Positions 1 through 64,000 of a stretch of DNA of 64,000 nucleotides are shown one piece after another. The notes under the pieces were generated by a model that was given only the letters and a program-made list of their open reading frames with translations, did no database searches and was not told the DNA's origin. The stretch is from assembly GCF_902459525.1 (NCBI RefSeq), contig NZ_LR699166.1:2926501-2990500 (forward strand). Direction: 5' to 3'. This stretch comes from Sideroxydans sp. CL21 (lineage in GTDB: Bacteria > Pseudomonadota > Gammaproteobacteria > Burkholderiales > Gallionellaceae). The translations under genes and the position numbers were made by a program. Numbering within the stretch: the stretch's first letter is position 1; each line of letters begins with the position of its first letter.

Positions 1-84
1 GTCGGCTGTCTCCTCGAAGGCCAGCAACTTGTTCAGCCTTGTGTCGAAGTCGGCTTGCAGGGTCGAAAGACGGGTGATATTCAT
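1..84 (-). CDS. hisD: Histidinol dehydrogenase, N-terminal fragment
   Basis: Only the first 28 codons lie in the window; the gene runs off the left edge. The start reads MNITRLSTLQADFDTRL, which matches the beginning of proteobacterial HisD as I know it. HisD carries out the last two oxidation steps of histidine synthesis, from histidinol to histidine. It begins 13 bp after the hisG stop codon on the same strand, the usual hisG-hisD order. An ATG six bases further upstream is closed at once by TGA, so the start at position 84 is the usable one. The active site is not in view. Confidence 0.8.
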   Translation of the reverse strand, partial: MNITRLSTLQADFDTRLNKLLAFEETAD

Positions 85-97
85 TTCATGGCGCTCT

Positions 98-736
98 TTA
101 ATTGTTAACAGCCCGGGCAAAGGCATCCAGCATCGGTTGTATCGTTGCACGTTTGAGTTTCAGCGATGCCTGATTCACCACCAGACGCGACGAGATCGGC
201 GCGATCTCTTCCACCGCCCTGAGATCGTTGGCTTTCAATGTCGCACCGCTGCTGACCAAATCGACGATGGCGTCGGACAACCCGACTAGCGGCGCCAATT
301 CCATCGAGCCGTACAGCTTGATGAGGTCGACATGCACGCCCTTGGATGCAAAATGCTCGCGCGCTGTTTTCACATACTTGGTCGCCACGCGCAGACGTGC
401 CCCCTGCTTTACTGCCGACTCGTAATCGAAGCCGTTGCGCACCGCGACCATCATGCGGCACTTCGCAATATTCAAGTCCAGCGGCTGATACAGGCCTTCG
501 CCGCCATGTTCGTTGAGTACATCCTTGCCCGCCACGCCCATATCCGCCGCGCCGTATTGCACATAGGTCGGCACATCCGACGCGCGCACGATGATCAGGC
601 GCACATCGTCGCGGTTGGTCGGCAAAATGAGTTTGCGGGAAGTCTCCGGATCTTCCAGCGCGGTGATGCCTGCAGCCTTGAGCAACGGCAGTGTCTCTTC
701 GAAGATGCGGCCTTTGGATAAGGCGATGGTGATCAT
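98..736 (-). CDS. hisG: ATP phosphoribosyltransferase, short form
   Basis: This 212-residue protein is the first enzyme of histidine biosynthesis, joining ATP and PRPP. It begins [19 protein letters not shown] and contains the family segments around '[20 protein letters not shown]' and '[13 protein letters not shown]', the PRPP-binding end. The length fits the short HisG class, which lacks the C-terminal regulatory domain and normally needs HisZ as a partner; no hisZ is in this window. It lies downstream of murA, separated by 127 bp containing a long inverted repeat, and directly upstream of hisD. Identification is firm. Confidence 0.95.
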
Positions 737-791
737 GTTTTTCTCAATTAGTTATTGCAATTCCGGGGAAGGGTGCGTGCCTGCGGCACTC

Positions 792-861
792 AAGGGGGAA
801 GAGTGAAGGGTTAAAACCTCCGAACTACTGTTTTACCCTTCTCCCTTCCCTTTTCCCCCTT
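792..861. repeat. Long purine/pyrimidine inverted repeat between murA and hisG
   Basis: A purine-rich arm (792-817, starting AAGGGGGAAGAG and ending TTAAAAC) faces a pyrimidine-rich arm (830-861, starting GTTTTACCCTTC and ending TTCCCCCTT). The arms can pair with a short loop and some bulges. It may be a transcription attenuator or a dispersed repeat. It sits between two co-oriented genes and could separate murA from hisG expression. Confidence 0.5.
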
Positions 862-863
862 CT

Positions 864-2438
<1,575 letters not shown>

Positions 2439-2442
<4 letters not shown>

Positions 2443-3089
2443 TTGCTGTCTGCCTTTTCCGCCACCGCGGCGTTGGTCGCAGCTGAATTATTCTTGTCGG
2501 TCAGTGTCTTGATCAAACCGTCGATACCGACTTGCTGAATCTGATCGGCGAACGTACCGCGATAGCTGGTCACCAAGCTTACGCCCTCCACTGTCAGGTC
2601 GTATACTTTCCAGCCATCCGGCATTTTTTCCATGTCGTAATCCACCAGCACCGGCTGTTGCGAACTGCCGGGTTTGACGATGGCGGTTTTGACGGTCACA
2701 TCCGTTGCCGCAGGATCCATCTTGAATGGCTTGATTTCGACGACCTGGTCACGGTAGGAGGTGAAAGCCTTGGTGTATGTACGCACCAGCAAGACTCGGA
2801 ACTCGCTCATCAGCGCCTTTTTCTGCTCCGGCGTCGCCGTACGCCATGATTTACCAACGGCCAGCTTCGTCATGTGTTCGAAGTTGAAATGCGGCAGGAC
2901 TTTTGCATCCACCAATTCCAGCAACTTCTTCTGGTTGCCGGAACGCAGTTCTTTGTCGCCGCGCACGACATCCAGCACCTCATGCACCGTATTTTTGATC
3001 AATACATCCGGATCCGGCATGTCGGCACGCACGACAAACGACTGGCAAAGCAACATCGCGCCGGAGAACAATAGGAATATATTTTTCAT
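2439..3089 (-). CDS. mlaC: Periplasmic phospholipid-binding protein MlaC
   Basis: MlaC ferries phospholipids through the periplasm between the outer-membrane MlaA complex and the inner-membrane MlaFEDB complex. The 216-residue product has a signal peptide (residues 1-22, ending SFVVRA) and the family block 'KVLPHFNFEHMTKLAVGKSW' followed by 'YRDQVVEIKPF'. It lies between mlaD (25 bp upstream) and mlaB (4-bp overlap). In many relatives mlaA sits in or beside this operon; none is present in this window. Confidence 0.93.
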
Positions 3090-3114
3090 GGTTTTCTCTT
3101 TTCGTCTTCCTTGA

Positions 3115-3576
3115 TTACTTCTTTGTATCTGTACTGTTATAGAGGAACTTGCCTATCAGATCCTCCAGCACCACGGCAGATTGGGTTTTCTTGAACTCTT
3201 CTCCATTTTGCAGCATTTTGTCATCGCCGCCCGGTATCAGGCCGATGTACTGCTCCCCCAGCAAACCGGAGGTCAGAATATTGGCAAAGGTGTCCTTGGG
3301 AAACTGGTAACGCTTGTCGATACTCATGGTTACCTTGGCATCGTAATTACTGGTATCCAGCACGATGCTGGTCACCCGTCCCACCAGCACGCCGGCGCTC
3401 CGTACCGAAGCCGTAGGCTTCAACCCGCCTACATTGGTGAAGTGCGCCTGCAATTGATAGGATTCCGAGACATTGTAGGTACTCAGGTTCCCCACCTTGA
3501 GTGCAAGCACCACCAACGCCGCGATGCCTGCCACCACGAAAACGCCCACCCATAAATCCAATGTCGTACGTTCCAT
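3115..3576 (-). CDS. mlaD: MCE-domain lipid transport protein MlaD
   Basis: MlaD forms the hexameric MCE ring attached to the inner membrane that passes lipids between MlaC and the MlaFE transporter. The 153-residue protein has one N-terminal membrane segment (residues 8-26, 'LWVGVFVVAGIAALVVLAL') and then a single MCE domain with 'HFTNVGGLKPTASVRSAGV' and 'TSGLLGEQYIGL'. Length and layout match single-MCE MlaD. It is spaced 4 bp from mlaE. Confidence 0.95.
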   Translation of the reverse strand: MERTTLDLWVGVFVVAGIAALVVLALKVGNLSTYNVSESYQLQAHFTNVGGLKPTASVRSAGVLVGRVTSIVLDTSNYDAKVTMSIDKRYQFPKDTFANILTSGLLGEQYIGLIPGGDDKMLQNGEEFKKTQSAVVLEDLIGKFLYNSTDTKK

Positions 3577-3580
3577 AACC

Positions 3581-4369
3581 TTAAGCTCCTTGAAACATGA
3601 ATGCAGTCAGAATGAAATCCAGCATCAATATCGCCAGCGAGGATTCCACCACGGTGCGCGTGGTCGCGCCCGACACCCCCTCAGCCGTGGGCGGCGCATC
3701 GTACCCCTCGAACAGGGCGATGGCCGTGACCGCCAGTCCAAACACCAGACTCTTGATCACGCCGTTCAGTATGTCATGCTGAAAATCCACCGACCCCTGC
3801 ATCTGCGACCAGAACGAACCCTCGTCCACGCCGATATTCACCACGCCGACCACATAACCGCCGAACACACCCATCGCCGAAAATAATGCCGCCAGCAAGG
3901 GCATGGAGATCACCCCCGCCCAGAAACGCGGCGCCACTACTCGCGCAATGGGATTCACTGCCATCAGCTCCATCGCATCGATCTGTTCGGTGGCCTTCAT
4001 CAGGCCGATCTCCGCCGTCATTGCCGAACCAGCACGACTGGCAAAAAGCAGCGCCGCCAGCACCGGCCCCAGTTCGCGCACCAGGCTCAGCGCCACCAGT
4101 GAACCCAGCGCCGATTCTGAACCGTAGCGCTTGAGCGTCTCATACCCCTGCAATCCCAGCACCATGCCGACGAACATGCCGGCCACGAGGATGATGATAA
4201 GCGACATCACGCCCGAGAAGAATATCTCCCGCATCGTCAGGCGGAAGCGGCGAAAACTCATGCCCGAGTAGAGCAACGTCATCAGGAAAAAACGCGCGCC
4301 GTACCCAGTACGCCAGACGGCGTTCACTACGCGTTTCCCGATACCCCTCAAACCGCCGACTATGTTCAT
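3581..4369 (-). CDS. mlaE: Lipid ABC transporter permease MlaE
   Basis: This is the membrane permease of the MlaFEDB complex (262 residues). It has the usual run of about five hydrophobic segments and the family signatures 'RELGPVLAALLFASRAGSA' and 'TEQIDAMELMAVNPIARVV', the coupling region that contacts the ATPase. The start codon overlaps the mlaF stop (TGATG), so the two subunits are probably made in step. Identification is firm. Confidence 0.96.
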   Translation of the reverse strand: MNIVGGLRGIGKRVVNAVWRTGYGARFFLMTLLYSGMSFRRFRLTMREIFFSGVMSLIIILVAGMFVGMVLGLQGYETLKRYGSESALGSLVALSLVRELGPVLAALLFASRAGSAMTAEIGLMKATEQIDAMELMAVNPIARVVAPRFWAGVISMPLLAALFSAMGVFGGYVVGVVNIGVDEGSFWSQMQGSVDFQHDILNGVIKSLVFGLAVTAIALFEGYDAPPTAEGVSGATTRTVVESSLAILMLDFILTAFMFQGA

Positions 4370-5169
4370 CAGGCATGCACTCCCAAATCCGTATTGAAAT
4401 CATTGCCGGGATAATGGAACGGGATCGGCCCGTCCATCTCGCCATGAACAAACTGCTTCACGAATGCCTCGCCGGAAGCGCGGATATCGTCTGCCGAACC
4501 TTCCGCGATGATTGCACCATCCGAAACGAAATAGACATAATCCACGATCTTCAGCGATTCCTGCACATCGTGCGTCACCACGATGGAAGTCGCCCCCAGC
4601 GCATCGTTCAGCTTGCGGATCAGCTCGCCCACCACCGTCAGCGAGATCGGATCCAGACCGGCGAACGGCTCGTCGTACATGATCAGCATCGGGTCCAGCG
4701 CGATTGTGCGTGCCAGCGCCACGCGCCGTGCCATGCCGCCCGAAAGTTCGCCGGGCATCAAATCCTGCGTGCCATACAGCCCCACCGCATGCAACTTCAT
4801 CATCACCAGGTCGCGGATGATCTCCTCCGGCAGGTCGGTATGCTCGCGCATCTGGAACGCCACGTTATCGAACACCGTCATGTCGGTGAACAGCGCGCCA
4901 AACTGGAACAGCATCCCCATTTTTCGGCGCATCGCATACAAACCCTGCTGATCCAGTTCGTGGATCACCTGTCCGTCCACCTTCACGCACCCCTTGGTCG
5001 GTTTGAGCACTCCGCCGATATGGCGCAGGATGGTCGTCTTGCCGCAACCGCTCAAACCCATGATGGCGATAAGCTTTCCTTTCGGGAAGGACATATTGAT
5101 GCCTTTGAGAATAGGACGACTGTCGTAGGCGAAATTGACATCGCAGACTTCTACCAGAGGTGCGGACAC
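4369..5169 (-). CDS. mlaF: Lipid ABC transporter ATPase MlaF
   Basis: MlaF is the ATP-hydrolysing subunit that powers phospholipid transport for outer-membrane asymmetry. The 266-residue sequence shows Walker A 'GLSGCGKTT', the Q-loop in 'GMLFQFGALF', the signature 'LSGGMARR', Walker B 'PMLIMYDEPFAGLDP' and the switch histidine 'VVTHD'. The LSGGMARR form of the signature is typical of Mla-type ATPases. It is the first gene of the operon; the 141 bp to the divergent response-regulator gene must hold promoters for both directions. Confidence 0.96.
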   Translation of the reverse strand: MSAPLVEVCDVNFAYDSRPILKGINMSFPKGKLIAIMGLSGCGKTTILRHIGGVLKPTKGCVKVDGQVIHELDQQGLYAMRRKMGMLFQFGALFTDMTVFDNVAFQMREHTDLPEEIIRDLVMMKLHAVGLYGTQDLMPGELSGGMARRVALARTIALDPMLIMYDEPFAGLDPISLTVVGELIRKLNDALGATSIVVTHDVQESLKIVDYVYFVSDGAIIAEGSADDIRASGEAFVKQFVHGEMDGPIPFHYPGNDFNTDLGVHA

Positions 5170-5310
5170 TTATAACCTATCGCGGTGTGAATAGGGGAGC
5201 ATTCTAAACCACGCCACCCAAATTTGGGAACCGACGACAACTTGAGCTTGGCGCGATTGCGGGCTATCCTGCGCGCGTTCCATTTTCATGGCCACTTCAG
5301 GATCATTAGC

Positions 5311-6726
5311 GTGACACTTCCAGCCCTGCTTATTGTCGATGACGACCCACTCATACGCGATTCCCTACGCCTGATTCTGGCTGACGATTTCGAAATTCAT
5401 CTTGCTGAAGACCGTCCCCAGGCAATACGCCTGTTGCGCGACATGGCGAGTCCGCCGCAACTGGCACTGGTCGATCTTGGCTTGCCGCCCACACCCCACC
5501 GTCCGGAAGAAGGCTTCCGCCTCATTACCGAACTGCTGGCGCATGCACCCGACATCAGGATCATCACGCTGTCCGGACAAAGCGAGGAAAGCAATGCCCG
5601 GCATGCGCGCACCCTCGGTGCCATCGATTTCGTCGCCAAACCCTGCGGACCGGAGACACTGCGATCTCTTTTACTCGATGCCCTGCGTTTCCAGCAAAAC
5701 GAACAGGCAGGCCCGGGCGATGGCCAGCCGCAGCTCGGCATCGTCGGCAACAGTCAGCCCATCCAGGCGATGCGCAGCCAGATCGAACTGTATGCAAGGA
5801 CGCCATATCCGGTATTGATTGAAGGCGAATCCGGCAGCGGCAAGGAATTGGTCGCCGCCGCCCTGCAACGCCTGAGCGGCAAACCCGACGCCTCCTATGT
5901 AGTGCTTAATTGCGCCGCCGTTTCGCCCAACCTTCTTGAATCCACATTGTTCGGTCATGCAAAAGGCGCCTTCACCGGCGCCACCAATGCACTGACCGGT
6001 TTTTTCGAGAAGGCAGAGAACGGCTCCCTGTTCCTGGATGAAATCGGCGAAATGCCGCAGGAGCTGCAAGCCAAGTTGCTGCGCGTATTGGAGAACGGCG
6101 AATATCAGCGTGTCGGCGAATCCACCACGCGAAAAAGCAACGCACGCATCATCGCCGCCACCAACCGCGACCTGAAACAAGCCGTACGCAGTGGATCTTT
6201 CCGCGTCGATCTCTACCACCGCTTAAGCGTTTTCACGATTCAGGTTCCGCCATTGCGTACCCTGAGCGAGGACAAGCTGCAACTGCTGGAGCACTTCAAG
6301 CAAGTCTATGCCACACAGGCGCAGCGCCCCCCGTTCAGGCTGGAAGCCTCGGCACTGGAAGCCTGGAAGCAATATTCTTTTCCCGGCAATATCCGCGAAC
6401 TGCGCAATATCGTCATCCGCCTGACCACCAAGCATCCGGGCAGCGAAGTCAACGCAAGGCAATTGGAAGCCGAGTTCGACCCTCAACTGGAGCTGACGGG
6501 AACCACGCCAGCCGAGTTGTCCGCCGATATCCGGCAAGTCCTGCAACAAGGCGGTTTCGATCTGGACGACCTGTTGTTGGGCTATACTGCCCGCTACATC
6601 GATGCCGCAATGGAATTGGCGCACGGCAATGTCAGCGAAGCGGCCAAGTTGCTGGGTATCGCGCGTACCACGCTATACAGCCGCATGGAAGCAGTACAAA
6701 AACATAAGGCACAGAGAGTTCTGTAA
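5311..6726 (+). CDS. Sigma54-dependent response regulator, PrsR-like
   Basis: A 471-residue NtrC-type activator. Domains: receiver (about 5-120, acidic pocket 'IVDDDP', acceptor Asp in 'LVDLGLPP', Lys in 'VAKPC'), AAA+ (about 145-370, Walker A 'GESGSGKE', intact sigma54-contacting loop 'GAFTGA', Walker B 'GSLFLDEIGEM') and a C-terminal Fis-type helix-turn-helix (ending 'LLGIARTTLYSRM'). The receiver resembles PrsR regulators of exopolysaccharide/PEP-CTERM loci, but no PEP-CTERM genes are here. I chose GTG at 5311 because an AGGA lies just upstream and it starts right at the receiver domain; a longer TTG start at 5224 adds nothing domain-like. It ends 14 bp before the pilus ATPase gene, so it probably controls or belongs to that operon. 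No cognate histidine kinase is beside it. Confidence 0.85.
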   Translation: MTLPALLIVDDDPLIRDSLRLILADDFEIHLAEDRPQAIRLLRDMASPPQLALVDLGLPPTPHRPEEGFRLITELLAHAPDIRIITLSGQSEESNARHARTLGAIDFVAKPCGPETLRSLLLDALRFQQNEQAGPGDGQPQLGIVGNSQPIQAMRSQIELYARTPYPVLIEGESGSGKELVAAALQRLSGKPDASYVVLNCAAVSPNLLESTLFGHAKGAFTGATNALTGFFEKAENGSLFLDEIGEMPQELQAKLLRVLENGEYQRVGESTTRKSNARIIAATNRDLKQAVRSGSFRVDLYHRLSVFTIQVPPLRTLSEDKLQLLEHFKQVYATQAQRPPFRLEASALEAWKQYSFPGNIRELRNIVIRLTTKHPGSEVNARQLEAEFDPQLELTGTTPAELSADIRQVLQQGGFDLDDLLLGYTARYIDAAMELAHGNVSEAAKLLGIARTTLYSRMEAVQKHKAQRVL

Positions 6727-6740
6727 AGGGGAAATTCAAG

Positions 6741-8315
6741 ATGTATCTGGAGCACTTCGGACTGACCGAACCGCCTTTCAAGATCACCCCCGTCACCGAT
6801 TTTTTCTTTTCCGGCGCCAACCGGGGCGAAATTCTCGATGCCTTGATCTACGCCATCAGGGACAGCGAAGGGATCATCAAGGTCAGCGGCGAGGTCGGCA
6901 GCGGCAAAACCATGTTATGCCGCATGCTGCTGGACCGGCTGCCCTCCAACATCAAGGCAATCTACCTCGCCAACCCCAGCATGTCGCGCGACGAGCTGCT
7001 GTACGCCATCGCCGACCGGCTCGACCTGAGCCTTGAGGGACAGCGCGTCAACGTCATCCTGCAGACATTGCAAAACCAGCTGGAAGCCATGTACGAGCGC
7101 GGCGAGCGCTGCGTGGTACTGGTCGATGAGGCGCATGCCATGCCGCTGGATACGCTGGAAGAACTACGCCTGTTGTACAACCTGCAGGTCGGCAAACACA
7201 AGCTGATCCAGATCGTGCTGTTCGGACAGCCGGAACTGGACGAAAAACTTAATCAGAGCAACATGCGCCAACTGAAGGATCGCATCGTGCATCACTTCAG
7301 CATCCTGCCGATCTCGCGCAAGGTGATCAACGATTATTTGATGTTTCGCATGCGCGCCGCCGGATACAAGGGCCCGGATATCTTCTCGCCCGCAGCCGTG
7401 CTGCTCATCGGCAAATCCTCGCAGGGGTTGATGCGCCGCGTCAACATCCTCGCCGACAAGGCACTGCTTGCGGCCTTTGTGGAAAATACCCACAAGATCG
7501 AAGTGCGTCATGTGCAGGCCGCCATCCGCGACAGCGAGATGATTCCCATGCGCAGCTGGAGCAACCGCAAGAGCATTTCGATGGCGGGCGGCGTTGCTCT
7601 GCTCGCCGCCACGCTGGCGGGCGCAGGTTGGTTCGTGGGACAAAACTCCGGCAATTCAAACGAAGCAGAGGCACAACGCACAAGGCCTATCACTGTCAGT
7701 GCTGTGCCAAACCAGCCGCCTGCGGCAAGCTCTGCGGTGACTGCCGTGGTTCCGGTTTCTGCAGCCTCCACGGCTTCCGACGTTGCGGCCACCTCGTCGG
7801 TCGCGGCTCCCCCATCGATTGCGGCAACCTCGTCGGTTGCTGACACTTCCAACGTCACGCTCCTGCCTCTCGACAGGACGCTCACTCTCCCCGCCGAGCA
7901 ATCCTCTTCCAGACAGCAGGGGGGACTGACAAAACTCAAGACTCAGAAATCGGCCCCGGCACCCCATATGCGGCCCGCCTCGGATGAATCGCTGCTGCAA
8001 CAGCGCCTCGACGCCACTGGTGCCGCCCTGTCGGGGCCGAGACGCGGGAACCTCAGTATCCAGTTGTTCTATACAGACGATATCCGCCCCGAGCGCATGG
8101 AGCGCTTTCTGGGCCGGGCTCAGAGATTGGGGAAATTTGCCGAGATATATATTGTGCCGATCAAGTTGAACGGCAAGGACGGATACCGCGTTCTGTATGG
8201 CCTGTATGCCAATAACGACGCGGCCCGCACAGGCATGGAAGAATTGCCGCAACGCTATAAAGACGCTTTTGCACCGACTTTGTACTTGCTAGATGGCTCG
8301 CAGAATACGCCCTAA
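6741..8315 (+). CDS. ExeA/MshM-like AAA ATPase with C-terminal SPOR-like domain
   Basis: This 524-residue protein starts MYLEHFGLTEPPFKITP, the classic opening of ExeA/GspA/MshM ATPases. Walker A is 'GEVGSGKT' and Walker B 'CVVLVDEAHAM'. A membrane segment lies at about residues 275-295. It is followed by a long Ala/Ser/Thr/Val-rich linker with imperfect 'AATSSVA' repeats. The last 85 residues (from about 437) look like a SPOR peptidoglycan-binding fold. In related systems such ATPases help pass the secretin or pilus machinery through the cell wall. It is the first structural gene of the pilus-like locus. Confidence 0.85.
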   Translation: MYLEHFGLTEPPFKITPVTDFFFSGANRGEILDALIYAIRDSEGIIKVSGEVGSGKTMLCRMLLDRLPSNIKAIYLANPSMSRDELLYAIADRLDLSLEGQRVNVILQTLQNQLEAMYERGERCVVLVDEAHAMPLDTLEELRLLYNLQVGKHKLIQIVLFGQPELDEKLNQSNMRQLKDRIVHHFSILPISRKVINDYLMFRMRAAGYKGPDIFSPAAVLLIGKSSQGLMRRVNILADKALLAAFVENTHKIEVRHVQAAIRDSEMIPMRSWSNRKSISMAGGVALLAATLAGAGWFVGQNSGNSNEAEAQRTRPITVSAVPNQPPAASSAVTAVVPVSAASTASDVAATSSVAAPPSIAATSSVADTSNVTLLPLDRTLTLPAEQSSSRQQGGLTKLKTQKSAPAPHMRPASDESLLQQRLDATGAALSGPRRGNLSIQLFYTDDIRPERMERFLGRAQRLGKFAEIYIVPIKLNGKDGYRVLYGLYANNDAARTGMEELPQRYKDAFAPTLYLLDGSQNTP

Positions 8316-8408
8316 GCAATTGAAGGCAAAAGTATATAGATCTAAAAGCGTATTGCCGTGCCGTGAGATTGATGTTACCTTTCGCCGAAACCAAGGGGAG
8401 AAAAGGGA

Positions 8409-10265
8409 ATGAGGTTTACTCACGTACTGTTGTGTTCGGCTAGCTTGTCGCTTGTCGCCTGTGGCACCAATCCCAGATCATTTACCCTCTCCGACAAACA
8501 CATCGAACAGAGCAACGCGGCCCCCATTACTGCCGGCAGTATTCCGCAAACCAGTACTCGTTCCGTCGTTCTCCCCCCGCCAAAGCCCGCAGCCAAAGTT
8601 GAAACCTACAGCGTCGTCGTCACCAGCGTTCCGGCGCGCGAAATACTGTTTGCGCTGGCGCGCGATGCCAAGATCAACATTGACATCGGGCCGGGCATCG
8701 AAGGCGTCGTCACACTGAACGCCATCGACCAGACATTGCCGCAGATACTGGATCGCATTTCCAAACAAATCGACATCCGCTACACGATCGAAAATGGCAA
8801 CCTGTTCGTGGAAGCGGACAAGCCTTTCCTGAAAACCTACAAGATTGATTTCATCAACATGTCGCGTACAGTGACAAGCAAGATTTTTACGTCCAGCCAG
8901 ATAGGTAGCGCCACCGGTGGCAGCACCGGAACAACCACCACCGGAGGCAATACCGCTTCAACCGCAGTTACCAGCGAAACCAAGAACAACCTGATGGATA
9001 GCCTGGTTGAAAACGTGAGGGCCATTATCGTCGACGAGGATCGAATCAGGTATACGGAAAGAGTCGAGCTTCGCAATGACTTGGCCGCTTCCGCCAAAGG
9101 AACCGGCGCAGCATCAGCAAACGGCAGCATTGCATCCGGTTCCAATAACAATTCAAACAATGGCAAGGGCCCCGCAAGCAAAACCGGCGGCGGCGTTGCC
9201 GGCACGGGAAACGAAGATGTCGCAAGCCAGACATCGACAGTGCAGCAAACGGCAAAATATGAACCTGCCGTCAACATCAACGCCAACAAGGAAACCGGCG
9301 TTCTTATCGTGCGTGCCACAGCTCGCCAGCACAAGAAGATTCAGGAATTCATCGACAAAGTCATGACAACAGCGCGCCGCCAGGTGCTGATCGAAGCGAC
9401 TATCGCCGAAGTTACGCTCAGCGACAACTACCAGCAGGGCATCAACTGGTCGGCCCTGGCGCAAGGCGCCAAGGGCTTTCAGTTGACCCAGGCAGGCACC
9501 TCCGCCCTTCCCTCTGCCAATACCGGCAGCATGTTCGTCCTCAAATACAATAATTCGTCGAGCATGTTGGGAAATTTGACTTCAAGTGTTTCCCTGCTTG
9601 ATTCGTTCGGCGACGTGAAAGTGCTTTCCAGTCCTAAGCTGAGTGTAATGAACAATCAAACCGCAACGCTCAAAGTGGTGGATAACAAAGTCTATTTCAC
9701 GATATTGGTCACACCCGGCATATCGTCGGTCAGCGGCAACATACCGCCAACATATACCACCACACCCAATCAGGTTGCGGTCGGTTTTACCATGAACGTC
9801 ACGCCCGAGATCAATGATTCCGACTATGTGACCATCAATGTCCGCCCAACGATCACGCGCATCATCGACTATGTGAACGACCCCAACCCTAGCCTGGCTT
9901 ACCCGTGCGGCGCCGGTGTTACAAACTGTAACGTCTCAGCCATCACGAACTTGGTTCCTGAAATCCGGACGCGGGAGATGGAATCCATCATTCGCGTCAG
10001 CAGCGGGCAGATCGCCGTACTGGGCGGCTTGATGCAGGATGAAATCAACAATCAGAGTGACGGAATCCCGTTGCTGGCCAATATTCCCGTACTAGGCAAC
10101 TTTTTCAAAAACCGCAACGACACCAAGACCAAGACCGAACTGGTCATTTTTCTGCGCCCGGTCATCATCAAAGACGCCAGTATCGACGGCGATTACAGTG
10201 CATACCGCAACAACCTGCCGGATGCGAATTTCCTCAAACCAGAGGATGAAAAGGCCAAACCATGA
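8409..10265 (+). CDS. mshL: Secretin, MshL-like outer-membrane channel
   Basis: The 618-residue product has a lipoprotein signal with lipobox 'LVAC' (cleavage before Cys18), an N-terminal secretin/STN-like domain (about 75-150), a Gly/Thr/Ser/Asn-rich middle and a C-terminal secretin domain with 'VLSSPKLSVMNNQTATLKV' and 'VLGGLMQDE'. Secretins form the outer-membrane ring through which a pilus or substrate passes. The layout fits MshL of MSHA-type pili better than GspD or PilQ. It overlaps the next gene by four bases (ATGA). A 93-bp gap separates it from the upstream ATPase gene and could hold an internal promoter. Confidence 0.88.
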   Translation: MRFTHVLLCSASLSLVACGTNPRSFTLSDKHIEQSNAAPITAGSIPQTSTRSVVLPPPKPAAKVETYSVVVTSVPAREILFALARDAKINIDIGPGIEGVVTLNAIDQTLPQILDRISKQIDIRYTIENGNLFVEADKPFLKTYKIDFINMSRTVTSKIFTSSQIGSATGGSTGTTTTGGNTASTAVTSETKNNLMDSLVENVRAIIVDEDRIRYTERVELRNDLAASAKGTGAASANGSIASGSNNNSNNGKGPASKTGGGVAGTGNEDVASQTSTVQQTAKYEPAVNINANKETGVLIVRATARQHKKIQEFIDKVMTTARRQVLIEATIAEVTLSDNYQQGINWSALAQGAKGFQLTQAGTSALPSANTGSMFVLKYNNSSSMLGNLTSSVSLLDSFGDVKVLSSPKLSVMNNQTATLKVVDNKVYFTILVTPGISSVSGNIPPTYTTTPNQVAVGFTMNVTPEINDSDYVTINVRPTITRIIDYVNDPNPSLAYPCGAGVTNCNVSAITNLVPEIRTREMESIIRVSSGQIAVLGGLMQDEINNQSDGIPLLANIPVLGNFFKNRNDTKTKTELVIFLRPVIIKDASIDGDYSAYRNNLPDANFLKPEDEKAKP

Positions 10266-11371
10266 GCCTGTTACTCGACGCGCTCAAAAAGTCAGGCGAC
10301 AAGAAACAGGAGGGCACGGGGCTTTCCAATCTGACGCTTGAGGATGTACCTCCATCGCGTACGGCTTCTGCCCCAAGCAATGCGTCGAGCCGGGCCGCCG
10401 GAGAAGCCATGTTTGCTGCCAAGAAGAAAAAATCAACCTCGGGAGGCTGGAAATTGGGACTGGTTCCCACAACCTTGTTGATCGCGGTGGTGCTGGGGTC
10501 GGGTTACGGCTATTACGTCTGGCTACAGATACAGCCTCCAGCCCAGCCCCGTGTGGCGCAACGCACTGCCCCTCCCCCGGCTCCATTTGTCGTCGCACCG
10601 ATTGCACCTGCCGCGCCTGCCCTGGTTCCGTTCATTCCGCCGCAACCGCCACAGGAAAGACCGGCTCCTGCACAACCAGTGCAACCGCTGGTCACTGCCC
10701 GCAACGAAGACTTCGATGCGCCGCGCAATAAACCGCAAGCCGCCAGGACTTACAACACTCGCCCGGCAACCGGCATCACCGTCCAGCGCAAGGTGGAAAC
10801 CGACACTGTCACACCGGCGCTGCTTGATGCCTACCAGGCCTATCAGCGCGGTGACTACACCACGGCGACTCAAGGCTACCGCGAAGTCTTGAGCAAAGAC
10901 CCGCACAATCGAGATGCTCTGCTTGGTCTGGCGGCAATCGCACAACAACAGGGCGAGGATGAAACCGCACAACGTTACTATCGCCAATTGCTGGCGCTTG
11001 ACCCGCGAGATCCCGTAGCCGAGGCAGCGCTGATGAATTACTCGCCCGATTCGGGCAATTCGGAAAGCCGCCTCAAATTGATGCTGACCGATCAGCCGCG
11101 ATCTGCCGCATTGCATTTTGCACTGGCCAATTACTACGCCGGTATCTCGAGCTGGGGCGATGCGCAGCAGTATTATTTCAACGCACACACGCTGGAGCCC
11201 TCCAATCCCCAGTTCACTTTCAATCTGGCAGTAAGCCTGGATCATCTCGGGCAGCGCAAACTCGCTGCACAGTACTATCAACAGGCTTTGCAACTCGACA
11301 CTTCCGGCAATTCCGGATTCGACCACGCACAAGCGCAACACCGTCTGAATGAACTGACGTCCGCCAAATAG
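10262..11371 (+). CDS. Membrane-anchored TPR protein of the pilus locus (MshN-like)
   Basis: This 369-residue protein opens MSLLLDALKKSGDKKQEG, a start shared by GspB/MshN-type proteins. A single membrane segment lies at about residues 65-85. A Pro/Ala-rich spacer follows (about 88-165), then several TPR units (about 180-365) with 'GDYTTATQGYREVLSKDPHN' as the clearest. This is the usual design of a periplasmic scaffold reaching from the inner membrane. Start and preceding stop overlap (ATGA). The exact role is inferred from position between the secretin and the assembly ATPase. Confidence 0.8.
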   Translation: MSLLLDALKKSGDKKQEGTGLSNLTLEDVPPSRTASAPSNASSRAAGEAMFAAKKKKSTSGGWKLGLVPTTLLIAVVLGSGYGYYVWLQIQPPAQPRVAQRTAPPPAPFVVAPIAPAAPALVPFIPPQPPQERPAPAQPVQPLVTARNEDFDAPRNKPQAARTYNTRPATGITVQRKVETDTVTPALLDAYQAYQRGDYTTATQGYREVLSKDPHNRDALLGLAAIAQQQGEDETAQRYYRQLLALDPRDPVAEAALMNYSPDSGNSESRLKLMLTDQPRSAALHFALANYYAGISSWGDAQQYYFNAHTLEPSNPQFTFNLAVSLDHLGQRKLAAQYYQQALQLDTSGNSGFDHAQAQHRLNELTSAK

Positions 11372-11376
11372 GGAAG

Positions 11377-13086
11377 ATGATGGCTGCACCGCAACAACAG
11401 ACCCAGCAGCCCATCGGGCACTTGCTGATAGCGAAGGGAGTGATCAGTGAAGACCAGCTTCGCATCGCTACCCAGGAGCAAAATAAAACCCCGCAGCCGC
11501 TAGGCCGCCTGTTGGTGCGTCTCGGTTTTCTGTCCGAGGCGACCATCCGCGATGTACTTTCCGAAAACCTCGGTCAGGAAAGCGTCGACCTTTCCAACGT
11601 CCTGGTTGATCCGGCAGCGATCACACTGGTCCCCAAAGAGATCGCGCGACGCTACATCCTGCTGCCGCTGTCGGTCGATGCCACCAACAAAGTCCTGACC
11701 CTCGCGATCGCCGACCCGGACAACATCATCGCGCTCGACCAGGTGCGGGCCTTGTTGCGCGACGAATACCGCCTGGTCACCCAACTCGCCAGCGAATCGG
11801 ACATCCTGCGTGCCATCGACCAATACTATGGCTTCGAGCTGTCCATCGACGGCATCCTGCACGAGATCGAACCGGGCGAGATGGATCACCAGAACCTCCA
11901 GCAGGGGGTGAACGAATTCAGTCAGCCGGTAGTGCGCCTGATCGACGCGCTCCTCACCGAGGCCGTGCAACTGGGCGCCTCGGATATTCACTTCGAACCG
12001 GAAAGCAGCTTCCTGCGTATCCGCTATCGCGTCGACGGCGTGTTGCGCCAGGTGCGCAGCCTGCACAAAAGTTTCTGGCCCGCAATGGTGGTGCGCCTGA
12101 AGGTGATGAGCGGCATGAACATTGCCGAGACGCGCGCACCGCAGGATGGACGCATTTCGCTACGCCTGTCCGGTCGCCCTATCGATTTTCGTGTTGCTTC
12201 GCACCCGACCTCCTACGGCGAGAATCTGGTGCTGCGTATTCTGGACCGGCAAAAAGGCATCGTGGCGATCAACCAGATCGGTCTGGACGAGGCCGCACTG
12301 AATACGCTCAAAGCCATCATCGCCAAACCGGAAGGTATTGTTCTGGTGACTGGCCCCACCGGTAGCGGCAAGACGACCACCCTGTATTCGGTGCTGAATC
12401 ATGTCAACACCGAATCCGTGAACATCATGACTTTGGAAGACCCGGTGGAATATCCCATTCCGCTGATTCGCCAAAGTTCGGTAAACGAAGCAGCCAAACT
12501 GGATTTTGTCAGCGGCATCCGCTCCCTGATGCGGCAAGACCCGGACATCATTCTCGTCGGCGAAATTCGCGACCACCCGACCGCCGAGATGGCGTTCCGT
12601 GCCGCGATGACCGGCCACCAGGTGTATTCAACGTTGCATACCAACTCGGCCATCGGCGCGATCCCGCGCCTGCTCGACATCGGCATCCTGCCGGACATCA
12701 TGGCAGGCAACATCATCGGCATCATCGCCCAGCGTCTGGTACGCGTGCTGTGCCGCCACTGCAAATACCCGTATCACCCGGACCACACCGAATGCAAGAT
12801 GCTCGGCGTGCGCCACGACGAGAGCATCACCATCTACCGTGCTGCCGGTTGCGATGTCTGCCACCATCAGGGCTACTCCGGGCGTCAGGCAATCATGGAA
12901 ATACTCAGACTGGACAGCGACATGGATGACCTGATCGCACGCCGCGCCAGCATCCGCGACTTGAAGAACAACGCACTGGAACACGGCTTCCGCCCATTGG
13001 CCCAAGACGGCATCCGGCGCATCCTGCAAGGCGTGACTTCCATCGCGGAAGTCTCGCGCGTGGTCGACCTGAGCGACCGGATGTAA
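11377..13086 (+). CDS. mshE: Pilus assembly/secretion ATPase with MshEN domain
   Basis: The 569-residue GspE/PilB-family ATPase powers fibre extension. The N-terminal 60 residues form a tandem MshEN-like motif ('GHLLIAKGVISEDQL' then 'LGRLLVRLGFLSEATI'), the c-di-GMP-binding type described for MshE; the first Arg of the canonical RLG is replaced here (PIG). The motor domain has Walker A 'GPTGSGKTTTLYS', Asp box, Walker B 'DPDIILVGEIRD' and His box. Near the C-terminus the zinc motif has the pairs 'CRHC' and 'CDVC'. It lies 5 bp after the TPR gene and 6 bp before the GspF-like gene. Confidence 0.92.
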   Translation: MMAAPQQQTQQPIGHLLIAKGVISEDQLRIATQEQNKTPQPLGRLLVRLGFLSEATIRDVLSENLGQESVDLSNVLVDPAAITLVPKEIARRYILLPLSVDATNKVLTLAIADPDNIIALDQVRALLRDEYRLVTQLASESDILRAIDQYYGFELSIDGILHEIEPGEMDHQNLQQGVNEFSQPVVRLIDALLTEAVQLGASDIHFEPESSFLRIRYRVDGVLRQVRSLHKSFWPAMVVRLKVMSGMNIAETRAPQDGRISLRLSGRPIDFRVASHPTSYGENLVLRILDRQKGIVAINQIGLDEAALNTLKAIIAKPEGIVLVTGPTGSGKTTTLYSVLNHVNTESVNIMTLEDPVEYPIPLIRQSSVNEAAKLDFVSGIRSLMRQDPDIILVGEIRDHPTAEMAFRAAMTGHQVYSTLHTNSAIGAIPRLLDIGILPDIMAGNIIGIIAQRLVRVLCRHCKYPYHPDHTECKMLGVRHDESITIYRAAGCDVCHHQGYSGRQAIMEILRLDSDMDDLIARRASIRDLKNNALEHGFRPLAQDGIRRILQGVTSIAEVSRVVDLSDRM

Positions 13087-13092
13087 AAGCAT

Positions 13093-14295
13093 ATGGCGCT
13101 CTATTCTTACAAGGCAATCGACGAGAACGGCAAATCCGTAAAGGGATTGCAGGATGCCGCCAACCTGATCGATCTGGAACAACGCCTGAAGCGCTCTGGC
13201 ATCGACCTCATCAACGGCAAGGAAGAAGAAAACAAGGCCACTTTCGGCGTAGGCAAGATCAAGCGTCCAGACCTCATCACTTTCTTCTTCAATCTCGAAC
13301 AACTTGCCCGCGCCGGCGTTCCCCTGCTGGAATGCCTCGGGGACCTGCGCGACAGCATGGAAGAAGCCGCCTTCCGCGAGATCATCGCCAGCCTGATCGA
13401 GTCCATCGAGAGCGGGAAAAAGCTCTCGCAGGCAATGGCGGAACACCCCAACGCCTTCGACAAGATCACCGTCAGCCTGACGAGCGCAGGCGAGGAAAGC
13501 GGACGCCTGGTCGATGTGTTCAAGCATCTCACCGAATCGCTCAAGTGGCAGGACGAGATGGCATCGCAGACCAAAACCATGATGATTTACCCGGCCTTCG
13601 TCGGCACCATCGTATTGGCCATCACCTTTTTCCTGATGATCTACCTGGTGCCGCAACTGGTCAGCTTCATCAAGGGCATGGGGCAAGAGATACCGATCCA
13701 GACACGCATGTTGCTGGCGACTTCCTGGTTCTTCGTAAACTACTGGTACGCCATCCTGCTGACGCCGCCCGCCTTGTTTGGCATCTACAAAGTTGCGCTC
13801 ATCAGCAACCCCGGATTGCAATACCACCTGGACAACTTGAAGCTCCATATCTGGCCCACCGGTCCCATCCTGCGCAAGATCATCCTGGCACGCTTCGCCA
13901 ACACTTTCGCCATGATGTACAGCTCGGGCATCACCATCCTGGATTGCATCGCCAATTCGCGCGACCTGGTCAACAACCAGGTCATCGCGCGCAGTCTGCA
14001 AAACGTGATGCATGAGATCGAGGCGGGCAAAAACCTGACGCAAAGCTTCCAGCAGACCGGCATCTTCCCGCCGCTGGTGGTACGCATGCTGAAAGTGGGA
14101 GAAGCCACCGGGCAACTCGACCAGGCGCTGCTCAACGTCAGTTACTTTTACGACCGCGACGTAAAGGATTCGATCAAAAAAGTGCAAGTGATGATCGAAC
14201 CGACCATGACCATCATCCTCGGCGCATTGCTGGGATGGGTCATGCTGTCCGTGCTTTCGCCCATCTACGACATCATCAGCAAGGTGAAAATGTAA
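13093..14295 (+). CDS. mshG: GspF/PilC/MshG-family inner-membrane platform protein
   Basis: A 400-residue polytopic protein that forms the inner-membrane platform on which the ATPase acts. It begins MALYSYKAIDENGKSVKG as most family members do. It has two homologous cytoplasmic halves, recognisable by 'AGVPLLECL' and 'SGITILDCIAN', and three hydrophobic segments (about 165-190, 212-235 and 370-395). 'MLKVGEATGQLDQAL' is the typical second-half signature. The stop codon shares a base with the next start (TAATG). Confidence 0.93.
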   Translation: MALYSYKAIDENGKSVKGLQDAANLIDLEQRLKRSGIDLINGKEEENKATFGVGKIKRPDLITFFFNLEQLARAGVPLLECLGDLRDSMEEAAFREIIASLIESIESGKKLSQAMAEHPNAFDKITVSLTSAGEESGRLVDVFKHLTESLKWQDEMASQTKTMMIYPAFVGTIVLAITFFLMIYLVPQLVSFIKGMGQEIPIQTRMLLATSWFFVNYWYAILLTPPALFGIYKVALISNPGLQYHLDNLKLHIWPTGPILRKIILARFANTFAMMYSSGITILDCIANSRDLVNNQVIARSLQNVMHEIEAGKNLTQSFQQTGIFPPLVVRMLKVGEATGQLDQALLNVSYFYDRDVKDSIKKVQVMIEPTMTIILGALLGWVMLSVLSPIYDIISKVKM

Positions 14296-15776
14296 TGGCC
14301 CGTACCCTGCTCTTCCTCAGCGCCGATTCCTTCCAGGCTTCCATCTGGCAAAGCGGCAAGCTGGGCGCAGCCAGATATTTCTCCAACGATGCCAACGGTC
14401 GCGAGAATTTTTCCGCCTTCCTGAAGATGCACCGCTATCCGGCCTACATGCTGGTGGACGTCATCGAAGAAGACTTCCGTCTGGAGATCGTGCCGCACCT
14501 GTCGGGCTCGTCCCGCAAGGACCTGCTGGCGCGCAAATTCGAACAATTCTATCGCGGCACGTCATTCCGCCAGGCTCTGCTGCTGCAACGCCAGGCAGAA
14601 GGCCGCCGCGACGACGAGATGCTGTTCTCGGCACTGACCAACCCGCAGCGCATCTCGCCCTGGCTGGATACGCTGCTGACGAACCACATTCCGCTGGTAG
14701 GCATCTACTCGCTCCCCAGCATCAGCACACCGTTGCTCAAAGCCGCTCCGTCCGATCATGTTCTGTTGTTGACCTGGGAAAAGGACGCGGGACTGCGGCA
14801 GACCTATTTCAACAACCGGCGGTTGCATTTCTCGCGCCTGATCCCGATCAATGAGAACAGCACGTTCAGCGACACCGTCGCATCCGAAACGCCGCGCACC
14901 CAGCAATACCTGAAGAGCCTGAGTCTACCGCCTCCAGGCGAAACGCTGGACGTGTACATCATCTGCGATGCCAATGACAAGCTCGCATTGCAAAATCGCC
15001 TCGAAGGCGACACTGAACTGCACTACACCTACCTGGATATTCAGGAACTGGGCAGGCGCTTCAAGGCAAAGAACGAATATGGCAACTCGGATGCCACCCC
15101 TCTGTTGTTGCATCTGCTCGCCAGCAAAGCGCCGGGAAGCCACTATGCCAATTCCGCACACATGCATTTCTATTTGCTGTGGCAATTGAAACGCATCCTG
15201 TTCGGTATCGCGGCGGCAACGACTCTCTTCAGCCTGCTTTTGAGCGGTACCGAGTTTTTGCAAGGGCGCGATTATGTCTCGCAGACAGAGCCGTTCAACA
15301 TACAGGCGGACATCATCAAGCAACAAACCCAGAAAATACAACGCGCGTTCGCCAACACCACCGTTCCCGCCGCCGACATGAAGACGGCGGTTCTGCTGAC
15401 CCGCAAACTGAATCAATACACGCCGCCGCCTGAACTCATCCTGAACGAACTGACGCTCGCGCTGGATCAATTCACGCAGATCACGGTCAACAAACTCGCC
15501 TGGGAAACCAGCGCGGCAGATGCCGCTCCCTCGGCTTACCCGGCCCACGTCATCACTTTTGACGGCAGTCTTACCGGCTTCGGCAGCGATTACCGCAAAG
15601 CCCTCAGTTACCTCGATCTCTTCCAGCAAGCACTCACCCAGCGGGGTTATACTGTCTCAGTGGTGAAGCAGCCGCTGGACATCAGCTCCAAAGGCAGCAT
15701 CAGCGGCGATGCCCAGAAAAATGACGGCAGTCCCGAGCAATTCACGCTGAAGATCATCTGGAGACAGAAAGAATGA
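14295..15776 (+). CDS. GspL/PilM-PilN-like pilus assembly protein
   Basis: The 493-residue product has a cytoplasmic N-terminal part (1-295) without obvious ATPase residues, one membrane segment (about 302-320, 'ILFGIAAATTLFSLLL') and a periplasmic C-terminal part. This single-pass layout resembles GspL, or a PilM-PilN fusion as in MshI-type proteins. I take the ATG at 14295, which overlaps the upstream stop, over a longer upstream frame that would run into the previous gene. It overlaps the next gene by four bases. The functional assignment comes mainly from gene order (platform, this, PilO-like, PilP-like). Confidence 0.72.
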   Translation: MARTLLFLSADSFQASIWQSGKLGAARYFSNDANGRENFSAFLKMHRYPAYMLVDVIEEDFRLEIVPHLSGSSRKDLLARKFEQFYRGTSFRQALLLQRQAEGRRDDEMLFSALTNPQRISPWLDTLLTNHIPLVGIYSLPSISTPLLKAAPSDHVLLLTWEKDAGLRQTYFNNRRLHFSRLIPINENSTFSDTVASETPRTQQYLKSLSLPPPGETLDVYIICDANDKLALQNRLEGDTELHYTYLDIQELGRRFKAKNEYGNSDATPLLLHLLASKAPGSHYANSAHMHFYLLWQLKRILFGIAAATTLFSLLLSGTEFLQGRDYVSQTEPFNIQADIIKQQTQKIQRAFANTTVPAADMKTAVLLTRKLNQYTPPPELILNELTLALDQFTQITVNKLAWETSAADAAPSAYPAHVITFDGSLTGFGSDYRKALSYLDLFQQALTQRGYTVSVVKQPLDISSKGSISGDAQKNDGSPEQFTLKIIWRQKE

Positions 15777-16369
15777 GCTTCTCCAAAACCGACCTGCAAA
15801 TTCTTAAATGGGGCCTGGGAGCGCTAACGCTCAGCATCGCGCTCGCGGTGGGCCTCATTTCCTGGAGCGAAGATTATCTGGCGCAATCGCTGAAGAACCG
15901 CGAAGCCGCACAAAGACAACTGACTGAGGCACGCGCCCAACTCCTCTCCGTGCAAAGCGATCAGGAGAACATGTCAGCCTATGCCCTGGAATACAACGCC
16001 CTGCTGGAACAAAAGGTCATCGGCTCCGAACAACGCCTGGACTGGATGGAAGGACTGGAGAAATTGCGCCAGCAGGGCAAAGTGCTCGACTTCAAATACA
16101 CCATCTCCCCGCAGCAAAGCTACACGCCCAAACCACCCCTCGATGCCGGCAATTTTCAGCTCAGCCGCAGCATCATGACACTGCAAATCGATTTGTTGCA
16201 TGAAGAACAGCTTCTGCATTTCTTCTCCAACCTGAACAACCAGATCAACGGCTGGTTCATGCTTGACGGCTGCTCCATTTCCCGGACCGGCGCAGCCAAC
16301 GAACTCGCCCCGCTCAAGGCAGAATGCACGGGCGGATGGTTCACCATGAAGAACAAGAGCGCGCCATGA
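15773..16369 (+). CDS. PilO/MshJ-like inner-membrane pilus component
   Basis: A 198-residue bitopic protein: short cytoplasmic tail, one membrane segment at about 14-32, a coiled-coil-prone stretch (about 38-80, rich in Leu, Gln, Glu, Ala) and a small periplasmic domain. This is the PilO/GspM/MshJ design, whose members pair with the PilN/GspL protein encoded just upstream. Start and preceding stop overlap (ATGA), as does the next junction, so all three are very likely co-translated. Confidence 0.7.
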   Translation: MSFSKTDLQILKWGLGALTLSIALAVGLISWSEDYLAQSLKNREAAQRQLTEARAQLLSVQSDQENMSAYALEYNALLEQKVIGSEQRLDWMEGLEKLRQQGKVLDFKYTISPQQSYTPKPPLDAGNFQLSRSIMTLQIDLLHEEQLLHFFSNLNNQINGWFMLDGCSISRTGAANELAPLKAECTGGWFTMKNKSAP

Positions 16370-16737
16370 ACAGATATTCGTTATCGTTCCTGTTGTTGAC
16401 CGTGTTCGGAATGCTTCCCGTTGCACAGGCAAAAGAACTGGGGCGCCTGTTCTACACCCCGCTGCAACGCCAGCAACTGGAATCAGGTACCGCAAGCAGC
16501 GACAATGGCAAGGTGGAAAGCGAACATCGCAACTACATCATCGTCAACGGGGTAGTACAAAAGCACGGCGGCAACCGCACCGTATGGATCAACGGCGCTG
16601 CCCAGGCCACTGAACCCGGCAATGACAGGAATCCCTCCACCGCACCTGTCGCTGTACCGGGAAAACCGCAGCCTGTGCAACTCAAAGTCGGGCAAAAACT
16701 GCTGCTTGAACCGCCCGCACCAGAAGAAAATAAATAG
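16366..16737 (+). CDS. Small exported pilus-locus protein (MshK/PilP-like)
   Basis: Starting at the ATG that overlaps the previous stop, this 123-residue protein has a signal peptide (1-22, ending VAQA) and a short periplasmic body. 'YIIVNGVVQKHGGNRTVWIN' resembles the beta-strand core of PilP/GspC-like adaptors, and the protein ends in a Pro/Glu-rich tail. In MSHA loci a small protein (MshK) occupies this slot. The family match is weak by eye, so the name is positional. Confidence 0.6.
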   Translation: MNRYSLSFLLLTVFGMLPVAQAKELGRLFYTPLQRQQLESGTASSDNGKVESEHRNYIIVNGVVQKHGGNRTVWINGAAQATEPGNDRNPSTAPVAVPGKPQPVQLKVGQKLLLEPPAPEENK

Positions 16738-16751
16738 ACAGGCAGCGCACC

Positions 16752-18377
16752 ATGAATTCCATGCGCATAATATGCAACATGACTATCCAGCGGCAACGCG
16801 GTGCGGCGATGATGATCATGCTTGTCATCATGATCATCGGCGTTATAACGTTTTTGGTCGGGGCACTCAGCAGTTCTTCAATGAAATCGGCGCGCGATCA
16901 GCAGGCCGCAGATGTATTGGTGCAGGCCAAAGATGCCCTCATCGGTCGCGCCGTCTCCGACGCATCCCACCCGGGCAGTCTGCCTTGCCCTGACAATTCG
17001 GCTCCCGGCAGTCCGCTGTGGGGTACCGCACCGGGGACCACATATAGCGGTGGCCACTGCCCTAGCTATATCGGCCGACTGCCTTGGAAAACGCTGGGAA
17101 TTCCCGAACTGCACGACGCCAATGGCGAAGATTTGTGGTACGCGCTTTCTCCCACCTTGCGGGACAACAATGCCGCGCAACCGATCAACAGCGATACGCC
17201 GGGCTGGCTGTCGCTGACCGGCACCATCACCCTCAACAACGTCGCTGCGGTGATCTTTGCTCCGGGTGCGGCGATCTGCGGACAGTCTCGCTCCTCCACC
17301 GCGACGGCCAATCAATACCTGGAAACACTCAGCACGATCTCGACCACCGGGCCGACCCCAATCTCCGTCAGGTCAGCAAGCAACGACTGCAGCAACTTTC
17401 CGTATAACGACAATCTGCTCGCTATCACAACCGACCAGATATTTCAGCCGGTCGAAAAACGCTTGGTGCGGGAGGTGAAAGCTTGTCTGGACACCTATGC
17501 GGGCAGCTCTGCCAACAAATATCCATGGCCAGCCCTCACTTCCGACACAACTTATACTTCAGCCAGCGGGACGCTTTTCGGCCGCGTCCCGACACAACCC
17601 ACGATCAATATACCGCTTAACGTTGGTAACACCAGCAACAGCAAGATTATCAACATGCTTAACGCATTGGCTGCTGTACAAACTGCCGTCAACCAATGCC
17701 TCCAACCCGGCGGCGATACAAATGCCAATCAGAACGCCCTGGCTAATGCTGGTACGACGCTGGTAAACGCTGCGCAGGCTGTAGCAGGCGCCCAGCCAAC
17801 TGCCCCGGCAATCACCTCTTCGGTAACGAATCCAGCGATCAATGCGGGTCAATATGCCCAGTATTCAAACCGTTGCGATAACATAAATAATAATGGTAAT
17901 ACTACCGTTCAAAATAATCTTGCCAGCGCAAATTCCGCCCTGTCCAGCATCCTGGTTCCAGAAGATCCCAGTATGTCGATGGCGTGGCCGACGGGTTGTT
18001 TTATTGCAGGGACCTACTGGGACGACTGGAAAAACCTGGTGTTCTATCAGGTGGCAGATAGTTTCCGGCCCAATGGAACTTTGACCTGCGCCAATAATTG
18101 CCTTTCTGTCACGGGAAGCGGAAGCAGCGCAACAGGTTCGGGCAGTTACCATGCCGTCGCGATCGTCTCCAGGAAATATATCAGCACGGACGCCCCTCCT
18201 TCACCCCCTTCTCGTACTGTCACCAATGCCGCTGCTTACTTGGAACCTATCAATCTATTACCGCAGGCCTACTCTACGAATATTCCGCCCTACAACACCT
18301 TCCGCCCGATCGACCCCAGCTTTCAAACAGTAAACGATCTGGTGCAATGCCTGGATGGCAATGTGAATTGCAAATGA
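16752..18377 (+). CDS. Large prepilin-like protein (PilX/GspK-like position)
   Basis: A 541-residue protein with a short basic leader and then a hydrophobic helix (about 17-40, 'GAAMMIMLVIMIIGVITFLV'). It resembles a type IV pilin N-terminus but lacks the usual Glu at position 5, as in GspK/PilX-type minor pilins. The head domain is Asn/Thr/Ser-rich with scattered cysteines. The block 'ALIGRAVSDASHPGSLPCPD' recurs in reduced form in the next gene, suggesting related heads. The first ATG is weakly supported; ATGs at 16764 and 16779 are alternatives. Its stop overlaps the next start. Confidence 0.7.
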   Translation: MNSMRIICNMTIQRQRGAAMMIMLVIMIIGVITFLVGALSSSSMKSARDQQAADVLVQAKDALIGRAVSDASHPGSLPCPDNSAPGSPLWGTAPGTTYSGGHCPSYIGRLPWKTLGIPELHDANGEDLWYALSPTLRDNNAAQPINSDTPGWLSLTGTITLNNVAAVIFAPGAAICGQSRSSTATANQYLETLSTISTTGPTPISVRSASNDCSNFPYNDNLLAITTDQIFQPVEKRLVREVKACLDTYAGSSANKYPWPALTSDTTYTSASGTLFGRVPTQPTINIPLNVGNTSNSKIINMLNALAAVQTAVNQCLQPGGDTNANQNALANAGTTLVNAAQAVAGAQPTAPAITSSVTNPAINAGQYAQYSNRCDNINNNGNTTVQNNLASANSALSSILVPEDPSMSMAWPTGCFIAGTYWDDWKNLVFYQVADSFRPNGTLTCANNCLSVTGSGSSATGSGSYHAVAIVSRKYISTDAPPSPPSRTVTNAAAYLEPINLLPQAYSTNIPPYNTFRPIDPSFQTVNDLVQCLDGNVNCK

Positions 18378-19111
18378 GAATATTAGCGAACAACTCATCA
18401 AATGGAAATTGCCAGGGAGGTTTTACACTGGTTGAAATGGCGGTCGTATTGCTCATTGCCACGATCTTGATGGCCGGATTGGTGCCAACCATATCCAGCC
18501 AGATCGATCAGCGGCAAACTAATGAAACACGCAAGCAACTGAATGATATCCAGCAAGCCTTGATTGGTTTTGCCATTATCAACGAGCGTTTGCCATGCCC
18601 GGCATCTGCTACCAGCAACGGACTTGAAGATCCGATTGGCGGTGGCGTCTGCAACCACCCGAATGACGGCTATGTTCCCGCAGCGGTGCTGGGCTTGGGG
18701 CCGGTCAACAGCCAAGGTCTTGTGGTCGATGCCTGGAACAACCCCATACGCTATGCGGTAACGTCCTCGTACGCCAATCAGTTCACGATTGCGGGCAGCA
18801 TGAAAAACGTTTGGACGCAACCATCAATAACCCTAGATCTTCAAGTATGTACCACCTCCACCGGCATCAGCTGGAACAGTTGCGCTCCCAATACCTCGCT
18901 CAGCTCGAATGGCGTGCCTTTGGTAATTTTTTCTACGGGGAAAGATGGCCTTGGTGGCATGGTAAACCCGGATGAGGCCGCGAATCTGCATGCATCCACT
19001 TTCAAGACCTTCGTCAGCCACGATTTCACGCCGACCTATGACGATCTGGTCGTCTGGGTTTCACCTAACACCCTGTTCAACCGCATGGTCGCGGCTGGCA
19101 AGCTACCTTAA
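18374..19111 (+). CDS. Type IV prepilin-like protein
   Basis: The 245-residue protein carries a textbook prepilin cleavage site and helix, '[19 protein letters not shown]', with Glu5 present. Processing needs a prepilin peptidase, which is not in this window. The body contains '[17 protein letters not shown]', matching the LIG...LPCP block of the gene before it, plus several cysteines. I use the ATG at 18374, which overlaps the upstream stop. It is the last gene of the plus-strand run and its final codons overlap the end of convergent cysS by 4 bp, leaving no room for a terminator outside coding sequence. Confidence 0.85.
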
Positions 19112-20562
19112 GCTCTGCGCCAGGTCGTACCCTGCGGCGTGTCTTCCAGCACGATTCCAGCGTCCAGCAATTCCTTGCGAACACGGTCAGCTTCGGCGAA
19201 GTTTTTGGCTTTCTTGGCGGCGATGCGGGCTTCGATCTGAGTGTTGATCGCGGCATCGTCCAGACCACCTTCGCTAGCCTCACCCCGTAGAAATTCCTGT
19301 GGATTGCGTTGCAACAAGCCCAATACACCTGCCAATACTTTAAGTTGTATTGCCATTTCAACTGACTGATTACGGTTTGCTTCGTTGGCGAGGTCGAACA
19401 GGACGGCAACGGCTTCAGGTGTGTTGAAGTCGTCGTCCATGGCGGCTTTGAAGCGCGCGGCGTGGGGGGTGTTCCAATCAATGGCCTCTCCCCCGCCCCA
19501 ATCCTCCCCCGGTGGGAGATAACCAGCGACTTGCCCGCTTGCGGGCTTAGTCGAATGGCTAGTTGTTCTATCAGGGGGTAACTTCAACGCTGTATAAAGC
19601 CGCGTCAACGCCCCCTTCGCATCATCCAGATGCTGGTCGGAATAATTCAGCGGGCTGCGGTAATGCGCACGCAATATGAAAAAGCGCACCACTTCGGCAT
19701 CGTATTTCTTGAGCACTTCGCGGATGGTGAAGAAGTTGCCCAGGCTCTTGGACATCTTCTCGTTGTCCACGCGCACGAAACCGTTGTGCATCCAGTAGTT
19801 CACGTATTGGCATTGATGCGCGCCTTCACTCTGGGCGATCTCGTTTTCATGGTGCGGAAACTGCAGGTCAGCGCCGCCGCCGTGGATGTCGAAATGGTTG
19901 CCCAGGATGTCGGAGGCCATGGCCGAGCATTCGAGGTGCCAGCCGGGACGACCCTTGCCCCACTTCGAATCCCATTTCACTTCGTTCGTTTCGCTGTCCT
20001 TGGCGTGCTTCCACAGCACGAAGTCGAGCGGATCGTTCTTGTTCTCGGCCACATCCACTCGTTCGCCGGCACGCAGATCTTCGAGCGATTTCCCGGACAG
20101 TTTGCCGTAGCCCTCGAACTTGCGCACGGCATAGTTCACATCGCCATCGGCCGCCTGGTATGCCAAGCCATTCTTTTCCAGCTGCGCGATCATCTCCAGC
20201 ATCTGCGGAATATATTGCGTGGCGCGCGGCTCATGGTCGGGCCGTTGCACGCCGAGCGCATCGGCATCCTCGTGCATCGCGTCGATGAAGCGCTGCGTCA
20301 GCGCATGGATGGATTCCTTGTTCTCCGCCGCGCGTTTGATGATCTTGTCGTCGATGTCGGTGATGTTGCGTACGTAGCTCACGTCGTAACCGGAAGCCTT
20401 GAGCCAGCGGTACACCATATCGAACACCACCATCACCCGCGCATGGCCGAGATGGCAATAGTCGTACACCGTCATGCCGCAGACATACATGCGCACGCTG
20501 TTCGGCGTGATGGGTTTGAATTCCTGTTTGTCGCGAGCGAGGGTGTTGTAGATTTTCAGCAT
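19108..20562 (-). CDS. cysS: Cysteinyl-tRNA synthetase carrying a palindromic-element insert
   Basis: Class I synthetase of 484 residues charging tRNA-Cys. The HIGH motif is 'HLGH' (in CHLGHAR), KMSKS is 'KMSKSLGNF', and the zinc ligands are in 'MYVCGM', 'HLECSAM' and 'FPHHENEIA'. The oddity is at about residues 328-358, between 'RLYTALK' and '[18 protein letters not shown]', where relatives as I remember them have only a few residues. Here an in-frame stretch reading [16 protein letters not shown] with Pro/Gly-rich flanks comes from a palindromic repeat (separate entry). The insert lies between catalytic core and anticodon-binding part and leaves the motifs intact, so the enzyme is probably active. 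Genes on both sides are unrelated in function. Confidence 0.95.
19494..19586. repeat. Palindromic element inserted in the cysS reading frame
   Basis: The core (19518-19563) begins GATAACCAGCGACTT and ends GGCTTAGTCGAATGGCTAGT, with a short GC-rich hairpin between. The same two ends, identical over 15 and 20 bases, recur at 21106-21157. The core is flanked by C-rich and G-rich arms (CCTCCCCCGG at 19503-19512 and CAGGGGG at 19572-19578) that look like a second, older palindrome. All of it is translated in frame within cysS (core equals residues 334-349). Confidence 0.85.
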
Positions 20563-20581
20563 TTTCCGTTTCTTCCTGAGC

Positions 20582-20755
20582 CGTCATTCCGGCGCAGGCC
20601 GGAATCCAGCGGTGTTATTCAATATGCCTTTGGTTTTGCCTCCGCATTGCGGAGAATTATTTTTCTAACTGGATACCGGCCTACACCTGCAAGGGGTACG
20701 CCGTGGTTGTAAGGGGCTAAAGCCCCAGCAACACGCAGTGCCGGAATGACGGGCT
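20582..20755. repeat. Composite palindromic repeat, copy 1
   Basis: The left hairpin is at 20583-20606 (GTCATTCCGGC / GCCGGAATCC). A conserved middle follows, including ATGCCTTTGGTTTTG and a small TCCGC/GCGGA hairpin, then a right hairpin closing with GCCGGAATGACGG. Compared with copy 2 at 21093-21268, the right hairpin here is interrupted at about 20684-20738 by another small palindrome with the core GGGGCTAAAGCCCC. It lies between cysS and the GIY-YIG gene. Confidence 0.75.
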
Positions 20756-20780
20756 AAGCGGCATGCCCCTTTCAATGCGC

Positions 20781-21071
20781 CTAACAAATCGTGCCATACA
20801 AATCCTTCCAGTCAGGATTGAATTCTTCGATCAGTTTCAATTTCCATGCTCGCTGCCATTCCTTGATTGCTTTTTCTCGCTGAATGGCAGATTCCATCGT
20901 TTCATGCACCTCGTACCAAACCAATTGATCCACTCCATGCTGTTTGGTGAAGCCGGCGACAACGTGATTCCTATGCTCCCATACCCGTTTAACCAAATCC
21001 GAGGTTACGCCAACATACAAGGTGCCGTTACGTTTACTGGCTAGCAAATATACACATGGCTGCTTGCTCAT
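20781..21071 (-). CDS. Stand-alone GIY-YIG nuclease-like protein
   Basis: A 96-residue single-domain protein of the GIY-YIG superfamily. The signature halves are 'VYLLASKRNGTLYVGVTSD' (the YLL...YVG form), followed by the catalytic Arg in 'VKRVWEHR' and Glu in the 'ESAIQREKAIKEWQR' helix. Members of this small group are common and mostly uncharacterised; DNA cleavage or repair roles are suggested by the fold. It is bracketed on both sides by copies of the same composite palindromic repeat, which may reflect joint movement or simple neighbourhood. Confidence 0.88.
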   Translation of the reverse strand: MSKQPCVYLLASKRNGTLYVGVTSDLVKRVWEHRNHVVAGFTKQHGVDQLVWYEVHETMESAIQREKAIKEWQRAWKLKLIEEFNPDWKDLYGTIC

Positions 21072-21092
21072 CGAATCGCCTCTTGGCTTTTA

Positions 21093-21268
21093 CGTCATAC
21101 CGGCGGATAACCAGCGACTTTGCTGGCGTTGTTTGCCGGCTTAGTCGAATGGCTAGTAGCGTCATCAGGCCGGTATCCAATGGTTTAATTCATCATGCCT
21201 TTGGTTTCGTATCCGCCGCGCGGATATATTTTTTCATAACTGGATTCCGGCCTGCGCCGGAATGACGG
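21093..21268. repeat. Composite palindromic repeat, copy 2, with nested element
   Basis: This is the same family and orientation as copy 1, sharing ATGCCTTTGGTTT, the central small hairpin, AACTGGAT and the closing CCGGAATGACGGG. Its left hairpin (CGTCATACCGGC / GGCCGGTATCC) is split by about 63 bp, roughly 21105-21167. The core of that insert (21106-21157) is the element also found inside cysS. The nesting shows the small element arrived after the larger repeat. Confidence 0.8.
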
Positions 21269-21272
21269 GTAA

Positions 21273-21623
21273 TCAAATGGTCATGGGTTTGTTGTCGTTG
21301 AGGTTGAGCCAACCTTTGACGATGCGGTAAATGATCCAGCAGAAGTTGGCGAACAAAACGGCGAAGCCGATCGCGATGAAAACCGTCACTGCTCCAATCA
21401 CGGCCCACAACAGGCCAAACCAGAAGGTGCGTATCTGCCAGCGAAAGTGGCTCTCCAGCCAGGTTCCGGCAGCGTCTTCCCGTTTAACATAATTGATGAT
21501 GATCCCGACGACAGCGGTGATGCCGGTGAAGTAAGACAGCGCATACAGCACATAAACGACCTGTACGAGACTTTTCAGCGATCTGGTTCGTTCCTCATCC
21601 AGCACGTTGTACTCTTCGCTCAT
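21273..21623 (-). CDS. Small membrane protein, DUF4870-like
   Basis: A 116-residue protein with three to four hydrophobic segments (about 18-45, 66-90 and 85-108). The blocks '[20 protein letters not shown]' and '[14 protein letters not shown]' are typical of the DUF4870 group of small integral membrane proteins of unknown function. Its start overlaps the glnS stop by four bases on the minus strand, so it is probably read through from glnS. No catalytic residues are recognisable. Confidence 0.75.
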
Positions 21624-23299
21624 GCCTGTTCTTTCGCCCAGGAATCGCGTAGCGTCACGGTACGATTGAACACCAGCTTGCCGCCGGGCTGATGGTCGCG
21701 GCGGTCGGTGCAGAAGTAGCCCAGGCGCTCGAACTGGTAGCGCGTTTCCGGCGCGGCATCGCGCACGGCAGATTCGACCCAGCCTTGCACCACGATAAGC
21801 GAGGCCGGGTTGAGATAGGTGCAGAAGTCCACTTCCTTATCGCCATCCGGCTCGGGCACCGTGAACAGGCGGTCGTACAAACGAATCTCGGCTGGCAGTG
21901 CGTGCTCAACCGACAGGAAGTGGATTACGCCTTTTACTTTGCGCCCTTCCGGGTTTTTGCCCAGTGTGTCGTGGTCAATGCTGCAACGCAGTTCGATTAC
22001 CTTTCCAGTCGCGTCTTTCACCGCTGCATCGCAGCGCATCACGTAACTGTGGCGCAGGCGTATCTCACCGCCGAGAACAAGACGCTTCCAGCCGGGTGGA
22101 GGGACTTCGGCAAAGTCATCGGCCTCGATGAACAACTCTTTGCCGAACGGCACGACCCGTTTGCCTAGTTCAGGCATGTTCGGATGAAAGTCAGCCTCGC
22201 GCGCCTGTGCGCCTTCAGCATTGGTGATGGTCACCTTGAGCGGATTGACGATTGCCATCACACGCGGCGCACGCAACTCCAGGTCTTCGCGGATCGCGCC
22301 TTCCATGACGGCCATGTCGACGGTGTTCTCGCTCTTGGAGACGCCGACGCGTTTGGCGAATTCGCGTATGCCTTCCGGCGTGTAACCCCTGCGGCGCATG
22401 CCGCTGATGGTCGGCATGCGCGGATCGTCCCAGCCACTCACATGCTTTTCGGTGACGAGTTGCAGCAGCTTGCGCTTGCTGGTGATGGTGTAGTGCAGTT
22501 CCAGCCGCGAAAATTCGTACTGGCGCGGATGGCAGGCGATGGTGATGTTGTCCAGCACCCAGTCGTACAACGGGCGGTGGTCCTCGAACTCCAGCGTGCA
22601 AATGGAATGCGTGATGCCTTCCAGCGCGTCGGAAATGCAGTGCGTGTAGTCGTACATCGGGTAGATGCACCATTTGTCGCCGGTACGGATGTGGTGGGCG
22701 CGCTTGATACGGTAGATCACCGGATCGCGCATATTGATGTTGGGCGAAGCCATGTCGATCTTGGCGCGCAGCACCATGGCACCATCGGGAAATTCGCCGT
22801 TTCTCATGCGCGTGAACAGATCAAGGTTCTCTTTCGCTCCACGGTCGCGGTTCGGACTGTTCTTGCCGGGCTGGGTCAGTGTGCCGCGATATTCGCGCAT
22901 CTGGTCCGGCGTGAGATCGTCCACATAAGCCAGCCCTTTGTTGATGAGTTCGACTGCAAAGTCGTACAGCGCATCGAAGTAATCCGACGCCCAGCGCACT
23001 TCGCCGTTCCACTGGAACCCAAGCCAGCGCACGTCGTCCTGGATGGATTGCGCGTATTCCTCGCTCTCCTTTTCCGGGTTGGTATCGTCGAAGCGCAGGT
23101 TGCACAGGCCGTGGTAATCCTGCGCCAGGCCGAAGTTGAGGCAGATGGATTTGGCATGGCCAACATGCAGATAACCGTTCGGTTCCGGCGGGAAACGGGT
23201 GGCTATGCTGCTGTGCTTGCCACTGGCGAGGTCGCCGTCGATGATTGTGCGAATGAAATTGGAAACGGGTGCGGACGAAGCGGGGGCGTTGCTGCTCAT
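21620..23299 (-). CDS. glnS: Glutaminyl-tRNA synthetase
   Basis: The 559-residue class I enzyme charges tRNA-Gln. '[17 protein letters not shown]' holds the HIGH motif and '[13 protein letters not shown]' the KMSKS-equivalent. The C-terminal beta-barrel part is full length ('[16 protein letters not shown]'), ending near the overlapping DUF4870-like gene. Presence of glnS implies direct glutaminylation in this organism. It is transcribed away from the TPR gene at 23461; the 161-bp gap must hold both promoters, and a TAGAAT at 23400-23405 is a possible -10 box for the plus strand. Confidence 0.96.
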
Positions 23300-23460
23300 T
23301 TTGGTTCCAAAAGTGTGGCCATGAAAGGTACAGAATTCTACCCGAAATCAGGCCCCGCCATCCCTCAGCTCAAACCGTGTAAGGACGTGACTTATTTGGT
23401 AGAATCGCGCACTCTTTGAATCGGCCATGCCGTAGCGACTTTTCCGGAATAAACCATACG

Positions 23461-24537
23461 ATGAATATGCTTAAACTGTTTAGCAGCGCCGCCGCGTTGG
23501 GCATCCTGTTTTTGATCGCCATTCCCGCCCAGGCAGATGATATCCAGGACGCCAACAAGCTGTTCAAGCAGGGCCTGAACACCCAGGCAATGGATAAGGT
23601 CAACGCCTTCCTCGCCACCAAACCGAAAGATGCGCAAGCGCGCTTTCTCAAGGGGCTGATCCTGGCAGACCAAGGCAACACGGCAGATGCCATTACAGTC
23701 TTCAGCAATCTCACGCAGGACTATCCGGAACTGCCCGAACCGTACAACAACCTCGCGGTACTTTACGCCGGCCAGGGGCAGTACGAAAAAGCCAAGGAAC
23801 AATTGGAAATGGCGATCCGCACCAATCCGACCTATGCCACCGCCCATGAGAACCTGGGCGACATCTACGCCAAGATGGCCAGCCAGGCCTACGACCGCGC
23901 CCTGCAGCTTGAAAAGAGCGGCCCCAACAGCAGTGCCAATGCCAACACCAAAACCAAGCTGGCACTGATCCGCGAATTGTTCAGCAAGAATCCGCGCACG
24001 GCCGCCAAACCGGCTGCTTCCGTAACGGCAGAGGCTGCATCCGCTTCTGCGGTTGCTGCTTCTGCACCGGTTGCCGTTTCCGCAGCTGCCGTCGCCACTT
24101 CCGTCGCGGCGGCCATCTCAGCCCCGGCATCAGCGCCGGTAGTAACATCTGTACAGGCAAAGCCAGTAGTCGCTGTTGCCGCCATCAGCGCCGATCCCAG
24201 TGCAGAACTGTTGAACAGCACCAAGGATTGGGCCGCAGCCTGGTCGGCCAAGAACAGCAAGAAATATCTCGCTTTCTATGCCAAGGATTTCAAGACGCCG
24301 GATGGATCAAGCCGCAGTGCATGGGAAGCGCAGCGCAAGCAGCGCATCGCCGCCCCCAAATCTATCCGTGTCGAAGTGCGCGACGCAAAGGTCAAAGTGG
24401 TTGATGACAAGCATGCCAGCGTCAGCTTCAAACAAACCTACCGCGCCAGCCATCTGAATGTCGTTTCCAACAAGACGCTTAACTGGGAGAAAGCCGACGG
24501 ACAATGGCTGATCGCAGAAGAGCGTTCGGGCAAGTAG
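23461..24537 (+). CDS. Exported TPR protein with C-terminal NTF2-like domain
   Basis: From the ATG at 23461 the 358-residue product has a signal peptide (1-22, ending PAQA), TPR-type repeats (about 25-145), an Ala/Val/Ser-rich linker (about 175-240) and a final domain of about 105 residues starting near 'STKDWAAAWSAKNSKKYLA'. That domain resembles NTF2-like/SnoaL folds, and the neighbouring L,D-transpeptidase ends in a related one. The gene ends 2 bp before that transpeptidase start. A role in envelope or peptidoglycan maintenance is inferred from this pairing. Confidence 0.75.
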   Translation: MNMLKLFSSAAALGILFLIAIPAQADDIQDANKLFKQGLNTQAMDKVNAFLATKPKDAQARFLKGLILADQGNTADAITVFSNLTQDYPELPEPYNNLAVLYAGQGQYEKAKEQLEMAIRTNPTYATAHENLGDIYAKMASQAYDRALQLEKSGPNSSANANTKTKLALIRELFSKNPRTAAKPAASVTAEAASASAVAASAPVAVSAAAVATSVAAAISAPASAPVVTSVQAKPVVAVAAISADPSAELLNSTKDWAAAWSAKNSKKYLAFYAKDFKTPDGSSRSAWEAQRKQRIAAPKSIRVEVRDAKVKVVDDKHASVSFKQTYRASHLNVVSNKTLNWEKADGQWLIAEERSGK

Positions 24538-24539
24538 CC

Positions 24540-25703
24540 ATGCCTCATCGTCTGCTCGCTCTGCTGCTGCTTTCTTTTGCCATACCCGCTATGGCGGGAG
24601 AATCGGTTTCGCGTGAAATGGAAATCGGGATGGCCAAAAGCTTGCGTGCCGTTAGCGAGAATCACCTTGATGTCGCCCTGAACGAAGTCGATTCACTGCT
24701 CAAGATCAACCCCAATTACAAACTGGCGCAGTTGGTCAGGGGCGACCTGCTGTTGGCGCGCGCCAAACCGATCAGCAATTTTGGCGACGCGCCCAATGCG
24801 CCGCGCGATCTTGTGCAGGATCTGCGCGAAGAGGCGAATGTCCGTCTGCAGCGGGTACAGCAACAACAGCCCATCGCCGTACCCAGGTATCTGTGGCAAC
24901 TCTCGCCCACACAGCGGTATGCCGTGGTGGTGGACACCGGAAAATCGACGCTGTACCTGTTCGAGAATGTGAACGGCGAGCCGCGCTATGTTTCAGACTT
25001 TTATATCAGCGTCGGCAAGAAAGGCGCGGACAAGGTTTCCGAAGGCGACCAAAAGACACCGCTCGGTGTGTATTTCGTCAACGGGCATTTGACCAAGGAC
25101 AAGCTCACCGATTTCTACGGCCCCGGCGCCTATCCGCTGAGCTACCCCAACGAATGGGACAGGCGCGAAGGACACGACGGCCACGGCATCTGGCTGCACG
25201 GCACGCCCAGCGATACCTACAGCCGCCCGCCGCGCGCCAGCAACGGCTGCGTGGTGCTGGCCAACAACGACCTCAACGAAATCGGCAGCCATCTGCAGAT
25301 CGGCATCACGCCCGTCATCATCGCCAGCAAGATCGACTGGAGCGACGATGCGGATCGTGCCGACCGCGCATCGCTGCTGAAAGCGATCGAACAGTGGCGC
25401 AGCGACTGGGCCAGCCTGAACACCGATGCCTACCTCTCGCATTACGCGCATGACTTCTCCACCGGCAGCGTTGCCCTGCCCGCTTTCGCGCAGCAGAAGC
25501 GGCTGGTCAATTCCGGCAAGACCTGGATCAAGGTGAAGATGTCGAATGTCAGCATCTTCCCCTACCCCAGCCAGCCGAACCTGGTGGTGGTCAACTTCGA
25601 GCAGGATTACGACAGCAACAACCTTTCCAACCGCATGAACAAACGCCAGTACTGGATGAAACGCGACGGTCGCTGGCAAATCGTCTATGAAGGAGCAGCC
25701 TGA
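24540..25703 (+). CDS. L,D-transpeptidase (YkuD) with C-terminal NTF2-like domain
   Basis: A 387-residue periplasmic protein with a signal peptide (1-19, ending PAMA). The YkuD domain (about 120-260) carries 'GIWLHGTP' and the catalytic cysteine motif 'SNGCVVLAN'. Such enzymes form 3-3 peptidoglycan crosslinks or attach proteins to the wall. The C-terminal 110 residues ('[20 protein letters not shown]' onward) form an NTF2-like domain related to that of the preceding TPR protein. The start ATG lies just after the upstream stop; the stop is followed one base later by the isomerase start. Confidence 0.9.
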
Positions 25704-25704
25704 A

Positions 25705-26292
25705 ATGAAACTGATACATCTCGTTCTCGCATTCTTGCTGGCCGGACTCAGCGTCCTGCCAGCTCAAGCCGAATCTACACCCGCAACCAAAGGAAAAATG
25801 AAAATGGTAAAACTGCATACCAACAAAGGCGACATCACCCTGCAACTCGACGCCGAAAAAGCGCCGGTCACCGTCCAGAACTTTCTCGACTACGTGAACA
25901 GCGGCTTCTACAGCAACACCATCTTCCATCGCGTGATCCCGAACTTCATGATCCAGGGCGGCGGTTTCGAAGTCGGCATGAAGCAGAAACCGACCAACGC
26001 CCCGATCAAGAACGAAGCTGCAAACGGCCTTAAGAACGACATCTATACCATCGCCATGGCGCGTACCGGCGATCCGCATTCCGCCACCGCCCAGTTCTTC
26101 ATCAATACCAAGAACAACAGCTTCCTGGACTATCCGGGGCAGGATGGCTGGGGCTACTGTGTATTCGGCAAAGTGGTCGAAGGCAAGGAAGTGGTCGATG
26201 CCATCGGCAAGGTAAAGACCGGCAGCAGCGGCTTCTTCCAGGACGTGCCCAAAGAGGACGTCATCATCACCAGCGCTGAAGTAGTTAAATAA
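25705..26292 (+). CDS. Cyclophilin-type peptidyl-prolyl cis-trans isomerase
   Basis: The full frame (195 residues) has a signal peptide (1-22, ending PAQA) and a cyclophilin domain with '[16 protein letters not shown]' and '[12 protein letters not shown]', so it would act on periplasmic proteins like PpiA. A second good start is visible: an AAAGGAAAA element directly before ATG at 25798 would yield a leaderless form beginning [12 protein letters not shown], like cytoplasmic PpiB. Both products may be made. The residues around the active-site Arg and Phe are intact. It is co-oriented with the L,D-transpeptidase and probably the same transcript. Confidence 0.9.
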
Positions 26293-26299
26293 GGACACA

Positions 26300-26356
26300 G
26301 GATACGGGAGACAGGATTCAGTGAAAGCGGCGGGCGGCAAACTGAATCCCGTATCC
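26300..26356. repeat. Inverted repeat between isomerase and lpxH
   Basis: Arms GGATACGGG (26300-26308) and GGATTCAGT (26314-26322) face ACTGAATCC (26341-26349) and CCCGTATCC (26348-26356). They form a strong hairpin with an 18-base loop, followed by two tandem TGAATCC units. No T-tract follows on the plus strand, so it is more likely a dispersed repeat or processing site than a classical terminator. Confidence 0.6.
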
Positions 26357-26374
26357 TGAATCCTGAATCCCGCC

Positions 26375-27100
26375 ATGTCTCACTCCCTGTTCATCTCCGA
26401 CCTGCACCTGAGCCCGGATCATCCGCAAAGCACGGAGCTGTTCCTGCGCTTCGCTACCGGTATCGCCCACGAAGCCGAAGCACTGTACATTCTGGGCGAC
26501 CTGTTCGAGTACTGGGCGGGGGATGACGATTTGAACGACCCGTTTCATCGGCGCATCACCGATGCTTTGCGGGGACTGGATGCTCGCGGAACCCACATAT
26601 ACATCATGCACGGCAACCGCGACTTTCTGATGGACGCGGAACTCGGCGCTGCCTGCCATGCCACGTTGCTGAATGACCCGACCCTGCTAGACCTCTACGG
26701 CACTCCCACCCTGCTCACCCACGGCGATGCACTGTGTACCGACGATACCGAATATCAGCGTTTCCGCGAACAGGTGCGCAAGGATGACTGGCAAGCCCGA
26801 TTCCTTGCACAGCCGCTGGCACAACGCAAAGCCCAAATTGAACAGATGCGGATGCAAAGCAAGAACGAGAAAAGGCTCAAGGCGATGGACATCATGGATG
26901 TGAACGTGGCGGCGGTGGACAACCTGCTACGCGAGCACCGCTACCCGCGCGTCATCCACGGCCACACGCACCGTCCGGCAAAACATCTGCATCATCCGGA
27001 CGGGCACACCTGCGAACGCTGGGTGCTGGGAGACTGGGACAGCGGCAAGGCAGCCATCCTGCGCGGCGATGCGCATGGCCTGGAGTGGATGAACATATAG
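26375..27100 (+). CDS. lpxH: UDP-2,3-diacylglucosamine hydrolase
   Basis: LpxH cleaves UDP-2,3-diacylglucosamine to lipid X in lipid A synthesis, at the inner membrane. The 241-residue protein shows the calcineurin-like metallophosphoesterase motifs 'FISDLHLSPD', 'YILGDLFEYWAGDDD', 'MHGNRDFLM', 'LTHGDALCTDD' and 'VIHGHTHRP'. Length is standard. Its presence confirms an LPS-bearing Gram-negative. The gene follows the isomerase across an inverted repeat. Confidence 0.96.
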   Translation: MSHSLFISDLHLSPDHPQSTELFLRFATGIAHEAEALYILGDLFEYWAGDDDLNDPFHRRITDALRGLDARGTHIYIMHGNRDFLMDAELGAACHATLLNDPTLLDLYGTPTLLTHGDALCTDDTEYQRFREQVRKDDWQARFLAQPLAQRKAQIEQMRMQSKNEKRLKAMDIMDVNVAAVDNLLREHRYPRVIHGHTHRPAKHLHHPDGHTCERWVLGDWDSGKAAILRGDAHGLEWMNI

Positions 27101-27184
27101 CTCAAATCGAGCGTCGCCCTTATGCAAAGCATGTTGGGCAGTACCTTGTCGGCACCGGTTAATCATATTCTCGCAACGCGCAGT

Positions 27185-28804
27185 TCATTTTCCCGGCTTG
27201 CAATCCTCACATGCAGTGTCTTTAGTGCCTGCATCTTTACGATTCCACCAGCCTCCGCCCAATGCCTGATAGAGCGCAGCCGTGTCGCCGAAGCGACTGG
27301 TTTGAGCCTGGATGAGATTGATCACGGCCTGCTGGTAATTTTGTTCGGCCAGCAGCTGCGTTTGATAACTCACATTGCCTTCCTCGAATTGCTTGCGGGT
27401 GAGATCACGGGCCGATAGCATGGCTTGTTCCGTCCTCGATGCAGCCTTCAGTGTGTCGGCATCCGATTGTATGGTGTAAAGCGTATCGGCAACATTCTGC
27501 AGGGCGCTGATGACGGTGCCGCGATACTGGGCACCGGCCTGGATCAGCGCCTGCTCTGCCGCATGCGATCTGGCACGCAGCGTTCCGCCGTCAAAAATGG
27601 TCTGGGTGACACTGGCGGCCAGATTGAAGAATCCGCCCCCGCTGCGGAACATCCAGCTCGGGGTATCTGCCATTCCGCCCACATCGGCCGTTACCGCGAA
27701 CTGCGGCAATCTGTTGGCAATCGCCACCCCCGCCTGTGCGCTTGCAAAATGCAGCTGTTCTTCCGCTGCACGGACATCGGGACGTTGCTCGACGATCCGG
27801 GAAGGCAAACTCAGCGGCAGCTCTTGCGGCAGATGCAATTCGGAAAGTTCGAACTTCTCTTCCACATCTTCATTCGGCAAATTGCCCGCCAAGGCGCGGA
27901 TCAGGTCACGCGTTTGCTCCAACTGCTTCTTGAGCGGGATCAGCGCTTGCTCGGTCTGCGCCAGCGCAGATTCCTGCAGCGCAACATCCAGTTCGGAGAC
28001 ATCTCCCAACTGGAGCTGCTTCTTCACGATTTCCAGATTTTCCCGGTTGATGCCGACGATCTTGTCCATCGCTGCAATCTGGGCGCGCAAGGAAGCCTCC
28101 TGCACGGCGGCAGCCACAATATTTGAAGCCAGCGTGATATAGGTCGCCTCCAACTGAAACTTCTGCATATCCTTCTGCGCTTCGGCAGATTCAACCAGTC
28201 TTTTGTTGAGGCCGAACACATCCGGCACAAAGCCCAGGGATAATTGCGCGACATGGAAGTTGTAGTAAGCCGGTCCGTTGTACGGGGCAGGACCAGCGGG
28301 ATTCGAATAGGTCTGAATAACGTTGCCATTGCCCTGCACTCCCGGCGAGTTTCCACCCATATTCCCGGCAAGTTTGTTGCGGGACGGAGAGTAGCCGGCA
28401 CCGACAGTGGGATAGTAAAAGCCCCGTTGCGCAATGACATTTTCCTGCGCCTGTTTCAGTGCCGCTTGGGCAGCTTCTATATTGGGATTCGCTTTGAATG
28501 AGCGCTGGATCAAGGAATTGATCCGGGGAGATTGAAACAGCGTCCACCAGTCAAACGGGATATCCGCCTTGGTATTGAAGCGTTGCGACTCACCTGCCTG
28601 CACCGGTGCGGACGCTGTTGCTTCGGTTACTGCGCCGGTCGGTGCATAAGCGTTGGCACGGGGTGCATCCGGCCTCTTGAAATCGGGACCTACGGCACAG
28701 CCTGCTGCCAGAACAAGGGGTAGCAAAGCCAAGTACCGGCAGAGTCGGCCGGTATCGCCAGACAACGGAAATTTGCAGCTCTCAGGCCGAAATACGAATT
28801 TCAT
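27185..28804 (-). CDS. Outer-membrane efflux lipoprotein (NodT/TolC family)
   Basis: The 539-residue protein is the outer-membrane channel of the tripartite efflux system encoded here. It has a lipobox 'LAAGC' at about residues 32-36 followed by 'AVGPDFKRP', the usual start of mature NodT-type factors, then the two OEP repeats with long coiled-coil helices (for example 'AEEQLHFASAQAGVAIANRL'). Its start overlaps the RND pump stop by four bases. Which substrate the system exports cannot be read from this subunit. Confidence 0.92.
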   Translation of the reverse strand: MKFVFRPESCKFPLSGDTGRLCRYLALLPLVLAAGCAVGPDFKRPDAPRANAYAPTGAVTEATASAPVQAGESQRFNTKADIPFDWWTLFQSPRINSLIQRSFKANPNIEAAQAALKQAQENVIAQRGFYYPTVGAGYSPSRNKLAGNMGGNSPGVQGNGNVIQTYSNPAGPAPYNGPAYYNFHVAQLSLGFVPDVFGLNKRLVESAEAQKDMQKFQLEATYITLASNIVAAAVQEASLRAQIAAMDKIVGINRENLEIVKKQLQLGDVSELDVALQESALAQTEQALIPLKKQLEQTRDLIRALAGNLPNEDVEEKFELSELHLPQELPLSLPSRIVEQRPDVRAAEEQLHFASAQAGVAIANRLPQFAVTADVGGMADTPSWMFRSGGGFFNLAASVTQTIFDGGTLRARSHAAEQALIQAGAQYRGTVISALQNVADTLYTIQSDADTLKAASRTEQAMLSARDLTRKQFEEGNVSYQTQLLAEQNYQQAVINLIQAQTSRFGDTAALYQALGGGWWNRKDAGTKDTACEDCKPGK

Positions 28805-31800
28805 CGTGCTTCTCCCGAATCCACAGCAGTCTTGATCTCAGGCAAAGATTTACGCCTGGAGAACAAATCAATCAGCAAAGGCAGGATGATTAAGATCAGC
28901 ACCGGCGCCAACAGGATGCCTCCCACCACCACAAGCGCGAGCGGTTTTTGTACCTGCGAACCTATCCCGGTTGAAAAAGCCGCCGGCAATAAGCCGACGC
29001 ATGCCGCGCTGCATGTCATCATCACGGGGCGCAGTCTGGTATGGCAGGAATGAAGAATCGCCTGCGAGCGCCCCATCCCGGCCTCAAGCATCTGGTTGAA
29101 ATAGGTCAGCACGATGATCCCTTCCATGACCGAGATACCGAACAAGCCGATAAATCCGATTGCCGCGGACACGCTGAACGAGGTGCCGGATAGATAGAGT
29201 GCAAAAATTCCGCCGATCAATGCCATCGGCATCACGCTGGCAGCCAGCAAGGTATCGGCAATCGAATTGAAATTGAAAAACAGCAGCAACAAGATGAGCC
29301 CCAGACTCAGGGGAACGACAATTTTCAGGCGCGCTATCGCATCTTCCAGCTGACCGAATTCACCCACCCATTCCAGCCGGTAACCGCTCGGAAGATTGAC
29401 CTGTTCTGCCACTTTGCGTTGCGCTTCCATCACCGCACTGCCCAGATCGCGGCCGCGCACGCTGAATTTGATCGGTATGTAGCGTTCCTGTTTTTCCCGG
29501 TAGATGAAGGATGCGCCGGAAACCAGATTCACCTTGGCAACATCGGTTAGCGGAATCTGGACAACTCCGTTGCCGTTCGGATTTGGCGCGCCTATGGTGA
29601 TGCGCCTGATCGAGGCCAGGCTTTGGCGATAATTGGGCGCCAAACGTACCACCATCGGAAAGTTGCGGTCGCTGCCGTCCTCGTACAAATTCCCCGCCGC
29701 TTGGCCTCCTATGGCTGCCTGCACCGTTGCATTAATGTCTCCCGGAGCCAAGCCGTACCGTGCCGCACGCCCACGGTCAATGTCGATCTTGACGGTCGGC
29801 TGACCGAGCGCTTTGAAAATCGACAAATCGGTAATTCCTGGCACCGTAGACATCACCGTTTGAATCTGCTGTGCGGTTTTTTCCAGGCTTGCCAAATCGT
29901 TACCGTACAACTTGACCGAATTCTGTCCCTTGACCCCTGACGAAGCCTCTTCCACGTTGTCTTCGATATATTGCGAAAAGTTGAATTCAACGCCGGGGAA
30001 TTCCGCCTGCATCCTTGAGCTGATTTCCTCGGTCAGCTTTTCCTTGTCCACGCCTTTCGGCCATGTGTCGAATGGATTCAGCGGCACGAAGAATTCCGCA
30101 TTGAAAAAACCGGTCGCATCGGTTCCGTCATCCGGTCGTCCATCTTGTGAAATGACAGTTTTCACTTCGGGATAATTTTTAAGCAAGGTACGCATGCGAT
30201 TGACGTAGGCGTTACCCTCTTCCAGCGAAATCGAGTCGGGCATCGATGCGCGTATCCACATATTGCCTTCTTCGAGCTTGGGCAAGAACTCCAGCCCCAA
30301 GGAATGCACGGCAAAACCCGCGATAATCACCAGCAGCGCAGCGCCGGACAGCATCAGTATCCGGTTAAGCAGGGCAAACTCGATCAGCGGTGTGTAGGCG
30401 CGCCGCATCCACCGTACCGCGATCGTTTCGGTCTCGGTGACATGTGCCGGCAACAGCAGGGAGCTCAATGCGGGCGATACCGTGAAAGTGGCGATCAGGC
30501 CGCCGACGATGGCATAGGCATAAGTCGAGGCCATCGGCCCGAAAATGTGTCCCTCGACACCGCTCAGGGTAAACAGCGGGATGAATCCGGCAATGATGAT
30601 GGCTGCGGAAAAGAATATCGACCGGTTCACTTCGGTGGCGGCATAGGCAATGTGCGCCATTTTTCCGTGCAGCGAAGTATCCGGAAATATGTGCTGCATG
30701 AAGAGCGGCGTGCCCGCTTCCCGCTCTTCTTTGCTTTCCGCAAGATGGCGGAAAATATTTTCCACCATGATCACCGTCGCATCGACGATCAGCCCGAAAT
30801 CGATCGCTCCCACCGACAGCAGGTTGGCCGATTCGCCGCGTATCGTCATGATGATGATCGCAAAGAACATGGCGAACGGAATCGTCGCGCTGACGATAAT
30901 CGCACTGCGCAGGTTGCCCAGGAACACCCATTGCACAATAAATATCAGCACGATGCCGAATATCAGGTTCTCCAGGACGGTATGCGTGGTGATGCCGATC
31001 AACTCGCTGCGGTCGTAGATCCGTTCGATATGCACGCCCGGCGGCAATATTCCCGATTTGTTGATGTTTTCAAGCTCGGCTTCCACGCGCTGGATTGTCG
31101 GGGTGCTTTGCTCGCCGCGCCGCATCAGGACAATGCCCTGCACGATGTCGTCATCGTTATCGTTGCCCGCAATTCCCAAGCGCGGCAGGTTGTTGACGCT
31201 GACGGTTGCAATATCGCCGATCAGCACAGGCGCGCCGTTATTCGACACCAGCATCGTGTTGCGTATGTCTTCCATCGAATGAATCAATCCGACACCGCGC
31301 ACCACCGCCGCCTGTGCTCCGAAATTGACGGTTTGTCCACCGACATTGATGTTGCTGTTGTTGAGCGCCTGCAGTACCAGCGGTATGGTCAGTCCATAGC
31401 GGGCCAGCTTGGCCTGATCGATGGTGATCTCGTAATCCTTGGTCTTGCCGCCCCAGCCGTTGACATCGATCACGCCGGGCACAGCCTTGAAGCGGCGCTC
31501 CAGCATCCAGTCCTCGATCGTTTTCAAATCCTGCACCGAGTATCCCGGCGGGCCATACACGCGGTAGCGCAGTATCTCGCCTATCGGGCTGGTCGGTGAT
31601 ATTTGCGGCATGACGCCATTGGGCAGCGGCGGCAATTGGGACAGCCGGTTGAGGATCAGCTGCTCGGCATCCTTGTACGTCAGGTCGTAGGTGAATTGCA
31701 CCTTGACGTCGGAAAGTCCGAACAACGAAATAGTGCGTACCGTCGTTACGTGCGGGATGCCAGCCAGTTGAATCTCGAGCGGGATCGTGATGTAGCGCTC

Positions 31801-31980
31801 AATCTCTTCGGCAGACTGACCGCTGCTCTGGGTAATGATATCGACCAGCGGCGGAACAGGATCCGGGTACGCCTCGATATTCAGCCTGATAAAGCTGGCG
31901 ATTCCCACGGCAAGCAGGAACACCAGCATGATGATGACCGCAATCCGCTGCTTGAGCGCGAAGACAACGACACGATTCAT
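28801..31980 (-). CDS. RND efflux pump, heavy-metal-efflux (HME) type
   Basis: A 1059-residue inner-membrane proton antiporter of the RND superfamily. The TM4 signature 'DFGLIVDATVIMVEN' matches the HME/CzcA form (DFG...D...VEN), not the drug-exporting HAE1 form. The start 'RVVVFALKQRIAVIIMLVFL' and 'LEFLPKLEEGNMWIR' also fit HME pumps. Twelve membrane segments and two large periplasmic loops are apparent. It sits between adaptor and outer-membrane genes, with a two-component system facing away. CusA-type methionine clusters for Cu/Ag are not obvious; the substrate is therefore open. Confidence 0.93.
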   Translation of the reverse strand: MNRVVVFALKQRIAVIIMLVFLLAVGIASFIRLNIEAYPDPVPPLVDIITQSSGQSAEEIERYITIPLEIQLAGIPHVTTVRTISLFGLSDVKVQFTYDLTYKDAEQLILNRLSQLPPLPNGVMPQISPTSPIGEILRYRVYGPPGYSVQDLKTIEDWMLERRFKAVPGVIDVNGWGGKTKDYEITIDQAKLARYGLTIPLVLQALNNSNINVGGQTVNFGAQAAVVRGVGLIHSMEDIRNTMLVSNNGAPVLIGDIATVSVNNLPRLGIAGNDNDDDIVQGIVLMRRGEQSTPTIQRVEAELENINKSGILPPGVHIERIYDRSELIGITTHTVLENLIFGIVLIFIVQWVFLGNLRSAIIVSATIPFAMFFAIIIMTIRGESANLLSVGAIDFGLIVDATVIMVENIFRHLAESKEEREAGTPLFMQHIFPDTSLHGKMAHIAYAATEVNRSIFFSAAIIIAGFIPLFTLSGVEGHIFGPMASTYAYAIVGGLIATFTVSPALSSLLLPAHVTETETIAVRWMRRAYTPLIEFALLNRILMLSGAALLVIIAGFAVHSLGLEFLPKLEEGNMWIRASMPDSISLEEGNAYVNRMRTLLKNYPEVKTVISQDGRPDDGTDATGFFNAEFFVPLNPFDTWPKGVDKEKLTEEISSRMQAEFPGVEFNFSQYIEDNVEEASSGVKGQNSVKLYGNDLASLEKTAQQIQTVMSTVPGITDLSIFKALGQPTVKIDIDRGRAARYGLAPGDINATVQAAIGGQAAGNLYEDGSDRNFPMVVRLAPNYRQSLASIRRITIGAPNPNGNGVVQIPLTDVAKVNLVSGASFIYREKQERYIPIKFSVRGRDLGSAVMEAQRKVAEQVNLPSGYRLEWVGEFGQLEDAIARLKIVVPLSLGLILLLLFFNFNSIADTLLAASVMPMALIGGIFALYLSGTSFSVSAAIGFIGLFGISVMEGIIVLTYFNQMLEAGMGRSQAILHSCHTRLRPVMMTCSAACVGLLPAAFSTGIGSQVQKPLALVVVGGILLAPVLILIILPLLIDLFSRRKSLPEIKTAVDSGEAR

Positions 31981-31982
31981 TG

Positions 31983-33215
31983 TCAGTTCCCTTCGGCTGC
32001 GCGGTCGATGAATAGTGCGCCACGAGTGACGATCTTGTCCCCGGCCGTCAGGCCGGAAGTTACCTCAAGCATGTCGCCGGTCACTCTTCCCACACGAATT
32101 GGCCGTACGACCAAAGTGCCGTCGTCGTTTGCAGCGAATACATGCGCCTCGCTTCCCTCGTACACGACTGCGCTTTGAGGTATTCCTATCGAGCTCACCT
32201 CATTGCTGGTGACGATATTGAAACTGGCGAACATCATCGGCTTCAGCGCACCATCGCCATTCCTGATTTCGGCGCGCACCGGCAACCGATGCGTGTTCGG
32301 ATCGACCGCCGGAGCGACCCATGAGATTTTTGCCCGGAAAATCCGTTCGGGCATGGCCAGAACATGCACTTCCACCGCCTGGCCGACTCGCATCAGCGGC
32401 GCATCATCCTCTCTCACATTGGCAACCAGCCACACTGTGGACAGATTGCCGATCGTAAATACAGGGTTGCCTGCGCCCGCAGACACGCTTTGAATGTTCT
32501 GCCCGAGTCCGACCTGGCGTTGAATGACGGTACCGGACACCGGCGCACGTACCGGTACTTCCGGACTGACACCGGATGCGTTTTTCTCATTCTCAAGGGC
32601 ATTGATTTCACTATCCGATTTACCCAGTATGCGCAGCTGATTCTGCACAGCCTGCAGATTGCTTTCGGCGGCAGTCAGATCGGCCTGGCTTTGCAGCCAG
32701 TCTTTCAGGGCCGCCGCTTTCGCCTCATAGAGCCCATGCAGGCGCTTTTCTGTCGCGGTAGCCAGGTTTAACTGCGCACGGGCATTGATCAGATTGCTGC
32801 GCGCCTGTGCAAATTCTGAAGCGGCCACGGTCATGAGCGGATCGCCTTTGCGGACCGCATCGCCGAGTTTTGCCATGACACGAGTGACTTGGCCGGAAAA
32901 CGGAGAAAATACCGGGGTCGTGGTGTCATCGTCATAGGCGATGACACCATCGGTAATCTGCTCGCTGCGGAAACTCATCGTCTGGACAGGAGCGATCTTG
33001 AGATTTTCCAGCTGCGACTTGGTCGCGATGAAAGTGCCGGGTGGTGCCGCAAGCACAGGCTGCGGTGCCTGCTTGCTGGTCAGATAATTGATTCCATAAA
33101 CCCCTGCAAAAAGGAACAGCGCCATGCCGACGACAATCAGAATCTGCGTTTTTTGAGGCAAGCCCTGTGCCCTGCGCATGATTTTGTTGGCGGGTTTGTC
33201 AGTGTGACTGGTCAT
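31983..33215 (-). CDS. RND periplasmic adaptor (membrane fusion protein)
   Basis: A 410-residue adaptor linking pump and outer-membrane channel. It has an N-terminal membrane anchor (about 23-44, 'QTQILIVVGMALFLFAGVYG' region), a lipoyl/biotinyl-like half motif 'FSGQVTRVMAKLGDAVRKGD', a helical hairpin (about 130-190), the second lipoyl half 'VRAPVSGTVIQRQVGLGQNI' and a beta-barrel domain. It resembles the CusB/CzcB class. No N-terminal His-rich or Met-rich metal-binding region is visible. It is the promoter-proximal gene of the efflux operon, 2 bp from the pump gene. Confidence 0.92.
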   Translation of the reverse strand: MTSHTDKPANKIMRRAQGLPQKTQILIVVGMALFLFAGVYGINYLTSKQAPQPVLAAPPGTFIATKSQLENLKIAPVQTMSFRSEQITDGVIAYDDDTTTPVFSPFSGQVTRVMAKLGDAVRKGDPLMTVAASEFAQARSNLINARAQLNLATATEKRLHGLYEAKAAALKDWLQSQADLTAAESNLQAVQNQLRILGKSDSEINALENEKNASGVSPEVPVRAPVSGTVIQRQVGLGQNIQSVSAGAGNPVFTIGNLSTVWLVANVREDDAPLMRVGQAVEVHVLAMPERIFRAKISWVAPAVDPNTHRLPVRAEIRNGDGALKPMMFASFNIVTSNEVSSIGIPQSAVVYEGSEAHVFAANDDGTLVVRPIRVGRVTGDMLEVTSGLTAGDKIVTRGALFIDRAAEGN

Positions 33216-33447
33216 GTTATTTTTTTCTGGAGTTTGGCGCGCGCTAAACCGCAGGCGCTGAATTGGGAAACCTGTAGCAGTCTAAATGAGCAACCTTGCA
33301 GGATGCTGTACCCAACCTTTCAGGAAGCTGACAACGCCGGGTTTCTTTGTAAACAACTTCTTTATGATGTATTTTCCCGAAGTTGCACGGGTAAACTATT
33401 GACGGAACCAGAGCAGGTAGCAGGCAAAAAACCAGACGGAGTTGTCA

Positions 33448-34131
33448 GTGCGCATATTATTGGTGGAAGACGATCCATCGTTGGGAGAGACTACGGCTCG
33501 GGCGTTACGCTCCCAGAGTTGGGCTGTGGATTGGCTGAGTAACGGGGAGTCCATTCCCAATGCAGTCAAGCTGGTAACTTACGATCTGGTGGTGCTGGAT
33601 GTGGGATTGCCCGGTATCGATGGTTTCGAGGCGTTGCGACGCCTGCGCAGTGAAAGCAAGGGCATGCCCATCCTGATGCTTACGGCAAGGGATGCTGTAG
33701 AAGATCGCGTGCATGGCCTCCAGTTGGGCGCTGACGATTACCTTGTGAAGCCGTTTGCCTTGACCGAGTTGCTGGCGCGCATTCAGGCGCTCACCCGGCG
33801 CTTTCATGCGCGCCAGCATAATGAATTGCACCTGGGCTCATTGCGGCTGGATTTGATTGCCAAACGGGCCTTTTTGGCCGACAAGCCGATAGAGCTGTTG
33901 CCCCGGGAATGGGCAGTGCTCGTATATCTTCTGAATAATATAGGCAAGGTGGTCAGCAAGGAACAGATTCTGGAGGCGATTTCGGGATGGGATGAAACGC
34001 CATCGGGCAACGCAATTGAAGTTTATGTTTCGCGTTTGCGCACCAAACTTTCCAATACCGGTATTTCCATTCGGGCGATTCGCGGCTTTGGCTACCTGGT
34101 GGAGGAGTCGGCCCATGATACCCAGCCTTAA
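33448..34131 (+). CDS. OmpR-family response regulator
   Basis: The 227-residue regulator has a receiver domain (1-115: acidic pair in 'LVEDDPS', acceptor Asp in 'VVLDVGLPG', Lys in 'YLVKPFALTEL') and a winged-helix DNA-binding domain (about 130-220, 'EVYVSRLRTKL'). I chose GTG at 33448 because a GGAG lies six bases upstream; a TTG two codons earlier would touch that ribosome site. It is divergent from the efflux operon across 232 bp and overlaps the kinase gene by 17 bp, so control of the efflux genes is likely. Confidence 0.92.
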   Translation: MRILLVEDDPSLGETTARALRSQSWAVDWLSNGESIPNAVKLVTYDLVVLDVGLPGIDGFEALRRLRSESKGMPILMLTARDAVEDRVHGLQLGADDYLVKPFALTELLARIQALTRRFHARQHNELHLGSLRLDLIAKRAFLADKPIELLPREWAVLVYLLNNIGKVVSKEQILEAISGWDETPSGNAIEVYVSRLRTKLSNTGISIRAIRGFGYLVEESAHDTQP

Positions 34132-35479
34132 ACGGCAGTTGCTGCTCTGGCTGCTGGTGCCTCTGCTTGTAATCATGCCCATCGTGGCAGCAGTCCAGTA
34201 CGGGCTGGTGCTCATACCTGCACAACAGGAGATGGACCATCAACTTGGGGACTACGCCATCGCAGTGGCAAGAATCTTGAAAGTGGAAGATGGCCAGGTC
34301 CGCTTCGACATGACGCCGCAAACCGAACACCTGCTGCGCACGGACCAACTGGATACTGAATTCTTTCTGGTAATCGGCCCCGAGGGAAAAATCATTGCGG
34401 GAGATGCGGGGCTTAACACGTTCGAAGAGGAAATCTCCCCGGGGGAGTCACGATACGTGGATCGCCAGATCGGCGGCCGATCAATCCGCATGCTGATATA
34501 TGGCGTGGCCTGCGGGCCAAATACATGTCAAGTGCGCATCGCGGAAACGCTGGTCAAGCGGAACAAACTTCATCTTCAGGCACTCATCGCAACTTTTTTG
34601 TCGATTGTCGCATTGGGTCTGACCACTGCGGCAGTAGTACTGGTTGCCGTGCGTCACGGCTTGCGTCCCCTGCAGGAACTTCGCGCCCAGCTTGCGGAAC
34701 GCTCTCTCGACGACCTTCGTCCGCTGGACGTTCCCAAAATTCCGGGTGAAGTACAGCCTTTGGTGACCGCACTCAATCAGCTGTTCCATCGGTTGAACGA
34801 GGCAAGCAAAGCGCAAAAATCGTTTCTTGCCGACGCCGCCCACCAACTTCGCACCCCCCTGTCCGCTCTCCAGACCGAATCGGAACTGGCATTGCTGGAG
34901 CCTCATCCCGAGTCGTTGCATTCCACATTGGAACGCCTGAATCGCTCGGCCACTCGCGCGACCAAATTGGCGAACCAGCTTTTGACCATTGCCCGCGCCG
35001 ATCCGAGCGTTCAGATAAAGTCGGATTTCGCGCCCGTGGACTTGAAGGAAATTGCCTCCTGGGCTGCAAATGAATGGTCTCATCAGGCGATCATGTCGGG
35101 TGTCGATCTGGGATTTGAACTGGATACTGCCTTTGTGAATGGACAGACCGTTCTTCTGCAAGAAATGCTGTCAAATCTGATTCACAATTCCATAGAGCAT
35201 GCTGGCAAGAACGCCCGAATAACGGTTAGAACGTTTACCTCGGGGCACGCTTCAATCCTTGAAGTGGAAGATGACGGACCGGGAATCCCGGAGGATGACC
35301 GTGAAAAAGTGCTTCAGCGTTTTTTCCGCGGCCGCAATGCGAATGGAAGCGGAAGCGGGCTGGGACTGGCAATTGTCAGCGAGATCGCGCGCATTCACAG
35401 TGCAAGGGTTAATTTGGACCCCCCCGGCAATGGCAAAGGATTGCTCATTCGAATTTCCTTTGAGTCGGAACAATTCTAA
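34115..35479 (+). CDS. Sensor histidine kinase (TctE/QseC-like)
   Basis: A 454-residue membrane kinase with TM1 (about 9-30), a periplasmic 2CSK_N-like sensor domain and TM2 (about 152-175). A HAMP-like linker ('RHGLRPLQELRAQL') follows, then the H-box 'FLADAAHQLRTPLSALQTE' and an ATPase domain with 'LIHNSIEHAG', 'DDGPGIP' and 'GSGLGLAIV'. It pairs with the preceding response regulator. The sensor domain has no obvious metal-binding cluster, so the signal is unknown. Confidence 0.93.
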   Translation: MIPSLKRQLLLWLLVPLLVIMPIVAAVQYGLVLIPAQQEMDHQLGDYAIAVARILKVEDGQVRFDMTPQTEHLLRTDQLDTEFFLVIGPEGKIIAGDAGLNTFEEEISPGESRYVDRQIGGRSIRMLIYGVACGPNTCQVRIAETLVKRNKLHLQALIATFLSIVALGLTTAAVVLVAVRHGLRPLQELRAQLAERSLDDLRPLDVPKIPGEVQPLVTALNQLFHRLNEASKAQKSFLADAAHQLRTPLSALQTESELALLEPHPESLHSTLERLNRSATRATKLANQLLTIARADPSVQIKSDFAPVDLKEIASWAANEWSHQAIMSGVDLGFELDTAFVNGQTVLLQEMLSNLIHNSIEHAGKNARITVRTFTSGHASILEVEDDGPGIPEDDREKVLQRFFRGRNANGSGSGLGLAIVSEIARIHSARVNLDPPGNGKGLLIRISFESEQF

Positions 35480-35506
35480 GGCCGGACCAAACTCTTTCTC
35501 TGCCAT

Positions 35507-35543
35507 GTAGCAAGTCCCGGCATTAACCCGGCACCGTCGCTAC
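35507..35543. terminator. Possible bidirectional terminator
   Basis: Outer arms GTAGC (35507-35511) and GCTAC (35539-35543) enclose a smaller CCCGG pairing region, followed by AAAAA on the plus strand. It lies between the ends of the convergent kinase and DUF1854 genes and overlaps the latter's stop codon. The stem is short and interrupted, so this is tentative. Confidence 0.35.
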
Positions 35544-36010
35544 AAAAATCGATCCAGCAGTTTTCGGCTATGGTGATCCATGACGCCGATATTCCGGATC
35601 AGGAACGACACACCGTATCCGTCGGTGATCAGCAGCGTTGAATTTGTGAGGCGGCGGATGTGGTCCTCCGCTTTGAGCAGCAGTTCGGTATCGCCGCGAT
35701 TGGTCGAAATTTGCCACTTGCTCGGCGTGGCGAAGCTGGAGACTTGCCTGATGCGGGTGATTTCCGGCATGAATTCGCGCTGTGCAAGTTCGGCTTCGAT
35801 CAATGCGCGCATCGCTTCGGGCAGATCGCTTAACCTGCTTATCCATCGCAGCTCGTGCCCATCTTCGCCGAGCAATGACACCCCTTCTTCCGGTGCGCTG
35901 ATGGGAAAGGCGCGCACCGGGACGACACCTTCGTAAACGTCGCCTTCAGTACCGGCAAGCACAAGGCGGCCGGCTGCATTTCTAGTCAGCGTGAAGTCCT
36001 GATTGTTCAT
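35540..36010 (-). CDS. Cyanophycin-associated DUF1854 protein
   Basis: A 156-residue cytoplasmic protein of the DUF1854 family, recognised from 'GVVPVRAFPISAPEEGVSLL' and 'HELRWISRL'. In beta- and gammaproteobacteria this family sits with an ABC exporter beside cyanophycin synthetase genes. The biochemical role is unknown. The start overlaps the stop of the ABC transporter gene by four bases, which suggests the two act together. Confidence 0.85.
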   Translation of the reverse strand: MNNQDFTLTRNAAGRLVLAGTEGDVYEGVVPVRAFPISAPEEGVSLLGEDGHELRWISRLSDLPEAMRALIEAELAQREFMPEITRIRQVSSFATPSKWQISTNRGDTELLLKAEDHIRRLTNSTLLITDGYGVSFLIRNIGVMDHHSRKLLDRFL

Positions 36011-38334
36011 TCGGCTGACTCCTTGTCCTCTTCCGGAGCCGAGATGCTTTGGTCATCCAGATCGGCATCCACATTGCGGGCCTGGGCCTGGTACAAACGG
36101 AAGTAGGCTCCCTCCCGTTGCATCAGTTCATCGTGGCTGCCCGTTTCGACAATTTCCCCCCGGTCCATCACGACCAGCCGGTTGGCTTTGTGCAGGGTGG
36201 ACAGACGGTGGGCGATCGCTATGGTGGTGCGACCGCGCACCAGATTATCCAGCGCCTTTTGTATTTCCTGTTCGGTCTCGGTATCAACGGAGGCAGTCGC
36301 CTCATCGAGGATCAGGATGCGCGGGTCGATCAACAATGCGCGTGCAATGGAAATACGCTGGCGTTCTCCGCCCGACAGTCCCTGCCCCCGTTCGCCCACC
36401 AGCGAGTCATAACCGTGCGGCAGCCGCAGGATGAATTCGTGGGCGTGCGCAGCCCGTGCAGCCGCGACGATCTCGGCCAGGGTTGCATGCGGTTTGCCGT
36501 AGGCGATGTTCTCGGCAATGGACCCGAAGAACAGAAAGGGCTCCTGCAGCACCAGACCGATGTTGTGGCGATATTCCGCAATCGGCAGCGAGCGGATGTT
36601 CACGCCGTCAATACTGATGGAGCCCTCGCTGACATCGTAGAAGCGGCACATCAGATTGACCAGGGTACTTTTCCCGGAGCCGCTGTGCCCCACCAGTCCG
36701 ATCATTTCTCCGGGCTCGATGACCAGGTTCATATCTTTGATGATGGCGCGGTTGCCGTAGCGAAACCCGGCTTCGCGTATTTCGATACGCCCAATGATGT
36801 TGTGCAGATGCTGCGGCCTGGTCGGCTCGGGCACGCTGGAAACGCGGTCGAGAATGTCAAATATGCGTTTGGCACCCGAAGCCGTTTTTTGCGTCACCGA
36901 AACGATGCGGCTCATCGAGTCCAGGCGTGTATAAAAACGGCTGATGTAGGCCAGGAAAGCGGTCAACACACCCACACTGATCTTGTTGTGCGTCACTTGC
37001 CAGATGCCGAATGCCCACACCACCAGCAAACCGATCTCGGTAAGCAGGGTCACGCTGGGCGAGAACAGCGACCATATCCTGTTGATGCGGTCGTTCACGG
37101 CCAGATTGTTCTGGTTGACCTGATGGAAACGTGCCGACTCGCGTTTTTCCTGCGCGAATGCCTTGACGACGCGGATACCCGGGATGGTGTCGGCCAAGAT
37201 ATTGCTGACTTGCGACCAGACACGGTCGACTTTTTCAAAGCCGGTGCTGAGCTTTTGCCTGACCGAGTGGATCATCCACACGATCAACGGCAGCGGCAAC
37301 AGGGTCACCAGCGCAAGCCAGGGGTCGATCGAGATCAGGATCGCCGTCGTCATGGCGATCATCAGCACATCGGTGGCGAAATCCAGCAGATGCAGCGACA
37401 GGAACAGGCAGATGCGGTCCGATTCCGAACCGACGCGCGCCATCAGGTCGCCCGTACGCTTGCCGCCGAAGTATTCCAGCGACAAGTGCAACAGATGGTC
37501 GTAAGTGATCGTGCGCAGATCGGTCCCGATGCGCTCGCTGACCAGGGCAAGGATGTATGTCCGCGCCCAGCCCAGTCCCCACGCAAGCAATGCCGAACCG
37601 AACAATCCGCCGAGCAGCAGCGTCACCATGTCGGTATTGATGGGCGACCCGTTTTCATAAGGGATCAGCACCTTGTCCATCAGGGGCATGGTCAGATACG
37701 GAGGAACCAGCGTGGCGGCGGTCGAGGCCAGCATCAGCAGAAAACCGGCAAGAAGTTGCCACCGGTAGGGTTTGGCGAATCGCCATAACCGCAGCAACAC
37801 CCAACTCGAGGGCGGTGCCTCCGCTTCGACATCGCAGTACGCGCATTCATCCTGGCCTGGCGCCAGCGGCATCAGGCACTGCGGGCACAACACCGGTTGC
37901 GCATCAACGACGGGATGACCGCCCAGAAAGCCCCCGAGTACCTGTTCAAACTGCCGCACAAAGCGCGTGGCTTCCGGGTCGTGTGCCATGGTGTAGCGCC
38001 ACCAGGCCAGGCGTGTCCCGGCGGCAAACAATTCGATGCACCCGATGCCCGCATGATCACGCTGCTTCAATGCCAAATCTTCACCCAGAGGGTATTCGCA
38101 AAATTCCAGGGCGGGCCAGGTCAAGCCGATCAGTCGTTGGTTGGTGAGCAGAATCAGGCGCTTGGCGTAGTTCAACTGCTCATCCAGATTGGCTTCCAGG
38201 CTGGCATGGATCTTTTCCCGGGCGGACAGGCGGGCTTGCAGCGCCTTATGCCATGCATCGGAGACCTGTTTGTCTGAAGAGAGGGGGGGAATTGTATGAA
38301 GGTTCACTAAGTGCGAGTTTACTACAGACGCCAT
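36007..38334 (-). CDS. Cyanophycin-associated ABC transporter (fused permease-ATPase)
   Basis: From the ATG at 38334 this is a 775-residue half-transporter. The first 200 residues are an extra cytoplasmic region ending in a zinc-ribbon-like pair 'CPQC...CAYC'. Six membrane segments follow, then an ATPase domain with Walker A 'GHSGSGKST', signature 'LSGGERQRISIARAL', Walker B 'ILILDEATASVD' and H-switch 'AIAHRLST'. A longer frame to 38424 would leave only 17 bp to divergent cphA', so the shorter start is preferred. The role in cyanophycin metabolism is inferred from consistent neighbourhood; the cargo is unknown. Confidence 0.85.
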   Translation of the reverse strand: MASVVNSHLVNLHTIPPLSSDKQVSDAWHKALQARLSAREKIHASLEANLDEQLNYAKRLILLTNQRLIGLTWPALEFCEYPLGEDLALKQRDHAGIGCIELFAAGTRLAWWRYTMAHDPEATRFVRQFEQVLGGFLGGHPVVDAQPVLCPQCLMPLAPGQDECAYCDVEAEAPPSSWVLLRLWRFAKPYRWQLLAGFLLMLASTAATLVPPYLTMPLMDKVLIPYENGSPINTDMVTLLLGGLFGSALLAWGLGWARTYILALVSERIGTDLRTITYDHLLHLSLEYFGGKRTGDLMARVGSESDRICLFLSLHLLDFATDVLMIAMTTAILISIDPWLALVTLLPLPLIVWMIHSVRQKLSTGFEKVDRVWSQVSNILADTIPGIRVVKAFAQEKRESARFHQVNQNNLAVNDRINRIWSLFSPSVTLLTEIGLLVVWAFGIWQVTHNKISVGVLTAFLAYISRFYTRLDSMSRIVSVTQKTASGAKRIFDILDRVSSVPEPTRPQHLHNIIGRIEIREAGFRYGNRAIIKDMNLVIEPGEMIGLVGHSGSGKSTLVNLMCRFYDVSEGSISIDGVNIRSLPIAEYRHNIGLVLQEPFLFFGSIAENIAYGKPHATLAEIVAAARAAHAHEFILRLPHGYDSLVGERGQGLSGGERQRISIARALLIDPRILILDEATASVDTETEQEIQKALDNLVRGRTTIAIAHRLSTLHKANRLVVMDRGEIVETGSHDELMQREGAYFRLYQAQARNVDADLDDQSISAPEEDKESAE

Positions 38335-38335
38335 A

Positions 38336-38364
38336 TTGGACAAACTGCCAAGCCTCTGTAAACT
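38336..38364 (+). promoter_or_regulatory. Candidate sigma70 promoter for cphA'-cphA
   Basis: TTGGAC (38336-38341) and TAAACT (38359-38364) are separated by 17 bases and lie about 78 bp upstream of the cphA' start. The spacing is ideal and the boxes are acceptable. It begins immediately beside the start codon of the divergent ABC transporter gene. Confidence 0.4.
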
Positions 38365-38441
38365 GAACCCCTTTCGAGTGCGCAGTTGTATGGCGCCCAT
38401 CGATGCGGCTTCAACCCACTGCAAATCATCAGGACAGATTG

Positions 38442-40614
38442 ATGGAGTTTCTCAAGATTTTGCCGCTGCGCGGACCTAACATTTGGACGTATCGTCCGGT
38501 ACTGGAAGTCTGGCTGGATATCGGCATTCTGGAAGACTCGCCTTCCAACACCATTCCCGGTTTTTACGAGCGACTGACCGAATGGATACCCACACTGATC
38601 GAGCACCGGTGCGGCATCGGGGAGCGCGGCGGGTTTCTGGAACGGCTGCGTGAAGGCACCTGGCCGGGGCACATTCTCGAACATGTCACCATCGAATTGC
38701 AGAACCTGGCGGGGATGCAAAGCGGTTTCGGCAAGGCGCGCAGTACCGGAGTGCGCGGGATCTACAAAGTGGTGGTACGTTCGCGCAACGAGCAGGTGAC
38801 CCGCGCCGCCCTGCATGCCGCTCGCGATCTGGTGCTGGCCGCGATGCACGACAAACCGTTCGATGTCAAAGCCGCCATTGACCACTTGCATGAGATGGTT
38901 GATGCGCTGTGCCTCGGGCCGAGCACCTCCTGCATCGTGGATGCAGCGACCGAGCGCGGCATTCCCTCGATTCGCCTGACCGAAGGCAATCTGGTTCAGC
39001 TGGGATATGGCGTGCGCCAGCGCAGAATATGGACAGCAGAGACCAATCAGACCAGCGCCATTGCCGAGGGCATCTCCAAGGACAAGGATCTCACCAAGAG
39101 CTTGTTGAGCGCATGCGGCGTACCTGTTCCGGAAGGCCGTATCGTGGACAGTCCTGCAGACGCATGGGATGCGGCCGAAGACATTGGTGTGCCGGTGGTG
39201 GTCAAACCGAGTGACGGCAACCATGGGCGCGGCGTCTCCACCGACCTGATGTCGCGCGCAGAGGTCGAGGCAGCCTATCACCTCGCCGATGCGGAAGGCA
39301 GCGAGGTGATCGTCGAGCGTTTCATACGCGGCAACGAACACCGCCTGCTGGTGGTGGGCGGTCGTTTGGCGGCTGCGGCGCGCGGTGAAGCAGTTTCACT
39401 GGTGGCGGATGGCCGCTCGACGATACGCCAGCTTATCGACTCCCAACTCAATAACGATCCGCGCCGCGGAGCAGGCGAGGAATTCCCGCTCGATGTGTTG
39501 CTGCCGGATGAAAATCCGTCGATTCGTTTCGAGCTTGAACGGCAGGGCTTTGACGCCGATTCGATCCCTCCGCAGGGAAAGCAGGTGCTGGTCCAGCGCA
39601 ATGGCAATGTGGCATTCGACGTGACCGATGAAGTGCATCCGGAAGTCGCTGCTACGGTTGCGCTTGCAGCGCGTATCGTCGGGCTGGACATTGCCGGAAT
39701 CGATCTGGTTGCGCAGGATATTTCCCGCCCCCCTCGCCGAACAAGGCGCGGCAATCGTCGAGGTCAACGCGGGCCCGAGCCTGCTCATGCACCTGAAGCC
39801 GGCCCAGGGACAAGCGAGACCGGTGGGCAAGGCCATCGTCGACAACCTGTTCGCAGAGGGAGAGAGCGGCCGCATCCCGGTGATTGGCATCTGCGGTACC
39901 GACGGCAAGAGCCTGGCGGCACGCATCATTGCAAGGTTGCTGCATTTGCGCGGAGACTATGTCGGACTCGCTTGCGACCAGGGCCTCTATTTCGCACAAC
40001 GCCTGATCGACAAGCGGGATAGCTCAAACTGGGTCTCTGCGCAGAAGGTGCTGTTGAACCGAAGCGTCGAGGCCGCCGTGATCGAGAATGGCAGCGACAC
40101 GATCCTAGCCGAGGGCCTGGGCTATGACCGCTGCCAGGTCGGTATCATCACCAATATCGATCCCGTCCGGCATTTCGGCAAGTTCTATATCGAGACGCCC
40201 GAGCAGGTTTGCAATGTGCTGCGCACCCAGGTGGATGTGGTGCTATCCGATGGAGTGGCGGTGCTGAATGCCGACGATCCACTGGTGGCGAAAATGGCGG
40301 AATATTGCGATGGCGAAGTCATGTACTTTACCCGGTATGCCGATTCCGAACTCGTCGCATCCCACCTGCAACGGGGCGGGAGAACGGTCATGTTGCATGA
40401 CGGTTCCATCATGCTGGTTGCCGGCGCCGACCGCACGGCATTGATCAAGCTCGAGCATGTGCCCTTGTTGGAGAACAACCGCGACACCGTACAGATAGAC
40501 AGCGTTCTGGCAGCCGTGGCGGCGGCCTGGTCGCTCAATATCATGCCGGGGCTGATCCGCGCGGGATTGGCGACATTCGAAGTGGAACAGAAAAGTATAA
40601 AGGATATCGCTTAA
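38442..40614 (+). pseudogene. cphA' (CphA-like ligase), frameshifted by one base
   Basis: This is the shorter cyanophycin-synthetase-like protein usually encoded beside cphA. Frame 1 covers the N-terminal and ATP-grasp domains (MEFLKILPLRGPNIWTYRPV to 'DLVAQDISRP'). The rest, starting 'LAEQGAAIVEVNAGPS', continues in another frame to the stop at 40614. The break is a run of six C at 39728-39733 where five would keep frame; removing one C gives a 723-residue protein. The Mur-ligase-like P-loop is 'GTDGKS', weaker than the GTNGKT of cphA. It may be a sequencing or assembly error, a recent mutation or a slippage-controlled gene. The stop overlaps the cphA start (TAATG). Confidence 0.85.
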
Positions 40615-43184
40615 TGGATATCTCACGCATTCGCGCGCTGCGCGGCCCGAACTTGTGGAGTCGGCATACCTCCATCGAAGCCATCGTGACCTGCAGCGAG
40701 GCAGAACAGGACATCGCCAGGATCAGTGGCTTCGAACAGCGCTTTCGCACGCTGTTCCCCGAGATCGCCTCGCTGCAGCTGGCCGGGCACAAAGCTGCCG
40801 TACCGCTGGCCCATGTGCTGCAACTGGCCGCATTGGGCTTGCAGACACAGGCCGGGTGTCCGGTCACTTTCAGCCGGATCAAGTCCACACTCGAACCCGG
40901 CGTGTATCAAGTGGTGGTCGAGTACAGCGAAGAGTCGGTAGGCCGTAAAGCGTTCGCTCTGGCGGAACAGTTATGCCAGGCCGCGCTGCACAACACGGGA
41001 TTCGATCTGGCTGCAGCGTTGGCTGAATTGCGCGAACTCGATGAAGATGAACGACTGGGTCCCAGCACCGGGTCTATCGTCCAGGCTGCCGTGGCACGCG
41101 GCATTCCTTTCCGGCGCCTGACCCGGGGCAGCCTGGTTCAATTCGGCTGGGGCAGCAAGCAACGGCGCATCCAGGCCGCCGAAACCGACCGTAGCGGCGC
41201 GATCGCCGAAATGATCGCCCAGGATAAGGAATTGACCAAGAAATTGCTCGATGCGGCCGGCGTTCCCGTTCCCAATGGCCGCCCGGTGACGAGTGCGGAA
41301 GACGCATGGGCTGCATTGTGCGAGATCGCCGCGCCCGTGGTGGTCAAGCCGCTGGACGGCAATCAGGGCAAAGGCGTGACGGTCAATATCGTCAGCCGCG
41401 AGGATCTCGATCGCGCCTATGTCGCGGCTTCCGAAATCAGTTCGGAGATATTGGTGGAACGCTTCATTCCCGGCAGCGATTTCCGTTTGCTGGTCGTGGG
41501 TGACCGTGTGGTTGCCGCAGCGCGCCGCGAACCGCCGCAGGTGATCGGCGATGGCGTGCACAGCGTGCGTGAATTGGTAGAGCAAGTAAACAAGGATCCG
41601 CGCCGCGGCGTCGGGCATGCCACTTCATTGACCAGGATCAGTTTCGACGAGATCGCCCTGGCCTGTCTTGAGGCACAAGACCTGCGGGCCGATTCCGTAC
41701 CCGACAAGGGCACCCGTGTCCAATTGCGCAATAACGCCAACCTCAGCACCGGCGGTTCCGCCACCGATGTCACCGACGATGTCCACCCGGAACTGGCGGC
41801 CAGCGCGGTCGCTGCGGCACAGATGATCGGACTGGACGTGTGCGGTGTCGATGTGGTGTGCGACAGCGTGCTGCATTCGCTGCAGGAACAGGGAGGCGGC
41901 ATCATTGAAGTGAATGCGGCGCCCGGATTGCGCATGCACCTGCAGCCTTCTTTTGGCAAAGGACGTGCGGTGGGGGAAGCGATCATTTCGACGATGTTCA
42001 CCCACGGCGAGACAGGCCGCATCCCGCTGGTGACGGTGGCCGGAACCAACGGCAAGACCACGACTGTGCGCCTGATCGCCCATATTCTCGGCTGCAACGG
42101 TTTGCGCGTCGGCATGACCAATTCGGATGGCGTGTACATCGAGGGAAAGCGCATAGACACCGGGGACTGCAGCGGCCCCAAGAGCGCCCGCAACGTGTTG
42201 CTGCACCCTGATGTCGATGCGGCAGTACTGGAAACGGCGCGCGGCGGCGTTTTGCGCGAAGGCCTGGCGTTCGATATCTGTGATGTCGCCGTGGTCACCA
42301 ACATCGGCATGGGCGATCATCTGGGACTGAACTACATCAGCACCGTGGAAGACCTTGCTGTCGTCAAACGTGTGGTCGTGCAGAACGTCGCGCCGCATGG
42401 GACGGCAGTACTCAATGCCGCCGATCCGATGTGCGTGCAGATGGCGGATGCCTGTCCCGGCAGCGTGACCTTCTTTGCCCGTGACCGGTATCATCCGGTC
42501 ATTGCCACACGCAGGGCGCAGGGACATCGCGTGGTCTACGTTGCCGACGATCACATCGTGGCCGCACATAAAACCGATGAACATCGTATCCCGCTTTCCT
42601 CCATTCCCCTGACGCGCAACGGGACGATAGGTTTCCAGATCGAGAATGCGATGGCGGTGGTGGCCGCCACCTGGGCCTTGAAAGTCGAGTGGGAAACGAT
42701 ACATGCCGGTCTGGCTTCGTTCATCAACGATGCGCAAACCGCTCCGGGCAGGTTCAATTTCTTCGATTATCGCGGCGCAAGCGTCATCGCCGATTATGGT
42801 CACAACCCCGATGCGATCCACGCACTGGTGCCGGCCATCGAAAGCATTCCGGCAAGCAAGCGCGTGGTGGTGATCAGCGGCGCGGGCGACCGGCGCGATG
42901 CCGATATCATCCGCCAGACGGAAATCCTGGGCGATGTGTTCGACGAGATCATCCTGTATCAGGACCAGTGCCAGCGCGGGCGAGAAAACGGCGAAGTGCT
43001 GGCTTTGCTGCGCCGCGGATTGGCCGACGCGAAACGCGCGAAACACATTGATGAGATCACGGGCGAGTTCCTGGCGATCGACACCGCGTTGGCGCGCTTG
43101 AAAGCGGGGGATTTATGCCTGGTCCTGATCGACCAGGTTGACGAGGCATTGGCACACATTGCCAAACGCATGGCTGGCGGTTGA
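40614..43184 (+). CDS. cphA: Cyanophycin synthetase
   Basis: The 856-residue enzyme builds cyanophycin, a polyaspartate backbone with arginine side chains, a nitrogen store. It has an N-terminal domain (1-160), an ATP-grasp domain (about 215-480) with 'VVVKPLDGNQGKGV' and 'IIEVNAAPGLRMHL', and a Mur-ligase-like domain (about 490-850) with P-loop 'GTNGKTTTVR' and 'VLETARGGVLREGL'. Length and motifs are those of active CphA. It starts one base into the cphA' stop. No cyanophycinase or isoaspartyl dipeptidase gene is in the window. Confidence 0.95.
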   Translation: MDISRIRALRGPNLWSRHTSIEAIVTCSEAEQDIARISGFEQRFRTLFPEIASLQLAGHKAAVPLAHVLQLAALGLQTQAGCPVTFSRIKSTLEPGVYQVVVEYSEESVGRKAFALAEQLCQAALHNTGFDLAAALAELRELDEDERLGPSTGSIVQAAVARGIPFRRLTRGSLVQFGWGSKQRRIQAAETDRSGAIAEMIAQDKELTKKLLDAAGVPVPNGRPVTSAEDAWAALCEIAAPVVVKPLDGNQGKGVTVNIVSREDLDRAYVAASEISSEILVERFIPGSDFRLLVVGDRVVAAARREPPQVIGDGVHSVRELVEQVNKDPRRGVGHATSLTRISFDEIALACLEAQDLRADSVPDKGTRVQLRNNANLSTGGSATDVTDDVHPELAASAVAAAQMIGLDVCGVDVVCDSVLHSLQEQGGGIIEVNAAPGLRMHLQPSFGKGRAVGEAIISTMFTHGETGRIPLVTVAGTNGKTTTVRLIAHILGCNGLRVGMTNSDGVYIEGKRIDTGDCSGPKSARNVLLHPDVDAAVLETARGGVLREGLAFDICDVAVVTNIGMGDHLGLNYISTVEDLAVVKRVVVQNVAPHGTAVLNAADPMCVQMADACPGSVTFFARDRYHPVIATRRAQGHRVVYVADDHIVAAHKTDEHRIPLSSIPLTRNGTIGFQIENAMAVVAATWALKVEWETIHAGLASFINDAQTAPGRFNFFDYRGASVIADYGHNPDAIHALVPAIESIPASKRVVVISGAGDRRDADIIRQTEILGDVFDEIILYQDQCQRGRENGEVLALLRRGLADAKRAKHIDEITGEFLAIDTALARLKAGDLCLVLIDQVDEALAHIAKRMAGG

Positions 43185-43288
43185 ATTCACTCCGCCCCAT
43201 TTTCGGGCTTGAACATATCCGGAAGTTAGGCCGGACGTTGCGGCAGTAACCGAGACGCGTTGTCATCGATCTTCCGCGTTGATCGCAG

Positions 43289-43582
43289 CTATACAACGTG
43301 CTCCCAGTCATCTCCCGCTTTCGGTTCGGGCAACAGCGTACCGTGGTAGTCGTAGAGTCGCATCAAGGCAGAAACAACCGGCATCGGAAATCCCTGTCGC
43401 CCACCGCGCTCATCGAAGATGATCTTGCTGAGATACTGCTGCAACAGGACGGATCCCCACATCAGCGCTATCTTTTCGCCAATCTTTGGGAATTGATCCT
43501 GAATCAAGGTAAAACAGGGGGTCATGTCCGGTGGCAAAACGGGCGCACGAGGCGCTTTAGGAACGGTAATCTTGATAGCCAT
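43289..43582 (-). CDS. Small hypothetical protein
   Basis: With the ATG at 43582, preceded by GGAG at good distance, this encodes 97 residues starting MAIKITVPKAPRAPVLPPDM. It is soluble and Pro-rich at the N-terminus; a short hydrophobic helix occurs around 'KIALMWGSVLLQQYL'. I do not recognise the family. It faces the end of cphA and is separated from it by 104 bp. A perfect palindrome lies 38 bp upstream of its start. No functional claim is made. Confidence 0.65.
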   Translation of the reverse strand: MAIKITVPKAPRAPVLPPDMTPCFTLIQDQFPKIGEKIALMWGSVLLQQYLSKIIFDERGGRQGFPMPVVSALMRLYDYHGTLLPEPKAGDDWEHVV

Positions 43583-43620
43583 GATCACTCCTTTTTGAGT
43601 TTGCTTGACTAACCTGCAAA

Positions 43621-43634
43621 GCGGTTGCAACCGC
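43621..43634. promoter_or_regulatory. Perfect 14-bp palindrome upstream of hypothetical gene
   Basis: The sequence GCGGTTGCAACCGC is a perfect palindrome located 38 bp upstream of the minus-strand start at 43582. It could be an operator for a dimeric regulator. The remaining 43635-43898 interval before dbpA shows no gene that I can support. Confidence 0.35.
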
Positions 43635-43898
43635 AATGCAAACACGGTGATTGTCCAACCCACCGGATGCGCTCAATCACCATTCGCCCGACCTTTGGTG
43701 CCTCACAGGTTCACCGGCATGAAGTTCATTGGACAGACTGGGCAACAATCTAGCACCAATGCATTTTGGAGAATATAGGCCAAAAGATATAGGCTTCGGC
43801 ATAGTCCAGACTCGCTCTGTCAAAGGGAATCACCAGTGCAGATCTGAAATCAATTCAACTTTCCGGCCATACCGCAACGCAAGCGAGGATAATTACGC

Positions 43899-45323
43899 AT
43901 GATCAAAACCAGCCCCCCCTCCTCCCCCGCAGCCCACACCACCGGACGTTCTTTCAATGAACTGCCGCTGTCGCCCGCCATGCTGGCGACATTGGAGCAA
44001 CTCGAATACCGGACGATGACACCCATCCAGGCGGCCAGTCTGCCGATCACACTGGCCGGGCACGACCTCATCGCCCAGGCCAAGACCGGCAGCGGCAAGA
44101 CCGCTGCGTTCGCGCTGCCGCTGCTCACCAAACTCAATCCTCGCCACTTTGGCGTGCAGGCCATGGTGTTGTGTCCGACGCGAGAGCTGGCCGATCAGGT
44201 GACGCAAGAGATGCGTCGTCTGGCGCGCTTTGTGGACAACATCAAAATTCTGGCGCTGGTCGGCGGCAGCACCATGCGCCCGCAGGCTGACAGTCTGGAA
44301 CACGGCGCGCACATTGTCGTCGGCACGCCGGGTCGCATCATGGATCACATCGAACGCGGCAACCTGAAACTGGATGCGCTCAATACGCTGGTCCTGGACG
44401 AGGCGGACCGCATGCTGGACATGGGTTTCTACGACGATATCTCTTTCGTGGTGAAGCAATGCCCGACGCGGCGCCAGACCCTGCTGTTCTCGGCGACCTA
44501 TCCCGAAGGCATCGCCAAGCTCGCGCAAAAGTTTATGATCAACCCGCAAGAAGTGAAGCTGCTGGAACAACATGAAGGCAGCAAGATTCGCCAGCGCTTC
44601 TACGAGATCAAGCATGAGGACCGTCTGCAGGCCGTCTCCATCCTGCTCAAGCACTACCGCCCGGTCAGCACGCTGGCCTTCTGCAACACCAAGCAGCAAT
44701 GCCGCGACCTGGTGGACATCCTGCATGCCAAGGGCATACACGCGCTGACGCTGAACGGCGACATGGAACAACGCGAGCGCGACCAGGTACTCATCCAGTT
44801 CGCCAACCGCAGCTGTTCGGTGCTGGTGGCAACCGATGTGGCCGCACGCGGCCTGGACATCGCCCAGCTGGAAGCGGTCATCAACGTCGATGTCACGCCC
44901 GATCCCGAGATCCACATCCACCGCATCGGCCGCACCGGCCGCGCCGACGAGGAAGGTTGGGCGCTGAGCCTGTGCACCGCCGCCGACATGCCCCGCGTTG
45001 CCAACATCGCCAGGATGATGGGCATAGCACCCGAATGGCACACGATGGATACGCTGCTGAACGAAAAGAAAGGACCGCTGGTACCACCCATGGTCACGCT
45101 GCAAATACTCGGTGGCCGCAAGGAAAAGATCCGTCCCGGCGACGTGCTTGGCGCCTTGACCGGCGAAGCCGGCTTCACCCGCGAACAAGTCGGCAAGATC
45201 ACCGTAACCGATATGTCCACCTACGTTGCCGTCGCTCGCGACATCGCCCGCGAGGCGGTGAAGAGATTGTCGGCGGGCAAAGTGAAGGGCAAGACAGTAA
45301 AGGTGCGGGCGCTGGAAGACTGA
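43899..45323 (+). CDS. dbpA: DEAD-box RNA helicase DbpA
   Basis: A 474-residue helicase acting on 23S rRNA during large-subunit assembly. Motifs in order: 'AQAKTGSGKT' (I), 'PTRELADQV' (Ia), 'TPGR' (Ib), 'VLDEADRMLDMGF' (II), 'SATYP' (III), 'VATDVAARGLD' (V) and 'HRIGRTGRA' (VI). The C-terminal 75 residues ('GGRKEKIRPGDVLGALTGEA' to 'GKVKGKTVKVRALED') form the DbpA RNA-binding domain that directs the enzyme to hairpin 92, which separates it from RhlE or SrmB. Confidence 0.93.
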   Translation: MIKTSPPSSPAAHTTGRSFNELPLSPAMLATLEQLEYRTMTPIQAASLPITLAGHDLIAQAKTGSGKTAAFALPLLTKLNPRHFGVQAMVLCPTRELADQVTQEMRRLARFVDNIKILALVGGSTMRPQADSLEHGAHIVVGTPGRIMDHIERGNLKLDALNTLVLDEADRMLDMGFYDDISFVVKQCPTRRQTLLFSATYPEGIAKLAQKFMINPQEVKLLEQHEGSKIRQRFYEIKHEDRLQAVSILLKHYRPVSTLAFCNTKQQCRDLVDILHAKGIHALTLNGDMEQRERDQVLIQFANRSCSVLVATDVAARGLDIAQLEAVINVDVTPDPEIHIHRIGRTGRADEEGWALSLCTAADMPRVANIARMMGIAPEWHTMDTLLNEKKGPLVPPMVTLQILGGRKEKIRPGDVLGALTGEAGFTREQVGKITVTDMSTYVAVARDIAREAVKRLSAGKVKGKTVKVRALED

Positions 45324-45665
45324 TTGTGGAAGCGCTTTGCCACCCGGACAGACAGCGTCAATACATCACTTCTAAAGTTGGCAAAGGATGACCGCGAAAA
45401 CCATGAGTGGACTTTCGTGTTCAGCCAGCAAGAACCTATCACTGTGGCTTCCTGGTTTGTATTTAGGGAATTTCAAAAAATAAGCTGTCGACGCAACCAA
45501 GTGGTGCGCAATGCTCCCGGAGTGCAAAGTTTTAGTGCGGCAAATTCACAGCCACGATCAGCGATAGTTGCAACCATATGTTTTAATAAACAAATATCTT
45601 GCGGCACGCAATCTGCTTAAGTAATGGCATGGATTTATTCGTTTCGCCTTACTAAGGAGAGCGTC
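45324..45665. other. AT-richer intergenic stretch, nothing supported
   Basis: Between dbpA and the next possible ORF there is no convincing gene. An open frame at 45324-45620 has no ribosome site and no recognisable domain. Base composition shifts to AT-rich about here, marking the left edge of the island that holds the SRPBCC and CHAT genes. Confidence 0.5.
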
Positions 45666-45782
45666 ATGATCAAAAACAAATTGCTAAGCTCATTTATTCC
45701 TTCAGCCATTTCTTTGGCAGCGACGATATGGCGAATGCCGGTAATGTATTTAGGCCCACTCATGAGCAGTTTATTTACATGA
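45666..45782 (+). CDS. Possible 38-residue hydrophobic ORF with strong ribosome site
   Basis: An AAGGAGA at 45654-45660 precedes ATG at good distance, the best ribosome site in this stretch. The product starts MIKNKLLSSFIPSAISLAA, which looks like a signal peptide, then ends after 38 residues, 8 bp before the next gene start. It may be a small exported peptide, a translational leader for the SRPBCC gene, or the 5' end of a gene broken by a frameshift. I cannot tell which. Confidence 0.35.
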   Translation: MIKNKLLSSFIPSAISLAATIWRMPVMYLGPLMSSLFT

Positions 45783-45790
45783 GTGTAGCA

Positions 45791-46366
45791 ATGAAAACAT
45801 TCAGATTTCTGCTCATCATGGGAGCAGTGCTGTTCTTGAAGGCTGCACTTGCTGCCCCCCTTCCAAATGAGAATATTGAAGTAAAGGTGCAAATCACAGG
45901 AGAAACTGTGATTGTTGACCTTAGTCTTGTTGTCTTGGCAACTCGCCAGCAGGTTTGGGAAGTGCTTACTGATTTCGAACATATGTCCAGTTTTGTCTCC
46001 AATCTGAAAGAAAGCAAAGTGATTAGCACGTCCGGATTCGTGCAGAAAATATTTCAACGAGGTTCTGCGAGTTATGGGCCTATAGATTTTCCGTTTGAGT
46101 CGACACGCGAAATATTGCTAACACCACTCGACAAGATTCAGTCCCACATGATCAGCGGAAATATGCAAAAGATGGAAGGTACAACGCAATTAGTGGATGA
46201 AAATGGAAGTACCAGGATTATTTTTCACACAGAGAGCATCCCTGGACATTGGTTGCCACCGATAGCAGGGAGGCATTTCATTGAGCATGAAACTCGTGAA
46301 CAATTTCAAGAAATTCGCGATGAGATTTTAAAGCGGAAATCATCATTGATTGCCTTGACCAACTGA
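45791..46366 (+). CDS. Exported SRPBCC/START-like protein
   Basis: Starting at MKTFRFLLIMGAVLFLKAAL this 191-residue protein has a signal peptide (1-20, ending ALAA). It continues as one SRPBCC-type domain: 'ATRQQVWEVLTDFEHMSSFV' is the typical first helix and strand, and the end 'HETREQFQEIRDEILKR' the final helix. This fold binds hydrophobic ligands; exported members are mostly uncharacterised. The start is uncertain: an in-frame ATG lies 12 bp upstream and another at 45728, none with a strong ribosome site. It is AT-rich like the CHAT gene downstream. No direct link between the two is visible. Confidence 0.7.
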   Translation: MKTFRFLLIMGAVLFLKAALAAPLPNENIEVKVQITGETVIVDLSLVVLATRQQVWEVLTDFEHMSSFVSNLKESKVISTSGFVQKIFQRGSASYGPIDFPFESTREILLTPLDKIQSHMISGNMQKMEGTTQLVDENGSTRIIFHTESIPGHWLPPIAGRHFIEHETREQFQEIRDEILKRKSSLIALTN

Positions 46367-46615
46367 CTTTATCGACTCGGGACCGGTTGATTTGAGTTGG
46401 GCAGTTGTACAGGTGGAAATTGGCCAAAATAACGCCATTCGATGATGTTGAAAGCAATACAAAGTCATAAGCCAGCCGCTTTGAGTCAGTCGAGATCGAG
46501 AATTCGCAGGGCGTGAAGCCGCCACTCATTTTCTTCCGCACCGTGCCAGGAGCGGAAGGTCGAGGCCGCAACTGCCAATGAGTACTCCTCGGCCGTAGCG
46601 GACTGTCACCTCAGC

Positions 46616-46660
46616 CGGATTGGGCCAAATATGAGCGTCCACTTTGTGGCTTGCTGTTAA
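46616..46660 (+). repeat. Left inverted repeat flanking the CHAT gene
   Basis: This 45-bp sequence begins CGGATTGGGCC and contains TATGAGCGTCC (46630-46640). It matches the reverse complement of 49451-49495 at 36 of 45 positions by my alignment, with an uninterrupted 11-bp block. It lies 79 bp upstream of the preferred CHAT start. The rest of 46367-46615 holds further GC-rich fragments of what looks like decayed repeat, and no gene. Confidence 0.65.
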
Positions 46661-46739
46661 TGTGGTGCTAATGCAGCTTCGTGACCAGCGGTCATTGCTA
46701 CAGTATTATGCACATGAAGAGAAAAGGACACTCAACCTC

Positions 46740-49385
46740 ATGCAAATCCAAACTATCGAAGAGCTTCTTCATCTGCCAGATGCAAGTTACTCAAATTATG
46801 TTATCCAATTACTAAAGAAACATAACTGCCTATCCCTATTTGATCGTCTCGATGATATGTTGATAAAGGCTGTAGACAAACAGGCTATCGACATTAGTCG
46901 TATTTGTACGATTAATCGTGCTGTGTTCGAAAAATACGCAAGTAATAGGCAGCGCTCAGTTTTATTGGCAAATAATTTCAATACAAGCATAGCTGCCGCC
47001 ATCCACTCCAACGAAATTTCAACCGCAAAGGCTATATTTGCAGAAGGGATAGATTTTTGTTCAAGACATCAGCAATACCTTGCCGGAAAATCGATTTCCA
47101 AAAATTTCCTTCAATTATTCTCGTCGAAACATATAGCTCTTGATGAAATTCAGAGTTATCTTGCAAAAATATCGCGCTTCTACCAAAAGCTTGGAAAGCA
47201 TGAGGATGCTATTGAAACATTATGTACAGCAGCAGTGAATTTTGCAGAGACATCTGCATACCAAGCTGGATATCGTGCAATATCTGATGCTCAAGAAATC
47301 TCTCAGAAGCATAATCTCATTCATTCACAACTAATAGTATTAGAAACACAGGGCATTGTTGCGCTTCTGGAAAATGATGTTCCATGCGCAGATGCTGAAT
47401 TTACAAAATGTTTTTCCATCAACCAAAAACTCGGAACCCCCCCATCATTTCGACTAAGAGCAAATGCGGCATTTGTTAAGATGCGAATGAAAGACTATTT
47501 AACTGCAAAAGAAATATATCTGACACTAGTCAACGATGCGCTAGGCATAGAAGATTATTTTCGCGTTGCGCAGATCAGGACAAATCTTCTAATTTGTTAC
47601 CGCGAACTAGGTGACACAGCGTCCCTTATACATCTACAACCTTTACTCCGAGAAAATCTCCATGATTGCAATCCTGAAACACGGACCGAAGCTTGGCTAT
47701 CCTTAGCAAAGTCATATTTTAGAACTCAGAACCACCAGCAGGCTATTGAATGTCTCAATGAAGCATGCACTGATATCCAACATCAAATTGATCGTTATCA
47801 ACGACTACATTACAGACGGGGTATTCGTGAAAAATACGTTAACCGTTTAGAAGGCTTGTTAAATGAAATTGAGGATTCAGGTCCCTCGAATAATGTACTA
47901 AATGCACTCGTATTGTGCAGCAGCAATGGTTTAGTTGACTGGCTTACTCTATTCGATTGGATAGACACCGTATTACAGTCAGGTGAAATTCCCGATGCAA
48001 AGAAAGAAGAGTTACTAAATAAGAAGGAGGCTGTTATTCGACACGGCGCACCATTTTCACAAGGGTTCAGAGAGAAATATGACGACCCGTTTGAAACCAT
48101 TAACTGGGATGCTCAAACTCCAGAGCAACAATTCCAAGTGCAGCAGTTCGACTTGAGTCGGCCTTGGTCTGAATTTAATGAACTAACATCTGAATTATGT
48201 GAGGCATATGATATCCACTTGCCATTTAAGAATGCCGCGTTTAACCACGTTGTTGCCACAATTACTAAGCGTTTATCTTCTGGCGTAGCTTTTCTTTTTT
48301 CATCCGTCAATGATGAAGCTTGTCTTTTAACACTTGTTGTAAATGACCGCTATTACCGTTTTAGTCTTTCTAGAACTTCCTCATTTGAATACTTTAAGTC
48401 CTTATATCTTTATCAAAGAAGGGAGATTTCCAGAAACGATTTTATTAAACGACAAATGGAACTGGAAACAAGCTTAAGTCCAACTGGTTTGAAGATATTA
48501 TCAATTCTTGAATCGTGTAATTTTTCTGAACTTGTATATATTCCTGATTATTTATCAGAAGGGCTACCAATTTTCTCATCCATAATTCGTAGCGATATTC
48601 TTCGTAAGCGCATAAAGCAAGGTGCGCTTAAGTTTAGAACCACCCCAGCACTTAAAGAAGGGAAGCCGAATTTGAATTCTAGGAATTCGATACTTTTTGT
48701 ATTTAATAGCGAAGATAATTTGAAATTAGCACAGGCGGAAAAAACGAATATCACAGATGTTTTTGGTGATCAAAGTTTTTCAGAAATCGATCTCCGGTTA
48801 ACAAATATTGATTTTGATAATTCACCTGCCAATATTTCGTCCATACTGCATTTGGCCTCACACAGCATGCCAGCCAATAATTTTACCGATCCACTTTTTG
48901 TGTCAACTTCGAACGAATTGGGAAAAAATGGTATTGATCTCGAATCAATACAGAGAGCAAGCTCGAATCTACAGTTTTCTTTAGTTGTGTTGAATGGATG
49001 CAATACCGGGACCACGAGTGAAAGAAACCATTACAAGACATTTACCACAAATGAAAGGGTCGGTCTTTCTTCAGTATTTTTGCTCAACCGACAATGTACA
49101 GTCGTAGGCACTCAATGGAATGAGGCAGAAATAGTCGGCTATATATTTTCTTCGCTGTTTTATACACGACTTCAAAATCAACATGACATCGCTCAGACAT
49201 TTGCACTTGCGCTAACTGACTTGTATGAATTAAATAGAGAGGCTGCTATTTCCTTATTGAATAGAATCCCAGATGAAGAATTAAGACACAAGCACTCCAC
49301 AAACTTGCAGCATGCCAATGCTCAATACCCTTTTAGAAGTACCTATGTCTTGGGCATGTTTCAGTGTCATAGCCTCCTAATGTGA
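46740..49385 (+). CDS. Stand-alone TPR-CHAT protease-like protein
   Basis: An 881-residue protein. The N-terminal two thirds are helical with TPR-like units (for example 'YQKLGKHEDAIETLCTAAVN' and 'TQNHQQAIECLNEACTDIQH'). The C-terminal 200 residues form a CHAT (caspase-like) domain with candidate catalytic His708 in 'LHLASHS' and Cys754 in 'LNGCNTG', followed by 'VVGTQWNEAE'. CHAT proteases occur in bacterial defence and signalling, usually with partner effectors; no obvious partner is adjacent. The ATG at 46740 follows an AAAAGGA at acceptable distance; starts at 46644 (TTG) and 46671 would run back towards the flanking repeat. The gene is much more AT-rich than its surroundings and framed by inverted repeats, which suggests acquisition. 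Confidence 0.85.
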   Translation: MQIQTIEELLHLPDASYSNYVIQLLKKHNCLSLFDRLDDMLIKAVDKQAIDISRICTINRAVFEKYASNRQRSVLLANNFNTSIAAAIHSNEISTAKAIFAEGIDFCSRHQQYLAGKSISKNFLQLFSSKHIALDEIQSYLAKISRFYQKLGKHEDAIETLCTAAVNFAETSAYQAGYRAISDAQEISQKHNLIHSQLIVLETQGIVALLENDVPCADAEFTKCFSINQKLGTPPSFRLRANAAFVKMRMKDYLTAKEIYLTLVNDALGIEDYFRVAQIRTNLLICYRELGDTASLIHLQPLLRENLHDCNPETRTEAWLSLAKSYFRTQNHQQAIECLNEACTDIQHQIDRYQRLHYRRGIREKYVNRLEGLLNEIEDSGPSNNVLNALVLCSSNGLVDWLTLFDWIDTVLQSGEIPDAKKEELLNKKEAVIRHGAPFSQGFREKYDDPFETINWDAQTPEQQFQVQQFDLSRPWSEFNELTSELCEAYDIHLPFKNAAFNHVVATITKRLSSGVAFLFSSVNDEACLLTLVVNDRYYRFSLSRTSSFEYFKSLYLYQRREISRNDFIKRQMELETSLSPTGLKILSILESCNFSELVYIPDYLSEGLPIFSSIIRSDILRKRIKQGALKFRTTPALKEGKPNLNSRNSILFVFNSEDNLKLAQAEKTNITDVFGDQSFSEIDLRLTNIDFDNSPANISSILHLASHSMPANNFTDPLFVSTSNELGKNGIDLESIQRASSNLQFSLVVLNGCNTGTTSERNHYKTFTTNERVGLSSVFLLNRQCTVVGTQWNEAEIVGYIFSSLFYTRLQNQHDIAQTFALALTDLYELNREAAISLLNRIPDEELRHKHSTNLQHANAQYPFRSTYVLGMFQCHSLLM

Positions 49386-49450
49386 CAAATTGAATACGTT
49401 CCAATTCAGGTATGAAATGCTCTCTCTCAGTTGGGTAATATTATTGTCCG

Positions 49451-49495
49451 CTAGCAGCATGACACATAGCGGACGCTCATAGTTAGCTCAATCCG
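49451..49495 (-). repeat. Right inverted repeat flanking the CHAT gene
   Basis: On the minus strand it reads CGGATTGAGCTAACTATGAG, then CGTCCGC, matching the left repeat. Its outer part also forms a small perfect hairpin on its own: GTCCGCTA (49446-49453) with TAGCGGAC (49467-49474). It lies 65 bp beyond the CHAT stop codon. Confidence 0.65.
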
Positions 49496-49504
49496 AACTG
49501 AAGC

Positions 49505-49574
49505 GACGGTCTGCTAAGGCCGAGAAGTGTGCCTTCATTGAAATCCTCTTGACGGTCTGCTTTAGATTGAGAAG
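49505..49574. repeat. Short direct repeats right of the CHAT gene
   Basis: GACGGTCTGCT occurs at 49505-49515 and again at 49551-49561, each followed a few bases later by GAGAAG, giving a 46-bp period. Further right, CGGTCG (49611 region) and CGACCG (49648 region) can pair. The whole 49386-49753 interval contains such repeat pieces and no gene that I can support. Confidence 0.5.
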
Positions 49575-49753
49575 AGAAGGTCAGCATTGCATTCACTGCC
49601 CGATAGCGGCCGGTCGTCGCAGACAGCAACGGGTTAATTCCCGCAGGTCGCGACCGTCTACTTTGGGCAACTCAATTCCCAGCGGATCACTCCTCCTCGA
49701 TTCAACCATTTTTTCTGTGACTTAAATTTCGTTTTATCCAGTTACATCAGGCC

Positions 49754-50290
49754 TTATAAAACTGCACCAACCCCGCCCCATAGCTTTGTGCCTCCCGCAT
49801 CAAGGTAAGTCAGATAAGCCCGCAAATCGAATTCCAGTTGCGGATAATCCGGTTCCATACGCTGGCAGAGTTGGTAGAACGCCTTATCATGCTGACGTTC
49901 CTTCATGTGCGCCAGTTCGTGCACCACGATCATGCGCAAAAACGCCAGCGGCATTTCCCTGAACACCGTCGCAATGCGTATCTCGCGTTTGGCCTTGAGG
50001 TTGGTCCCATGCACCCGCGAGATGCTGGTATGGATGCCAAGTGCATTGCTGATGACATGCAGCTTGCTGTCAAACGCAACCTTGCTCAGTTGTCCTGCGT
50101 TGCGCAGATATTTGTTTTTGATTTCTGAAACGTAGTCATAAAGCGCCTTGTCCGTGCGTACGTCGTGCGCCAGCGGATATTTCTGCCGCAACAGCTCAGC
50201 CAGTCGATCTTGCTCGATCAACAGTCGAACCTGGGCGGCCAGTGCGACTGGATAGCCTGCTAGATAATTCGGTGGCGGCTTCGGGCGCAT
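49754..50290 (-). CDS. YgjP-like metallopeptidase
   Basis: A 178-residue protein with the zinc-binding motif 'VVHELAHMKERQHDKAFY' (HExxH followed by a downstream His), the hallmark of the YgjP/DUF45 (M48-related) group. Ahead of it, 'HVISNALGIHTSISRVHGTN' fits the family's substrate-binding strand region. These cytoplasmic proteins are often near restriction or repair genes, but their substrates are mostly unknown. It is the first normal-composition gene right of the AT-rich island. Confidence 0.85.
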   Translation of the reverse strand: MRPKPPPNYLAGYPVALAAQVRLLIEQDRLAELLRQKYPLAHDVRTDKALYDYVSEIKNKYLRNAGQLSKVAFDSKLHVISNALGIHTSISRVHGTNLKAKREIRIATVFREMPLAFLRMIVVHELAHMKERQHDKAFYQLCQRMEPDYPQLEFDLRAYLTYLDAGGTKLWGGVGAVL

Positions 50291-50376
50291 GAACTAATTC
50301 TCCGGGAGGAATACAGGGAATCTTTTCTGGTTATTGCACGAAGCAGAGCTGGCGCTTTTTGCAAAGCTGGACAGCC

Positions 50377-50877
50377 TCACCCGATATAGGAAAGAACGGC
50401 AAGTTCGCTTCCGCCAAACATGAAGCCGGCGACTTCGCGCATGCCCATTTTTTCGTGGGCGCGCAGTGATGCCGGGTTATCGCGCCGGATAAAGAGAATG
50501 CCCTCGCGCCCCGGCACCAGGCGCCGCAACTCCGAGAACATCGCTTGTGCGAGTCCTTTGCCGCGTTCTTCGGCACTCACGCAGATCGGGCCATAGACAT
50601 AGGCATCGGCCGTGCCCGGATACGCGGCGAGCATTGCGTTGATGATGGGAACATCAGCGTTCATTGCGCGTGTGCTGGTCATGAGATAACCCGTAATGCG
50701 ATCACCGCGGCGCGCAACGATCAACGGCATCTCGCGCATCATCACGTCGATTCTTGAATACGGGAGACAGGTGGAAAGCGTGCCCCCGCGGTCGGGTTGG
50801 TTTTCCGCCTGGAGGGCGACAATACCGCCCAGGTCGTTTTCGGATGCGAGACCAATGCCTGCCTCGATTTTTGTCAT
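50377..50877 (-). CDS. GNAT-family acetyltransferase
   Basis: A 166-residue single GNAT domain. The acetyl-CoA-binding loop is 'VSAEERGKGLAQAMF' (Q/RxxGxG/A form), preceded by strand 'AYVYGPICV' and followed by 'RRDNPASLRAHEKMGMREV', the family's final helix and strand. The substrate is not recognisable. It sits alone between the metallopeptidase and the c-di-GMP gene, all on the minus strand. Confidence 0.85.
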   Translation of the reverse strand: MTKIEAGIGLASENDLGGIVALQAENQPDRGGTLSTCLPYSRIDVMMREMPLIVARRGDRITGYLMTSTRAMNADVPIINAMLAAYPGTADAYVYGPICVSAEERGKGLAQAMFSELRRLVPGREGILFIRRDNPASLRAHEKMGMREVAGFMFGGSELAVLSYIG

Positions 50878-50971
50878 GACTTATTTTTCCGCCGCATAAC
50901 TGCGGTTCATATGGCAGATTCGAACGATAAGCATATTAAACGTCCGATCGGTCCGCCCGTAACACGCATTG

Positions 50972-53900
50972 CTAGTTGCCACGGGTTGCTCGCCAATTCA
51001 CTATCTCACTTGCCATCATCGGACGAGCGATGGCATAACCTTGTCCCAACTCACATCCCATATCAAGCAACATTTGGTATTGCGCGTCAGTTTCTATTCC
51101 CTCAGCCACGGTCTGTCTCTCAAAAGCCTGCGCCAACGCAATAATGCCCTGAACAATGGCTCTGTCGCCCTTGTCCTCAAGCATATCCCGCACGAATGAT
51201 TGGTCTATCTTGAGTACGTCCACCGGCAGTCCGCTCAAGTAACTCAGCGAAGAATAGCCCGTCCCAAAATCATCCAGCGCAAACCCAACCCCTAATTCAT
51301 GGCATGCACCAATGATTTCCCGAACGATATTGATGTCATTCAACGCCACCGTTTCGAGCACTTCGATCTGCAGCTTGCCGAACGGCATATCGGGATAGCG
51401 TCCGAGCTGTTCCTTCAGTTTCTCGACGAACCCCGGGAACTCCAGGTGGTAGCCGGAGATGTTGATGCTGATCTCGATGTCGATTCCCTGTTTTCGCCAT
51501 TGATCGATTTGGTCGAGAGCGGTAGCAGTCACCCATTGCCCGATCTCGATGTCGAGGCCGGTATTTTCGATGTAGCGCATAAATTCGGCAGGGGAAAGCA
51601 GCCCACGCTCAGGATGCCGCCAACGGATCAGACCTTCCACCCCCACCAATTCTTTGGTCCGCAGGTTGATCTTGGGTTGGTAATGCAATTCAAATTGGTT
51701 ATGTTCCAGCGCATGGCGGATACTTTTCAGGAATTCATTCTGATCCCGGGCACGCCGATCCAGAGAAACATCGTAGATATGGAACCGATTTTTGCCGGAT
51801 TGCTTGGCGATATACATGGCTTGATCAGCATGCCGCAACAGCGTGTCCGGGTCCTCGTCGTCCATTGGATAGATACTGACCCCGATACTGGCACTGACCG
51901 AAACAGACCTGTCTTTGACCAGGATAGGTTGAGAGATGGAAGCAAGCAAGCGTTCCAGCGTTGCCACGCATTCTTCGCCCTTGCTCAGCCCCAGCAGCAA
52001 GATCACGAATTCATCCCCACCCAAACGTGCACTTGTATCTCCCCCGCGTATGGTGTTGCCAATGCGCCTGGCAATCTCGACCAATACTTCATCTCCCGCC
52101 TGATGCCCCAAGGTGTCATTGATGGGCTTGAATCCATCGAGATCAAGGTAGCAAAGGGCCATCATGTTTTGTTCGCGTGATGTCTGGGCGATGGCTTGCT
52201 TCATCCGATCAGCCAGCATAATTCGATTGGGAATTCCCGTCAGAGAGTCAAAATGAGCAATACGATTCAGTTCTGCTTCATGTTCCTTGAGGTTGCTGAT
52301 ATCGGAAAAAACCGCAACATGCCGCAGAACCTTGCCCTCAGCGTCGCACAGGACGGAAATCGATAAAATCTCGGGATAGATTTCCCCATTCTTGCGCCGG
52401 TTCCAAATCTCGCCGCGCCAAGACTTGTTCATCTTCAGGTCTTGCCACATTGCTTCATAAAATTCTTTGCCTTGATTCCCTGAACTGAGCAGCTTGGGGT
52501 TCTTGCCAATCACCTCTTCGCTTCTGTAGCCCGTAATAAGACTGAAGGCCGGATTGACATCGATGATAATATTTTCAGCATCGGTGATGAATATCCCTTC
52601 CTGACTGATATCGAACACACTGGCGGTAATACGAAGATTCTCTTCTGCACGCTTGCGCTCGGTGATATCAATGAAAGTGGCTATCGCACCCTGTATGACA
52701 TTTTCACTCTTGATAGGTTGTGACCAGTATTCAACGGGTATGGGAACGCCGTCTTTAGACCAGAACACCTCGTCGTCAACCCGTATGTTCAGATTTTGGC
52801 GATAGGCTTTGTACATCTTGCATTCCCGTGAGGGATAGGGGCTTCCATCGGCATGTGAATGATGGATAAGTCCATGTATATGTTTGCCGACGACTTCATC
52901 TGCGCTTTGGTAACCGAGAATACGCAAAAACGATTGGTTCACAAATGTACAGTATCCATTCAAGTCGACACCGTATGCCCCCTCTGCCATCGAATTGAGC
53001 AGAGATGCCATTTTCTGATGCGCATCATTCAGTTTTGCTTCAGACTGTGTGCGTTCGGTAATATCGCTGAATGTGCCAACATAATTCGTGACCTTGCCAT
53101 CGCTGTCTTTAATCGCGGTGATAATGACGTGCGCCGGAAAATCTCCCCCGTCTTTTCGCCGGTTCCAGATATCCCCTTCCCACGTGCCATTTTTAGAGAT
53201 GGCATCCCACATGGAGGAAAAGAAATCAGCGTTGTGTCTGCCTGAATTGAGTATATTCGGATCCTGCCCCACAGCTTCTTCGGCGGCGAAACCGGTGATG
53301 GCGCTGAAAGCCCGGTTCACGCGCAGAATTTCGTTGCTTGCATTTGTGACCAGGATTCCCTCATCCGACTCAAAGGCTGACGCAGCTATGCGCAGATTGA
53401 TTTCGTTTAATTTTTTCTCTTCACTGAAGGCGAACAACAGAAGCATGTAAAGCCCTGCGGATCCGCATCCCAGGTTCAAGAGGTAGAAAACATGCCTGAC
53501 CCAATCGGGCAATTGGGGTACATTTCCAGATACGTAATCGTCAATAAGTACCGATACCAGAATTAACGCAAGGTACATGAGGAACCACATCATGGCGGTT
53601 CTCTTGCCCGTAAACATGAGTGCGGCAACGGGCGCGAAAATCGCCCATATCATCACCATGCTGCCTGCCGAAAATCCACCCAGGGACCACATTAGAAGAA
53701 ACGGCAACAGCAGTACCAAAACCAGCTGGCTGTACTGAATAAACTGCGTTTCCTTGGTCTTGAAGAAATAAGTCAGACTGATCGCGGAGATGATCGCGTA
53801 GGACAGAGGGATCGAACCGGATAGAAAATGCCCCAACAGGCAATAGATCACCCCCCAGATGAAAGCCGCCGGCCCTATGATCAACGGCACCAATGTTAAT

Positions 53901-53989
53901 GCGACTTTCTTGAGCCGCAAGTCAGCATTATCCGTCGGAAGAAAACTCTGTCTGACAAACTGGTCCAGCCGTTTTTTTATAAATGCCAT
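50972..53989 (-). CDS. Membrane PAS-GGDEF-EAL c-di-GMP enzyme
   Basis: A 1005-residue protein. About six membrane segments (20-200) form a MASE-like sensor, followed by three PAS domains with PAC motifs (about 205-580). Next is a GGDEF domain with 'RLGGDEFVILL' and an upstream RGGD inhibition site, and a C-terminal EAL domain. The EAL motif is EGL in 'VEGLIRWRHP', but the other key residues are present: Asn in 'INISG', 'LDDFGTGYSSL', Lys in 'LKIDQSFV', Glu in 'AEGIET' and Gln in 'GQGYAI'. Both synthesis and breakdown of c-di-GMP look possible. An effect on the MshEN-bearing pilus ATPase is an inference only. Confidence 0.93.
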   Translation of the reverse strand: MAFIKKRLDQFVRQSFLPTDNADLRLKKVALTLVPLIIGPAAFIWGVIYCLLGHFLSGSIPLSYAIISAISLTYFFKTKETQFIQYSQLVLVLLLPFLLMWSLGGFSAGSMVMIWAIFAPVAALMFTGKRTAMMWFLMYLALILVSVLIDDYVSGNVPQLPDWVRHVFYLLNLGCGSAGLYMLLLFAFSEEKKLNEINLRIAASAFESDEGILVTNASNEILRVNRAFSAITGFAAEEAVGQDPNILNSGRHNADFFSSMWDAISKNGTWEGDIWNRRKDGGDFPAHVIITAIKDSDGKVTNYVGTFSDITERTQSEAKLNDAHQKMASLLNSMAEGAYGVDLNGYCTFVNQSFLRILGYQSADEVVGKHIHGLIHHSHADGSPYPSRECKMYKAYRQNLNIRVDDEVFWSKDGVPIPVEYWSQPIKSENVIQGAIATFIDITERKRAEENLRITASVFDISQEGIFITDAENIIIDVNPAFSLITGYRSEEVIGKNPKLLSSGNQGKEFYEAMWQDLKMNKSWRGEIWNRRKNGEIYPEILSISVLCDAEGKVLRHVAVFSDISNLKEHEAELNRIAHFDSLTGIPNRIMLADRMKQAIAQTSREQNMMALCYLDLDGFKPINDTLGHQAGDEVLVEIARRIGNTIRGGDTSARLGGDEFVILLLGLSKGEECVATLERLLASISQPILVKDRSVSVSASIGVSIYPMDDEDPDTLLRHADQAMYIAKQSGKNRFHIYDVSLDRRARDQNEFLKSIRHALEHNQFELHYQPKINLRTKELVGVEGLIRWRHPERGLLSPAEFMRYIENTGLDIEIGQWVTATALDQIDQWRKQGIDIEISINISGYHLEFPGFVEKLKEQLGRYPDMPFGKLQIEVLETVALNDINIVREIIGACHELGVGFALDDFGTGYSSLSYLSGLPVDVLKIDQSFVRDMLEDKGDRAIVQGIIALAQAFERQTVAEGIETDAQYQMLLDMGCELGQGYAIARPMMASEIVNWRATRGN

Positions 53990-54281
53990 TTTTATACGGA
54001 TCGTGATAAACGTTTACGATATAAACTGGTCATTTCGTCCAGGGAAATGCACCATTGGCATATGGTCGAGCTTTAATATTTTTCAATACCAAAAATCCGC
54101 GTTCCTCTCCCTTCAGTAATGGGCAAAATACGAACCGCCAAGGGCCCTGCTCAGTACTGAACAGGTGCAATTTGCTGATACACCTTCAATTCGCAAAATC
54201 ATCAAGCCGCGTGAATTTTGAATTTTCAACACAACAAGCCTTGGCGGCCTGCAACCGCGATCAATTCAAGGAACCAACAAC

Positions 54282-54353
54282 TCAGATAGCGGGAGTCGGT
54301 TTCTTTTTGGGCTTCTTTACTTCCTTGTTTTTTCTTTGCTGACCTTTTGCCAT
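54282..54353 (-). CDS. Tiny basic protein (23 residues)
   Basis: A GAGGAG element seven bases upstream of ATG starts a 23-codon frame reading MAKGQQRKNKEVKKPKKKP, ending TPAI. This MAKGQ...KEVKKPKK pattern resembles a short, Lys-rich family I recall from many proteobacteria, where the tail is often longer. It is probably real and nucleic-acid-associated by charge alone; function is unknown. It lies in an otherwise empty 590-bp stretch, where 54000-54281 shows no other gene. Confidence 0.7.
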   Translation of the reverse strand: MAKGQQRKNKEVKKPKKKPTPAI

Positions 54354-54397
54354 GACTATTCTCCTCGTGAAGTTGAATTTGCATAGTAATACGAACT

Positions 54398-54436
54398 GAA
54401 AGAGCATGGGGCAAGTAAAATAATGCCGACTCTTTC
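54398..54436. repeat. Hairpin upstream of the tiny basic gene
   Basis: GAAAGAGCAT (54398-54407) pairs with ATGC plus CTCTTTC (54423-54436), with a three-base bulge, followed on the plus strand by AATAAAAATA. It is on the 5' side of the minus-strand small gene, so it could be part of its leader or a leftover terminator. Confidence 0.4.
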
Positions 54437-54582
54437 AATAAAAATATACCGGAGTCGAGTCGTTTTCACCATCCTTATAAATTCCAATCACCAGATTCTC
54501 TGTCTGACATGCGATCCAGTCTCTCAATCCTGAATTTCCGGCATACTTGCACATCTGTTGAACAGGTCATTGGAGAACACAA

Positions 54583-55260
54583 GTGACTGAACAAACCTTT
54601 CAGGGTATCGAGTTGCTGCCCGAAACCGGGACCGCAAAGCAGCTCTTCATTTTGTTGCATGGTGTCGGTGCAAGACCTTCCGATCTGCTGCCGCTGTCGA
54701 GCAAACTGAAAAAAGTATTTCCAGATGCCGCGTTCCTGCTTCCGGAAGGAACTTATCCGCTCGATGGCGGCGGCCCCGGTCGGCAATGGTTCTCCATTAG
54801 AGGTGTGACCGAAGCAAATCGGGTAGCGCGGGTCGCCGAGGCCATGCCGGGGCTGCATGCGCTGGTGAAACAATCCCAGGATCGCTTCAACGTTTTGCAG
54901 TCGGACACGGCACTGGTCGGTTTTTCCCAGGGTGCGATCATGGCCCTGGAATTCAGCATCGTTCATGACGGCGGAGTGGGCAGAGTCCTTGCATTCTCGG
55001 GCCGCTTTGCGCAACTTCCCGAAAAAGCGCCCGAATTGACGACCCTGCACTTGCTGCACGGGGAGAATGATCCGGTGATTCCTGTTTTTCATGCAGAGGT
55101 TGCTTTTGCAAGACTCACGGATTTGGACGGCGATGCCACACTGGATATCGCATCAACTGTGGGGCACGAGATCAACGCGGTACTCGCAAATTGTGCCATT
55201 CAACGCCTGCAGACCTGCATCCCGTTGCGCAGCTGGAAGAAGGCATTGGAAGGCATTTGA
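54583..55260 (+). CDS. Carboxylesterase, YpfH-like
   Basis: A 225-residue alpha/beta hydrolase starting at GTG 54583 (MTEQTFQGIELLP). The nucleophile elbow is 'VGFSQGA', the acidic residue is in 'LHGENDPVIP' and the histidine in 'VGHEI', so the triad is complete. The start region 'FILLHGVGARPSDLLPL' matches the esterase YpfH. Natural substrate is unknown. It ends 12 bp before the MFS gene, same strand. Confidence 0.9.
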   Translation: MTEQTFQGIELLPETGTAKQLFILLHGVGARPSDLLPLSSKLKKVFPDAAFLLPEGTYPLDGGGPGRQWFSIRGVTEANRVARVAEAMPGLHALVKQSQDRFNVLQSDTALVGFSQGAIMALEFSIVHDGGVGRVLAFSGRFAQLPEKAPELTTLHLLHGENDPVIPVFHAEVAFARLTDLDGDATLDIASTVGHEINAVLANCAIQRLQTCIPLRSWKKALEGI

Positions 55261-55272
55261 CGCAAAACGATC

Positions 55273-56871
55273 ATGAATACCAATCCGGTCAACGCAACAG
55301 CCATATCTCCCTGGGCGCCATTGCGGCACAAGATCTTCCGCATGCTGTGGATCGCTTCGGTCGTCTCCAATATCGGCACCTGGATGCACGAAGTAGGGGC
55401 TGGCTGGCTCATGACTTCGCTCTCGCCCACTCCGTTGATGGTGGCGCTGGTACAGGCGGCCACGTCAGCCCCCGTGTTTCTGCTGGCACTGCCGGCGGGA
55501 GCGCTGGCCGACATTGTCGACCGGCGTCGCTACCTGATCGCATCGCAAATATGGATGCTGTTTGCTGCAGGTACGCTGGGCGTACTCACACTGGCGGGGA
55601 TCACGACCGCACCGATCCTGCTGGCCTTCACTTTCGCGCTGGGCATAGGCACCGCGATGATGATGCCGGCTTGGGGGGCAATAACGCCGGAACTGGTAGC
55701 GCGCCCGGAACTGCCCGCAGCCATCGGTTTGAACACGATAGGGATGAACCTCTCCCGCTCCGTCGGCCCGGCGCTGGCCGGATTGATCGTTGCCGCTGCC
55801 GGGTCGGGCGTGGTCTTCATTCTGAACGCGCTCTCCTTTCTTGCCGTCATTGCGGCGTTGCTGAAATGGCAGCGCACACCAAAACAAAGCGAGCTGCCTG
55901 CCGAACGCGTCATCGGAGCGATACGTGCCGGGTTGCGCTATGCGCGCCATTCGCCCGAATTGCGTGCGGTGCTCACCCGCGGTGCCGCATTCTTTGTATT
56001 CGCCAGCGCCTCCTGGGCCCTGCTGCCGCTGATCGTGAGACAGGAACTCAAGCGGGGTCCCAGCACCTACGGACTCTTTCTGGCTTGTCTGGGCATAGGC
56101 GCGATTGGCGGTGCGTTGCTGCTGCCCCGTCTGCTTGCCCGCCTGTCGCGCGACAGGATCGTGGCCGGTGCCACCGGGCTTTATGCCATCGCCATGCTGG
56201 CGCTGGCACATAGCGGCAATGTGTTCGCGGCCGGAGTAGCAATGCTGCTGACGGGCCTTGCGTGGATTTGCGTCGTATCGTCATTGATGACGGCCGCCCA
56301 GACCGCCTTGCCGGGCTGGGTACGGGCACGCGGCCTGGCGCTCTTCTGGGTCGTCTTCACGGGCGGCATGGCGGCAGGCAGCGCGATTTGGGGCCAGGTC
56401 GCGACATGGATCGGAATTCCTTATGCACTCACGGCATCTGCTGCCGGTGCCTTGCTCGGCATCGCCGCGACATGGAAATACCGCATCGGACGGCACGACG
56501 CTGATGATCGTTCGCTATCCGTGCACTGGCCGCCCCCGATGCCGATCGAAGAAGTCGAAAGTGACCGGGGACCGGTCATGGTGACTGTGGAATATCGCAT
56601 CGATCTGTCCAGAGTTGCCGAATTCAGCAGCCTCATGCAGGAAGTGCGCAGGATCAGGCGGCGCGACGGCGCTTTCATGTGGGAACTGTTCAGCGACACT
56701 GAACAGCCGGACCGGATGGTGGAATGCTTCATGGTCGAATCATGGCTGGAGCATTTGCGCCAGCATGAACGGGCAACGGTGGCAGATCGTGAAGTGACCG
56801 AAAAGGCACGCTCGTTCCATCTGGACAGCGAACTTCCCAAGGTGACGCACATGGTCGCTGCACTGAACTGA
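55273..56871 (+). CDS. MFS exporter with C-terminal monooxygenase-like domain
   Basis: A 532-residue protein. The first 415 residues are a 12-segment major-facilitator transporter of the EntS/DUF894 group ('GTWMHEVGAGWLMTSLSPTP', 'LPAGALADIVDRRRYLI'). The last 95 residues ('VMVTVEYRIDLSRVAEFSSL' onward, ending 'SELPKVTHMVAAL') look like an antibiotic-monooxygenase-type ferredoxin-like fold fused to it. This fused form is known for the group. The substrate is unknown. It ends convergent to an EamA transporter, 26 bp apart. Confidence 0.88.
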   Translation: MNTNPVNATAISPWAPLRHKIFRMLWIASVVSNIGTWMHEVGAGWLMTSLSPTPLMVALVQAATSAPVFLLALPAGALADIVDRRRYLIASQIWMLFAAGTLGVLTLAGITTAPILLAFTFALGIGTAMMMPAWGAITPELVARPELPAAIGLNTIGMNLSRSVGPALAGLIVAAAGSGVVFILNALSFLAVIAALLKWQRTPKQSELPAERVIGAIRAGLRYARHSPELRAVLTRGAAFFVFASASWALLPLIVRQELKRGPSTYGLFLACLGIGAIGGALLLPRLLARLSRDRIVAGATGLYAIAMLALAHSGNVFAAGVAMLLTGLAWICVVSSLMTAAQTALPGWVRARGLALFWVVFTGGMAAGSAIWGQVATWIGIPYALTASAAGALLGIAATWKYRIGRHDADDRSLSVHWPPPMPIEEVESDRGPVMVTVEYRIDLSRVAEFSSLMQEVRRIRRRDGAFMWELFSDTEQPDRMVECFMVESWLEHLRQHERATVADREVTEKARSFHLDSELPKVTHMVAALN

Positions 56872-56890
56872 CCGCCCGGGCAGCCGGTCA
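56869..56890. terminator. Small hairpin between convergent transporter genes
   Basis: TGACCG (56869-56874) pairs with CGGTCA (56885-56890) around a GC-rich loop, overlapping the MFS stop codon. It lacks a T-tract, so termination here is only possible. Confidence 0.25.
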
Positions 56891-56897
56891 CCATGGT

Positions 56898-57803
56898 CTA
56901 TTTGTTCTGGCTCCGGCGGCTGGCTGCCCAGCCAACCAGGGTCAACAGTGCCAGGCCGCAACCAATGAGAAGTATTCCCGTCATTTCGCTCAACTTGAAT
57001 TCTTCTCCCATCATCACACGCGAAGAAATGATCGCCACTACCGGCGTTCCAAGCACCGACAGGCTGGCTTCCCATGCAGGCACCCGGTCGAGGATGATGA
57101 TCCACAGCCACCAGCCCATGGCTGTGCTGATCACGGACATGAAGGCAAGGATGCCGACATAGGCCGCCGACCAGTCCGTGGCACGTTCCGGGATCACAAG
57201 CGCCAGCAGCACCAGCGGCACCGATCCCAGCAGCATTTGCCAGGTGGTCAATGAAAGCAAGTCGACCTTTTGCCGCGAACGCAGGCGCTTGACCAGAACG
57301 GTGCCGATGGCCCAGCACAATGCCGCCATCACACCCAGGAATTTGCTGAACAGACTGGTGTGCATGTTCCACGGCTCGATAATCAGCAGCAAGCCGGTCA
57401 GCGTACTCAGGGCGGCCAGCCACTGCTTGCCGCGGATGCGCTCTCCCAGAACCGGCCACGCGATGAGCAGCGTCCAGATCGGCATGGTAAAGATCAGCAC
57501 CGCGGTCTTGCCCGGGCCGCCTTCCACCAGCGCCCAGGTCTGGAACAGCATGAATCCCGTCACCTGCGCCAGCCCGATGGCAAGGGTCGGGCCGGGAGCC
57601 TGCAATTTGAGAGGCTTGCCCTTGAGTTTGACCGCCAACAGCAAAGCCAACGCGCCCACGACACAACGCTCTGCCGCAAAAGCAAAGGGAGGCGCATAAG
57701 TCAGCGCCTGCTTCGCCAGCACCCAGGTGTATCCCCAGGTGACGGAAAGAACAAAAAGAGCCAACGGCAATAGCCAGCGTTCACGGGAATGGGAAGACGA
57801 CAT
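56898..57803 (-). CDS. EamA-family (DMT) transporter
   Basis: A 301-residue inner-membrane protein with about ten hydrophobic segments in two EamA repeats ('VTWGYTWVLAKQALTYAPPF' and 'VISTAMGWWLWIIILDRVPA' mark their starts or ends). Drug/metabolite exporters of this type move amino acids, nucleotides or other small solutes; nothing here fixes the cargo. It differs from the second EamA gene at 61921 in sequence detail, so the two are not a recent duplication. Confidence 0.88.
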   Translation of the reverse strand: MSSSHSRERWLLPLALFVLSVTWGYTWVLAKQALTYAPPFAFAAERCVVGALALLLAVKLKGKPLKLQAPGPTLAIGLAQVTGFMLFQTWALVEGGPGKTAVLIFTMPIWTLLIAWPVLGERIRGKQWLAALSTLTGLLLIIEPWNMHTSLFSKFLGVMAALCWAIGTVLVKRLRSRQKVDLLSLTTWQMLLGSVPLVLLALVIPERATDWSAAYVGILAFMSVISTAMGWWLWIIILDRVPAWEASLSVLGTPVVAIISSRVMMGEEFKLSEMTGILLIGCGLALLTLVGWAASRRSQNK

Positions 57804-57896
57804 GAGATATTAATTGCGCAGAAAATCGGTTAAAAATACATGATACCTGACCGTGGCTCGCACCATCCGGTATCGCCTGGTATGGCGTTACAAATG

Positions 57897-58763
57897 CTAT
57901 CCGGCGCGCTCCCGACTCAAGCGTATGGCAATCGCAAGCTGCCGCGCCTCCTCTTCCTTGAGCGTGTCACTGATCTCGCGCATGACACTGTTCAAGTCCA
58001 CCGGTTTCTCAACGCGCTCAAAATGCCCCGTCAGCAGACTCTCCGGACTAAGCTGGCTGCTCTGATAGAGCGACCATATCTCGTTGCCGTAATCCGTGGT
58101 CAGCAGTTCCGGGGCAAATTGACCGAAGTAATTGGCCAGGTTCGCAACATCCCGCAGCAGCATCTGATGGGCGTGATTGTTGGCAGCCGCGTCGATCGCC
58201 TGGGGCAGATCGATGATGACGGGGCCAACACTGTCCACCAGCACGTTGAATTCGGACAGGTCGCCGTGAATGATCCCGGCACACAGCATGCGCACCACCT
58301 GCGTGATCAGGATGCGGTGGTATTCGCGCGCCACTTCAGCCGTCAGCACCAGATCGTTGAGCCGGGGCGCGGCGTTGCCTTCGCTATCCGTCAGCAGTTC
58401 CATCAGCAGCACGCCTTCATGGAAGTTGTACGGTTTGGGTACGCGCACTCCGGCGGCGGCAAGACGGTACAGGGCATCCACTTCGGCATTCTGCCAGGCT
58501 TCTTCCTGCGCTTTGCGCCCGTAGCTGGTGCCTTTTTCCATGGCGCGAGCACGGCGGCTGTTCTTGACTTTGCGGCCTTCGGTGTAATCCGTGCTCTGGC
58601 GAAAACTGCGCTTGTTGGCTTCCTTGTAAACTTTAGCGCAACGAACCTCATCGCCGCAGCGCACCACGTAGACCGTGGCTTCCTTGCCGCTCATGAGCTG
58701 GCGGACGACCTCGTCGACCAGGCCATCCTCGACCAGTGCCTGCAGTCTTTTCGGTGTCTTCAT
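57897..58763 (-). CDS. RIO1-like serine/threonine kinase (PA4780 type)
   Basis: A 288-residue bacterial RIO-type kinase. Visible elements are the ATP loop region 'LMSGKEATVYVVRCGDEVRC' with 'AKVYKE', the catalytic loop 'IIHGDLSEFNVLVD' and the metal-binding 'VIIDLPQA'. Bacterial members are widespread in proteobacteria; their targets are not settled, with ribosome links suggested from eukaryotic RIO proteins. It overlaps the DUF3820 stop by four bases. Confidence 0.88.
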   Translation of the reverse strand: MKTPKRLQALVEDGLVDEVVRQLMSGKEATVYVVRCGDEVRCAKVYKEANKRSFRQSTDYTEGRKVKNSRRARAMEKGTSYGRKAQEEAWQNAEVDALYRLAAAGVRVPKPYNFHEGVLLMELLTDSEGNAAPRLNDLVLTAEVAREYHRILITQVVRMLCAGIIHGDLSEFNVLVDSVGPVIIDLPQAIDAAANNHAHQMLLRDVANLANYFGQFAPELLTTDYGNEIWSLYQSSQLSPESLLTGHFERVEKPVDLNSVMREISDTLKEEEARQLAIAIRLSRERAG

Positions 58764-58975
58764 CCGCGCTTTCTAAGTGGGTTCAATAGTGACGAAAGGC
58801 CGTTGTGATCGAGTTCCTGCATCAACGCCAACAGTCTTCCGATCTCGCCGGGCGGAAAGCCTTTGCGCGCAAACCAGTTCAGGTAATTCCCCGGCAAGTC
58901 GGCAATCACCCTGCCCTTGTACTTGCCATAAGGCATGACGCGGGTAAGCAAAAGTTCCAGATGTTCTGTATTCAT
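58760..58975 (-). CDS. DUF3820 family protein
   Basis: A 71-residue protein with the family core 'MPYGKYKGRVIADLPGNYL' and 'WFARKGFPPGEIGRLL'. Short proteins like this are conserved in proteobacteria, sometimes fused to exonuclease domains; the function is unknown. It sits between the pseudouridine-synthase-like gene (15 bp upstream) and the RIO kinase gene (overlapping), all minus strand. Confidence 0.85.
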   Translation of the reverse strand: MNTEHLELLLTRVMPYGKYKGRVIADLPGNYLNWFARKGFPPGEIGRLLALMQELDHNGLSSLLNPLRKRG

Positions 58976-58990
58976 CGTTGCCTGCCGGAT

Positions 58991-59707
58991 CTAGAACCGT
59001 TCATACGGCATCAGATAGCGCCATTGCCCTGCCTGCAATTTGGCCATGGACACGCGCCCGATCCGGATCCGTTTCATGGACGACACCTGCAGCCCGACGC
59101 TTTTACACATATGCGCGATCTGGCCCGGTTTCACACCCTTGAGCGCAAAGCGCAACCTGGTCTCATTTTGCCAGCTGACTTTGACCGGGGGCAAAGGTTT
59201 GCCATTGAAAGTGAGCCCGTGGTTGAGCAGCTTGAGCCCTTCGGCAGGCAATTCGCCCGCGACTTCCACGACATATTCCTGCTCGATCGTGGCACCATCG
59301 TCAGTCAGCTTGCGCGTCACCCGATAGTCTTGCGTGTATACCGACAAACCGCTCGCATTCGTCTCCAATGGCACGCACGGGACCAAGCGGACAAAGTGTT
59401 GCTTGAGCAAATGGATGCCGGAATGATCCTCAAGCGCACGCGTTTCTGCGCGAATCAGTTGCTGAGCGGAGCTGATGCTCATGTCCGTATCGGCGGCTTG
59501 GTGAAACAGGATCGTCACCGGCGCAACGGGAACGAGAGTCGCCTCGGGATGCAGTTCGACCTTCTGCTGCGACACCATGAACTGCGGTTCTTCCACCACC
59601 AGCCCGTCCACCGTCACCCAGCCTCCCGCGATATAAAGCTCGGCCTCACGGCGTGAACAGGGTACTGATTCGGCAAGGCGTTTGGCGAGACGGACCGGCT
59701 CTTTCAT
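58991..59707 (-). CDS. Pseudouridine-synthase-like protein with altered catalytic motif
   Basis: A 238-residue protein with an N-terminal S4 RNA-binding domain ('VRLAKRLAESVPCSRREAEL') and a domain aligned with RsuA/RluB/RluF enzymes ('QIAHMCKSVGLQVSSMKRIR' is the typical C-terminal block). The catalytic segment, normally GRLD..T.GLLLLT, reads 'VPLETNASGLSVYTQD' here: the Asp is Glu and the Gly-Arg is lost. It may be inactive, an RNA-binding paralogue, or an unusual active form. The framework is otherwise full length. Confidence 0.8.
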   Translation of the reverse strand: MKEPVRLAKRLAESVPCSRREAELYIAGGWVTVDGLVVEEPQFMVSQQKVELHPEATLVPVAPVTILFHQAADTDMSISSAQQLIRAETRALEDHSGIHLLKQHFVRLVPCVPLETNASGLSVYTQDYRVTRKLTDDGATIEQEYVVEVAGELPAEGLKLLNHGLTFNGKPLPPVKVSWQNETRLRFALKGVKPGQIAHMCKSVGLQVSSMKRIRIGRVSMAKLQAGQWRYLMPYERF

Positions 59708-59780
59708 GTGTGTTGCTGCGTGAAAACAGGAAACCGCATTGTAAACGCTCAGGTCTGCCCAACCTCTGTAAAATCAGCAC

Positions 59781-60023
59781 ATGGACACCAATAAAAAAAC
59801 AGCCAATCTTCCGAACCTGGACGGCATTACCCTTGAAATGATTGTTACCAGGCTATCCGAGAGCATGGGCTGGGAAGCGATGGCAGCGGCTGTGCCGGTG
59901 CGCTGTTTTACGCATGATCCCAGCATCAAATCCAGCTTGAAATTTTTGCGCAGGACGCCGTGGGCACGAAAACGGGTGGAAGAACTGTATTTGCTGCACG
60001 TCAGCGTTCCAATCAAGGCGTAA
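59781..60023 (+). CDS. VF530-family DNA-binding protein
   Basis: An 80-residue protein with 'LDGITLEMIVTRLSESMGW' and 'RCFTHDPSIKSSLKFLRRTP', the core of the VF530 (DUF2132) family, a small helical fold thought to bind DNA. Its start has no clear ribosome site, and a TAAAAT box lies only six bases before the ATG, so a leaderless transcript is possible. It is divergent from the pseudouridine-synthase-like gene. Confidence 0.85.
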   Translation: MDTNKKTANLPNLDGITLEMIVTRLSESMGWEAMAAAVPVRCFTHDPSIKSSLKFLRRTPWARKRVEELYLLHVSVPIKA

Positions 60024-60182
60024 CTGCGCGGCACCTGAACACCGGCGAAGCTACGTCTGACATTATTGTTAACGCGGTGACTTGTGCATTAATTCAGCAG
60101 TACTCAACAGGCCTATATCTCATTAATCGCAAGAGATCGCGACGGGGATAGACCGGCAGAAACTCCACCGCACGATCCCTGG

Positions 60183-60323
60183 ATTGCCGAAGGCGTGGAA
60201 ACCGCAGAACTGCGCGGATGCCAGACATATCATGGATATCTCTTTGCCAAGCCCAAGCCTATAGACGAACTGGAAAATAAATTGGCCGAACTGCTCGCGC
60301 TCCGGATCGTCACCCCGGCTTGA
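60183..60323 (+). pseudogene. Remnant of an EAL-domain C-terminus
   Basis: A short frame reads IAEGVETAELRGCQTYHGYL, then FAKPKPIDELENKLAEL and a stop. This is the last strand-helix part of an EAL domain (AEGVET ... GYLFAKP) with several residues missing between GVETAEL and RGCQTYHG, and no matching sequence upstream. It is a decayed or deleted c-di-GMP phosphodiesterase end. The surrounding 60024-60182 shows nothing else. Confidence 0.6.
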
Positions 60324-60384
60324 AAAAGCCGTGCCTCTGCGTTCAGCCGATTTGAGTTCCAACTCGGATTGAGTGTGATAGAAA

Positions 60385-60624
60385 TCAGCCTTCTATCGCC
60401 CTGATCTTCTGCACTGTCTCTTCGATCACATCCTCGCTCAGGCCGAAAGCCTTGGAGATCAGGTCGCGGTGCTCTTCGATCAACCCCAGTACGGCATTGA
60501 CCGTGGTGCAGGATTGAATCTCCGCCTTGATGGCCATGATCTTGGCCAGATCGAATATTCCCGGTGTCTTGTCGCCGCTCTTGAGCGCGTTTTCGATGAT
60601 GCTGGTGATTTCTTCTTTGTTCAT
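60385..60624 (-). CDS. Small hypothetical helical protein
   Basis: A 79-residue protein, MNKEEITSIIENALKSGDKT at its start, predicted mostly helical and acidic, with a good AGGGA ribosome site. I do not recognise a family. It follows the EAL remnant convergently and has no clear operon partner; the 60625-60782 gap to the reductase gene is empty. Confidence 0.6.
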   Translation of the reverse strand: MNKEEITSIIENALKSGDKTPGIFDLAKIMAIKAEIQSCTTVNAVLGLIEEHRDLISKAFGLSEDVIEETVQKIRAIEG

Positions 60625-60782
60625 GCTTTCCCTGTCCGTGTGTTAAACCCAATAAACATGCGTTGATGCTGCGATCAACGCCGGCATTTTATATTGATTG
60701 GTCGTTGCATGGATGATCCTTCACGACCGATTGAATCTCGAACGTACATTTCAGCGCGGATATGCTGGCAAGAAAATATCGC

Positions 60783-61865
60783 CTAGCGCCCCTTTGAACC
60801 GGGCGGTGCGGCACGCAGGTACTGGTGCGGCCAGGTAGCCTCCTGCCCCAACGCCTGGGCGGCAGCCAGCGGCCAGTAAGGGTTGCGCAGGATCTCACGG
60901 CCGAGCAGCACGATATCGGCCTGCCCCGAACGGATGATGTGATCGGCCTGCGCCGGCGAGGTGATCAGGCCGACGGCAGCCGTGGCGATACCGGCTTCGT
61001 GCCGCACCCGCGCGGCAAATTCGGTTTGAAAACCCGGACCGGCAGGTATCTTCGCCGTAGGCACGAGGCCTGCGGATGAGACGTCCACCAGATCGACTCC
61101 CAGTCCTTTCAGGATACGGCACAGTTCGACCGTCTCGTCCGCATTCCAGCCGCCGTCGACCCAGTCGGTCGCAGACAGGCGGATCATCAGGGGAAGTCGC
61201 TCGGGCCATTCCGCGCGGACCGCCTCGACCACTTCACGCACCAGACGGGTACGGTTCTCGAAACTGCCGCCGTAGGCATCCTTGCGCTGGTTGGAAAGCG
61301 GGGACAGGAATTGGTGCAGCAGGTAGCCGTGTGCGGCATGGATCTCCGCTGTCTGGAATCCGGCTTCGCATGCACGGCGCGCACCCGCCGCAAAATTCGC
61401 GATCACCCCGGGAATAGCGGCCGTATCGAGTTCACCCGGTACGGCATAACCGGGGCCGAAAGCCACAGGCGACGGCGCCACCGTCTTCCAGCCTCCGTCG
61501 GCCTCGCTCAGTGTGCTCTGCGCCTGCCAACCCAGCCCGACGCTTGCCTTGCGACCGGCGTGCGCCAACTGTATTGCGGCCACGCAGCCCTGCTGCTGTG
61601 CAAAGCGTGCGATGCGCGACAAAGGTTCGATATGCCTGTCATCCCAGATGCCCATATCCCCGAGGCTGATCCGCCCTTCCGGTGTCACGGCCGTCGCCTC
61701 GACGATCATCAGCGCGGCACCGCCCACGGCGCGGCTGCCGTAATGCACGAAATGCCAGTCGGTCGCCATGCCGTCATGGGCGGAGTATTGGCACATGGGC
61801 GGGATGCCGATGCGGCTGGAGAGGACGATACCTCGCAACTTGAGGGGTTCGAACAGGTGAGCCAT
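60783..61865 (-). CDS. NADH:flavin oxidoreductase, old-yellow-enzyme (YqjM-like)
   Basis: A 360-residue FMN-dependent TIM-barrel reductase. It shows 'IPPMCQYSAHDG', with the Cys typical of class III (YqjM) enzymes, 'IQLAHAGRKAS', the substrate-binding 'EIHAAHGYLLHQFLSP' and the phosphate-binding 'DIVLLGREILRNPYW' region. Such enzymes reduce activated C=C bonds of electrophiles. Length and motifs are normal. It is followed on the same strand by nothing close; the EamA gene lies 55 bp upstream. Confidence 0.93.
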   Translation of the reverse strand: MAHLFEPLKLRGIVLSSRIGIPPMCQYSAHDGMATDWHFVHYGSRAVGGAALMIVEATAVTPEGRISLGDMGIWDDRHIEPLSRIARFAQQQGCVAAIQLAHAGRKASVGLGWQAQSTLSEADGGWKTVAPSPVAFGPGYAVPGELDTAAIPGVIANFAAGARRACEAGFQTAEIHAAHGYLLHQFLSPLSNQRKDAYGGSFENRTRLVREVVEAVRAEWPERLPLMIRLSATDWVDGGWNADETVELCRILKGLGVDLVDVSSAGLVPTAKIPAGPGFQTEFAARVRHEAGIATAAVGLITSPAQADHIIRSGQADIVLLGREILRNPYWPLAAAQALGQEATWPHQYLRAAPPGSKGR

Positions 61866-61920
61866 GTCAATTCCTGGAAAATGAAATATTGAAAAACTTT
61901 ACCATACTGCAGAAAATTCC

Positions 61921-62811
61921 TTATGCCGTCGCCACGCGACGTGATGGAAACATGGATACGCTCACACCCCCCAGCACCAGCAGGCCGCCGACCAGTTGCG
62001 TCGGGGTCGGCAGCGTGCCGAGGAAGCCGCCGACCAGCATGGCGAACACCGGAACGAGATTCAGGAAGATCGCAGCGCGCGCTGCTCCCAAACGTGCGAT
62101 ACCGACGCCCCAGAACAGATAGGCCAGTACTGTGCCGCCGACGACCATGACGGCCATCGCAATTGCAGCCTTGCCATCAAGCGGGCTCATGTGGGTTCCG
62201 CTATCGAGCGCGGCAAGAACCAGCAAGATGGCGCCTGCCGCCATGACCCAGCTGGTGTGCACGATGGGTGAGCCTTGTGGCATGTAACGGCGAACGAGGA
62301 CGTTATACATCGCCCAGGACAGATCGGCGACCAGCATCAACAGGTCGCCCTGTGCAAAACTCAGCGACTGCAGCTTGTGCATATCGCCCTGCGAAATGAC
62401 CACCGCCACGCCGATCAGCGCCAGCGGCAGTGCGACCAGATGCCGGGTCGCCAGCCGCTCGCCCAGGAACGCCACTGCCAGCAAGGCGGTGAGCAAGGGA
62501 TTGGTCGCCATGATCAGCGAGGCGCTGTTAGCCGAGGTGGTACGAAGCGCATAGAAGAAGAACAGGTTGAAGCCGCAGATACCGACCGCCCCCAGCAGCA
62601 GATAGATCCCCGCATGCCGCTTCAGCGGCGCCAGGAGTTTCTCGCGGCGGGCTAGGGCGACGATGAACATCAGCGCGGCGCCCAGCACGAAGCGTACGGC
62701 TGCCGCCCATAATGGGGGCAGATCGGCAAGAATCGGCCCGGCCAGTACAAAATTGGCTCCCCAGAAAAATGCTGAAGCCGTCACAAGCAGATAGACAGTA
62801 GAGATTCTCAT
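61921..62811 (-). CDS. EamA-family (DMT) transporter
   Basis: Starting at the ATG at 62811, preceded by GGAAA, this 296-residue protein has ten hydrophobic segments in two EamA repeats ('SAFFWGANFVLAGPILADL', 'DLSWAMYNVLVRRYMP'). It is divergent from a LysR regulator across about 98 bp, the common arrangement for a regulator and its target, so control by that regulator is plausible. Cargo unknown. Confidence 0.9.
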   Translation of the reverse strand: MRISTVYLLVTASAFFWGANFVLAGPILADLPPLWAAAVRFVLGAALMFIVALARREKLLAPLKRHAGIYLLLGAVGICGFNLFFFYALRTTSANSASLIMATNPLLTALLAVAFLGERLATRHLVALPLALIGVAVVISQGDMHKLQSLSFAQGDLLMLVADLSWAMYNVLVRRYMPQGSPIVHTSWVMAAGAILLVLAALDSGTHMSPLDGKAAIAMAVMVVGGTVLAYLFWGVGIARLGAARAAIFLNLVPVFAMLVGGFLGTLPTPTQLVGGLLVLGGVSVSMFPSRRVATA

Positions 62812-62909
62812 GGTCGTTTCCAGTAAGATTGTTCGATGTGGCACGACTCTAATGGCAGCAATGGCCGGTCACAAGCTAGACTTTTTTGAAGGCCCGTTAA
62901 GGAAAACTA

Positions 62910-63815
62910 ATGGCACGTCACCTTCCTCCGCTCAATGCCCTGCGATTCTTCGAGGTTGCCGCGCGGCACCGCTCGTTTGTCCGTGCGGCGGAAGAATTGC
63001 ATGTCACCCCGGCGGCGGTCAGCCAGCAGATCAAATTGCTCGAGGACCATCTCGGCGTCACCTTGTTCAAGCGCGGCAAGACGCTGGTCGTGAACGAGGC
63101 CGCTACCGATGCGCTGAATCTGGTTTCGGACGCGTTCGACCAGCTCGAGCGCGCGATGCTGAGGGTGCGTTCCGGCAGTATCGCCGGGCCGCTGACGGTG
63201 TCGGCACCGCCGGTGTTTGCCGCGCGTTGGCTGGTCCCGCGCCTGGGAGACTTTTACGCGCGCTACCCCGACGTGGAGATCCACCTGCTGGCCACCAAGC
63301 GCGTCGTGGATTTTTCGATGGAAGAAGTCGACATGGCGATCCGCTTCGGCAGCGACATGCATCCCGGACTGAGCGTGGAACGCCTGATGCCGGAGATGAT
63401 CGTTCCGGTGGCCGCACCCAGGTTGGCGAGATCCGTCAAAAAGCCGTCCGACCTGGCGTGCGCCAAACTCATCGAGGATGATTGGCATGTCATGCGCGGC
63501 GTTTTCCCGGAATGGGAAACATTGCTTGCCTCCCTCGGTGTTGCCGGCGCTCCGCTGAATATCCGGCGCTTCGGCGATACGGACCTGGCGCTTCAGGCTG
63601 CAGTCACGGGACTGGGCGTCACCCTGGCATGGCATAGCCTGGTGGCAGACGACATCAGGTCACGCAAGTTGGTGCAAATACTGGATCACAGCATCCCCAC
63701 CGATCTCAGCTTCCAGTTGGTGATGCCGAAAAACAAGATCATGTTGAACAAGGTGGCCGCATTCAGGTCGTGGTTGTTTGAACAGGCAGGCTTACAGGGG
63801 AAAACGGAAGAATGA
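62910..63815 (+). CDS. LysR-family regulator, GcvA-like
   Basis: A 301-residue regulator with an N-terminal winged helix ('LNALRFFEVAARHRSFVRAA', 'LHVTPAAVSQQIKLLEDHLG') and a periplasmic-binding-like effector domain. The GcvA-type start (LPPLNALRFFE) is clear. It faces an EamA exporter on one side and overlaps the start of a GMC oxidoreductase on the other (ATGA), so it may control either or both. Confidence 0.92.
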   Translation: MARHLPPLNALRFFEVAARHRSFVRAAEELHVTPAAVSQQIKLLEDHLGVTLFKRGKTLVVNEAATDALNLVSDAFDQLERAMLRVRSGSIAGPLTVSAPPVFAARWLVPRLGDFYARYPDVEIHLLATKRVVDFSMEEVDMAIRFGSDMHPGLSVERLMPEMIVPVAAPRLARSVKKPSDLACAKLIEDDWHVMRGVFPEWETLLASLGVAGAPLNIRRFGDTDLALQAAVTGLGVTLAWHSLVADDIRSRKLVQILDHSIPTDLSFQLVMPKNKIMLNKVAAFRSWLFEQAGLQGKTEE

Positions 63816-64000
63816 ATCAACGGCAATTCGATTACATCATCATCGGCGCGGGCAGTGCCGGTTGTCTATTGGCCAAACGGCTGACGGAGAATCCCGATAC
63901 CAGGGTCTTGCTGCTGGAGGCCGGCAAGCGGGACAACTATATCTGGATCCACGTTCCCGTCGGCTACCTGTACTGCATCGACAATCCGAGGACCGATTGG
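63812..64000 (+). CDS. GMC-family oxidoreductase, N-terminal fragment
   Basis: The first 63 residues are present and the gene continues past the right edge. 'FDYIIIGAGSAGCLLAKRL' is the FAD-binding Rossmann motif and 'RVLLLEAGKRDN' the next conserved block, as in choline or alcohol dehydrogenases of the GMC group. The start overlaps the LysR stop by four bases. Substrate cannot be judged from this fragment. Confidence 0.85.
   Translation, partial: MNQRQFDYIIIGAGSAGCLLAKRLTENPDTRVLLLEAGKRDNYIWIHVPVGYLYCIDNPRTDW

Follow-up and report, generated by a model that had tools for sequence, protein, structure and literature searches.

Introduction

Rickettsia provides the best-known cases of palindromes that form part of protein-coding sequence, and it is unsettled whether these are of use or merely tolerated. 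Transposons of the IS200/IS605 type insert on the 3′ side of a short motif and duplicate no target bases, and PATE/MITE elements derive from these single-strand transposons. According to the accessible part of one report, Rickettsia palindromic elements (RPEs) are about 150 bp long and insert in frame in Rickettsia genes (PMC10969869). Excerpts of a second, published in 2013, equate RPE-4 and RPE-6 with small CGTC repeats and describe GTAG and CGTC repeats within ORFs, many of them in DNA repair genes and some in tRNA synthetases, with DNA polymerase I and recBCD among the hosts (PMC3733652). TnpAREP of E. coli and S. maltophilia is described, in the portion of the source available, as cleaving at CT beside its hairpin, the bulge and the GTAG foot being important in E. 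coli (PMC8266576), and an excerpt on IS200/IS605-type transposons deals with their hairpins and guide motif (PMC6006769).

The window analysed here is a stretch of 64,000 nucleotides, positions 2926501-2990500 of the single-contig genome of Sideroxydans sp. CL21 (3,772,857 bases, 3.77 Mb). A preliminary description, made from the letters of this stretch, had pointed to a palindromic element translated in frame inside cysS, the gene of cysteinyl-tRNA synthetase (CysS), and had likened it to RPEs. The observation itself is confirmed by our analysis, and its interpretation is partly supported. The best overall explanation, to which we assign a probability of about 0.68, is that the cysS palindrome belongs to a family of small, non-autonomous mobile palindromes and inserted 3′ of a CT in an older repeat.

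Two nested repeats in the cysS linker

The insertion in cysS consists of two nested repeats, a palindromic element lying inside an older CCCTC repeat (Table 1). The covariance-model match for this copy (G000:C1:2946019-2946076) takes in 4 flanking bases. The preliminary description had placed this copy and an intergenic one correctly, and its picture of a dispersed palindrome, read in frame as a hydrophilic linker in an essential gene of a betaproteobacterium-type genome, is borne out. The 46-bp extent that it gave to the core was too short, since the two elements measure 54 and 60 nt, and the residues that it assigned to the insert, 334-349, are replaced by those in Table 1, to which the CCCTC-type repeat adds 11 adjoining residues. 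The proposed likeness to RPEs holds for the manner of in-frame insertion. The insert is made of two repeats, not one.

Table 1. Features at cysS and at the intergenic copy, in window coordinates.
Feature	Position	Strand	Basis
54-nt palindromic element in cysS	19519..19572	-	ends from empty sites in relatives; covariance-model match
palindromic element in cysS, read in frame as CysS residues 331-348 (18-residue linker)	19519..19572	-	
CCCTC-type host repeat, 3′ part, read as 11 residues	19485..19518	-	sequence; CCCTC-type repeats without element in relatives' CysS
CCCTC-type host repeat of cysS copy, 5′ part, CCCCCT; element comes directly after its CT	19573..19578	-	
cysS, 484 codons, one unbroken reading frame	19108..20562	-	TIGR00435 residues 2-483, above cut-off
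intergenic copy, 60 nt	21107..21166	-	covariance-model match and sequence
host hairpin of intergenic copy, right arm, CCGCCGGTATGACG on minus strand	21093..21106	-	sequence; comparable joined sites elsewhere
host hairpin of intergenic copy, left arm, GGATACCGGCCT on minus strand	21167..21178	-	sequence; comparable joined sites elsewhere

By Pfam, the insertion site falls between the catalytic and DALR domains; on E. coli CysRS (1li5) it maps to the interval from residue 330 to residue 339. Comparison with the nearest relative (L189), linker excluded, gave 108 synonymous and 20 nonsynonymous codon differences, so cysS looks constrained. Residues 37-40 and 269-273, which we take to be the class-I signature motifs, form invariant columns among 23 aligned proteins. 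This is the only full-length CysS found in the genome, because the remaining two matches are short and concern the insert peptide alone. Structure prediction from the single sequence reached a mean pLDDT of 39, too poor for use. A 96-aa ORF that by eye is GIY-YIG nuclease-like (window 20781-21071, minus strand) separates cysS from the intergenic copy and is close to GTCATTCC-type repeats. Copies lodged in similar hairpins, at differing distances from the gene, also occur upstream of cysS, at L045 in the CL21 genome and at L255 and L274 in genomes G024 and G001.

Structure of the element

Each unit comprises a tail of about 10-11 nt (GATGRAACNAC-like and variable), a bulged hairpin and a final T. 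The hairpin, TAGCCA-tt-CGACT-a-stem-loop-stem-a-AGTCG-c-TGGTTA, is built from an outer stem TAGCCA/TGGTTA, an asymmetric TT/C bulge, a middle stem CGACT/AGTCG and a variable inner stem with its loop. We parsed 208 copies distinct in their 40-base flanks, 31 from the CL21 genome, 84 from the genus and 93 from GTDB contigs picked by exact pattern. Their lengths, which depend on our own boundary rule, are 60 nt in 136 copies, 54 nt in 44 and other values in 18, with 10 unset. Cores of 49 nt also occur (e.g. L094, L096, L121); of the 27 copies with a core shortened by one base, 17 have a tail extended by one, which again gives 60 nt.

A covariance model was built from 25 of 27 copies extracted from the CL21 genome. 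The hairpin foot is CNAC in all 25; the two copies left out, L007 and L025, have CGCC and CTAC, and some GTDB copies depart from CNAC too (e.g. L074, L100, L119). Like a REP, the element is an imperfect palindrome with a conserved stem structure. At 16 stem pairs in 81 sequences of 60 nt (74 distinct copies from the CL21 genome and the genus, and 7 chosen from distant genomes), 96% of cells are standard against a shuffle mean of 91%, and 54 double changes were counted against a shuffle mean of 7.2 and a maximum of 17, in shuffles that ignore relatedness. Divergent copies alter the outer stem in step (TAAGCA/TGCTTA, CAGCCA/TGGCTG, TAACCA/TGGTTA). Folded as a DNA hairpin, the element has a z of -3.5. 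Three of its six reading frames are usually stop-free.

Copies and distribution

Both palindrome ends occur together and exactly at six places in the CL21 genome, against none for a reversed control pattern; with up to 3 mismatches, one half-site was found at 34 places versus 15 for the control. At E<=1 the covariance model matched 43 places, and at E<=1e-4 it matched 35. Within the genus the element is present in all 34 genomes, at 1 to 48 copies each and 460 in sum. Chance similarity or an assembly artefact has next to no claim to explain the cysS palindrome, given the exact two-ended copies that the control lacks and the presence of copies throughout the genus.

Across the order the spread is patchy. 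The element was detected in 18 of 250 genomes and 12 of 120 genera of an order sample scored at E<=1e-6 plus stricter filters, 4 of those 18 genomes coming from the genus of Sideroxydans sp. CL21, and in 2 of 229 genomes of a class sample, one of them CL21 itself, i.e. 1 of 228 others. Among the 80 listed of at least 119 GTDB stretches that carry it, the contig titles name mainly Gallionella, Gallionellaceae, Gallionellales and Nitrosomonadales. Plasmid and phage records gave no match to an 83-base query at E<=0.01, and among viral contigs two carry one half-site pattern and none the other. Rfam returned nothing in the window at gathering scores and nothing around the element at E<=1. A hand count of the strands at 39 places (E<=0.0012), with the origin assumed near coordinate 1, gave 9+/12- and 8+/10-, hence no replichore bias; no DnaA motif was found in the first 2.9 kb. 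In genus g77 (L363-L376), larger repeats of about 150-300 bp that recur among the copies enclose the element, which may be amplified as part of them.

Ends, target sites and nesting

The empty cysS site of genome G018 (L199) reads GAGCCT/GTCGAAG, and compared with it the genes of G013 (L195) and G033 (L192) contain exactly a 54-nt or 60-nt element between the T and the G. Empty-site junctions in repeats read GTCATT/CCCGCGAAAGCGGGAATCC (L116), ATTCCGGGCTT/GACCCGGAAT (L126) and GTCCTCT/GTCCTCTG (L148), and L128 is likewise an empty-site case. These sites in relatives and repeats indicate that the target is not duplicated (one T at most) and that the element follows CT, sometimes TT. Among the 208 parsed copies, whose ends were partly chosen by the CT rule, the base at -1 is T in 200 and the base at -2 is C in 180. 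Like MITEs derived from IS200/IS605 elements, the element shows no target duplication and lies 3′ of a fixed short motif, a one-base duplication of T being indistinguishable from none.

Judged by motif, 114 of the 208 insertion sites lie in five repeat or tandem types, and inspection by eye shows hairpins at several of the remaining 94. The joined flanks fold more strongly than random 60-mers from the same locus (mean -17.7 vs -15.2 kcal/mol with RNA parameters, p = 1e-5). The element also nests in itself, at least four copies (L064, L077, L087, L254) being inserted in another copy at its own CT/AGCC.

We propose that a HUH/Y1-type nuclease that reads hairpins and works in trans probably moved the element as single-stranded DNA. 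The element was joined 3′ of a CT dinucleotide with the target left unduplicated. In cysS it entered a CCCTC repeat already present in the linker between the two domains. Since the element spans a whole number of codons and three frames are usually stop-free, the gene stayed open, with the palindrome presumably translated as a hydrophilic linker.

Stepwise states of the cysS and prmC linkers

The genus set holds 29 CysS loci, 27 of them with a readable linker: 11 are short, 10 encode a CCCTC-type repeat peptide (L191 in a related form), one a GTTCG-type repeat and four the element, and one, that of the nearest relative at 93% identity (L189), is unrelated. The preliminary description had held that an insertion would be disproved if close relatives without the repeat had the same residues or if the genome contained no copies beyond these two. 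The short linkers of 11 of the 27 readable relatives lack the insert residues and further copies are many (35 at E<=1e-4), so the insertion survives both checks; the count of copies inside ORFs that it had also suggested is given below. CCCTC-type repeats that contain no element are themselves read in frame in CysS (L190-L203), in several cases as two consecutive palindromes.

The element is in sense orientation within a CCCTC repeat in CL21, in sense orientation within a GTTCG repeat in G013 and G033, and inverted within a CCCTC repeat in G008. Because hosts and orientations differ, at least three insertions are likely. In a tree which, like the protein alignment, comprises 23 of the 27 readable proteins, well-supported branches force just 2 label changes and fix no higher number of insertions; there, G008 CysS, with the element, pairs with the bare G010 CysS (support 100/99). 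For PrmC, 29 of 30 genus loci are readable: 22 are bare, 4 have a CCCTC repeat, one is unclear (L387) and 2, in CL21 and G033, have the element nested in a CCCTC repeat. The same linkers have been hit repeatedly in the genus, which presents each step at cysS and prmC side by side, from bare linker through first repeat to nested element, together with an inverted element in cysS. With exact junctions, such stepwise states allow direct tests of the insertion rule, of the reuse of a linker as landing pad and of what the insert does to the protein.

In-frame copies in other genes

We counted a copy as in-gene when its frame is open for at least 40 codons and coding-scoring on both sides. This holds for 29 of the 208 copies (4/31 from CL21, 11/84 from the genus, 14/93 from GTDB), and 179 fell short. 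The frames of 28 of the 29 have a Pfam match at E<=1e-5 (L222 has none), in 18 cases flanking the insert on either side or spanning it, as inferred for L047, L102 and L121 from the number of stretches, and in 10 confined to one side (L058, L077, L094, L112, L113, L115, L136, L232, L249, L296). Host genes in CL21 encode PrmC, CysS, a PF10136 protein and a DUF255 thioredoxin. Elsewhere, Pfam identifies MutS (twice), DNA polymerase I, IleS, TilS, PurL, Mfd, RecG, RlmM, PrmA, GlnE, UvrD-C/AddA-like and DinG-like helicases, ApbE, CobD, and AcrB-type, MFS, FtsX-type, YgjP-like and S4 proteins, for a total of about 23 kinds. NCBIfam, applied to 10 host proteins, places CysS, PrmC and RecG above cut-off and PolA, IleS, Mfd, MutS and AddA below it, these five all partial at the edge of the fetched stretch; L047 and L058 have no match at E<=1e-20. 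Among host genes, the comparison with insert-free relatives covers CysS and PrmC.

As with RPEs, a palindrome is found in frame in protein genes of varied function. The preliminary description had singled out as odd that the host was an essential gene outside Rickettsia; the cysS copy is genuine, yet the family uses about 23 kinds of host gene, cysS among them, and palindromes in DNA-repair and translation genes outside Rickettsia had already been reported, as excerpts of PMC3733652 attest.

The in-gene copies are read in the sense-0 frame in 20 cases, sense-1 in 4 and antisense-0 in 5. The hydrophilic sense-0 frame is in excess over open-frame weights (p = 0.001), an excess confounded by the phase of the host repeat, which may impose it. 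All 29 in-gene copies are 54 or 60 nt long. The rest comprise 169 copies with defined ends, 151 of which have one of these two lengths, and 10 whose end is undefined. Because in-gene copies were found through their open frame and most other copies share these lengths, we claim no selection for frame. The frame excess, along with the repeated strikes on one CysS linker in the genus, could speak for a domesticated element whose linker is selected for a benefit to CysS, be it flexibility, expression or mRNA structure. We regard this as quite improbable: short linkers occur in 11 of the 27 readable relatives, the closest relative has an unrelated one, repeats, hosts and orientation all vary, and the phase of the host repeat confounds the frame bias. 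As the product of a mobile palindrome, the cysS linker may be neutral. For annotators, such linkers are mobile DNA.

Search for a mobilising nuclease

The bulged hairpin, foot motif, CT junction and absence of duplication resemble the substrates of TnpAREP. Among the Y1 loci examined, 20 from the genus gave no element match. A further 32 gave four: two strong matches at L333, each separated by more than 1 kb from the Y1 gene there, and two weak matches scoring about 15 bits (L314, L310). In none of these 52 loci do copies flank the Y1/RAYT gene. Genome G001, 99% complete, has 11 copies and no PF01797 match. When ORFs lying up to 2.5 kb from copies were clustered, no transposase was seen in the 25 largest clusters, the biggest of which (16 loci) looks ABC-type by eye, and no autonomous element with a Y1 transposase and shared ends was seen in the part of known genomes examined. 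Given the CNAC-like foot, the 52 Y1 loci and G001, a Y1/HUH enzyme acting in trans is therefore a best guess only.

The same insertion history could also have left a dead relic, or an element spread by recombination or by hitchhiking in larger repeats, with no dedicated nuclease at all. The larger shared repeats of g77, the copies in G001 next to its lack of a Y1 match, and the absence of a prominent transposase from the neighbour-ORF clusters fit such a history. It appears unlikely in view of the 460 copies over 34 genomes, the ends shared by 208 parsed copies in varied flanks, the clean empty sites, and the insertion in G008 cysS where a close relative in G010 is bare. We retain a mobile palindrome as the preferred reading, and the element offers a defined substrate for seeking the missing nuclease. 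More tentatively, and with some doubt, it might represent a distinct class of ORF-compatible mobile palindromes, CNAC-footed, mostly 54 or 60 nt long and with three stop-free frames, which use CT landing pads in older palindromes, place in-frame linkers into Gallionella-type housekeeping enzymes and are moved by a nuclease yet to be found.

Comparison with known systems

The element works like RPEs and intragenic REPs but apparently belongs to a separate family. With RPEs, as far as the available part of the source describes them, it shares dispersed palindromes in frame in unrelated housekeeping genes, and it differs from them in its 54 or 60 nt against about 150 bp (PMC10969869), a separation made by description and not by sequence. 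It also occurs in another class of bacteria and nests inside other palindromic repeats. The size, bulged hairpin, foot motif, CT junction and copies in repair and translation genes are shared with REP/RAYT REPtrons as partially available sources portray them (PMC3733652, PMC8266576). Its foot, however, is CNAC-like, neither GTAG nor CGTC, and no GTAG/GTGG or CGTC tag was found 5′ of the foot; the CTAC form reads GTAG on the other strand, but 3′ of the hairpin. Like IS200/IS605-type and PATE/MITE elements, it is inserted on the 3′ side of a short motif, duplicates no target and has hairpin ends (for hairpins, an excerpt of PMC6006769), but it has a single hairpin in place of the left and right pair, and no autonomous parent was found. 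Our incomplete coverage of the literature on Sideroxydans, Gallionella and Gallionellaceae yielded no description of the family, and the accessible part of PMC3733652 mentions neither Sideroxydans nor Gallionella.

In REPtrons copies flank a cognate RAYT gene, an arrangement not seen for the element among the 52 Y1 loci examined. Both CL21 matches to PF01797 were rejected as partners after inspection by eye: one is a fragment, and the other, the long Y1 gene, is a RAYT-like gene beside a different GTAG palindrome. This RAYT-like gene (L038, G000:C1:2129550-2129906) adjoins a palindrome that, again by eye, begins GTAGGTCGGGTTAG.
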